DNA from: a bacterium
GTDB lineage: Bacteria > Myxococcota_A > Bradymonadia > UBA7976 > UBA1532
NCBI GenBank assembly: GCA_030426085.1
Contig: JAUHYW010000085.1
Coordinates: 1-41,919, forward strand
Direction: 5' to 3'
DNA length: 41,919 bases
The notes below the pieces were generated by a model. That model was given only the letters and a program-made list of their open reading frames with translations, searched no databases and had not been told where the DNA came from. A program made the translations under genes and the position numbers. Positions 1 to 41,919 of this stretch are shown here, piece after piece; within the stretch, counting starts at the first letter, position 1; the number at the start of each line of letters is the position of its first letter.

Positions 1-1
1 C

Positions 2-172
2 CGGGACGGCGGCACCGACGACTTCGGGGTCATCCCCGGCGGCGACGTCGGCCCCGGCGAAGAGCCGGGCGACGGCGAAGGCTGCGCCTGCGACGCCGGC
101 GATGGCGGCCCGGCCGGCCTCGTCTGGCTGCTCGGCCTCGGCCTCCTCGGCCTGCGCCGCCGGCGGCGGTAG
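2..172 (+). CDS. C-terminal end of a MYXO-CTERM-like secreted protein (partial)
   Basis: Only the last 56 codons are in the window; the gene starts to the left. The visible part is a Gly/Asp/Glu-rich linker, then a Cys pair (GCACDAG), a short hydrophobic helix (LVWLLGLGLLGL) and a terminal run of arginines. That is the layout of MYXO-CTERM/GlyGly-CTERM sorting signals, which anchor or sort exported proteins at the envelope of myxobacteria. Nothing can be said of the catalytic or binding part. It ends 18 nt before the next gene on the same strand, so the two may be co-transcribed. Confidence 0.75.
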   Translation, partial: RDGGTDDFGVIPGGDVGPGEEPGDGEGCACDAGDGGPAGLVWLLGLGLLGLRRRRR

Positions 173-190
173 CGCCGGAGCCTGCCCACC

Positions 191-1324
191 GTGGATCCGA
201 TCGACGCGGCGGTGACCGCCGCCGAATCCCGCCTCGACGCTGGCGACCCGCTCGGCGCGGCCCGGTGCATCGAACAGTTCGAGCAGGCTCGCGGCCGCCA
301 TGAGCGGCTCGCGCGGGTCTGGTCCCGGCTGCTGCCCGCGGTGGGCAACCCCAAGATCCTCGAGCGCCAGATCCGGGCCCTGGCGGCCGAGTGGCCCCGT
401 CACCCGATCATCGCCATGAGCCTGGCCGAGGCCGGCACCCGCTGGCGCGACCCCTGGCCGTTCGAGGCCGGGCCCGATCGGACGGCGGCCCTGGCGGTGG
501 ACGTGATCGATCGCTGCATCGCCGACGGTCGGCTCGACCCGCGGTGGGTCGCGCCGCTGCACCTCGCTCGGGGGCGGGCGCTGGCCCGGGTCGGCCCGGC
601 GGCCGAAGACGAGGCCCTCGGGGCGTTCGAGGTGGCGCTGAGCGCCGCGCCGGATGACGCGGTCGGCTGGGCCGATCTGGCCCGGCTGCATCAGATCCGA
701 CGGCGGTGGGCCAAGGGGCTGGCGGCGGCTCGGCAGGCGCTGGAGCACGCGCCGGACCTGCGCCCGGCCCGGTGGACGGCGGCGACCTGCGCCACGGCCA
801 TAGGCGACGCCGAGGCCGCCGATCTGTGGCGGGCGCTGGATCACCTGCCGGCCGGGTTCGACGACGGGGGGCGCCCTCGGGTCGAAGGTCTGCCGGCGGT
901 CGAGGTGGTGATCGGCCCCGGGCTGCCCGGTGGCGGACCCGAGGTGGTCGAGGCGGTCTGGGTCCACCCCACCAGCCCGGTGCACGGGCGCGTCGCCTCG
1001 CCGACCGTGCTCGATCTGCCCGCGGACTTCGATGACGTGCTGCTGTGGGATCCGGTGCCCCGCGGCTTCCGCCCGGTCGGTGACGCCGAGGTGCCCTGCT
1101 TCACCGCGCTGGCGGTGCTGGGGGCGGGCGGGGCCGAGACGTGGCGGGTCGCCGGCGAGGCGCGCGGGGCCTCCTGGCCCGAGGGCTGGCGGCTCTACCC
1201 GTTCGATGGGCGGGTGCGCGGCCCGGCGCCCGCGGTCGGATCGGGCAAGCTGATCACGCCCCGGGGCGCCCGCCGGACCGCAGTGCAGGCCGCCGTCGAG
1301 CGGGCCGGGCTGCGGTTGATCTGA
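191..1324 (+). CDS. TPR-like protein of unknown function
   Basis: A 377-residue protein starting at a GTG, with CCGGAG about 10 nt upstream. I do not recognise the family as a whole. The first 220 residues are helical and Ala/Leu/Arg-rich, with spaced TPR-like segments (for example APDDAVGWADLARLHQ near residue 155), so a protein-protein interaction scaffold is likely. The C-terminal third is rich in Val, Gly and Pro and looks globular and beta-rich. No signal peptide or membrane segment is visible, so it is probably cytoplasmic. It follows the MYXO-CTERM gene and converges on glnS, from which it is separated by 26 nt. Function is unknown. Confidence 0.7.
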   Translation: MDPIDAAVTAAESRLDAGDPLGAARCIEQFEQARGRHERLARVWSRLLPAVGNPKILERQIRALAAEWPRHPIIAMSLAEAGTRWRDPWPFEAGPDRTAALAVDVIDRCIADGRLDPRWVAPLHLARGRALARVGPAAEDEALGAFEVALSAAPDDAVGWADLARLHQIRRRWAKGLAAARQALEHAPDLRPARWTAATCATAIGDAEAADLWRALDHLPAGFDDGGRPRVEGLPAVEVVIGPGLPGGGPEVVEAVWVHPTSPVHGRVASPTVLDLPADFDDVLLWDPVPRGFRPVGDAEVPCFTALAVLGAGGAETWRVAGEARGASWPEGWRLYPFDGRVRGPAPAVGSGKLITPRGARRTAVQAAVERAGLRLI

Positions 1325-1326
1325 AT

Positions 1327-1347
1327 CGGGCGCGAGCGGATCGCCCG
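1327..1347. terminator. Hairpin between convergent genes
   Basis: CGGGCG (1327-1332) pairs with CGCCCG (1342-1347) across a 9-nt loop, exactly between the stop codons of the TPR-like gene and glnS. There is no T-run on either strand, so it is at best a weak or Rho-assisted bidirectional terminator. Confidence 0.3.
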
Positions 1348-1350
1348 CCG

Positions 1351-3690
1351 TCAGCTCTCGAGCGCCGCTTTCAGCAGCGCCCGGGTGGTCTGGGGGTCGG
1401 CCCGGCCGCCGCTCTCCCGCATCACCTGGCCGATGAAGAACCCGATGAGGCTGGCTTTGCCTCCGCGGTACTGCGCTGCCTGCTGGGGGTGCCCCTCGAT
1501 CACCGTTCGCACGATGCGCCGCAGCGCCGCCTCGTCGTCCAGCTTGCGCAGGCCGCGGTCGTCGACGATGGCCTCCGCCCGGCCGCCCTCGGTCATCAGG
1601 ACGCCCAGGACCTCCTTGGCCGCGGTGCTCGAGACGACGTCTTCGTCGGCCAGCCGGGCGAGGTGCCCCAGCTCGGCCCCGTCGAACGGGAGATCGGCCG
1701 CCTCGCGGTCGCCCAGCTCTCCGATGAGCACGTTGACCGCCCACTTGGCCACCGACGCCGGGTCGTCGTAGGCCGCGATCGCCGCCTCGAAGAGATCGGA
1801 GAGCGCCCGGTCGCCGGTCAGCACGTCGGCGTCGTCTTCGCCGAGGCCCAGCGCGTCGGCGTAGCGGTCGTAGCGCGCGCTCAGCGTCGGGTCCTCCGCC
1901 CGGATCGAGGCCCGGATCTGGGCCGGGGTGCGCTTCGAGGGGCGGCTGTCGGACTTGCGCCCGCCCTCGGCGGCCGCCTCGCTGCTCTCGGGCGCGGAGG
2001 CGGCCTCGGCCTCCTCCCGCTTCTTCGCCCAGCTGTCGCGCAGGGGGATGATCCGGTTGAAGACGAGCCGCTCACCGCACCCGTCGACCGGGTCGCGCCA
2101 GAAGTAGCCCTGCCGCTCGAACTGGTAGCGCGTGGCCGGGTCGTCTTCGAGCACGCTGGGCTCGACCAGCGCCCCGTCGGCGAGCACCAGCGAGTCGGGG
2201 TTGAGGTCGTCGAGCCACTCGCCGTCGGTGCCGGGGAAGGGCACCGCGAACAGCCGGTCGTAGAGCCGCGCGGTGCACTCGACCGCGTGATCGGCCGAGA
2301 CCCAGTGCAGGGTGCCCCGGACCTTGCGCCCGTCGGGCGACGCGCCGCCCCGGCTCTCGGGGTCGTAGGTGCACTCCAGCCGGACCACCGCCCCGTCCGC
2401 GTCGCGCACCACCCGCTCGCAGGTGATGTAGTACGCGTAACGCAGCCGCACCTCGCGGCCCGGCGCCAGCCGGTAGTAGCCCTTGGGCGGGTCTTCGGAG
2501 AAGTCGCTGCGCTCGATGAACAGCCGCCGCCCGAACGGCACCGGGCGGGTGCCCTCTCGGGGCACGTCGTGCGGCCAGTAGGGCGCGTCGAACGACTCCT
2601 CCTCGCCCTCGGGGTAGTTGGTGATCACGACCTCGAGCGGGTCGAGCACCGCCATCACCCGCGGGGCGCGGGTGTTGAGCGCGTCCCGGATCTCGTAGTC
2701 GAGGCGCTCGATGTCGATGACCGTGTTGTTCTTGGTCACCCCCACCGCCTCGGCGAAGTTCACCAGGGCCTCGGGCGGGATGCCGCCTCGGCGCATGCCG
2801 GCCACGGTGGGCATGCGGGGGTCGTCCCAGCCGTCGACCCGCTTCTCCTCGACGAGCTGCTTCAGCCAGCGCTTGCTGAGCACGGTATAGGTCATCGCCA
2901 GCCGGGCGAACTCGTACTGGTGCGAGACGTGCTCCACCGGCGCGTGGGCCAGGACCCAGTCGTACAGCTCGCGGTTGTTCTCGAACTCGAGGGTGCAGAT
3001 CGAGTGGGTGATGCCCTCGATCGAGTCCGACAGGCAGTGGGCGTAGTCGTACATCGGGTAGATCGACCACTCTTCGCCGGTGCGGGGGTGGGGCGCGTTG
3101 CGGATGCGGTACAGCAGCGGGTCCCGCATCAGCATGTTGGGCGAGGTCATGTCGATCTTCGCCCGCAGGGTGTACGCCCCATCGGGGAACTCGCCCCGCC
3201 GCATGCCGTCGAGCAGCTTCAGGCTCTCCTCGGGCGGCCGGTCCCGGTCGGGGCTGGCGGTGCCCGGCTCGGTCAGGCTGCCCCGGGTGGCCCGGATCTC
3301 GTCCACGCTCAGGCTGCACACGTACGCCTTGCCGGCGCGCACGAGGTGCTGCGCGTAGGCGTACATCTTCTCGAAGTAGTCCGAGGCGTGGAAGAAGGCG
3401 TCGCCCCAGTCGAAGCCGAGCCAGCGGATGTCCTCGGCGATGGCCCGGGCGAACTTCTCGTCTTCGACCAGCGGGTTGGTGTCGTCCATGCGCAGATGGC
3501 ACACCCCGCCGGGGTAGTCCCGGGCGATGCCGAAGTTGAGGCAGATCGACTTGGCGTGGCCGATGTGCAGGAAGCCGTTGGGCTCCGGCGGGAAGCGGGT
3601 CACCGGGTGCGGGTAGCGGCCGGCCGCCAGATCGGCGTCGATGATCGCCCGGATGAAGTTGCTGCGGGATGATTCGGGTGCGTCGGACAC
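1351..3690 (-). CDS. glnS: Glutaminyl-tRNA synthetase with C-terminal YqeY domain
   Basis: Charges tRNA-Gln with glutamine using ATP in the cytoplasm. The class I core shows the PPEPNGFLHIGHAKS signature (HIGH at residues 42-45) and a KMSKS-type VLSKR near residue 270, followed by the anticodon-binding beta-barrels. After about residue 557 there is an Ala/Glu/Ser-rich linker, then a roughly 175-residue helical domain of the GatB/YqeY type ending in PQTTRALLKAALES. A YqeY tail on GlnRS is known from Deinococcus, where it helps tRNA binding; most bacterial GlnRS of about 550 residues lack it. I chose the GTG at 3690 (779 residues) because TTGGAGG lies 6-7 nt upstream and the protein then begins VSDAPESSRSNFI, as GlnRS does; a longer start at 3759 adds an unlikely leader. 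Having GlnRS suggests direct charging rather than the transamidation route. Confidence 0.95.
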   Translation of the reverse strand: MSDAPESSRSNFIRAIIDADLAAGRYPHPVTRFPPEPNGFLHIGHAKSICLNFGIARDYPGGVCHLRMDDTNPLVEDEKFARAIAEDIRWLGFDWGDAFFHASDYFEKMYAYAQHLVRAGKAYVCSLSVDEIRATRGSLTEPGTASPDRDRPPEESLKLLDGMRRGEFPDGAYTLRAKIDMTSPNMLMRDPLLYRIRNAPHPRTGEEWSIYPMYDYAHCLSDSIEGITHSICTLEFENNRELYDWVLAHAPVEHVSHQYEFARLAMTYTVLSKRWLKQLVEEKRVDGWDDPRMPTVAGMRRGGIPPEALVNFAEAVGVTKNNTVIDIERLDYEIRDALNTRAPRVMAVLDPLEVVITNYPEGEEESFDAPYWPHDVPREGTRPVPFGRRLFIERSDFSEDPPKGYYRLAPGREVRLRYAYYITCERVVRDADGAVVRLECTYDPESRGGASPDGRKVRGTLHWVSADHAVECTARLYDRLFAVPFPGTDGEWLDDLNPDSLVLADGALVEPSVLEDDPATRYQFERQGYFWRDPVDGCGERLVFNRIIPLRDSWAKKREEAEAASAPESSEAAAEGGRKSDSRPSKRTPAQIRASIRAEDPTLSARYDRYADALGLGEDDADVLTGDRALSDLFEAAIAAYDDPASVAKWAVNVLIGELGDREAADLPFDGAELGHLARLADEDVVSSTAAKEVLGVLMTEGGRAEAIVDDRGLRKLDDEAALRRIVRTVIEGHPQQAAQYRGGKASLIGFFIGQVMRESGGRADPQTTRALLKAALES

Positions 3691-3786
3691 GGCGGCCTCC
3701 AAGAAGAAGGCGCCATCTTGCGGTGTGCGGGGGCCGGCCGCAAGCCGGCCCGCCCCCATGGGGACCGGCGCGGCCCGGCGATCGGG

Positions 3787-5589
3787 TCAGGGGCGTCGAC
3801 GCAGGCAGAGGGCGAGCAGCAGCAGGCCGAACAGGCCGCCCTCGGTGCCGTGCCCCGGCGCTGCCCGACAGCCGTCGTCACCGGCCGTGCCGCCCGGCCC
3901 GGCGTCGGGGGTCCCTGGGGGCACGCCGACGTCGGGATCGATCCCCCCGTCGGGCTCCGGCTCGGGGTCGGGCGCAGCGTCGGGGTCGGGGCCGGCGTCG
4001 GGCTCCGGGTCGCCGGCGTCGGGGTCGGGGCCGGCGTCGGGCTCCGGGTCGGGGCCGGCGTCGGGGTCGGGCTCCGGATCGGGCGTGGCGTCGGGTTCGG
4101 GCTCGGGATCCATGTCCGGCGACTCGGCCGCGTCCGGGTCCAGCAGCCCCTCGTCGGGCGGCTGGGGCCCGCTCGAATCGAACGGCACCTCGGCGTCGAG
4201 CGGCGGCTCCATCTCCATGTCCGGCTCGGGGTCGGGCACCCCGATATCCGGCTCGGGATCGGGCACCCCGACATCCGGCTCGGGGTCCGGCTCGGGGTCC
4301 GGCTCGGGGTCCGGATCGGGCAGGGGCCCGTCCCCGGCGGGGTTGGTGCCGGCGAGCACCTCGTCGCCGTCCGACACCCCGTCGCCGTCGGTGTCTTCGA
4401 CCTCGGGGTCGCTGCCGTAGCGCGCTTCGGTCACGTCGGGCAGCCCGTCGGCGTCCCCGTCGGTCTCCCGGAAGATGCACACCAGCCCGCTGCCCCGATC
4501 GGCCCCGAAGGGCGACGCCTCGACGAGCAGCGCGATCACCGGGTTGCCGAAGGGGTCGAAGTCGAGCCCGATGTGACGATAGTTGTGGCGCTGGCCGCCG
4601 GCGCCGTGCTCCTCGAGGTAGACGTGGTTCGACCGGTCGGGCAGCTCGGTGTACAGCCGCAGGCCGTCGTAGGCGCCGAAGATGGCGTTGCGTCGGCGCT
4701 CGCGGGTGACGAGCGTGATCCGCCCGTCGTCGGCGAGCCGCATCGCGTTCGAGCCGCCCACTTCGTCCAGTTCGAAGGTCATCGTGATCAGCTCACCCGG
4801 GATCCCGGTCGTCAGCATCATGCCGCCGTCGCTGGCCTCGGGGTTCTGCACCCCGTGCATCACGAAGACCCCGCCCGCGCCGTCATCGACCACCTGGGGC
4901 GAGACCCCCGCCGCCTCGACCTGAACCGCCACGTCGGTCATCCAGCCACCGCCCGCCTGCTGCCAGCTCACCCGCAGATCGCCGGTGCCGCCGTCCCGGT
5001 GCGCCGCCACCAGCCGGCCATCGACCCGGGTGATGGCGACCGCGTGCCCCGGGTCGACGCCCCCGTCGTCGACCAGCGACGTGCGCCACTCGTCCAGCCC
5101 CACCCGGCGGGCGTCGAGCAACTCGCCATCCCCCCGAAAGATCACCCCCGGCGTGTCGCCGTCGAGGTACACCCGGCAGGCGTCGCCGACCTGATCACCC
5201 TCCGCCACCTGCTCCCGGATCCAAGCGCCGCGCTCGAGGTGGGCCACCATGAATACGTCCTGGCGGGCGTCCCGGTAGCAGACGTAGGGCACCCCGTCGA
5301 TCAGGCGCAGGTCGGTGTGCTCCACCTCGTCGACCGCCAGCAGGCTGATGAACTGGGCGATGTCCGACGAGCGGGCATCGCCGAGGGGCGTGACGGTGGT
5401 GTAGGTCAGGTTGCCCAGCACCCGATACAGCCGGCTGAGGTGCGCCACCCCCAGGTCGTCCACGGCGAGGGAGAGGCCGGCGCCTGCGTCATTGTCCGGC
5501 AGACAGGTTCGGACCAGCTCGGCTCGGGCCGGCGCGGCGCACACCAGCCCCAGCGCCACCAGCAGGGCGCACACACATCGGCAACTCAT
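3787..5589 (-). CDS. Secreted Asp/Pro/Glu-repeat protein with MYXO-CTERM-like tail
   Basis: A 600-residue exported protein. It starts MSCRCVCALLVALGLVCAAPARA, a signal peptide with an AxA cleavage site, preceded by GGGGGA. The body, about residues 30-400, is beta-rich and repetitive (segments such as GVAHLSRLYR, GVPYVCYRD and DGRLVAAHRDGG), like a beta-propeller that reads out serial values. Near residues 405-440 a thrombospondin-type-3-like calcium motif appears (DTDGDGVSDGDE). A long PDPEPD spacer follows, and it ends in a Cys, a hydrophobic helix GGLFGLLLLALCL and RRRP, a MYXO-CTERM-like sorting tail. It is therefore expected at the cell surface or outer membrane. The substrate is unknown. 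It is divergent from the aminotransferase gene, and a terminator-like hairpin sits in its leader. Confidence 0.85.
   Translation of the reverse strand: MSCRCVCALLVALGLVCAAPARAELVRTCLPDNDAGAGLSLAVDDLGVAHLSRLYRVLGNLTYTTVTPLGDARSSDIAQFISLLAVDEVEHTDLRLIDGVPYVCYRDARQDVFMVAHLERGAWIREQVAEGDQVGDACRVYLDGDTPGVIFRGDGELLDARRVGLDEWRTSLVDDGGVDPGHAVAITRVDGRLVAAHRDGGTGDLRVSWQQAGGGWMTDVAVQVEAAGVSPQVVDDGAGGVFVMHGVQNPEASDGGMMLTTGIPGELITMTFELDEVGGSNAMRLADDGRITLVTRERRRNAIFGAYDGLRLYTELPDRSNHVYLEEHGAGGQRHNYRHIGLDFDPFGNPVIALLVEASPFGADRGSGLVCIFRETDGDADGLPDVTEARYGSDPEVEDTDGDGVSDGDEVLAGTNPAGDGPLPDPDPEPDPEPDPEPDVGVPDPEPDIGVPDPEPDMEMEPPLDAEVPFDSSGPQPPDEGLLDPDAAESPDMDPEPEPDATPDPEPDPDAGPDPEPDAGPDPDAGDPEPDAGPDPDAAPDPEPEPDGGIDPDVGVPPGTPDAGPGGTAGDDGCRAAPGHGTEGGLFGLLLLALCLRRRP
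3945..4325 (-). repeat. In-gene DPEP-coding repeats
   Basis: The codons of the PDPEPD spacer form short direct repeats. Examples are three tandem 12-bp units of GGCTCGGGGTCC near 4278-4316 and two ~30-bp copies encoding PDPEPDIGV/PDPEPDVGV near 4235-4280. Unit lengths are multiples of 3, so copy-number slippage would keep the frame and change only spacer length. Confidence 0.75.
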
Positions 5590-5645
5590 TCGGATCCCCC
5601 CGGCACTCTCTGTTCGGGGGCAGCATCTCACCGACCCCGCGTATG

Positions 5646-5673
5646 AAAAAAGGGGCGCACCCCGCAGCCCCTT
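5646..5673 (-). terminator. Terminator-like hairpin in the leader of the secreted protein gene
   Basis: Read leftwards, AAGGGGC (5673-5667) and GCCCCTT (5656-5650) form a 7-bp stem with a 10-nt loop, and a run of six Ts (5651-5646) overlaps its 3' edge. This is an intrinsic-terminator shape, but it lies 57 nt upstream of the minus-strand start at 5589 rather than after a gene. It may be an attenuator, or it may stop antisense transcription out of the aminotransferase region. Confidence 0.5.
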
Positions 5674-5725
5674 GCCCGACCCGAGGGGGCCGGCCAAGAT
5701 GAGCGGCCATCGCCCTGGAGACCGC

Positions 5726-6907
5726 ATGCCCCGCTTCCCCCGGATCGACCCCAGCACCGCCGCTCTGCCCGGCTCGCTCTTCTCGAAGCTGGGCCACAAG
5801 CTCGCCGCCTGGACCGGAGAACTGTACCCCCTGCACATCGGCGACACCTGGATGGAGCCGCCCCCGGGCTGCCGGATGGAGGATCTGACGGTCGCCGAGT
5901 ACCCCGGGCTGCACCGGTACACCACCGTGCACGGGTATCGGCCACTGCTCGAGGCCATCACCGAGCGGGTCGGGCGGCTCCAGGGCGTACCCACCGAGCC
6001 GGAGCAGGTGCTGGTCACCGCCGGGGCCACCGGCGGCCTCTCGGCGCTGATCCGCACCCTGTGCAGCCCGGGGGACGAGGTGCTGCTGATCGCGCCGTTC
6101 TGGCCGCTCATGCGCTCGGCGACCCTGGCGATGGGCGGCACGCCGGTGCCGGTGCCGTTCTTCGAGCAGGCCCACGACCCGCGGAGCGCGGTCGAGGCGG
6201 TCGAGGCGATGCGCACCGAGCGCACGGTCGCCATCTGCTGGAACACGCCGCACAACCCCACCGGGCGGGTCATCCCGCCGGCGTGGTTGGAGGCGCTCGC
6301 CGTTTGGGCGCGTAAACACGACCTGTGGGTCATCGCCGACGAAGTCTACGAGCACTACCGGTGGGGCGGGGCGCACGTCTACGGCCGCAGCCTGGCGCCC
6401 GAGCGGACCTTCTCGGCCCACTCGTTCAGCAAAGCCTACGGCATGACCGGCAACCGCTGCGGCTACCTCGTGGGGCCCGAGGCGGTCATGACCGCGGTCC
6501 GCCGGGTGACCACCAACACCGTCTACTGCGCCCCCCGGGCGAGTCAGATCGCCGCGCTGCGGGCGCTGGAGGGGCCGGGCGACCGCTGGGCGGCCGAGGC
6601 GGCGGCGCGCTACGCCGAGCTGGGCAGCGACGCCGCCGCCCGCCTCGGGGTCGAGCCGCCTCGGGGCAGCACCTTCCTCTTCCTCGACGTCGCCTCGGCC
6701 CTCGACGAGCGGGGCCTGGACGGGCTGCTCTTCGACCTCGCCGACGAGGGGGTCTTCGTCGCGCCGGGGCTCGCCTTCGGGCCCTACCCCCACCACATCC
6801 GGGTGTGCTTCACCGCCGCCGAGCCGGCCATCGTGCGCCGGGGGATCGACCGCCTCGCCCGGCGCCTCGCCGGCCGGGACGACGCCCCGACCGGCGAGGC
6901 GCGGTGA
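5726..6907 (+). CDS. PLP-dependent class I/II aminotransferase
   Basis: A 393-residue fold-type I aminotransferase that moves an amino group between an amino acid and a 2-oxoacid in the cytoplasm. Key features are the PLP lysine in SFSKAYGMTGNR (about residue 236), the phosphate/pyridine-binding NTPHNPTGRV (about 173-182), the cofactor aspartate in IADEVYEHY (about 205), and the late IRVCFTA segment carrying the carboxylate-binding arginine. The donor cannot be told from sequence; aspartate, aromatic or branched-chain substrates are all possible in this superfamily. The start at ATG 5726 has CTGGAG 5 nt upstream; an in-frame ATG at 5699 is a possible alternative. No pathway partner is adjacent. 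Confidence 0.9.
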   Translation: MPRFPRIDPSTAALPGSLFSKLGHKLAAWTGELYPLHIGDTWMEPPPGCRMEDLTVAEYPGLHRYTTVHGYRPLLEAITERVGRLQGVPTEPEQVLVTAGATGGLSALIRTLCSPGDEVLLIAPFWPLMRSATLAMGGTPVPVPFFEQAHDPRSAVEAVEAMRTERTVAICWNTPHNPTGRVIPPAWLEALAVWARKHDLWVIADEVYEHYRWGGAHVYGRSLAPERTFSAHSFSKAYGMTGNRCGYLVGPEAVMTAVRRVTTNTVYCAPRASQIAALRALEGPGDRWAAEAAARYAELGSDAAARLGVEPPRGSTFLFLDVASALDERGLDGLLFDLADEGVFVAPGLAFGPYPHHIRVCFTAAEPAIVRRGIDRLARRLAGRDDAPTGEAR

Positions 6908-6954
6908 TCCCGATGATCGGCAGGCGGCGCCGCCGGGGCATTTGCACCGGATCC

Positions 6955-6963
6955 TGGTAGAAT
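6955..6963 (+). promoter_or_regulatory. Extended -10 promoter candidate
   Basis: TGGTAGAAT is a TGnTATAAT-type extended -10 element, 28 nt before the start of the DUF4351-like gene, in an otherwise GC-rich gap. No good -35 lies at the normal distance; the TTGCAC just upstream is only 10 nt away. Confidence 0.4.
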
Positions 6964-6990
6964 CCGGGACGCTCTGCCGGATGGGACGAC

Positions 6991-7497
6991 ATGATGGACA
7001 ACGACCGTGCGCGGGTCATCGTCGAGGCGCTCGAGGCGCTCGACGTCGGGGTCTGGCGCCAGACCCGATACGCCAACGACACCGGGACCTGCTTGTGGTG
7101 CCGGGACAAGACCCTGGTGATGGTGCCCGACAACGACGGGCAGCCGTGGTACTGCCAGGCGAAGGGGGCCGAGGCCCTCGATGCCCGGCTGAGGCCGATG
7201 GTCGAAGCCCGGCTCGCCGAGGCCGCCGAGCGCGCCGCGCAGGCGGTGACGATCGGCTCGACCCGGCTCTCGTCGGGTCAGGCGGCGCTGCTCGAGATCA
7301 GCGAGCGGCTGCGGGCCGAGGGCTTCGACGAGGCGCTCGTCCGGGCCCGGGCGGTGTTCACCCGCATCATGCGGAGCCGCTTCGGCGAGCTGCCCCCGAT
7401 GGTCGAGCAGCGCATCGCCGCGGCCGACTTCGACCAGCTCGAGCGATGGGGTGAGCGCATCTTCACCCTGCCACGGCCGATTCTCGTCGTGGCCTGA
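6991..7497 (+). CDS. DUF4351-like protein with Cys-containing N-terminus
   Basis: 168 residues, probably cytoplasmic. The C-terminal 50 residues (RIMRSRFGELPPMVEQRIAA then FDQLERWGERI) match the DUF4351 pattern, a short helical module often found at the end of PD-(D/E)XK-type transposase-derived proteins. Here no nuclease domain precedes it. Instead, residues 30-60 hold CLWC followed by WYCQAKG, a partial zinc-ribbon-like arrangement with only three cysteines visible. The central part is Ala/Glu/Arg-rich helix. The start could be either ATG of the ATGATG at 6991. Function is unknown; the DUF4351 assignment is moderately sure. Confidence 0.7.
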   Translation: MMDNDRARVIVEALEALDVGVWRQTRYANDTGTCLWCRDKTLVMVPDNDGQPWYCQAKGAEALDARLRPMVEARLAEAAERAAQAVTIGSTRLSSGQAALLEISERLRAEGFDEALVRARAVFTRIMRSRFGELPPMVEQRIAAADFDQLERWGERIFTLPRPILVVA

Positions 7498-7656
7498 GTG
7501 TCGAACTGAACCCATGCTGGATTTTCCATCCCTCCTGGCTGCCGGCGACGCCTGCATCGCCGCGGTTTATCTGGCGTCTCAACGTCAGTATGAGTTACCA
7601 ATAATCCGGGGTACGGTTGTTTCTCGCCCTTGGTGGTGTCAGGAGGAGTTCAGGAC

Positions 7657-9963
7657 ATGGGTCGTCTGAGAGGACGCATCGGTCAACTGTCAGTCATGGT
7701 ATGCGCTCTGGGCATGGCGCTTCTCACCGGATGTTCGGCTGGCGGGGGCGGATCCGAACCCAGTCCCATCTCGAAGTGCCCGGACGGCAGCAACCCGGAC
7801 TTCGACAACGATCCCGAGAACTGCGGCACCTGCGGCATCCGCTGTGATGACCTGCGGGGCGAGGCGATGTGCCTGGCGGGCGTCTGCCGCCTCGCCGAGC
7901 CGGTCCGCTGCTCGGCGGGCTTCGTCGACGCCGACAAGAACCCGGCCAACGGCTGCGAGTGCCTCGGGCGGAACCCGCTGACCTGCCGCACCTGCCTGAC
8001 CTACGAGATCCCCATGAACGGGATCGACGACGACTGCGAGCCGTCCACCCCCGACATCGGGCTGCTCTCCGACGTCGCCGACGTGCCGATCACCCGGGCC
8101 CACTGCGGCGCTCTGGGGGCGAGCTGCACATTGCAGCCGGGCTTCGCCGACGTGCGCTGCGAGCCGGTCAAGTGCACCGAGTCCCGGGCGAAGAAGGGTG
8201 AGTGCGGGTTGTGTGAGGGTGCCTTCGAGGATGACTTTCGGTGGTGCGCCCAATGCATCCCCACCGGCGAATCGGTGGCGCACGAGGCGACAGAAGACTG
8301 CTTCGATGGCAAGGACCAGGATGGGAATGACATCCGGGACGACGGCCCCGAGTGCGAGGTGCTGCTGGCCAACGCGTCGACCCGGGACTGCAACCTGGCG
8401 GTGCCCAGCGAAGCGTGCCCCCCCAACATGGTCACGATCCCCAGCGCGGGCAGCGCGCTGCCCGAGCTGCAGGTCGGGCTGACCTACGACGTGGCCATGG
8501 ATCGCTACGAGGTCAGCCGGGGGCAGTTCGCGGTCTACCTGAAGGATCAGGGCTTCTGCGATCCGAAGCCGGGCGCCGAAGTGCACCCGGAGTGTGGGGC
8601 CGAGGATCGCCCGCTGCTGCCGGTGACCGGGGTCAACTGGTGCGAGGCGTATGACTACTGCCGGTGGGCGGGCAAGCGGCTGCCGACGCTGGCCGAATAC
8701 TACCGGGCGGCCGGGGCGGACACCGACCTCGGCGTGGGTGACATCGACGCTCAGGGGCCGCGGCAGTCGGAGGCCGAGCGCTGCACCGGGATCGGGGGCG
8801 TCGTCCTGCCCGAGTGCGACGCCGACGGGCCCCGCCCGGTCCATTCGCTCGGGGGCATGGGGTTCGTCGGCCACGTCGGCCGGCAGGACCAGGGCAGCCT
8901 CAGCGCGGGCTTCCACCACCTGACCGGCAACGTCGCCGAGTGGGTCTTCGACGCCCGGGTCGACTGGTGCGCGACCGAGGGTCCCCACCGGCTCGCCCCG
9001 TTCCGGGGGCTGGTCTGCGACGAGCGCGGTCGGGCGCACCTGCGGCAGGCGCTGTACGACTTCGCGCCCTCGCCCCTCGAGCTCGACGAAGAGGGCGATG
9101 GCCGGACACCCCGTAGAGGGCAGCAGCGCCTGCTGTGCGGGGGCGGCTGGGGCAGCGCGGTGGGGGCCGCCCGCTATGACACCCAGCAGGCGATCGACCC
9201 CGGGGCGCGGTCGACCCACTACGGGTTCCGCTGCGCGCGCACATTCCACGACGATCCCGCCGTGGCCGACGCCTGGCCCTATGCCCGGGAGCTGCCCGGC
9301 GCCGCGCGGGCAGAGTGCCCGCCGCGGCCCATGGGCGGCGCGGCGGTCCGCCAGAGCCCCGACCAGACCGTGTGGCGGGTGACCGAGGGCTGCCTGCGTG
9401 ATGTGTCGGCTGATCAGAGCGGTCTGCGGGCCCGCTTCGCGCTGCCGCAGTCGCTCGTCCTGATGAGTATCGAGGGCTTCGCGGACGAGGTGGGGGCGAC
9501 GCGGCTGCAATCCGGCGTCGACGTCGGGACCGAGCAGCTCTGGCTGAGCGGCTTGGAGCCGATCGTAGCAAAGCCCCCCGAGGATGTCAGGTGTCGGCTG
9601 TCCACCTGCAGGGGTCTGAAGCCCGAGTCCCCAGCCGACTCGTGGCTCGCTCTGCCGGGTCCGGAGGGGTTTGCTTGGGGGGTCCTTGAGCTGTCGGTCC
9701 GGGCGATGGCCTTCGTACCATCGAGCTCGTGCATGAGGACGCAGGGGCCGGTCCTCCGGCTGTCGACCGAGGTGGACGCGGAGGGGATGGCGTTCCTGCT
9801 GGCCCGTGCGGGGGATGATGAAGAGGGGCCTGTCCTTCCGGACGTGAGGCATGTCCTCGAAGCCCTCACCGAGCGGGGGGCCTGCCTCGACGACGATGAG
9901 CCCGTCTGTCGCCGCTGGGGCGTCGAGCTGGAGCTGGCGTTCGCCCCGCTCGAGGTCGAGTAG
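7657..9963 (+). CDS. Lipoprotein with FGE/SUMF1-like domain
   Basis: 768 residues. The ATG at 7657 follows a strong AGGAGGAG (7641-7648). The signal peptide ends in the lipobox LTGC (Cys26), then a Gly-rich tether. Residues ~35-210 are Cys-rich and carry the NGIDDDCE-type calcium/Cys motifs common in myxobacterial surface proteins. Residues ~250-530 form an FGE-sulfatase fold: PNMVTIP, YEVSRGQFAVYL, WCEAYDYCRWAGKRLPTLAEY, LTGNVAEWV and YGFRCAR. The Cys pair that aerobic FGE uses for catalysis, expected just before the final Arg-rich strand, is not present in GGGWGSAVGAARYD, so a binding rather than formylglycine-forming role is likely. The last ~200 residues are unrecognised. It is probably anchored in the outer membrane. 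Confidence 0.85.
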   Translation: MGRLRGRIGQLSVMVCALGMALLTGCSAGGGGSEPSPISKCPDGSNPDFDNDPENCGTCGIRCDDLRGEAMCLAGVCRLAEPVRCSAGFVDADKNPANGCECLGRNPLTCRTCLTYEIPMNGIDDDCEPSTPDIGLLSDVADVPITRAHCGALGASCTLQPGFADVRCEPVKCTESRAKKGECGLCEGAFEDDFRWCAQCIPTGESVAHEATEDCFDGKDQDGNDIRDDGPECEVLLANASTRDCNLAVPSEACPPNMVTIPSAGSALPELQVGLTYDVAMDRYEVSRGQFAVYLKDQGFCDPKPGAEVHPECGAEDRPLLPVTGVNWCEAYDYCRWAGKRLPTLAEYYRAAGADTDLGVGDIDAQGPRQSEAERCTGIGGVVLPECDADGPRPVHSLGGMGFVGHVGRQDQGSLSAGFHHLTGNVAEWVFDARVDWCATEGPHRLAPFRGLVCDERGRAHLRQALYDFAPSPLELDEEGDGRTPRRGQQRLLCGGGWGSAVGAARYDTQQAIDPGARSTHYGFRCARTFHDDPAVADAWPYARELPGAARAECPPRPMGGAAVRQSPDQTVWRVTEGCLRDVSADQSGLRARFALPQSLVLMSIEGFADEVGATRLQSGVDVGTEQLWLSGLEPIVAKPPEDVRCRLSTCRGLKPESPADSWLALPGPEGFAWGVLELSVRAMAFVPSSSCMRTQGPVLRLSTEVDAEGMAFLLARAGDDEEGPVLPDVRHVLEALTERGACLDDDEPVCRRWGVELELAFAPLEVE

Positions 9964-9981
9964 GTCGGCCTCGGCGGCTCG

Positions 9982-11892
9982 TCAGGCCGCGACCGGATCG
10001 ACCGGGCGGCGGATCATGTGCGCCGCGAGGCTGAGGGCCCCCAGGGTGGTCGCGGCCAGGATCTCGAGGCAGTACTCGGGCAGCACCACCGTCACCCACG
10101 CCGCCAGGGCATAGAGCGCGGTGGGGATGAGAAGCCGCAGGTCGAGCAGCACCGAGATCATGGCGGCGGCCATGAAGTAGAGCAGCTCCAGCATCGAGAC
10201 CGCGAACGGGAACGGGATCTGGGTCCGCATGGCGGTGGGCCAGAAGAACAGCGGCCCGACGACGGTGAACCACAGCGCCGCGACGAAGCGCTGGTTGACC
10301 TTGCTGCCCGCGAGCATGCCCCGGAAGACGAAGGTCACCGCCCCGAGCGAGACGCCGTGCAGCACGCTGACCATCAGCATCGCCCCGTAGCCGACGCCGA
10401 ACCAGCCCTGATGATCGATGGCGGCGAACGCCATGTAGATGGCGGCCCAGGCGGCGCCCATGAGCTGCAGTGAGCGGCTGCGCTCGTCGAGCCCGATGGT
10501 GACGTCGACCGCCTGCTCGATGCGCTCGAGCTTCTCGAGCTTGCGGTTGGCCTCGTCGACCCGGGCGTCGACCTCGGCCTCGAGGTGGGGCCGGGGTTCG
10601 GGCAGCTCGGCGAGCAGCGGCCGGGCCCGCTGGGGGTCGCCCGTGGTCAGCTCGTAGGCGATCATCGTCTCGAGCAGCCCCTGCATGCCGGTGCGGGCCG
10701 AGGGGTTCTCGGGCCATTCCTCCAGCGCCTGGCGGAACCCGAAGCGGCACTCGGCGAAGAGCCGGTGGGCCCGCTCCGGGGCGTCAGCGGCGTCGCCGTG
10801 GCGCAGCACCGCCCGCAGGCGCGTCGCCCGGGCGGCTGCCTCGTCGCACAGCCGCTGCGAGGTGCGGTGGGTGAGGAAGGCGTCGAGCGCCTGGCGGACC
10901 TCCTGGGCCGAGCGATAGCGCTGCCGCGGCTCGCGGGCCATGGCCCGGTTGCAGATGCGGGCCAGCTCCGCCGGCACCGTCGATCCGTAGTCGAACGGCT
11001 CCGAGCGCAGGGCGCTGAGCATGCGCTCACGCACCGTGCCCTGGTCGTGACGCGGGCGCCCGGTGAGCACCATGTGCAGGCAGGTGCCGAGCAGGTAGAC
11101 GTCGGTCGCGGTGCCGATCAGCCGCTTGCGGGTGTCGATCATCTCGGGGGCCATGTGCCCCGGGGTGCCGATGACCACGTCCACCGAGCGGGCGAGCGGC
11201 AGCCCGGCGGTGTCGGCCTCGTCGACGGTCACCCCCAGCCCCCAGTCGAGCACGTAGACCTCGCCGAAGCGGCCGATCATGACGTTGTTCGGCTTGAGGT
11301 CGCGGTGGATCACGCCCTTGATGTGGGCATAGTGCACCGCGTTGCACACCTGGATGAGCACCCGCAGGTGCCACTCGAGCGGGTCGACCCCCGGCTCGGG
11401 CGTCTTGAGGTGCCCGTCGGCGCCGACGAAGTGGCGCCAGGGCACGCCCTCGAGTCGCCGCATGACCATCGCCGGGCGCCCGGAGTCGTCGAGGCCGAGG
11501 GTGTAGACCGGCACGATGTTGGGGTGCTCCAGCGCCCCGGTGACCCGGGCCTCGAGCACCAGCGAGCGCTCGGCGAGCGGGTCGTACTCCTCGCTGCGCA
11601 GGGACTTGACCGCCACCTCGCGCCGCAGGGCCACCTGCTGGGCAGCCCGGACGACGCCCATCGCCCCCTCGCCGATGACCGAGCCGAAGGTCAGCCGCCG
11701 CTCGGCGGGGTCGTCGGGATCACCGGGGCGGTCGAGGCGGGGCAGGGGAGACGTGCCGGGCAGCGCCGCCAGCTCCTCCTGCGTGGGGGGGTGGATGATG
11801 GTGCCGTCGGCGTCGAATTGCAGATCTTCGGTGTCGATGCCGAGCTGCTGAAACGTGTCTTCGACGCTGAAGGGGTAGTCGTCCTGGTTCAT
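9982..11892 (-). CDS. Hanks-type Ser/Thr kinase with polytopic C-terminal membrane domain
   Basis: 636 residues from the ATG at 11892; a GTG at 11958 is an alternative, and neither has a strong Shine-Dalgarno sequence. The kinase domain is complete: glycine loop GEGAMGVV (about 74-81), VAVKSL lysine, catalytic HRDLKPNNV, metal-binding DWG in place of DFG, and GTPGHMAPE in the activation segment. A charged, helical linker of ~130 residues follows, with a coiled-coil-like stretch (EVDARVDEANRKLEKLERIEQ). About six hydrophobic segments then fill the last 180 residues (for example AAWAAIYMAFAAI and FVAALWFTVVGPLFFW). The kinase is thus on the cytoplasmic side of a multi-span module, instead of the usual single span with an extracellular sensor. 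It converges on the FGE-like lipoprotein gene. Confidence 0.9.
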   Translation of the reverse strand: MNQDDYPFSVEDTFQQLGIDTEDLQFDADGTIIHPPTQEELAALPGTSPLPRLDRPGDPDDPAERRLTFGSVIGEGAMGVVRAAQQVALRREVAVKSLRSEEYDPLAERSLVLEARVTGALEHPNIVPVYTLGLDDSGRPAMVMRRLEGVPWRHFVGADGHLKTPEPGVDPLEWHLRVLIQVCNAVHYAHIKGVIHRDLKPNNVMIGRFGEVYVLDWGLGVTVDEADTAGLPLARSVDVVIGTPGHMAPEMIDTRKRLIGTATDVYLLGTCLHMVLTGRPRHDQGTVRERMLSALRSEPFDYGSTVPAELARICNRAMAREPRQRYRSAQEVRQALDAFLTHRTSQRLCDEAAARATRLRAVLRHGDAADAPERAHRLFAECRFGFRQALEEWPENPSARTGMQGLLETMIAYELTTGDPQRARPLLAELPEPRPHLEAEVDARVDEANRKLEKLERIEQAVDVTIGLDERSRSLQLMGAAWAAIYMAFAAIDHQGWFGVGYGAMLMVSVLHGVSLGAVTFVFRGMLAGSKVNQRFVAALWFTVVGPLFFWPTAMRTQIPFPFAVSMLELLYFMAAAMISVLLDLRLLIPTALYALAAWVTVVLPEYCLEILAATTLGALSLAAHMIRRPVDPVAA

Positions 11893-12033
11893 GCGGCGCA
11901 GTATCGGGTCGGGGGTGGTTATCGTCCAGTCTACCGGATCGCCCCTGCGACGAGGCACATCCGCCCGATGATACGCTGAAGAGCCCGGTCCGCAGCCGCT
12001 CGGCCCGGGGGCGGGGAGGGCCCCGCCGGCCGA

Positions 12034-12444
12034 TCAGCGGACCGCGCCGTCGACCGAGAAGCGCCCCGCCCCGACGCAGGCGAGCGCGGTGAAGACGCTC
12101 AGGTACATCAGCGCGAGCTCCTTGCGGGCGAAGGGGTCGTCGCCGTGGACCACGAACGCCGCCACGATCATGGTGAACATCAGCGGCACCGCGGCCAGCC
12201 GGGTGAACAGCCCGACGATGAGCAGGGCCGCCGCCCCCACCTCGGCCCCCACGGCCAGCGCCATCGACAGCTCGTTGCCCACCCCGATGGGGTCGGGGAA
12301 CGTGCCCGCCTTCTCGGAGAACGACATCAGCTTCTTCCAGCCGTGGCCGTAGATCATCATCGTCCCGGCCGCCAGCCGCAGGATCAGCAGGCCGATCGAC
12401 GACCACAGGTCGGTCGGGCCGGGGTTCATCAGTCGCTTGAGCAC
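12034..12444 (-). CDS. DoxX family membrane protein
   Basis: 136 residues with four hydrophobic helices, as in DoxX/TQO-small-subunit proteins: LILRLAAGTMMIYGHGWKK, ALAVGAEVGAAALLIVGLFTRLAAVPLMFTM, IVAAFVVHGDDPF and LALMYLSVFTALACVGAGRFSVD. The HGWKKL and GRFSVD segments are typical of the family, which sits in the inner membrane and is linked to redox or thiol stress in other bacteria. The start is the GTG at 12444 with CGGGAG 6 nt before it; an upstream in-frame start at 12489 lacks a ribosome site. It is a stand-alone gene on the minus strand. Confidence 0.85.
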   Translation of the reverse strand: MLKRLMNPGPTDLWSSIGLLILRLAAGTMMIYGHGWKKLMSFSEKAGTFPDPIGVGNELSMALAVGAEVGAAALLIVGLFTRLAAVPLMFTMIVAAFVVHGDDPFARKELALMYLSVFTALACVGAGRFSVDGAVR

Positions 12445-12516
12445 CGCAGACTCCCGAGGTGTGGTTGCGTGTGCGATAGATGAACACACCCCGCGCCGGG
12501 GGGCAAGAACCTGCGA

Positions 12517-14088
12517 TCAGCGGCGCAGCCGGCGGCGCACCATGCCCATCAGCCGCTCGACCTCGGCCACCCCCAGCAGGCGACAGGCGGTGAGGCACGC
12601 CCCGACGGCCAGCCCCCCGGTCAGCGCGCCCCGCAGCAGCGCGGGCCACGGGGGCAGCAGGCGATCGAGCCCCCACCCGGCGGCGACGCCCACCGCGGCG
12701 GCGGGCACCAGGCGCAGCGCGAGCCCCAGGAGAGACTCGCCGGGATCATCCGGGTCGCGCAGCCGCCGCCGCAGCAGCCCGGCGAGCACCGCGAGGTAGG
12801 CGCTGATCGCCAGCGAGGACGCCAGCGCCAGCCCGTCGCTGCCCCGCTGCCCGGCCAGCAGCGCGTAGAGGGGCAGGGCGAGCAGCATCACCCCCGAGCC
12901 GACCAGCGTCGGGGTCCAGGTGTCGCCCTGGGCGTAGAACCCGCGGGCGACGAGGAGCTGGGCCGACCAGGCCCAGAGCCCGAGGCAGAACAGGCCGGTG
13001 TAGCGCCCGATCTCGGCGAGCTGGGCCGGGGAGAAGCGGTCCGAGCCCCAGCCGTAGATCACCGTCGCCACCTCGGTGCCGGCGACGGTCAGCCCGACCT
13101 GGGCCGCCACGGCCATCACCAGCATCATGCGCAGGGCGGCGACGAGCGTGCGCCACGCCTCGCCCGGCCGGCCCCCGGCCACCAGCCGGCTGAGCGTGGG
13201 GAAGGCCGCCAGCCCGGCGGCCATGCCGAAGACGCCCATCGGGACCTTCATCAGCGTGCGGGCGTATTGCAGCCGGCTGATGGCCCCCTCGGCCAGCGCG
13301 CTGGCGTGGTACTTGATGACCATGTCGTCGAGCACGACCACCGAGAAGCCGAGCATCACCGGCAGCGACAGCAGCACGTAGCGCCGGAAGTCCGGGTGGC
13401 GCGGGGCCAGGACCGGCAACCAGCGCAGCCCGTGGCGCAGGGCGCCGGCCAGGGGCAGGCCGAACGGCCCCAGGGCGCTGCCGACGAGCACCCCCCAGGC
13501 GAAGCCCTCCGCGCCCAGGCTCGGCCCGAGCAGCAGGCCGCCGGCGACGATGCAGGCGGTGTAGACCACCGGGGCCAGCGCGGGCATCGCGTGGTGATCC
13601 CGGGCTTGCAGCGTCGCCGAGATCAGGCCGCCGACGAGGTGGAAGATCTGGGCCGGCAGGATGATGCGCACCAGCCGGTTCAGCAGCACGAGCTGGTCCG
13701 GGTCGAGCCCCGGCGCGATCAGGGGCGTGAGCCGGGGGGTGGCGATCCACAGGCCGGCGGTGGCCAGCAGCAGCAGCGCGCACAGCGGGTTGGCGATGAC
13801 CGAGAACGCCCGCCAGCCGCCGGCCTCGTCCCCCCGGGCCAGGTAGCCCTGGAAGATGGGGATGAAGACGATCGAGAGCGCGCCGCCGGCGAGCAGGTAG
13901 TTGAGGAAGTCGGGCAGCACGAAGGCGGCCCAGTAGACGTCGGCCTCGCCGCTGTTGCCCAGCGTGCGCCCGATGACCGCCTCGCGCACGAGGCCCACCA
14001 GCCTGCTGAGCAGGATGCTCGCCCCGTAGATGACCGAGGCGATGGCGATGACCCGCCGGCGGGCGGGCGGGGCGCCGGGCGGGCTCAT
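12517..14088 (-). CDS. murJ: MurJ-type lipid II flippase
   Basis: 523 residues with about 14 membrane segments, the size of MurJ/MviN. The start region (ASVIYGASILLSRLVGLVREAVIGRTLG then ADVYWAAFVLPDFLNYLLAGGALSIVFIPIF) is the family signature; conserved Arg/Asp residues in the first helices line the cavity that moves lipid II across the inner membrane during peptidoglycan synthesis. The protein ends in a basic RRRLRR. Its ATG overlaps the stop of the upstream membrane-protein gene (ATGA, 14085-14088), so the two are translationally coupled. Confidence 0.93.
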   Translation of the reverse strand: MSPPGAPPARRRVIAIASVIYGASILLSRLVGLVREAVIGRTLGNSGEADVYWAAFVLPDFLNYLLAGGALSIVFIPIFQGYLARGDEAGGWRAFSVIANPLCALLLLATAGLWIATPRLTPLIAPGLDPDQLVLLNRLVRIILPAQIFHLVGGLISATLQARDHHAMPALAPVVYTACIVAGGLLLGPSLGAEGFAWGVLVGSALGPFGLPLAGALRHGLRWLPVLAPRHPDFRRYVLLSLPVMLGFSVVVLDDMVIKYHASALAEGAISRLQYARTLMKVPMGVFGMAAGLAAFPTLSRLVAGGRPGEAWRTLVAALRMMLVMAVAAQVGLTVAGTEVATVIYGWGSDRFSPAQLAEIGRYTGLFCLGLWAWSAQLLVARGFYAQGDTWTPTLVGSGVMLLALPLYALLAGQRGSDGLALASSLAISAYLAVLAGLLRRRLRDPDDPGESLLGLALRLVPAAAVGVAAGWGLDRLLPPWPALLRGALTGGLAVGACLTACRLLGVAEVERLMGMVRRRLRR

Positions 14089-14885
14089 CGGTCGGCGCCC
14101 CGCTCCTCGTCGCCGGCGTCGCCGGCGTCGCCGGGGGTCTCATCCAGCGCTCGCCGCTCGGCCTCGAAGTCGGCCAGGAGTGGGGCGACGCCGGCCGCGA
14201 CGAGCACCGCGCCGAGCAGGTCGAACCAGATCGGCTGGAAGACGGGCGCCCCGGCCTCGACGAGATCGAACCCGGGCACGCCCGGGGTGAGGCCGACGAG
14301 GTCGAGCAGCGGCAGCAGCACCGTCGGGGCATAGGCCACCAGGGCCAGCGAGAGCGCGCGCGTGTGGCGGAAGAGCCACGCCGGCAGCCCGACGAGCAGG
14401 GCCCACTGCGGCCAGAGGTACAGCGGGGTCGGCAGCGCGCCGAGCAGGGCCGCGAGCGCGATGGCGGTCCACGGGCGGTGGATCGCCAGCAGCGTGCGCT
14501 CGGCGACGCCGACGACCACCAGCAGCAGCCCGATGTGGAACGCGGTGGCGTTCAGCGCGGCGATCCGCGGGTCGTCGGGGGCCTCGGGCGGCTGCACCGT
14601 CACGTCGGCGAGGTGGGTGCCGATGTTGCCCAGGTCGCTGGCGAGGATGGTCATGCCCAGGCCGGCGAGCAGCCCCAGGGGCAGCCAGCGGGCGCGGTCG
14701 GGCCAGAAGTGGCGCGCCGGGCCGGGGGCGCCCAGCCGGCGGTCGGCGGCGAACGCGGCGGCTGTGACGACGAGCACGCCGAGGGCGAACCCGCCGTTGG
14801 CGGCCCCCGCCTCGGCCACGGGCAGCAGCAACAGGGCCCACAGCGGGACCACGAACAGGGCCCAGAGCATCAGAGAGAGAGGCAT
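14085..14885 (-). CDS. Polytopic membrane protein coupled to murJ
   Basis: 266 residues from the ATG at 14885; a GTG at 14915 would add ten basic residues. About eight hydrophobic helices are visible (LMLWALFVVPLWALLLLP, FALGVLVVTAAAFAA, FHIGLLLVVVGVAERTLLA, IALAALLGALPTPLYLWPQWALLVGLPAWLF and others). I do not recognise the family. The C-terminus is a charged cytoplasmic tail (EAERRALDETPGD). The 4-bp overlap with murJ suggests a role at the inner membrane related to envelope synthesis, but that is inference from position only. Confidence 0.75.
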   Translation of the reverse strand: MPLSLMLWALFVVPLWALLLLPVAEAGAANGGFALGVLVVTAAAFAADRRLGAPGPARHFWPDRARWLPLGLLAGLGMTILASDLGNIGTHLADVTVQPPEAPDDPRIAALNATAFHIGLLLVVVGVAERTLLAIHRPWTAIALAALLGALPTPLYLWPQWALLVGLPAWLFRHTRALSLALVAYAPTVLLPLLDLVGLTPGVPGFDLVEAGAPVFQPIWFDLLGAVLVAAGVAPLLADFEAERRALDETPGDAGDAGDEERGADR

Positions 14886-14958
14886 GTATCTCTGCCGGTC
14901 GAGGTGACGGCGCACAGTAACCGCCCGCGACGACGGGCGAAAGCCGGCGTTCCGGTCT

Positions 14959-14987
14959 TTGACGTCTGCCCGCGGCCTGAGTAATGT
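14959..14987 (+). promoter_or_regulatory. Sigma70-type promoter
   Basis: TTGACG (14959-14964), a 17-nt spacer, then TAATGT (14982-14987). Transcription would start near 14994, right before the structured leader of the Phd-like gene, giving a 5' UTR of about 118 nt. Confidence 0.6.
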
Positions 14988-15004
14988 GACCTTTGGTGCG
15001 GAAT

Positions 15005-15102
15005 GCGTCCGTTTTTCCGGTTTTCTGCCGTCTTCGGGCGACAGATCGGGTCTGTCGGCCCTTAGTCTCTACGGACGCGGCGCTGACGCACCGCAAAACC
15101 GG
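15005..15102 (+). promoter_or_regulatory. Pseudoknot-capable 5' leader that can hide the ribosome site
   Basis: Three perfect complementary pairs sit in under 100 nt. GCGTCCGT (15005-15012) pairs with ACGGACGC (15071-15078). CCGGTTTT (15017-15024) pairs with AAAACCGG (15095-15102). CGACAGA (15039-15045) pairs with TCTGTCG (15051-15057) around a TCGGG loop. The first two pairs cross, so they form either an H-type pseudoknot or two exclusive states. The last arm overlaps the Shine-Dalgarno GGAGG (15101-15105) of the next gene, so pairing would block translation. I cannot match it to a known riboswitch class. Confidence 0.6.
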
Positions 15103-15111
15103 AGGTGCTCC

Positions 15112-15591
15112 ATGCGTCGAACCGATCAGATCATCGGCGGTTTGAACCGCGTCAGACGGCGCCCCCGACCGCTGACGAGCCGACCCGAGCGAGGCCCGAT
15201 GAGCCGGCGCTGGCCCTCCGAAGACCCGCTCGAGAGCGCGCCGCGGATCACCGTCGGGCCGGCGGTCGTCGAAGACCTGAAGGCCCTGCGCGCTGGCGAG
15301 CGCCCGGTGGTGCTCAGCGACGGTGAGCAGGATCTGGTGGTGATGGTCTCCGTCGAGCAGTACCGGGCGCAGCTCCTCGCCCTCGCCCGGCAGCGGACCG
15401 AGGAGAGCAACGCCCAGGCGCTCTCGGCCACCCAGAAGGCGGTGCTCGACCCCGACGAGCTCGACGCCCTGCTCGCCGATTGGGATCACTCCCGCGGCCC
15501 CCGGCCTGCCGGGCCGCCGGGGCTGGAGAAGGGCCGCTCGGTGCGGATCTCCGACCCGCCGGGACGCCGGGGCAGCCGGCGCTCTCGATAG
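15112..15591 (+). CDS. Phd/YefM-like antitoxin-fold protein, no adjacent toxin
   Basis: 159 residues, starting at the ATG at 15112 with GGAGGT 5 nt upstream. The N-terminal ~45 residues are very basic (RVRRRPRPLTSRPERG). Residues ~58-95 (VVEDLKALRAGERPVVLSDG then LVVMVSVEQYRAQL) follow the Phd/YefM pattern: a helix, 'RAGE-PVVI', a short strand and 'V-VE-Y'. That fold usually binds DNA as an autorepressor, with the C-terminal part holding a toxin. Here the C-terminus is acidic, then Pro/Arg-rich (DPDELDALLADWD), and no RelE, Doc or PIN toxin is next to it. It may be an orphan regulator. The structured leader suggests translational control. Assignment is moderate. Confidence 0.65.
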   Translation: MRRTDQIIGGLNRVRRRPRPLTSRPERGPMSRRWPSEDPLESAPRITVGPAVVEDLKALRAGERPVVLSDGEQDLVVMVSVEQYRAQLLALARQRTEESNAQALSATQKAVLDPDELDALLADWDHSRGPRPAGPPGLEKGRSVRISDPPGRRGSRRSR

Positions 15592-15671
15592 CCGCCCGCC
15601 TCGCACGCAGATTCCCCTCGCGGCCGGGGAGCGAAACGCGCCATGCTGGATCCGGCCGGTCGGGGGACACG

Positions 15672-16325
15672 ATGAGTGACGACATCCATCGGTACGACGG
15701 CGAGCAGCTCGTCGTGCACTACGACGCTCAGCGATGCCAGCACGCCCGGGCGTGCGTATCCGGCTCGTCGGCGGCCTTCGACCCCGATCGCCGGCCGTGG
15801 GTCGACCCCGACGCGCTGCCCCCGCGGCTCGTGGCCCGGATCATCGAGCGCTGCCCCACCGGGGCCCTGTGGTACACGGGGCGCCGGGGCGGGCCCGTCG
15901 AGAAGCCCCCGCCCTACACCCGGGTCCGGCTCGTCGCCGACGGGCCGCTGTACCTGCACGGCCCGCTGACGCTCGATCCGGCGCACCGCCGGGGCCCCGA
16001 CACCCGCGTCGCGCTGTGTCGCTGCGGTGCTTCGAAGAACAAGCCCTTGTGCGATGGCAGACACGCCGGGGTCGGGTTCCGCGATCCGGGGCTGCTCGAC
16101 GGGGAGTCGATCCACCCGCCGGAGCCCGGCGCGTGCAAGGTGGTGGCCATCCCCAACGGCCCGCTCATGCTGCGGGGCTGGGTCGAGATCAGGGGGGTGG
16201 GGGCCGAGGGCGACCAGCGCCGGGTGCACGATCAGGTCGCGCTGTGTCGGTGCGGCGCCTCGAAGAACAAGCCCTACTGCGACGGCTCCCACAACAAGAT
16301 CGACTTCCGCACCGAGCGCCGCTGA
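15672..16325 (+). CDS. Iron-sulfur protein: Fer4_19-type domain plus two CDGSH domains
   Basis: 217 residues, cytoplasmic. Residues 10-70 fit the divergent 4Fe-4S mono-cluster domain: RCQHARAC at 21-28, RRPWVDPD, then ERCPTGAL near 60. Two CDGSH iron-sulfur motifs follow. CRCGASKNKPLCDGRH is near 116 (Arg in the usual Ser position, but all three Cys and the His ligand are kept), and CRCGASKNKPYCDGSH is near the C-terminus. CDGSH proteins carry redox-labile 2Fe-2S clusters and are linked to iron and redox handling. The ATG at 15672 has GGGGGAC upstream. The gene converges on the CBS gene, and its stop lies 13 nt before that gene's stop. Confidence 0.9.
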   Translation: MSDDIHRYDGEQLVVHYDAQRCQHARACVSGSSAAFDPDRRPWVDPDALPPRLVARIIERCPTGALWYTGRRGGPVEKPPPYTRVRLVADGPLYLHGPLTLDPAHRRGPDTRVALCRCGASKNKPLCDGRHAGVGFRDPGLLDGESIHPPEPGACKVVAIPNGPLMLRGWVEIRGVGAEGDQRRVHDQVALCRCGASKNKPYCDGSHNKIDFRTERR

Positions 16326-16331
16326 CCCGCA

Positions 16332-16347
16332 GCCGGGCTCACCCGGC
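16332..16347. terminator. Hairpin between convergent CDGSH and CBS genes
   Basis: GCCGGG (16332-16337) pairs with CCCGGC (16342-16347) around CTCA. It spans the CBS gene stop codon. No T-run on either strand, so termination efficiency is uncertain. Confidence 0.3.
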
Positions 16348-16764
16348 GTCGACCATCTCCCGCATCACCCGCAGCAGATCGACGTAGCTGACGATACCCA
16401 CCAGGGCGCCCGAGTCACGATCGACGACCGGCAGCGCCCCGATGTGGAAGTCGAGCAGGCGATCGATCGCATCGCCCAGGCCCGTGTCGGGGTGCACGAA
16501 CACGACGTGCCGTTCGATGAGGTCGCCGACCTTCGTGTCGAGCAGCAGCGCCTCGAGGTCGACATCGTGCCACGACTCGGCCTCGAACAGGGTCTGGCGC
16601 CAGGGAGCCACGCTGCGGTCGCTGAGGATGCCCACCAGCTCGCCCCCCTCCAGGATGGGCAGGTGGCGGATGGCGTGCTTCTCGAGGGTCTCGATCGCCT
16701 CGCGCACGGGGCGATCGACCCTCAGCGCGACCGGATCGGGGGTCATGATGTCTTCGACCTTCAC
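16339..16764 (-). CDS. CBS-pair protein
   Basis: 141 residues made of two CBS modules with little else. Module 1 is about 1-60 (VEDIMTPDPVALRVDRPVREAIETL and HLPILEGGELVGILSDR), module 2 about 75-135 (VGDLIERHVVFVHPDTGLGDAIDRLLDF and ALPVVDRDSGALVGIVSYVDLL). Such stand-alone pairs bind adenine nucleotides and sense energy or ligand state. The GTG at 16764 was chosen because GAGGAGG lies 7 nt upstream; the longer reading frame to 17031 is a basic, low-complexity extension with no ribosome site. Confidence 0.9.
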   Translation of the reverse strand: MKVEDIMTPDPVALRVDRPVREAIETLEKHAIRHLPILEGGELVGILSDRSVAPWRQTLFEAESWHDVDLEALLLDTKVGDLIERHVVFVHPDTGLGDAIDRLLDFHIGALPVVDRDSGALVGIVSYVDLLRVMREMVDAG

Positions 16765-16798
16765 GGCGGGCCTCCTCGGGCAGCGGACGACGCCTGCG

Positions 16799-16826
16799 AT
16801 GGTAGTCATCCGGGCGCCGAGCGCAA
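16799..16826 (-). promoter_or_regulatory. Sigma70-type promoter of the CBS gene
   Basis: On the minus strand, TTGCGC (16826-16821), a 16-nt spacer and TACCAT (16804-16799). The expected start near 16792 gives a leader of about 28 nt before the GTG at 16764. Confidence 0.45.
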
Positions 16827-17083
16827 GCGCGACCGTGCGCCGGGGTCGTCGGCGAATCGTCGGGAGCATGTCTCCGAGGGGCCGTGCTACCCGGTGAGGT
16901 CGTCTCCAACGGCTCGAAGAGGTCCCCGTGAAGCCCTCCCGCGACCCCTGGTTCCTCGCCCTGCACGGCATGTTCCGGGTCTTCATCCGTCTGCGGCGTC
17001 GGCGCCGAGTCGACGCCCGCGCCCGCGCCACGTCGGCCTCCGGGGGCCCGCTCGGATGACCTCCTGACAGCCCGCCGACGAGA

Positions 17084-17098
17084 AGAAAACCGTTTTCT
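17084..17098. promoter_or_regulatory. A/T-rich operator-like inverted repeat
   Basis: AGAAAAC-C-GTTTTCT is a perfect 7+1+7 dyad. It stands out against the GC-rich background, and its position ~90 bp before the lipoprotein start would suit a repressor or activator site. Confidence 0.45.
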
Positions 17099-17140
17099 CG
17101 GACACTCCGGCCCTCTGCATCCCTAGTCCTGACAAATCCT

Positions 17141-17162
17141 GCTCGCGACGCGCGTCGCGAGC
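17141..17162. promoter_or_regulatory. Perfect 22-bp palindrome before the PI-PLC-like gene
   Basis: GCTCGCGACGC is followed immediately by its exact reverse complement GCGTCGCGAGC, 24 bp upstream of the GTG at 17187. It can be an operator for a dimeric regulator or a hairpin in the mRNA leader. Confidence 0.6.
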
Positions 17163-17186
17163 GTCTCGACGATTGTGAGGAGGGAC

Positions 17187-18272
17187 GTGAGAAAACTCAC
17201 TGCAGCGCTGCTGCCCCTGGTGATGTTGGTCGGGTGTGATACGCCGCTCATCGAGCCCGGCGATGCGGGGGTGATGGGCCCGGTTCAGATCCCCAACCCG
17301 GATGCGCCGCTCAATCAGATTCAGATCCGGGGCAACCTGCGGAGCGACTGGGACCCGACCGACGAGCTGCCTCTCGCCTTCCAGTCCCCGAGCTTCGTGG
17401 GGGTGTCCCGAGGGCGCTTGCGCGATCAGCTCGAGGATGACGGCGCTCGGGCGGTGCACCTCGGGTTCCGGTTCCGGCAGATCTTCGCCGAGGCCGGCCC
17501 CGTGTCCCACTACTACTCGGGGGCGGAGGTAGAGTCTCGATGCGTCACCATGACCAGCTGTCTCGATCCCCTCGTATCCCTCCGCGACCTGCCGTGGGCC
17601 GGCCCGATCTTCGTGCTCTTCCAGTACAACTGGAGCCCCGACTTCAACCCCGAGCGCGCCGATGAATACACTCCAGAGGCGCTGGGGCGCGTGGGCTACC
17701 CGTTCCCCGCGTACATCTATCAGCTCGAGTACCTGACCAGCCGCGTGCCGCGCGAGAGGATCTTCGCGCCGGGTGACCTCCAGGGCGATGCGGCGACGTT
17801 GCGGGATGCGGTGCGGACGAACGGCTGGCCCTCGCTCTCCGAGCTCGACGGCAAGTTCATCTTCGTGCTCACCAGCAAGGGGGAGATCCGAGACGACTAC
17901 CTCCGGGCCGATTGGCGGGCGGCCCTCGGCTTCGGCCCGGAGGACCAGCGGGTCTTCCTTGTCGCCGACTCGCCCGAGGACGACCACGCGGCCTTCTTCT
18001 CGTTCCGCGGGCCCGATGGCGTGGCCGGGGCCCGGGCCATGGCCGACGCCGGCTTCATGGTGCACGGCGAGAGCGTCGACCCCGACACCATTCAGGCCTA
18101 CACCGCCGCCGGGGCTCATGTATTGACCACCGTGCACATGCAGGATATCGGCTTCGAGGAGGCGGCCCGCTGCAACCCGGTGACGGCGCTGGCCGGCTGC
18201 TATCAGCCGGGTCCGCTGCCGGAGCAGGACCCGGACTGGGAGGTGGTGGAGGAAGGCGACGACGCGCCTTGA
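17187..18272 (+). CDS. Lipoprotein with degenerate Ca2+-dependent PI-PLC-like domain
   Basis: 361 residues from the GTG at 17187 (GAGGAGGGA just upstream); a GTG at 17175 is possible. The signal peptide ends in lipobox LVGC (Cys17). The rest follows the TIM-barrel of Ca2+-dependent phosphoinositide phospholipase C: PLNQIQIRGN, AFQSPSF, RDQLEDDGARAVHLGF, LVSLRDLPWAG.PIFVLFQYN, KFIFVLTSKG, ARAMADAGFMVHGESVD then GAHVLTT. In active members the first strand ends in G(T/S)HNSYH and the second in ELDVH, giving the two catalytic histidines and calcium ligands. Here these read GNLRSDW and VHLGFRF, so catalysis is probably lost. I infer a surface binding role. The fold call is moderate. Confidence 0.7.
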   Translation: MRKLTAALLPLVMLVGCDTPLIEPGDAGVMGPVQIPNPDAPLNQIQIRGNLRSDWDPTDELPLAFQSPSFVGVSRGRLRDQLEDDGARAVHLGFRFRQIFAEAGPVSHYYSGAEVESRCVTMTSCLDPLVSLRDLPWAGPIFVLFQYNWSPDFNPERADEYTPEALGRVGYPFPAYIYQLEYLTSRVPRERIFAPGDLQGDAATLRDAVRTNGWPSLSELDGKFIFVLTSKGEIRDDYLRADWRAALGFGPEDQRVFLVADSPEDDHAAFFSFRGPDGVAGARAMADAGFMVHGESVDPDTIQAYTAAGAHVLTTVHMQDIGFEEAARCNPVTALAGCYQPGPLPEQDPDWEVVEEGDDAP

Positions 18273-18281
18273 GCGCGCCCG

Positions 18282-18307
18282 CACCGGCTGCTCGCGGGGT
18301 GCCGGTG
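18282..18307 (+). terminator. Hairpin after the PI-PLC-like gene
   Basis: CACCGGC (18282-18288) pairs with GCCGGTG (18301-18307) over a 12-nt loop, starting 10 nt after the stop codon. No T-run follows. It could be a Rho-dependent terminator or an mRNA-stabilising hairpin. Confidence 0.35.
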
Positions 18308-18397
18308 ACGAGCGAAAGATACAATCCTGACGGAAGGCGAAACCGGCAGCATGAGGCGATGCCCGAGAATGCGCAATGAAAAAAGTGCACTCTCCCC

Positions 18398-18427
18398 TTG
18401 GCAACGCCCGGTCGGGCGGCTTATCCT
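18398..18427 (+). promoter_or_regulatory. Sigma70-type promoter of 6S RNA
   Basis: TTGGCA (18398-18403), an 18-nt spacer and TATCCT (18422-18427) place the transcription start at about 18434, where the 6S RNA closing stem begins. Confidence 0.6.
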
Positions 18428-18433
18428 GACATC

Positions 18434-18629
18434 AGATCGTTGATTGCCTGGAGCGTGAGGGTTCTAGACGATTCCCGGTACCATTAACCCGGGGCCGGTC
18501 ACTGACGATGGTGAGCAAGCCGACCATGCAGTCGGAAGCCTGAAGTCGTTAACCACCGATCCCACCTGGAGAGGTCCACGGGTTTTTGTCTGACGTCCCG
18601 AGATCGTCTCTTCGCGGTCTTCGATCTCA
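18434..18629 (+). ncRNA. ssrS: 6S RNA
   Basis: A ~195-nt non-coding transcript with the layout of 6S RNA, which mimics an open promoter and binds sigma70 RNA polymerase. The central segment GGTGAGCAAGCCGACC (18509-18524) followed by GTCGGAAGCCTGAAG closely tracks the E. coli sequence GGTGAGCATGCTCGGTCC...CCGAGAAGCCTTAAA. The ends pair as AGATCG (18435-18440) with CGATCT (18622-18627), extended by further imperfect pairs. It has its own promoter, a terminator right after it, and stop codons in all frames, in contrast to the open frames everywhere else. It lies between the PI-PLC-like gene and the FHA gene. Confidence 0.82.
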
Positions 18630-18634
18630 AGAGA

Positions 18635-18665
18635 GGGCGCCCCGACGGGGCGCCCTTTCACTTTT
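18635..18665 (+). terminator. Rho-independent terminator of 6S RNA
   Basis: GGGCGCCCC (18635-18643), loop GAC, GGGGCGCCC (18647-18655), then TTTCACTTTT. A 9-bp perfect stem with a T-rich tail; GAGA before and TTTC after extend the pairing. Confidence 0.85.
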
Positions 18666-18724
18666 CGAACCCGATCATGGGCGTCGAGACCGAGCCCCCT
18701 GACATCTTCGGCAGAGGGCCGCGG

Positions 18725-18766
18725 CGGGTGGTCCGGCGGCGGTGGTCAGGCAGCGGTGGTCCGGCA
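18725..18766. repeat. Three imperfect 14-bp tandem repeats
   Basis: Units CGGGTGGTCCGGCG, GCGGTGGTCAGGCA and GCGGTGGTCCGGCA follow each other in the spacer between the 6S terminator and the FHA gene stop. The rest of this 160-nt spacer is G-rich and shows no gene. Confidence 0.6.
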
Positions 18767-18825
18767 GCGTGTCGGGCGAGGTGTGCGGGCAGGCCGCGGG
18801 GGGCGGCAGGGAGGCGGGGGGCCGC

Positions 18826-19455
18826 TCAGCGGTAGGTGAAGCGCAGCTCGTAGTCGCAGAGGTAGAAGGTGTCGCCCTCTTCGATGCGTTTGTGCTCGAT
18901 GCGCTTGCCGTTGTACTCGATGCCGTTGGTGCTATCGAGATCCTTGATGAAGTAGTTTCCGCTGCGGTGCATGACCACGCAGTGCTTGCGGGAGATGTTG
19001 CCGTCGCGGATGGTCAGGTCGGTCATCTGGCTGCCGCGGCCGATGACGAACTTGTCCTTGTCGATGCGGTAGCGCTGCCCGTTGAAGAGCAGGAACAGCG
19101 GCGGGCGGCCGACCTCGGCCGGGCCGGGCGCCTGCTGCATCGACGCCGGGGGCGGCATGCCGTGGCCGCCCCCGCTGTGGCGGCGATCGGGCAGCGGCGG
19201 CGGGCGGCCGACGCCCACCGGCGGCGCGGGCGGCGCGGCGCGGGGGGGCTGCTCGAAGCTGTCGTACGGCATCCGCCCCGGATCCTGGGGGGGGGCGGCG
19301 AGGCTGTAGTTCCGGCTGCGCGCGTAGTGCCGCATCGCCTCGTTGACGAGGTAGTCCATGGAGCAGCCGAGGTCGCGGGTCATGACCTCGAACAACTCCC
19401 ACAGATAGTCGCGGCAGTAGAAGCTGCGCAGCGTCTTTCGATTCTGATCGGCCAT
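18826..19455 (-). CDS. RHH-like plus FHA domain protein
   Basis: 209 residues from the ATG at 19455 (GGGG 5 nt upstream). Residues ~8-50 (RKTLRSFYCRDYLWELFEVM then LGCSMDYLVNEAMRHYARSR) have strand-helix-helix spacing like a ribbon-helix-helix DNA-binding fold. A Pro/Gly-rich linker spans ~55-115. The last 95 residues are a canonical FHA domain (FVIGRGSQMTDLTI, NISRKHCVV, DLDSTNGIEYNGKRI), which binds phosphothreonine peptides. The combination suggests a regulator that couples Ser/Thr kinase output to DNA binding or partner recruitment; four kinases are encoded in this window. The FHA call is very sure, the RHH call is not. It is divergent from dtd. Confidence 0.85.
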   Translation of the reverse strand: MADQNRKTLRSFYCRDYLWELFEVMTRDLGCSMDYLVNEAMRHYARSRNYSLAAPPQDPGRMPYDSFEQPPRAAPPAPPVGVGRPPPLPDRRHSGGGHGMPPPASMQQAPGPAEVGRPPLFLLFNGQRYRIDKDKFVIGRGSQMTDLTIRDGNISRKHCVVMHRSGNYFIKDLDSTNGIEYNGKRIEHKRIEEGDTFYLCDYELRFTYR

Positions 19456-19517
19456 CCACACCCCGCGGCCTGGATCCGCAGTCCTGTTGGAGTTATCACA
19501 GCGCGGTCGGATTGTGA

Positions 19518-19540
19518 ATCATACCTCGCGAGTTCGCGAG
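19518..19540 (-). promoter_or_regulatory. -10 element abutting a 16-bp dyad (FHA gene promoter)
   Basis: On the minus strand a good -10, TATGAT (19523-19518), is directly preceded by the perfect dyad CTCGCGA-AC-TCGCGAG (19540-19525). The dyad fills the place of the -35/-10 spacer, and no recognisable -35 is seen. This is where MerR-type activators or repressors bind. Confidence 0.45.
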
Positions 19541-19544
19541 AGAT

Positions 19545-19569
19545 CCCGATCGCCGCGCGGCGGATCGGG
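19545..19569. repeat. Interrupted palindrome in the FHA/dtd divergent region
   Basis: CCCGATCGCCGC (19545-19556) is followed by its reverse complement with one extra G (19557-19569). It can form a cruciform or hairpin in the dtd leader or act as an operator; it lies 30 bp before the dtd start. Confidence 0.45.
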
Positions 19570-19598
19570 CCTGTCGGATGCAGCACAGCGGAGGTCGG

Positions 19599-20048
19599 AT
19601 GCGGGCGGTCGTACAGCGGGTGAGCCGGGCGTCGGTGACGGTGGACGGGGCGGTGGTCGGGCAGATCGAGCGGGGGCTGCTGGTGCTCGTCGGCGCGGCC
19701 GAGGGCGACGCGGTGGCCGACGCCGACGCCCTCGCCCGCAAGGTGGCCGGGCTGCGCGTCTTCCCCGATGCCGACGGCAAGATGAACCTCGACGTGCAGC
19801 AGGTCGGGGGCGCGGTGCTCGCGGTGAGCCAGTTCACCCTGCTGGGCGATTGCCGCAAGGGGCGCCGGCCGTCGTTCGTCGGCGCCGCCCGGCCCGAGGT
19901 GGCCTCACCGCTCTTCGACCGCTACGTCGAGGCCACCCGGGCGCTCGGGCTGCGCTGCGAGACGGGCATCTTCCAAGCCGATATGAAGGTGGAGCTGCTC
20001 AACGACGGGCCGGTGACCCTGCTGATCGACACCGGCAAGCTCTTCTGA
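19599..20048 (+). CDS. dtd: D-aminoacyl-tRNA deacylase
   Basis: 149 residues, the normal length. It hydrolyses D-amino acids (such as D-Tyr) wrongly attached to tRNA, and also Gly from tRNA-Ala. It starts [17 protein letters not shown] as the family does, with the active-site motif SQFTLLGD (77-84) and the Gly-cisPro motif NDGPVT (135-140) that gives chiral selection. GGAGGT lies just before the ATG at 19599; an in-frame ATG at 19578 would add seven residues not seen in the family. It converges on the kinase-FGE gene, 38 nt away. Confidence 0.95.
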
Positions 20049-20086
20049 GGAGACCGCTGTGAGCCCGCGGCGGGTCGGGCGGTCGA

Positions 20087-22822
20087 TCAGCGGGCGAACG
20101 TGGGCCGGATGAGGCGGCGCCGGGGGCCGGCGGCGCCGCCCGGGGGGTCCATCACCATGCGGAAGCCGGCCCGCAGGTCGGGCACGTCCCGGGCGACGGC
20201 CTCGCGGTGGGTGATCCGGCAGCCGACGTCCGTGGTGGTGGCGTAGTTGCCGCCTTTGCTCACCCGGACCCCGTCGTCGGCGGCGAACGGGCTGTCGCAG
20301 TACTCGCTGACGCAGCCGGCCATGTCGAGCAGGCCGTAGGGCGAGCAGTCGCTGGGGAACGAGCCCACCCGCTCGGGCGTGGGCCGGCCGGCGCGGGAGG
20401 CGGCCATCTTGCAGAACAGGGCGTCGAACCGGTTGCCCCAGGGGTACAGCCGGCCGTCGGTGCCCCGGGCGGCCTTCTCCCACTCGGCCTCGGTCGGCAG
20501 GCGCACCGGCTGGCCCGAGACCCGGGCGTACCACGCGCAGAACGCCTCGGCGTCGTCGAAGCTGACGCCGAGCACCGGCCAGTGGGGCTCCCAGTGCAGC
20601 CCCTCGTCGTCCACCGCCGGCATCTGAAGGCGCCCGTCGGGGCCCCGGGTCCACAGGTGCCCCGCGCCGGCCTTGAGCCGCGGCAGCCGGGCCACCGCCG
20701 CCTCGGGGTCTTCGGCGTCGAGCGCCTGCACGAAGGCCAGGTACTCTCCGCAGGTCACCGGGTAGCGGGCCACGAACAGGTCGGCGACCTGCACTTTGCG
20801 CCGGTGTCGGGCCGAGGTGCAGGTCGGGTCGCCGCCCATCGCGAACGGGCCCCCCGGCACGTAGAGGAAGTGGTCCCCGATCTCGGCCGGGCGGAACAGC
20901 CTGGCGGAGATGTCGAGCAGCTCGCCCCGCTCGACCCGCACCGGGTAGACCGTCGGCCGGTGCCCGTCCAGCTCCATCGTCAGCAGCCAGTCGCCCTCGG
21001 CGAGCGGCACGTTGTTGAGCGGCGTCGTGCCCAGCGGCTCGTCCATGAGGGTCGTCTGGCGCAGGTCGACCTCCATGTACCGGGCGGCGGTGACGTGGGC
21101 CCCGGCGGGCACCGTGCGCACCACCAGCCGGCCCTCGCCGCGGAGCTGCTCGTCGAGCAGGCCCCGGTTGTGGGCCTCGACCAGCCCCCGGTAGTAGATC
21201 GTGGCCCCGTCGTCCCCCGCCGCCTCGGCCTCGCGCAGCTTGATCCAGTACAGCCGGGCCAGCTCGTTGCTCGCCGCGTCGTTCTCGGGGTCGAAGCCCA
21301 CCGCCGCCATCAGCGACTGCACCGCGGCGCTGAACTGCTGGTGCATGCGCAGCTCGGCCTCGGCGACCGCCGCCTGGCAGCCCCACAGCGGGCGCTTGAC
21401 CTCCAGCGGCGCGTGGCCCTCGACCCGCCACTCCATCTCGAGCAGCGCCTCGCGGGCGTCCTCCAGCTCGGCCCGGGCCCGCTGGAAGCCCTCGACCCGC
21501 TCGAGGCCCTCGGCGAGCTTCTCCTCCGAGAGCCGGGTCCGCCGGTCGAGGTCTTCGAGGCCGGCCAGGTACCGCTCGAGGTCGTCGAGGATGGCCCGCA
21601 CCGTCTGGTAGCGCTCGCGGGGGCGCTTGGCGAGGCACTTGAGGCAGATCGCTTCGAGGGCCGGCGAGGTGGGGTGGTCGGGGTTGCGCTTCGAGGGCGG
21701 CACCGGGGCCTGGGTGATGACCGCCTTGAGCGTCTCCTTGAAGTTGCGCCCCCGAAAGGGCGGTCGCCAGGCCAGGATCTCGTAGAGCAGCGCGCCGAGC
21801 GAGTAGATGTCGGAGCGGGCGTCGACCCGGTCGACTTTGCCCGCCGCCTGCTCCGGCGGCATGTAGGCCGGGGTGCCGGTGACCAGCCCCATCATCGTCG
21901 CGTCGGCCGACTGGCTGCGCGAGGTCGAGACCCGGTCGCCGTCGTCGGGGATCTCCTCGGCCCGCCCGAGCACCTTGGCCACCCCCCAGTCGAGCACCAG
22001 CGTCTCGCCGTAGTCGCCGACCATGACGTTGCTCGGCTTGATGTCGCGGTGGATGACCCCCCGGCTGTGGGCGAAGCCGATGGCCATGCACACCTGCTGG
22101 AAGATCGTCAGCAGGCGGGTGCGGCTGAAGTCGCGGGCGGTCGCCGCATCGCCGGTGCGCAGGCGCTTGACGACGTCCTTGAGGGTGCGGCCCTGCACCA
22201 GCTTCATCGTGAAGAAGACCTCGCCCCCGCTGAAGTAGCCGAAGTCGTGCACCGGCACGATGTTCGGGTGCTCGAGCTGGGCGGTGATCTGGGCCTCTTC
22301 GACGAACTTCTTGAGCACGTAGTCCGAGACCTGCGAGCCGTCGATGAGGGTCTTCATGACCAGGGTGCGCATCAGCTCCCGGTCGCGCACGACGTGGATG
22401 CAGCCCACGCCGCCCCGGGCGAGCTCGTCTTCGACGGCGTAGCGCTCCGGGGGGCGGGACTCGCCGCCGGCCTCCTGGCGCATCGCGGCCACCCGGCGCA
22501 CGGCCTGATCGTCCACCTCGGGGGCCATCGGCCGCAGCCCGTGGTTCCAGCCGCCGGTGAGGTCGCTGCCCAGCGTGCTGTGGGCCACGCTGCTGCCGGT
22601 GGCCCCGTCGCCCACCGACTCGTCGAGCCCGGTGTGGGTCTGCTCGGCGCGCCGGGGCGGGGGTGGGGGCGGTCGATCGGGGTCGACGAGGCCCCGCTCG
22701 CGCAGCAGGGCCAGGATCTCGTCCCGACGCCCCTCGGCGAGCAGCCGCTGGCAGAGATCGGCGAGCAGGCGGTTGGCGCCGTCGCGCTCCGCCGCCCGCT
22801 GAATGAGGGTCGACAGGTCCAT
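20087..22822 (-). CDS. Ser/Thr kinase fused to FGE-like domain
   Basis: 911 residues. After a helical N-terminus and a Pro-rich linker, the kinase spans ~125-420: LARGGVGCIHVV loop (with Val where the second aromatic/Met often sits), VMKTL lysine, HRDIKPSNVM, DWG, GTPAYMPPEQ and SDIYSLGALLYE. A coiled-coil/TPR-like stretch (~430-600) leads to an FGE-sulfatase domain (~640-890): FLYVPGGPFAMGGD, YPVTCGEYLAFV, VSFDDAEAFCAWYARVSGQPVRLPTEAEWEKAARG, LLDMAGCVSEYC and LRAGFRMV. The Cys pair of catalytic FGE is not in place (GGNYATTTDVGCRI), so this half is more likely a ligand- or protein-binding module. No membrane span is visible. Kinase-FGE fusions occur in myxobacteria. Transcription is divergent from the plus-strand signalling operon. 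Confidence 0.92.
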   Translation of the reverse strand: MDLSTLIQRAAERDGANRLLADLCQRLLAEGRRDEILALLRERGLVDPDRPPPPPPRRAEQTHTGLDESVGDGATGSSVAHSTLGSDLTGGWNHGLRPMAPEVDDQAVRRVAAMRQEAGGESRPPERYAVEDELARGGVGCIHVVRDRELMRTLVMKTLIDGSQVSDYVLKKFVEEAQITAQLEHPNIVPVHDFGYFSGGEVFFTMKLVQGRTLKDVVKRLRTGDAATARDFSRTRLLTIFQQVCMAIGFAHSRGVIHRDIKPSNVMVGDYGETLVLDWGVAKVLGRAEEIPDDGDRVSTSRSQSADATMMGLVTGTPAYMPPEQAAGKVDRVDARSDIYSLGALLYEILAWRPPFRGRNFKETLKAVITQAPVPPSKRNPDHPTSPALEAICLKCLAKRPRERYQTVRAILDDLERYLAGLEDLDRRTRLSEEKLAEGLERVEGFQRARAELEDAREALLEMEWRVEGHAPLEVKRPLWGCQAAVAEAELRMHQQFSAAVQSLMAAVGFDPENDAASNELARLYWIKLREAEAAGDDGATIYYRGLVEAHNRGLLDEQLRGEGRLVVRTVPAGAHVTAARYMEVDLRQTTLMDEPLGTTPLNNVPLAEGDWLLTMELDGHRPTVYPVRVERGELLDISARLFRPAEIGDHFLYVPGGPFAMGGDPTCTSARHRRKVQVADLFVARYPVTCGEYLAFVQALDAEDPEAAVARLPRLKAGAGHLWTRGPDGRLQMPAVDDEGLHWEPHWPVLGVSFDDAEAFCAWYARVSGQPVRLPTEAEWEKAARGTDGRLYPWGNRFDALFCKMAASRAGRPTPERVGSFPSDCSPYGLLDMAGCVSEYCDSPFAADDGVRVSKGGNYATTTDVGCRITHREAVARDVPDLRAGFRMVMDPPGGAAGPRRRLIRPTFAR

Positions 22823-22849
22823 GGGGTCCGCTCGGGTCGGATCCCGGCG

Positions 22850-22878
22850 ACGCTAGCCCGCGCCGATGCCACCGTCAA
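22850..22878 (-). promoter_or_regulatory. Sigma70-type promoter of the kinase-FGE gene
   Basis: On the minus strand, TTGACG (22878-22873), a 17-nt spacer and TAGCGT (22855-22850). Start near 22843, leader about 20 nt. Confidence 0.5.
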
Positions 22879-22919
22879 GTCGGGCGGGCGGCGGCCGGGG
22901 CGGCTCGCCGGAGCCGGCG

Positions 22920-22948
22920 TTGCGGTGCCGCGGCCGACGTGCTAATCA
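22920..22948 (+). promoter_or_regulatory. Sigma70-type promoter of the TPR/kinase/activator operon
   Basis: TTGCGG (22920-22925), a 17-nt spacer and TAATCA (22943-22948). It would start transcription about 70 nt before the first gene at 23025. Directly downstream is the small palindrome AACCGCGGTT (22947-22956). Confidence 0.45.
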
Positions 22949-23024
22949 ACCGCGGTTCGGCGGCCGCCGGGCAATCTCGAACGCCCGGTGCCGCCGGGCC
23001 GCAACGTCACGGTCCGTCTGCTCA

Positions 23025-23873
23025 ATGTATACCCTCTATTCCGCCATCGGCCTCGCGCTGCTCATCGCCCTCGCGCCGCTGCCCTTCGGGGTCTCGGCCG
23101 GCTGGACGGTGCTGCCGGGGCTGCTCGTGGGCGTCTTCGCCTTCGTCTGGATGAACCGGCGCATCGCCAAGCGGGTCGAGGCGGTCACCCAGGCCGCCGA
23201 CCGGGAGATGGCCAAGATGCAGCAGGCCGCCCAGCGCGGTCCGCAGGGCCAGGCGGCCATGCTGCGCTGCATCGACCAGAGCGTCGCCATCCTCGAGAAG
23301 GGCTTCGCCTTCGAGAAGTGGCAGGTGGGCATCACCACCATGCTCAACGCCCGCATCGGCATGCTGCTGTACACCCGGTGGCTGCTCGGGCAGCAGATGG
23401 GCGGGCGCAAGAGCAAGGACGGCGGGGGCATCGCCGCCGCCATCCCCTACCTCGAGAAGAGCCGCATCAAGGGGCAGAAGGCCAAGCTGCTCTCGGCGCT
23501 GTGGCCGGCCTGGGCGATGCTGGCGGTGGCCTACTACAAAGGCAGGAAGGACGTCGACGCGGCGCTGGTCGTGCTCGAAGACACCGAGCGCATCGCCAAG
23601 AAGAACGGCATCGTGTGGTCGCTGCATGCGTGGATCCTGCACAAGGAGAAGCGCAACGACGACGCGATCGACGTGCTGGTGCGGGGCAAGGACGCCGCCC
23701 CCGACGACCCCCGCATCCCGGAGAACCTGCAACTCCTGCAGAACAACAAGTCGATGAAGATGCGGGGCTACGGCGAGCAGTGGTACCAGTTCGGCCTCGA
23801 ACGCCCCAAGATGGCCGGCGCCCAGATGCGCATGGGCCACCCCCGTATGCGGGGCGGCGCCCGCCGCCGGTGA
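23025..23873 (+). CDS. Membrane-anchored TPR-like protein
   Basis: 282 residues from the ATG at 23025; no clear Shine-Dalgarno sequence is seen. Two hydrophobic helices at the start ([20 protein letters not shown] and [15 protein letters not shown]) anchor it in the inner membrane. The rest is helical, with TPR-like spacing ([52 protein letters not shown]), and it ends in Met/Arg/Gly-rich low complexity. I do not know the family. It is the first gene of an operon in which each next start overlaps the previous stop by 4 bp (GTGA at 23870), so it is probably stoichiometric with the kinase, perhaps as scaffold or sensor. Confidence 0.8.
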
Positions 23874-26190
23874 ACCCCCCCACAGACCGCCTCGGCCGCT
23901 ACCGGCTGATCCGCCGCCTCGCCGCCGGCGGCATGGGCGAGGTGTACCTCGCCGAGGTCGAGGGGGCGGCCAACTTCACCAAGCAGGTGGCCATCAAGCG
24001 CATCCTGCCCCACCTCGCCGAAGACCAGGGCTTCGTGCGCAAGTTCATCGACGAGGCCCACCTGATGGTGCAGCTGCACCACGGGAACATCGTGCCGGTG
24101 CTCGAGCTCGCCGACGACGAGGGCGAGCTGTACATCGTCATGGAGTACCTGCCGGGGCGCGACCTCAAGGCGGTCATCCGTCGGCAGCGGGCCGAGAAGA
24201 CCCGGATGCCGGTCGATCTGGCGGTGTGGCTGGTCGCCGAGGTGCTCGCCGGCCTCGACTACGCCCACCGCAAGCGGGGGCCCGACGGCGAGCTGCTGGG
24301 GGTGGTGCACCGCGACGTCAGCCCGTCCAACATCTGCCTGGGGGCCGGCGGCGAGGTGAAGCTGGTCGACTTCGGCATCGCCCGGGCCCGGGGCGGGCTG
24401 CACCAGAGCATCTCGGGCACGCTGCAGGGCAAGTTCGTCTACATGAGCCCCGAGCAGGCCGACGGCCGGGCGGTGGACGCCCGCAGCGACGTGTTCACCG
24501 CGGGGCTGGTGCTCTACGAGCTGCTCACCGACACCCGGCCGTTCGAGGGCGACACCGAGACCGAGACCCTGCGCCGGGTGCGGCAATGCGTCGTCGAGCC
24601 GCCGTCGACGCTGCGCCCCGAGGTGCCCGAGGCCCTCGACGCGATCGTGATGCGGGCCCTGGCGGCCGAGCCCGACGCGCGCTACGCCACCGCCGCCGAG
24701 ATGCGGCGGGCGCTCAGCCACCACCTGGCGGTCGGCGGCAGCGAGGCCGACGCCGAGGCGATGAGCCGGCACCTCGGGGGGCTGTTCACCGAGGGGGTCG
24801 TGCCCCCCAGCGAGCCGGCGCCCCGGTCGTTCGACGACGCCTTGTTGATGCAGCTCGGCACCGGCTCCCGCTCGTCGGACGGCACCCGGACCGCCAGCGC
24901 CCGGTCGCGGCGCACGCCGACGCCGTTCGCGGTGACCGCGCGCTCCCAGAGCGAGCCGGCGGGCGACGGGCGGACGCCGACCCCGGCCCGGCTGACGGGC
25001 GAACCCCGGTCGGTGACCGGCGCGCCGCCCGGGCGGTACGAGGGCACGCCGTCGGGCGGGTACGCGCCGCCCGGCACCCCGTCCGGGGGCTACCCCGCGC
25101 CCGACGGGTTCTCGGGCAGCCACCCGGCGTTCCCCGAGGTCACCGGACCGACCCCGCGCTCCGGGCGGCGGCGCTTCTTGATCCTCGGCCTGCTGCTCGG
25201 CCTGGGCATCGCCGCCGGGGTGACGTGGTGGCCCCGGGACGCCCGGCTCGATCCGATCGTCGAGCCGGCCGACATCGCCGCGGTGATCGAGGTCGACGGG
25301 GCCCGGCTGGCCGACGGGGCCCGGCTCCAGGCGGGGCGCACGTACAAGATCTGCGCCCGGGCGCCGGGGCACGGCGCCGACTGCCGCCAGATCACGCTGA
25401 AGGCCGGCGTCAACCGCCCGACCCTGCGCCCGCAGCCCCGCCCCACGCTCGATCCGCTGATCGAGCCGGCGGGCATCCGCGGGCAGGCCCGGGTGCTCAT
25501 CGAAGGGGCCGAGGTCGAGGCGCTGCCCTTCGCGCTCGAAGCGGGGCGCATGTACAAGGTCTGCGTCGAGGCCCCGGGGCACCGCCCGGCGTGCCAGATG
25601 CTCACCGCCGACGACGGGGTCAACGCCCCCCGGTTCGCGCTCGTCGCCCGCCCCGACGACGCCGGCCCGCCCGACGCCGGCCCGCCCGACGCCGGCCCGC
25701 CCGACGCGGTGCCCGACGCCGCCCCGGCCCGCACGCCGCGCCCCCGGATCCGGTACGCGACGCTGCAATCGGACGTGCCGGCCCGGGTCTCGCTCGGCGG
25801 GCGGGCGCTGGGCACGACCCCGGTGCGGGTCCGCATCGGCCCCCGGGCGGCGACCTACCGGCTCGAGGCCGAGGGCCGCATGCCCACCCGGTACACCGTC
25901 GGCCCCGACCACCGCCCCGGCGCCGCCCGGGTCGAGCTGCCCCGGCCGGGCTTTCTCACCCTGCGGGTGAATCCCGCGGCCAGCCGCATCCTGCTCGACG
26001 GCGAGGTCGTGGGCACCGGCGTACTCACCCGGTTTCGGGTCGCGCCCGGACCGCATACCCTGGTGTTCCGATTCCAGAACGAAGACACGGGGCAGTTCGG
26101 CCAGACCACCCGCCGGATCCGGGTGGAGCCGGGCCAGGAACTGAACCTGACTCAAATCCAGGTGCCGCTCGACGGCGCAGGAGGTCCGCG

Positions 26191-26194
<4 letters not shown>
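23870..26194 (+). CDS. Transmembrane Ser/Thr kinase with PEGA-like C-terminal repeats
   Basis: 774 residues from a GTG overlapping the upstream stop. The kinase occupies residues ~8-275: [32 protein letters not shown] (Ser in place of the usual Lys after HRD, as in many myxobacterial kinases), [17 protein letters not shown] and [16 protein letters not shown] long Ser/Thr/Pro/Gly juxtamembrane linker, rich in possible phosphosites, precedes one membrane helix ([19 protein letters not shown], ~425-445). The extracytoplasmic part has repeated beta modules, a DAGPP spacer and PEGA-type units ([42 protein letters not shown]). It is co-translated with the FHA-sigma54 activator that follows, its obvious candidate substrate or partner. 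Confidence 0.92.
25658..25702 (+). repeat. 15-bp tandem repeat coding DAGPP
   Basis: Three identical 15-bp units (GACGCCGGCCCGCCC) encode [15 protein letters not shown] in the extracytoplasmic spacer of the PEGA kinase. The period is a multiple of 3, so copy changes stay in frame. Confidence 0.8.
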
Positions 26195-27567
<1,373 letters not shown>

Positions 27568-27575
27568 GCCCGAGC

Positions 27576-30828
<3,253 letters not shown>

Positions 30829-30836
<8 letters not shown>

Positions 30837-32187
30837 CGGCCCGGAACGCGGCCGGATCGAGCCGCCGGGCCCGCAGCCAGCGATAGACCTGCTGCCGGTG
30901 CTTGCCCAGCGCCCGGGCGACCCGGGCCACGTTGCCCCCGTGGGTCTGCAGCAGCGCTTCGAGCGTCTCCCGATCGGGCGCGTCGGAGCGGCCGGCGGGC
31001 GCCGGCTCGGGGGCCATCTCGGGGGCCACCTCGGCGAGGGGCGGCGCGGGGCGACGGCGCACGCTCTCGGGCAGCAGCTCGACCGGGATCGCCTGCAAAC
31101 CCCCGGCGAACAACCGGATCTGCTCGGCGGCGAACTTCAGCTCGCGCACGTTGTGCGGCCAGTCGTGCCGCAGCAGCGCCTCGGCGGCCCCGGTCGACAG
31201 CGGGGGCAGCCCGCCGCCCGGCCCTTCTCCCAAGAACTGCCTGAACAGCGGCAGGATCTCACCCCGCCGGTCACACAGCCCGGGCAGCGCGATGGTCAGC
31301 CCCGCCAGCCGGGCGTACAGGTCGGCCCGAAAGCGCCCCTCGGCCTCCAGCCGGCGCAGGTCGCGGTGGGTCGCGGTCACGTAGCGCACGTCGACCGGCT
31401 TGTCCCGATCGCTGCCCACCGGGCGGATGCGGTTCTCCTGGATCGCCCGCAGCAGGTTCGGCTGGAGGTCCAGCGGCAGCTCGCCGATCTCGTCGAGGAA
31501 GAGGGTGCCCTTCTCGGCGGCTACGAACAGCCCCGGCCGGCTGGTGCCCGCGCCGCTGAACGCCCCCCGGACGTGCCCGAACAGCTCGCTGGCGACCAGG
31601 GTGCCGCTGATCGCGCCGCAGTTGACCGGCACCAGCTTGCCGCCGCGCCCGCTGCGGGCGTGGATGCGCTGGGACAGCCGCTCCTTGCCGGCGCCGGTGG
31701 GCCCGTGGATGAGGACCGGCAGCAGCGTCGGCGCCACCCGATCGGCCAGCGCCTCGGCCCGGGCCCGCGCCGGCGAGCTCCCGAGCGTCAGCGCCGGGTC
31801 GGGGAAGCCGGGCGCCAGATCGACCGCGTCGTAGACCGCCAGCGTATCCCCGAAGCGCAGCACCGCGCCCGGCCGCACCGGCACCGCCACCGGCCCCACC
31901 GGGACCCCGTCCACCGTCGTGCCGTTGCGGCTGCCCAGATCGGCGACGGCGCACGCCAAGGCCCCCTCGCTCACCGTCAACCGCGCGTGCCGCCGGCTCG
32001 CCCGCCGGCTGTCGACCAGCTCGAGCCCGCCCGGCCCCGGATCCCGCCCCACCAGCGCCGCCCCCACGTCCAGCACCCGGGGGGGCTCGATCGTCGGGTG
32101 CACGACGGTCAGCGTGCGCAGCGTGCGGGCCCCGGCCGAGGCCGGCGGCTGGGAGGCGTCTTCGGTGGCGTCTTGCGTCGGATCCAT
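30829..32187 (-). CDS. Second FHA-domain sigma54-dependent activator (GAFSGA variant)
   Basis: 452 residues from the ATG at 32187; the ribosome site is weak. FHA domain ~35-115 (LVGRDPGPGGLEL, RRASRRHARL, LGSRNGTTVDGVPV); AAA+ core ~130-345 with Walker A GPTGAGKE and Walker B GTLFLDEIGE; C-terminal Fis-type HTH (GGNVARVARALGKHRQQVYRWL). The loop that touches sigma54 reads GAFSGA in place of GAFTGA; Thr-to-Ser at this position can weaken but need not abolish sigma54 activation. It is followed by, and overlaps, the PknK-like kinase gene, mirroring the activator/kinase pair on the other strand. Together they form two convergent kinase-FHA-sigma54 couples. Confidence 0.93.
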
Positions 32188-32232
32188 GGGGCGGCGCCAG
32201 CTTGGCACCGCCGAGGCGGCGGGTCCAGAGGG

Positions 32233-32286
32233 TTACATTCGCGTCAGCCGGGCCCGCAAGCGGCCGTCGGCGTGCGCCCGGCGAGC
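32233..32286 (-). pseudogene. Vestigial 3' end of a paralogue of the HEAT-repeat gene
   Basis: Read on the minus strand, 17 codons and a stop encode ARRAHADGRLRARLTRM. The HEAT-repeat protein gene at 34066-35895 ends GRTADGRLRARLARM. The DNA matches over about 53 nt (32233-32285 against 34066-34119), with most differences at synonymous sites and one 1-nt indel. The remnant lies right after the beta-helix gene, so that gene is flanked by two copies of the same gene end. No open upstream part of the paralogue is visible. Confidence 0.55.
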
Positions 32287-32287
32287 C

Positions 32288-33928
32288 TCACTCGGCCTCG
32301 AAGGCGCCGATGCTCGGCCGGGCTGCGTCGCGGGGGTCGCCGTCGAAGTCCACCGCCGGATCGAGGGCGGTCGGCGCGCCGGCGCCGATGGCCGGGGAGT
32401 CGGCGCTCAAGCGCAGGCTGTCGATCGAGCGCGGACCGTCGGGTCCGACCAGCCGCGGATCGACGTGCAGCGCGTCGGCGCCCATGAAGCCGGGGTCGGT
32501 GTAGTAGCCCGCCGCCTCGTAGTCGGGGTCGATGAACCACAGCAGGTTGTGGTGCACCCCCGGCAGCGCGTCGAGGGGCAGGCGTCGGTTCTCGTCGCCG
32601 TCGCTGACGAAGATCGGCCCGGCGCGGTTGAGGCACAGGTTGTTGGCGAAGACCAGCGCCTGGGGGTCGACGTCCCGGGGGCGGTCGGCGTCGATGACCC
32701 CGCACGCCCAGCGCATGTCGACGAAGGTGTTGTTCACCGCCGTGATGGCCCGCAGATCGGCGGTGGCGCTGCCCCAGTTGTAGGCGAAGGTCACCCCGGT
32801 GCCGCCGTAGTCGGCGGAGCGATCGGCGCTGCGCACGAGCACGTTGTCGGCGAAGACCACATCGTGCAGCCGCCCGCCCGACTCGCCCGCCGCGGCCATG
32901 CTCGACCCGTCGCAGTCGACGGCGACGTTGCCCCGGAAGACGATCGGCCCCACGTCCGCGTCCCAGGCGTCGGCGTAGAGGCAGCCCCGGTTGACATCCG
33001 CCAGCCGGTTGCCGACCACGAAGACGTTGCGCGGCCCTTCGGGCAGGCCGTCGGCCGTCGTGCGCACCGTGCCGCCGCCCTTGATGTCGATGCCTTCGCC
33101 GCCCCGGCTGCCCGGCCCGCCGTCGACCACCGCGTTGTCGACCACCGCCACCCCATCGCTCGAGCCGGCGACCGTCAGGCACTCGTGGTTGCCGTCGTTG
33201 CACGCCAACTCGACCCGGTTGCGGCGCACGGTGACCGCGTCGCTCGACCAGACGCCGATGCCCGACGACCAGGTGTCGTGGGTCGCGCAGTCCTCGACCA
33301 CGACGTGGTGCGACAGCGTGACCGCGATGCCGTTGTCGGCCGAGTGTCGGACGCGCAGGCCGCTCAGGCGCACGTAGGCCGCCTCGTGCACATGGACCGC
33401 GCCGCGGACCCAGCGCCCCGGGCCGGCGTCGAGATCGAGCCCGTCCGCGTCGACGACGACCGGCCCGTCGCCGTGGGCCATCAGCGTCAGGTAGGCCCCC
33501 GGCTCGCCGCCGCCGGTGACGACGATCTGCTCGCGATAGGTCCCGCCATGCAGCGCGATGGCGTCGCCCGGGCGCGCCTGCTCCAGCGCGTGAGCCACCG
33601 TGGCCCACGGGGCGGCTTCGCTGCCGTCGGCGCCGTCGTCCCCGCCCTCGGCCACATGCCAGATCGTGCCGCCGATGTGCCCGCTGCCCGGGTTGAAGGC
33701 CGGGACCCCGAACCGGGCAGCGCGATCAGCGGGCCCGGCGTCCGGTGCCGCGTCGGCTGCGGCGTCCGGCGTCATCTCGGGGTCGACGTCGGCCCTGCTC
33801 GGGGAGCCATCGAGCCCGCGGTCAGCCGGATCGGACGATCCGCCGCTCGACCCGGGGGTCGGGGTGCAGGCGAGGGCGAGCAGCGCGGCGCAGGCGACGA
33901 GCGCCCGGCGGTGGCGTGGCGAGGTCAT
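32288..33928 (-). CDS. Right-handed beta-helix lipoprotein
   Basis: 546 residues; ATG at 33928 with GGGAG 5 nt upstream. The signal peptide ends with lipobox LALAC (Cys21) and is followed by an Asp/Ala/Pro-rich tether (DAAADAAPDAGPAD). Residues ~85-520 show DUF1565/parallel beta-helix features: WHVAEGGDDGADGSEAAPWATVAHALEQARPGDAIALHGGTYREQIVV at the cap, then repeated rungs with N/D ladders (RVRHSADNGIAVTLSHHVVVEDC, VTVRRNRVEL, VVDNAVVDGG, VVGNRL, FRGNVAVDC, FADNVLV, AVNNTFVD, FANNLCL). The end (DPRLVGPDG, LSADSPAIGAG, SIGAFE) is typical of such helices. These folds bind or cleave acidic polysaccharides; no catalytic site is clear, so lyase activity is only possible. It is anchored in the envelope. 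A -24/-12 element precedes it. Confidence 0.87.
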   Translation of the reverse strand: MTSPRHRRALVACAALLALACTPTPGSSGGSSDPADRGLDGSPSRADVDPEMTPDAAADAAPDAGPADRAARFGVPAFNPGSGHIGGTIWHVAEGGDDGADGSEAAPWATVAHALEQARPGDAIALHGGTYREQIVVTGGGEPGAYLTLMAHGDGPVVVDADGLDLDAGPGRWVRGAVHVHEAAYVRLSGLRVRHSADNGIAVTLSHHVVVEDCATHDTWSSGIGVWSSDAVTVRRNRVELACNDGNHECLTVAGSSDGVAVVDNAVVDGGPGSRGGEGIDIKGGGTVRTTADGLPEGPRNVFVVGNRLADVNRGCLYADAWDADVGPIVFRGNVAVDCDGSSMAAAGESGGRLHDVVFADNVLVRSADRSADYGGTGVTFAYNWGSATADLRAITAVNNTFVDMRWACGVIDADRPRDVDPQALVFANNLCLNRAGPIFVSDGDENRRLPLDALPGVHHNLLWFIDPDYEAAGYYTDPGFMGADALHVDPRLVGPDGPRSIDSLRLSADSPAIGAGAPTALDPAVDFDGDPRDAARPSIGAFEAE

Positions 33929-33967
33929 AGGGGCTCCCGGGTGGCGGCGTGTGGCCGCCGATGGTCA

Positions 33968-33983
33968 GCACATCCCGTGCCGG
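33968..33983 (-). promoter_or_regulatory. Sigma54-like -24/-12 element before the beta-helix gene
   Basis: Minus strand: CGGCACGGGATGTGCT, with GG at 33981-33980 and GC at 33969-33968, the exact GG-N10-GC spacing. Two mismatches to TGGCACG-N4-TTGC. Start predicted near 33956, leader about 28 nt. Confidence 0.45.
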
Positions 33984-34022
33984 GGTGGGGAGCCCGAGGC
34001 GTCGTGGCGCGGCGGGGCGCGA

Positions 34023-34038
34023 GTCACCCGGAGGTGAC
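34023..34038. promoter_or_regulatory. Dyad between HEAT and beta-helix genes
   Basis: GTCACC-CGGA-GGTGAC, a perfect 6+4+6 dyad. It is 45-60 bp upstream of the -24 element of the beta-helix gene and 28 bp after the HEAT gene stop, so it may be an activator site or a weak terminator hairpin. Confidence 0.4.
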
Positions 34039-34065
34039 GACCGGACCCCAGCCGATGCGGGGGCG

Positions 34066-35895
34066 TCACATCCGCGCCAGTCTGGCCCGCAGGCGGCCGT
34101 CCGCGGTGCGCCCGGCGATCGCCGCGGCCAGGGCCCGGCGGGCCTCGACGTCCAGCTCGGCGTGGGCCACCAGCAGCTCGACCAGCGGGCCGTGGGTCGC
34201 CGGGCTCAGGGCGCCGTCGTTCACCGCCGCCGCCAGCGTATTCAGGTGCCCCGCCGACAGCGGGTGGCGGGTCAGCGACTTGACCGCGGCCCGGGCCACG
34301 CGGGGGTCGGCGTCGGCCATCAGGCCGGTCAGGGCCTGCTCGGCCAGGGCGCCGGGGGTCTTGCGCAGCGCGGTCGCCGCCGCCCGGCGCACGCCCGGAT
34401 CATCGTCGGCGGCGAAGGCGGCCACCGTCTCGATCGACTCGGGCACCCCGGCGTTGCCCAGGGCCAGGACCAGCGCCCGGCGGTCGTCGCCCTCGGCGCC
34501 GCGCAGCGCGCCCTCGAGCTGGCGGACGTGCCCCAGGGCCCGGTCGGGGTCGCCGCTGCGGTACAGATGACCCGCCGCCGCGCCCAGCACCGTCGCCGCG
34601 CTCTGCCGCTCCACGCCGCCCGCCGCCCGCCACGCCTCGGCCACCGCCTGCACCGTCTCCGGCTCGGGGCGCTCGACGAAGCCGGCCCGGGTCAGCAGCG
34701 CCGCGTAGCGCGGGTCCTCGCGGTGGGCCTCGAGCACGCCCCGCAGCGCCGCCTGGGCCTCGGGGTGCCCCACGCTGGCCAGCAGATCGAGGACCAGCGC
34801 CCGGCCCTTGTGCCCCAGGCGCGGATCATCCGTCGCCAGCCGGCCCAGCGCGGTCGCCGCCGACGGGTCGAGCAGCAGCCGCCCGGTCGCCTGCCACGCC
34901 CAGCGGCTGTGCTCCGGCATCTGGCCCCCCGGCCCGAAGGCGCGCAGGTCATCGGTGATGCGGTCGAGGGTCATGTCGCCCGCGCGCCGGACCCGCATCA
35001 TGTGCCGGGCCTCGGCGCTCACCGGCCACCGGTCGAGCCCGGTCCGGGGCCCCAGCGCCGCGACCGGATCGCGCCCGTCGGCCGGCGCCGGGCCCATCGC
35101 CAGCAGCTCGAAGTCCAGCGCGCCCTCGATGCGCAGCGCCTCGCCGGCCCGGATGCGCTCGGTGCCCTTCAGCCGCAGGACGTGCCCCGCCCGGGCGACG
35201 CGCGCTGTGTAGCGGGCGTCGACCGCCGGCGCGATGTCGCCCGGCGCGCCGTCCAGCCGGGCGTAATCGAAGCGGTGGCGCCCCAGCTCGACGCTCTCGG
35301 CGTCGGCGCCGACGACCTCGTAGTCGGTCAGCGCCTGCCCGTGCTGAGTATTCTCCGGGGCCTCCCAGGTCGTCTCACCGGCCCGCACCACGAGCTGGAT
35401 CTCACCGGCGACCAGCCGCGACAGGTGCTGGAAGAGCGTCGGCGCGTCGCCGGCGAAGCGCAGGCCGAGGACCGCCCCGTCGGGGGCCACCTCCAGCAGC
35501 GCCTCGCGCCCGGCGAAGACCGCGTCGGCCGCCGCCCGATCGGGCATCACGTCCTCCCCGAGCATCGTCAGCCCGTGGCGCTCGACCTCCACGAAGCGCA
35601 GCCCCAGCCGGGTGTTGCCGTCGGTGCGCCCGTAGCTGCGCAGCTCGACGTGGGCCGCCAGATCGAGGGCCCCTTCGAGGGTGGCCGGGCCGGCCTCGAT
35701 GCGCTTGTGGCCCTTCAGCTCGAGCCGATAGCGCCAGACGGTGTCCGCCGGCCAGCGCAGGCGGGGCGCGACCGGCCCGGTCGGGGCGGCCGCGCCACGA
35801 TCGGGCGGGGCGATGGCCTCCTGGACGGCGACGAGGCCGCCGACGACGGCGAGGGTGGCGGCGAGCAGCAGAGCGGGGGCGGCGAGGCGGCGCAT
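34066..35895 (-). CDS. Exported vitellogenin-N-like plus HEAT-repeat protein
   Basis: 609 residues; ATG at 35895 with CGGAG 6 nt upstream. An N-terminal hydrophobic segment (LAAPALLLAATLAVVGGLVAV) is a signal anchor or signal peptide. Residues ~45-290 are a beta-barrel-like domain with order and spacing like the N-sheet of vitellogenin/MTP: WRYRLELKG, ALDLAAHVELRSYG, LGLRFVEVE, then VAPDGAVLGLRF, LFQHLSRLVAGEIQLV, WEAPEN..G..LTDYEVVG, and a last strand pair RLKGTERI/LDFELLAMG. From ~330 to the end it is alpha-helical with HEAT repeats (ALGRLATDDPRLGHKGRALVLDLLASVG, DDPGVRRAAATALRK, DADPRVARAAVKSLTR). This is the domain order of large lipid transfer proteins, without their lipid-cavity sheets. 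HEAT assignment is strong, the vitellogenin-N likeness is moderate. Confidence 0.75.
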   Translation of the reverse strand: MRRLAAPALLLAATLAVVGGLVAVQEAIAPPDRGAAAPTGPVAPRLRWPADTVWRYRLELKGHKRIEAGPATLEGALDLAAHVELRSYGRTDGNTRLGLRFVEVERHGLTMLGEDVMPDRAAADAVFAGREALLEVAPDGAVLGLRFAGDAPTLFQHLSRLVAGEIQLVVRAGETTWEAPENTQHGQALTDYEVVGADAESVELGRHRFDYARLDGAPGDIAPAVDARYTARVARAGHVLRLKGTERIRAGEALRIEGALDFELLAMGPAPADGRDPVAALGPRTGLDRWPVSAEARHMMRVRRAGDMTLDRITDDLRAFGPGGQMPEHSRWAWQATGRLLLDPSAATALGRLATDDPRLGHKGRALVLDLLASVGHPEAQAALRGVLEAHREDPRYAALLTRAGFVERPEPETVQAVAEAWRAAGGVERQSAATVLGAAAGHLYRSGDPDRALGHVRQLEGALRGAEGDDRRALVLALGNAGVPESIETVAAFAADDDPGVRRAAATALRKTPGALAEQALTGLMADADPRVARAAVKSLTRHPLSAGHLNTLAAAVNDGALSPATHGPLVELLVAHAELDVEARRALAAAIAGRTADGRLRARLARM

Positions 35896-35932
35896 GGCGA
35901 CTCCGAAGGGGCTGGGAGGTGAGGGCCGGAAA

Positions 35933-36021
35933 CCGGGCCGGCCGAGCCGCCGAGGGAGGTCACGCGACACCCCTCGGCGGCTCGGCGGGCCCGGCCGCTG
36001 CGGCCGGGTTCGACGACCCGG
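35933..36021 (-). promoter_or_regulatory. Overlapping hairpins in the leader of the HEAT gene
   Basis: Hairpin I: a 24-nt arm (35933-35956) pairs with 35971-35994, 23 of 24 positions, around a 14-nt loop. Hairpin II: CCCGGCCG (35990-35997) with CGGCCGGG (36001-36008), loop CTG. Hairpin III: CCGGGT (36004-36009) with ACCCGG (36016-36021). I and II share 35990-35994, and II and III share 36004-36008, so neighbours exclude each other. The region lies between the stop of the large beta-rich gene and the HEAT gene start, inside the leader predicted from the -24/-12 element at 36026-36040. Confidence 0.7.
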
Positions 36022-36025
36022 TATT

Positions 36026-36040
36026 GCAGCGACCGTGCCA
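36026..36040 (-). promoter_or_regulatory. Sigma54-like -24/-12 element before the HEAT gene
   Basis: Minus strand: TGGCACGGTCGCTGC followed by AA. GG is at 36039-36038 and GC at 36027-36026, the required spacing. One mismatch (C for T) to TGGCACG-N4-TTGCA. Predicted start about 36014, giving a ~119-nt leader that contains the hairpins. Confidence 0.55.
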
Positions 36041-36052
36041 GGACAGGGCGGC

Positions 36053-38533
36053 TCACATGGGGTTGGAGAACCAGGTGAAGAGCGAGGCGAGCGGCACCTG
36101 GGTGTCGAAGTCGAGCACGTCGAACTCGGTCTCGACCCCGCTCCAGGAGAAGAAGGTCTTCTCGGCGCTCTCCGACAGCGGCCCGATGCCGATCTCGGCG
36201 AAGAGCGAGAGCTTGCCGTCGAGGACCCGCACCGCCGCTTCCAGCGTGCTGGCGATGGTCAGCGCCAGGTTGGCGACGTTGCCCTCGTCGGCGGCGACGC
36301 CCAGCGACAGCTCGAAGGGCAGCCGGACGTGCACCAGGGCCAGCTCGCCCTTGACCCCGGCCTTGGCGATGACGAAGTCGACCCCCACCTCGGCGAAGCC
36401 GTCGAACTCGACGATGGGCTCGAGGCGGCCGACCAGCGTGGCGGCGACCTGCTCGCAGTCGGCCCCGCCGCGGTCGATCTCGGCGGCCAGGCTGTGCTTG
36501 GTGCCGATGCGGCCCGAGGCGCCGACCTCGAGGCTCATCGGGATGCCCAGGATGGTGAAGCGGTACGTCTCGTCGGCCAGCGTCTCCTCGGCGATGTTCT
36601 CCCCGTCGACCAGGGTGTAGGTCTCCTGCTCGATGAGGGTCTGGGGCAGGTCGATGACCGTCTGGCCGAAGACCTCCAGATCGACGTCGATGCGGTCGAA
36701 GCCGGCGTGGGCGTCGGCGACCACCAGATCCTGCTGCTGACCCAGCACGCTGATGTCGGCCGAGAACGCGGCGTCGAAGGTCGCCTCGAGGTTGCACAGG
36801 CCGTGCTCGAGGTCGAACACCTGCCAGCTCGTCTCGTAGCTGTAGCCGGCGCCGAACAGCGAGTTGCCCATGGTCACCGCGTCCGAGGCGCCGCCGGTCA
36901 TGCGCGGACTGCCGCCGTCACCGCCGTCGGCGTCGAGCACCTCGTCCAGCTCGTCGGCGAGCGCGTCGCGCCAGATGTCGCGGCGGGCCATGAACAGATC
37001 CACCGCCGCCGGGCTGGTGGTGTAGTTCTTCCGGCTGTACATCAGGTTGTCGCTGATGGGGTGGCGGAAGGTGTAGTCGGCCAGCGCCGCGAAGTCGTCG
37101 CCGGTGTAGGTCAGGCACTTCTCGTAGGCCCGCTGCCGGGCCGCGCCGACGGTGTCCTTCATGCGCTGGGCGAAGCGCCGGGGCGACCAGTCGCAGAGGG
37201 TCGTCGCGTTCGGGTTCACGCAGCCCTCGGCCCGCGCCGCCTGCAGCCGACCGCGGATGGCGCTGTCGAACGACGCCAGCCGGGCGTTGACCGAGGCCCG
37301 GTGGGGGGCCATCAGCGCGTCGAGGTCGATCTCATCCAGGCAGTCGCCGATGGGATCGGCGCCCGGCGGCAGGTGCCGGGGGTCGGGCATGTTGTCGAAG
37401 CACTCGCCCGCCGCCTCGCCGAACACCTGGCGCAGCGCCTGGCGCAGCGCGACGATGCTCGACTCGACCGCCAGCGCCCGCCTGGCGAGCAGCTCGGCGA
37501 AGGCCGCCTGATCGCGCTCCCGGTCGATGAGGCGCTCGTCCAGCTCACCGGCCAGGTCGAGGTTCATGTTCCAGTGCCACGGGAAGTGCTCGACGTGGTG
37601 CTGCCGGCCGGCGTCGATGGCCGCCTCGAGCCCCGCGTCGCCCAGCACGACCCCCTTGAGCCGGCGCAGGCTGCCGTCGCCCGGGTCGAAGTGCTCGTCG
37701 ATGCTGTAGTCGGCGTCGGGCGCGAACTCGACGGTGAACCAGGTGTTCTTCGGCTGCATGCCGCCGGGGAAGGGCACGGTGAACGGCCGCCCGTCGGTGC
37801 CCTCGGTGAGCAGACCGGCCATCGTCCGGGTGCCGATGGCCCGGGGATCCGTGATCGGCCCGTAGGCGAGCTGGAACACCGCCCGGTGATCCTCGGCCAC
37901 CTGCGACGCGGCGTCGTCGAAGGTCGTGTACGACAGGTACTTGTCCCGGGCGTAGTCGGCGCAGGTGCCGACCGGCGCGTCGTGGGGCGTGGCCGGCGGG
38001 GCCGGCGTCGGATCGGGCTCCGGCTCGGGCTCCGGCTCCGGCTCGGGATCGGGCGTCGGCTCGGGATCGGGCAGCGGGAACGGGTCGACGTCGTTGTAGC
38101 GGATGGCGTTGATGAACAGCCCGCCGAGCAGCGGCGCGCCCTCGCCGGCCTCGGCCAGCGACTGGCCGCCGACCGTCGAGACCGCCTCGTCGATCCGGGG
38201 CGCCACCCGGGCGTCGCCGATGTCGTCGTCCCCGCCGTCGCCGTGCACCGCGCCCGCCGCGTCGACCACCTGGGGCACGACCACCGCAGTCTCGGCCAGC
38301 CCGCCGGCCTGGTTCAGCGCCGCCTCTTCGAGCAGCGTATTGCAGATCGCGTCGGGGTTCGTCCGGGCGTCTTCGAGGAAGGCCGCCCCGCAGGCCCCGT
38401 ACATGAACGCGGGATCCTGGCACTGCGCCAGCGACGGCTGGTCGGGGCAGGGGGGCGGCGTATTGTAGGCGTGGGCCCCGCTGGTCAGCGTGATGGCGGC
38501 GGCGACGGTGAGCAGCTCGATGGACTTCCGCAT
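36053..38533 (-). CDS. Large exported beta-rich protein, partner of the HEAT gene
   Basis: 826 residues; ATG at 38533 with GGAG 7 nt upstream. Signal peptide MRKSIELLTVAAAITLTSGAHA. Residues ~25-140 have paired cysteines; a PEPEPEPD spacer follows at ~155-180. Residues ~190-500 are helical with further cysteines (CADYARDKYLSY, CFDNMPDPRHL, CLTYTGDDFAALADYTFRHP). The last ~300 residues are almost all alternating beta strands (ISVLGQQQDLVVADAHAGF, VDLEVFGQTVIDL, ILGIPMSLEVGASGRIG, VGVDFVIAKAGVKGELALVHVRLPFELSLGVA, LEAAVRVLDGKLSLFAEIGIGP), ending SLFTWFSNPM. I do not recognise the family. The amphipathic strands could form a barrel or a lipid-binding sheet. Its position upstream of the vitellogenin-N/HEAT gene suggests the two products act together in the envelope. 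Confidence 0.8.
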   Translation of the reverse strand: MRKSIELLTVAAAITLTSGAHAYNTPPPCPDQPSLAQCQDPAFMYGACGAAFLEDARTNPDAICNTLLEEAALNQAGGLAETAVVVPQVVDAAGAVHGDGGDDDIGDARVAPRIDEAVSTVGGQSLAEAGEGAPLLGGLFINAIRYNDVDPFPLPDPEPTPDPEPEPEPEPEPDPTPAPPATPHDAPVGTCADYARDKYLSYTTFDDAASQVAEDHRAVFQLAYGPITDPRAIGTRTMAGLLTEGTDGRPFTVPFPGGMQPKNTWFTVEFAPDADYSIDEHFDPGDGSLRRLKGVVLGDAGLEAAIDAGRQHHVEHFPWHWNMNLDLAGELDERLIDRERDQAAFAELLARRALAVESSIVALRQALRQVFGEAAGECFDNMPDPRHLPPGADPIGDCLDEIDLDALMAPHRASVNARLASFDSAIRGRLQAARAEGCVNPNATTLCDWSPRRFAQRMKDTVGAARQRAYEKCLTYTGDDFAALADYTFRHPISDNLMYSRKNYTTSPAAVDLFMARRDIWRDALADELDEVLDADGGDGGSPRMTGGASDAVTMGNSLFGAGYSYETSWQVFDLEHGLCNLEATFDAAFSADISVLGQQQDLVVADAHAGFDRIDVDLEVFGQTVIDLPQTLIEQETYTLVDGENIAEETLADETYRFTILGIPMSLEVGASGRIGTKHSLAAEIDRGGADCEQVAATLVGRLEPIVEFDGFAEVGVDFVIAKAGVKGELALVHVRLPFELSLGVAADEGNVANLALTIASTLEAAVRVLDGKLSLFAEIGIGPLSESAEKTFFSWSGVETEFDVLDFDTQVPLASLFTWFSNPM

Positions 38534-38570
38534 GGGAGGCTCCGATGAGTCAGGGTGTGCCCGGCTCTAC

Positions 38571-38587
38571 AGCGAGCGCCGTGCCAA
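38571..38587 (-). promoter_or_regulatory. Sigma54 -24/-12 promoter of the beta-rich/HEAT gene pair
   Basis: Minus strand: TTGGCACGGCGCTCGCT. GG is at 38585-38584 and GC at 38573-38572 with the required 10-nt gap. It matches YTGGCACG-N4-TTGCW except for one base (TCGC for TTGC). The predicted start near 38560 gives a ~27-nt leader. Confidence 0.65.
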
Positions 38588-38670
38588 CCTCTGGAATCAC
38601 CGTGGCATGTGGGTTTCGGGCGTTCGGGGGCCTCGATGGCCGCGGAGCGGGCGCCGCCGCCCCCTGGGAC

Positions 38671-38723
38671 GCGTCCGGTGTTGCGTCCGGTGTCACGGCG
38701 CCCGGTGTGACGGTGTTACACCG
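38671..38723 (-). promoter_or_regulatory. Upstream repeat array, candidate enhancer of the sigma54 promoter
   Basis: Plus-strand copies GCGTCCGGTGT (38671-38681 and 38683-38693) and GCGCCCGGTGT (38698-38708), then the dyad CGGTGT-T-ACACCG (38711-38723). The array lies 85-135 bp upstream of the -24 box at 38585, the usual place for activator binding. It starts 10 bp from the stop of the neighbouring gene. Confidence 0.55.
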
Positions 38724-38732
38724 CCGAGCAGC

Positions 38733-40757
38733 TCACCGCCGCTTGCGGCCCTTGCGTCGCTTGCCCTTGCCCCGCTTGCCGCCCGCCGCCCGCTTCGGCT
38801 TGCGGACCCGCTTGACCGTCTTGCCCCGCAGGCGTCGGTTGGCGCCATCGAGCTGGGTGTCCACCGCGCTCAGGCCATGTCGGGCGACCGCCGCGATACG
38901 GGCCGCGTAGCCGCCGGCCGGATCGGGCGAGAGGCCGGGGACCATGGTCGTGCTCAGGACGGCTTGCAGCGCGACGACGGCGCCGAAGCGATCGAGCCCG
39001 TCCTGCTGAAGCCGGGCGAGCGCCTGCCGGATGGTCGGGGGCTCGTCGAGGCAGAGCTGGGTCTCGACCGCCGCCTGGAGCGCGACCTGGAGCGTCAGAT
39101 CCTCCTCCCGCTGGCACAGACCGGGGCTGTCGGGGCCCAGGTGCCACGCGCGCACGGCGTCCATGCGCGCGCCCTCGTCCAGCCGCAGCCAGATCGCCGG
39201 GGCGGGCCCGGTCCAGCCGTCGTAGCGCCAGCCGTCGGGGGCCCCGGGCGGGCCGAACCACTCGAGCGCGTCGGCGTCGAGGTCGAACGGCGTCTCGAAG
39301 GGCTCGGGCTCTTCCGCGAACACCGCCAGCGTGCGGTCGAGGATCACCGCGCTCAGCGGGCTCGCGCCGGGATCATCCGCCGTCGCCTCGGCGGCCCACG
39401 CCAGCCGGCCGGCGCCCTCGGCGTCGCCCCGGAGCGCGGTCCACCACGCGAGCTGCCGGGCCATCTCGACCCAGCGGCGATGCAGACCGCGCTCGACGAC
39501 CGCCTTCAGCGCCCGCCGCCGCCAGCGCTCGACCACGGCCGGCAGCGCCTCGACCGGCGGCGGCTCGACCTCCAGCGCGGCCAGATCGTCCGAGTCGAGG
39601 AACCACGTCCGCCCCACCGGGGTGGACAGCAGCGCCGCCAGCGCGTCGGCCGTGGCCGGCTCGCCCGGCGCGACCGGCGGCGGCGGCGCATCCCACGGGC
39701 GGTACACCCGCCGGAGCAGCGCCGCCGCGGCCTCGGCCTCCGGGGGGCAGTGATCGGCCGTCGCCTGCGCCGCCAGCGCCGCCGCCGCCCCGGGCGGGAT
39801 CTCGACCCACGGCCCGATCGTCTCGGCCAGCGCCGCCCGCAGCGCGGCCGGATCGGTGTCACCGGGGTGGGGGTTCACCCAGCCCGAGCGCGCCTCGGTC
39901 GGCAGGCGCACGCAGAGCTGGCCCGGCAGCCACGCCCCGCTCGGCCGGCGCACCTCTACGCTCAGCAGGTACGCGCCCTGCCCGTCGGCCCCCGAGACCC
40001 AGGCCCGCGCCTCGGGCCGCGGCGGCGGGCGCTCGGCGAAGGCCACCTCCAGCGCCGCCGCTCGATCGGCGTACCGCAGCCGCGCCGCGCCCCGGGCCGT
40101 CGCCGCCGCCTCGTCCATCGCGCGCACGGCATCCGCGTCGGGCACCGCGTCGATCAGCGCCTCGATCTGCGGCTGGATCGCCTCCAGATCGGGGTGCCCC
40201 AGGACGCCCCGATAGACCAGCCCCGCCGGCGTGCCCAGCTCGGCGCGCAGCGCCTCGTACGCCTCGAGCATCATCCGCTGCTCGTCGGGCGACCCCTCGG
40301 CCAGCTCGTCGGCCAGCTCGGGCGAGTACTCTTCGGGCGCCAGCTCGACGCGCATCACCAGCGCCCGCATGGTCCGCGCGGCGGCGGTCAGCATCACCTC
40401 CGGGGGCAGCGTCTCCGCCAGCTCCTCCGCCACGTACGGCTCGAGGCACATGGCCGCGTGGAACGCCAGCGCCCGCATGTCCAGCGCCAGCGCCTCGTCG
40501 CCGGCGAGGTGCTTCAGCCGGCGCAGCATCGTGTGTCGGTCGGCGGCGCGGGTGATCTCGGCGAACAGGTCGTCGTCGAACGGCCCCGGCCGCTCGGCGC
40601 GCAGGGCCTCCTCGGCCGCCGCGGCGATGGCCCGCCCGTCCAGCTCGGCGAGCGCGAGCTCGACCGACTCGGGCGCGTCGGGCGGCATGTCGAGCAGATC
40701 GGCGATGATGTCGCGGCTGGCGACCAGGTCGTGATCGAAGGGCGATGTCCGGGCCAT
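38733..40757 (-). CDS. DUF1841-like protein with polybasic tail
   Basis: 674 residues; ATG at 40757 with GAGGAG 6 nt upstream. No signal peptide or membrane helix, so cytoplasmic. The N-terminal ~300 residues are helical and Ala/Glu-rich. The middle (VSGADGQGAYLLSVEVRRPSGAWLPGQLCVRLP) looks beta-rich. Residues ~575-625 (LTLQVALQAAVETQLCLDEPPTIRQALARLQQDGLDRFGAVVALQAVL) follow the DUF1841 pattern, although the usual His residues are replaced. The last 35 residues are Lys/Arg/Gly (RRLRGKTVKRVRKPKRAAGG and onwards), a tail expected to bind nucleic acid or the ribosome. Function is unknown. Confidence 0.75.
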   Translation of the reverse strand: MARTSPFDHDLVASRDIIADLLDMPPDAPESVELALAELDGRAIAAAAEEALRAERPGPFDDDLFAEITRAADRHTMLRRLKHLAGDEALALDMRALAFHAAMCLEPYVAEELAETLPPEVMLTAAARTMRALVMRVELAPEEYSPELADELAEGSPDEQRMMLEAYEALRAELGTPAGLVYRGVLGHPDLEAIQPQIEALIDAVPDADAVRAMDEAAATARGAARLRYADRAAALEVAFAERPPPRPEARAWVSGADGQGAYLLSVEVRRPSGAWLPGQLCVRLPTEARSGWVNPHPGDTDPAALRAALAETIGPWVEIPPGAAAALAAQATADHCPPEAEAAAALLRRVYRPWDAPPPPVAPGEPATADALAALLSTPVGRTWFLDSDDLAALEVEPPPVEALPAVVERWRRRALKAVVERGLHRRWVEMARQLAWWTALRGDAEGAGRLAWAAEATADDPGASPLSAVILDRTLAVFAEEPEPFETPFDLDADALEWFGPPGAPDGWRYDGWTGPAPAIWLRLDEGARMDAVRAWHLGPDSPGLCQREEDLTLQVALQAAVETQLCLDEPPTIRQALARLQQDGLDRFGAVVALQAVLSTTMVPGLSPDPAGGYAARIAAVARHGLSAVDTQLDGANRRLRGKTVKRVRKPKRAAGGKRGKGKRRKGRKRR

Positions 40758-40923
40758 GGGGGCTCCTCGGCGTCGGGGTGGCAGGGGGACTAAGGACGCA
40801 GAGGGGCGAAGTGTTCGATCTGCCCGGAATCGACTCGCAATTCACGGGGCCTCGACACCCCTGATGGCGGGAGGTACGTTCCTCACACGGGTTGTCACCC
40901 ACAGCGACGATCAAGGAGGGACC

Positions 40924-41760
40924 ATGAGCCTCGGAGAAGAAGACGGCCGCCGCCTGCTCGAGTCCCACGCCGACATCCGCGCCGCGCAGGACCCGTCGGC
41001 CATCACCGACGCTGCGCCCTTGCAGGGGGCCATCGCCTACACCGCCGGGCGGCTCGCCGAGGCCCGGGCGACGCTGGTCGACGCCATCCGGGAGAGCACC
41101 CGCGAGCTGGGCGAGACCGCCGCCGCCCGGGACGCGGGGCAGAAGGCCGCCGCCTATGGCCGCGGCGCGTGGCGCTTCGTGCGCGGGCGCCTCGAGCAGC
41201 ACCTGCTCAACCCCCCGCCGTCCGCCCTGCCCGAGCGCGACGAGCTCGCCCGGCGGGGCAAGCTGCTCGCCCGGATCGCCCCCCTGCGGGTGAGCGACCT
41301 CGGCCGGATGGGGGCCGAGCGCATCACCGGGCACCTCCAGGCGCTGCGGGCGGCGCTCGACGAGCAGGCCGTGCAGCGCGATCTGGACGGGCTGGCGCTC
41401 GGGCCGCTCGCCGAGACCCTCGACGACGCCATCGAGCGGCTCGTCACAGCGCTCGGCGACCTCGCCCGCGAGATCGACGAAGACCGCGAAGCGGCCCGCT
41501 CGCTGGCCGACGCCCGCAGCGGCCTCGACGGCGCGAGCACCCTGCACGCGATGATCATCGAGGCCACGCTGCGCGACGCCGGGCGCCTCGACCGGCTGGG
41601 GCGCTTCGTCAAGGCCCGCGACCCGGCCTACCGCGCCCGCCGCCGCGCGGGGCGCGCGATCGCCGACGAGCCGGAGCTGAGCGGCGCGGTGGACGGCACC
41701 GGCATCGAGCCCCCGCCCCCCACCGCCGAGGCGCCGCCCCCCGAGGCCGACCCCGCCTGA
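40924..41760 (+). CDS. Unrecognised helical protein
   Basis: 278 residues; the ATG at 40924 follows AAGGAGGG (40913-40920). The body is nearly all alpha-helix with heptad-like Leu/Ala patterns (AITDAAPLQGAIAYTAGRLAEARATLVDAIRESTREL, LDDAIERLVTALGDLAREIDEDREAARSLADARSGL), and the last 30 residues are Pro/Glu-rich (GIEPPPPTAEAPPPEADPA). No signal peptide or known motif is visible. It may be a coiled-coil structural or adaptor protein. It is divergent from the DUF1841-like gene; the 166-nt gap between them shows no clear promoter. The 44-bp tandem repeat begins 4 nt after its stop. Confidence 0.75.
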   Translation: MSLGEEDGRRLLESHADIRAAQDPSAITDAAPLQGAIAYTAGRLAEARATLVDAIRESTRELGETAAARDAGQKAAAYGRGAWRFVRGRLEQHLLNPPPSALPERDELARRGKLLARIAPLRVSDLGRMGAERITGHLQALRAALDEQAVQRDLDGLALGPLAETLDDAIERLVTALGDLAREIDEDREAARSLADARSGLDGASTLHAMIIEATLRDAGRLDRLGRFVKARDPAYRARRRAGRAIADEPELSGAVDGTGIEPPPPTAEAPPPEADPA

Positions 41761-41763
41761 TCG

Positions 41764-41919
41764 GCCCGTCGAGCAGCCCTGCCCGACCCCCCGGGAACCC
41801 CACTGCAACCCGTCGAGTACCCCTGCCCGACCCCCCGGGAACCCCACTGCAACCCGTCGAGTACCCCTGCCCGACCCCCCGGGAACCCCACTGCAACCCG
41901 TCGAGTACCCCTGCCCGAC
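41764..41919. repeat. 44-bp tandem repeat, G-quadruplex-capable, running off the window
   Basis: Matching points at 41777, 41821, 41865 and 41909 fix a period of exactly 44 bp; about 3.5 units are visible and the array continues to the right. Copies are identical except that the first boundary reads GTCGAGCAG in place of GTCGAGTAC. The period is not a multiple of 3, so it is not a protein repeat. On the minus strand each full unit has G-tracts GGGG-N5-GGGGGG-N2-GGG-N2-GGGG. There are no spacers, so it is not CRISPR. Confidence 0.9.

Follow-up and report, generated by a model that had tools for sequence, protein, structure and literature searches.

Two neighbouring myxobacterial genes encode proteins whose predicted folds each resemble one half of the large lipid transfer module of animals

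Bacteria appear to have a version, split over two genes, of the protein family known from yolk and blood lipids in animals. In a 41,919-nucleotide stretch of DNA from Myxococcota (the window), two adjacent genes, P3 and P4, are read here with a probability of roughly 0.7 as a bacterial relative, divided between two chains, of the large lipid transfer protein (LLTP) module of animals, for which we infer the physical complex, the lipid cargo, the cellular location and the direction of transfer. The reading is based on the folds predicted for both halves, on the homology of P3, on the way in which the halves tile MTP and on a lasting gene partnership. Yolk formation and the transport of lipids in blood depend on apoB, vitellogenin and MTP, whose ancestry is discussed within animals in the literature that we found. 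An LLTP module cut in two at the boundary between superhelix and pocket, in a diverse family of bacteria, would offer an ancestor or a sister for study, and P3/P4 would be a candidate extracytoplasmic lipid carrier in Myxococcota.

Gene layout and the P3 chain

Translation confirmed that both open reading frames are real and lie on the minus strand at the positions of the original prediction, P4 being transcribed first (38533 to 36053) and P3 second (35895 to 34066). In other loci the two genes overlap by 4 nt, for example in Polyangium fumosum DSM 14668 (L192). P3 and its parts, with the spacer that separates it from P4, are:

34066..35895, minus strand: P3 gene, a HEAT protein of 609 aa, exported or anchored; LLTP N-module (N-sheet barrel plus superhelix), from translation, AF2 and Foldseek
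35824..35895, minus strand: hydrophobic N-terminal segment of P3, residues 1-24, a probable membrane anchor or signal peptide
35089..35742, minus strand: N-sheet of P3, residues 52-269, 11 beta strands plus an internal helix, from DSSP of the model
34072..35016, minus strand: superhelix/HEAT region of P3, residues 294-608, from DSSP, Pfam HEAT_2, Vitellogenin_N and collinearity with lipovitellin
34447..34464, minus strand: ALGNAG motif, with N481 of P3 on human MTP N479 in the alignment to 6i7s
35896..36052, minus strand: P4-P3 spacer, 157 bp

The AlphaFold2 (AF2) model of P3, built from 13 sequences with homologues gathered from whole genomes, reached a pLDDT of 90.7 and contains eleven strands with an internal helix, followed by helices to the C-terminus; the exported N-terminal beta domain and the HEAT region that had been predicted for this protein were both recovered, the latter also by Pfam HEAT_2 (2e-12 for the window P3 alone). 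When the model was searched against the PDB with Foldseek, ranks 1-9 were all LLTPs (MTP, lipovitellin and apoB) at 2.5e-18 to 7.4e-10, with MTP at 2.5e-18 and lipovitellin at 1.4e-15, while the best non-LLTP match was PP2A, a generic HEAT protein, at 3.5e-5. Alignment with VIA-align gave Z 20.6 over 533 residues for lipovitellin (model 4-559, chain 17-621), Z 18.2 for MTP 24-616, Z 17.6-17.9 for honey bee vitellogenin, and Z 20.2 for the apoB barrel construct 9bd8_A on residues 2-340 of the model. The resemblance of the N-terminal domain to the LLTP N-sheet, which had been set in advance as a test, was thus found with both apoB and lipovitellin. Unrelated HEAT, importin and alphaRep structures among the matches listed aligned to the helical part of P3 only, so that within these matches the barrel was covered solely by LLTPs.

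It could be argued that P3 is an ordinary exported HEAT-repeat protein next to an unrelated beta-rich protein, and that its likeness to vitellogenin is generic. AlphaRep HEAT proteins came out on top of plain sequence searches with P3, which shares with generic HEAT and alphaRep proteins (PF13646) the HEAT_2 repeats in the second half of its superhelix, and the window P3 alone reached E 0.013 and 14.5 bits against Pfam Vitellogenin_N, below the Pfam cut-off of 24 bits. PF01347 matched nothing at E<=0.001 in the genome to which the window belongs, so the Pfam evidence for P3 comes from its relatives: Vitellogenin_N matched 19 of 43 P3 homologues at E<=0.01 (best 2e-18, far above the Pfam cut-off), the best family members scored 59-66 bits, and matches above the cut-off were present in 24 of 379 Myxococcota genomes versus 0 of 14 controls. 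The profile of the 43 members matched lipovitellin at 1.2e-12 (97-480 to 90-507) and MTP at 1.5e-7. Because HEAT repeats match each other readily, a second profile (A6) left the HEAT_2 repeats out, and lipovitellin was then the top match in the PDB at 2e-9 (95-447 to 90-471), in a collinear alignment from the barrel through the ALGNAG motif. The motifs in which the vitellogenin likeness had originally been seen, DGAVLGLRF, LFQHLSRLVAGE and W.APEN...G...DYEVVG, lie inside the stretch that is collinear with lipovitellin from residue 90 on in the family profile. A generic HEAT protein is an insufficient explanation when LLTPs remain the best match without the HEAT_2 repeats, and the Foldseek gap between LLTPs and generic HEAT proteins amounts to almost five orders of magnitude or more for every LLTP row; we therefore consider this reading hardly credible. 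A profile of the barrel only (A7) found no LLTP by sequence search, so the homology of the barrel rests on its fold and on the joint profile, and as far as such searches can tell the barrel alone is diverged beyond sequence detection. Taken as a whole chain, P3 is homologous to the LLTP N-module.

As a single query against genome contigs the window P3 gave no match, the matches of the A5 alignment search came solely from Polyangium, plasmid sequence searches gave no match, and the viral contig search gave a single match of 53 residues. A hydrophobic segment lies upstream of the P3 domain in 83 of 84 homologues, the one exception being truncated by the contig end, and across the family this segment often resembles an uncleaved anchor. 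We also observed P3 variants shortened to about 370-385 aa, which keep the superhelix and have no barrel (L076, G000:C132; L075, G001:C92; L154; L157). These variants also adjoin a P4 gene, from which the superhelix plus the beta domain may be the minimal unit.

The P4 chain and its C-terminal beta domain

The partner protein consists of the following parts:

36053..38533, minus strand: P4 gene, exported partner of 826 aa, from translation; adjoins P3 in most loci
38468..38533, minus strand: signal peptide of P4, residues 1-22, classical as read from the sequence, MRKSIELLTVAAAITLTSGAHA, ending in GAHA before Y
37985..38092, minus strand: Pro/Glu/Asp-rich linker of P4, residues 148-183, read from the sequence, with low-complexity matches
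36914..37984, minus strand: central region of P4, residues 184-540, Cys-containing, absent from the smallest partners, from the homologue alignment
36056..36913, minus strand: C-terminal beta domain of P4, residues 541-826, which is the part of P4 conserved as its core and resembles the LLTP lipid-binding domain

The smallest P4 partners (279-342 aa) are barely more than the beta domain and lack the central region. The beta domain, the last 286 residues of the window P4, was modelled with AF2 from 45 sequences at a pLDDT of 90.1 as 14 long antiparallel strands of up to 26 residues. Period-2 hydrophobic alternation in these strands exceeded that of shuffled sequences, both for the protein's own sequence (p=0.0004) and for the family (0/5000). 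The prediction of about 300 C-terminal residues of long amphipathic strands therefore holds for the length and the strands of the domain and for alternation above shuffles, but not for every strand, as some show no alternation.

In a Foldseek search against the PDB the four top matches of the beta domain were LLTPs (MTP 3.5e-6, lipovitellin 4.7e-6, MTP 8.5e-6 and MTP 3.4e-4), followed in fifth place by a complement pore at 2.7e-3, and VIA-align placed the domain on MTP 614-880 with Z 9.2 over 228 residues, a structural match that we grade as moderate. A profile of the beta domain found no match among PDB sequences. Among the 24,736 families of Pfam, PF09172 (Vit_open_b-sht; 'Vitellinogen, open beta-sheet') was the only one with matches in two or more of the 45 P4 beta domains; it matched three, with a best value of 0.0014, below the cut-off. 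The PF09172 HMM gave 16 weak matches at E<=10 in 28 whole genomes, including three P4 beta-domain loci (G001:C39, G348:C7 and G003:C5), each of which matched about positions 201-291 of the HMM. This points to a weak but specific sequence trace of the LLTP open beta sheet in P4. The suggestion that the neighbouring chain supplies the lipid cavity is supported by this trace together with the structure, namely the four top LLTP folds and the placement on MTP 614-880.

A C-terminal domain of amphipathic, antiparallel strands would also suit a 14-strand outer-membrane barrel, in which case P4 would be autotransporter-like with a passenger in front and P3 an unrelated periplasmic helper. VIA-align scores for the barrels OmpT, FhuA and EspP were indeed not far below that for MTP (Z 7.5-8.1 versus 9.2). 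However, Foldseek ranked LLTPs first and outer-membrane barrels only at about 7e-3 and weaker, the P4 strands reach a length given above that speaks against such a barrel, the C-terminal residue is aromatic (F/W/Y) in only 13 of 83 P4 proteins, and eight P4 proteins carry more than 80 residues after the domain. The LLTP homology of P3 would moreover be a coincidence, and we regard an outer-membrane barrel as very improbable.

The beta domain is C-terminal in most P4 proteins, and the part in front of it ranges from almost nothing to open frames of about 3,900 residues, with Pfam-type matches to Laminin_G, DUF4215, MopE, VOMI, FG-GAP and lectin-like modules. P4 proteins so varied in the size and type of their front modules look like surface or secreted proteins, and P3, with its membrane-anchor-like N-terminus, might be a membrane-tethered assembly or display chaperone for them, keeping the LLTP fold without lipid and using the C-terminal beta domain as a docking tag, comparable to the handling of apoB by MTP. 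The smallest P4 proteins nevertheless leave little to display, and a docking tag does not predict the likeness to the LLTP lipid pocket, so that we consider a chaperone of this kind rather unlikely, and favour the split lipid carrier, in which the variable modules of P4 suggest targeting to different surfaces.

Several unusual P4 loci were noted. P4 proteins of giant size, whose open frames run to about 3,200-3,900 aa and include the beta domain, stand beside P3 at L194, L195, L197, L198, L200 and L204, all in the taxonomic family f12. At L080 (G011:C106, 3774-5870, minus strand) a single protein combines a P4-like beta domain with a VOMI domain (Pfam 1.4e-29; vitelline membrane outer layer protein I). 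Six P4 beta-domain matches were scored in each of the genomes G001 and G011, a local family expansion.

Partnership of the two genes across Myxococcota

The two genes were found side by side in other Myxococcota, as had been predicted, whichever gene was used to pick the loci. Among loci selected by P3, the P4 beta domain lay within 1 kb in 45 of 55, and five of the ten remaining loci have almost no room before the contig end. Selection by the Pfam Vitellogenin_N HMM alone gave the P4 domain in 15 of the 16 loci with a family-specific, full-length P3, which again speaks against a generic HEAT protein beside an unrelated neighbour. When loci were selected by the beta domain alone, P3 adjoined it in 18 of 20, and one of the two exceptions (L208) is at a contig end. 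The P4 beta domain was present in 73 of 379 sampled genomes, and P3-P4 pairs are spread over at least 15 taxonomic families within this phylum, which was assigned as Myxococcota on the basis of Polyangium fumosum DSM 14668 (L192). L063/L064 (G010:C23) departs from this adjacency, as P3 and P4 share contig and strand but are separated by about 11 kb.

P4-first is the commonest arrangement, and P3-first, divergent and convergent arrangements also occur; since the arrangements vary, the association is more than inherited gene order. The distances between P3 proteins correlated with those between P4 proteins (Mantel r 0.69, 0/5000 permutations), a value that shared ancestry inflates, and r was 0.25 (0/5000) when restricted to pairs between different taxonomic families. 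No open reading frame containing both P3 and P4 parts was found in the loci examined jointly, and in a later locus set the two were also separate genes. Lipid-metabolism genes were not recurrent among the neighbours of P3 and P4. The only recurrent third genes were kinases and sigma-54 activators, which we dismissed as abundant families.

Proposed joining of the two halves and relation to the animal proteins

On the MTP large subunit (6i7s, 8eoj), P3 covers residues 24-616 and the P4 beta domain residues 614-880, which tiles the MTP core almost without overlap. The original prediction that P3 stops before the lipid-cavity sheets agrees with the end of its alignment at MTP 616 and with the coverage by P4 of MTP 614-880, the lipid-binding part that is absent from P3. 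N481 in the ALGNAG motif of P3 falls on N479 of MTP (index 469 in the 6i7s construct, shifted by +10 by comparison with 8eoj), and asparagine at this position is conserved in 86 of 90 P3 proteins. In MTP, N479 ties the superhelix to the C-sheet/lipid domain (PMC7444587); by analogy, N481 would lie at the chain-chain interface if the bacterial halves join as MTP does.

We propose that P3, exported and probably membrane-tethered, would contribute the N-sheet barrel and the HEAT-like superhelix, and that P4, likewise exported, would contribute the open beta sheets of long strands, located in its C-terminal domain, from which the lipid pocket is built in MTP, vitellogenin and apoB. Both chains would meet outside the cytoplasm after export, where the P3 superhelix may pack on the P4 beta domain through the face that bears the conserved ALGNAG motif, the part played by N479 within MTP. 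The joined halves could then form a single pocket that holds lipid or hands it over, and the variable front of P4, sometimes lectin-like, might decide the destination of the carrier. Phospholipid transfer is thought to be the ancient activity of MTP (PMC3337244), which makes phospholipid the first candidate cargo. The pair would be a natural split for reconstitution experiments, with the prediction that lipid is held by both chains together and not by either one separately, and that N481 of P3 is needed for joining.

The pair differs from MTP in being two chains instead of one, in having no identified counterpart of the PDI partner of MTP, and in a likeness that is one of predicted fold. Conserved disulfides are found in animal LLTPs (PMC3337244), whereas the window P3 has zero cysteines. 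With vitellogenin/lipovitellin (1lsh) and apoB (9bd1, 9bd8) the pair shares an N-sheet barrel and a superhelix that agree in order and are similar in length, together with the open beta-sheet trace in P4, but the bacterial superhelix chain stops where the lipid sheets start, and P4 has variable front modules of its own. Because the pair is not a single chain and lacks the conserved cysteines, we do not class it as a canonical LLTP, although it is a homologue of the LLTP module and probably acts in the same way.

The entries of a fold census (PMC4060292) list the SCOP superfamilies a.118.4 and f.7.1 (lipovitellin superhelix and beta-sheet shell) as 'BE', which we read as Bacteria and Eukarya, so that automated methods had apparently already flagged bacterial members; these entries name no genes, pairing or function. 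Our literature search, with most subscription journals and preprints outside its coverage, found no paper on bacterial vitellogenin-like pairs, their pairing or a split at the pocket boundary. Tentatively, and with less than even odds, the myxobacterial pair could represent a pre-animal state, in which the LLTP module arose as two bacterial proteins that come together around lipid; such a pair would later have passed to an early eukaryote and fused there, giving rise to apoB, vitellogenin and MTP. The opposite direction, in which an animal gene was acquired by bacteria and then split, may also apply.

Other genes of the window were noted in passing. The gene for a NosD-like right-handed beta-helix protein (32288-33928, minus strand) comes next after P3 in the order of transcription, and it was not recurrent beside P3 at other loci. 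A glutaminyl/glutamyl-type tRNA synthetase with a C-terminal GatB/YqeY domain is encoded at 1351-3759 (minus strand), and a fusion protein that joins a serine/threonine kinase to PEGA and to a formylglycine-generating-type (FGE-sulfatase) domain at 20087-22822 (minus strand).
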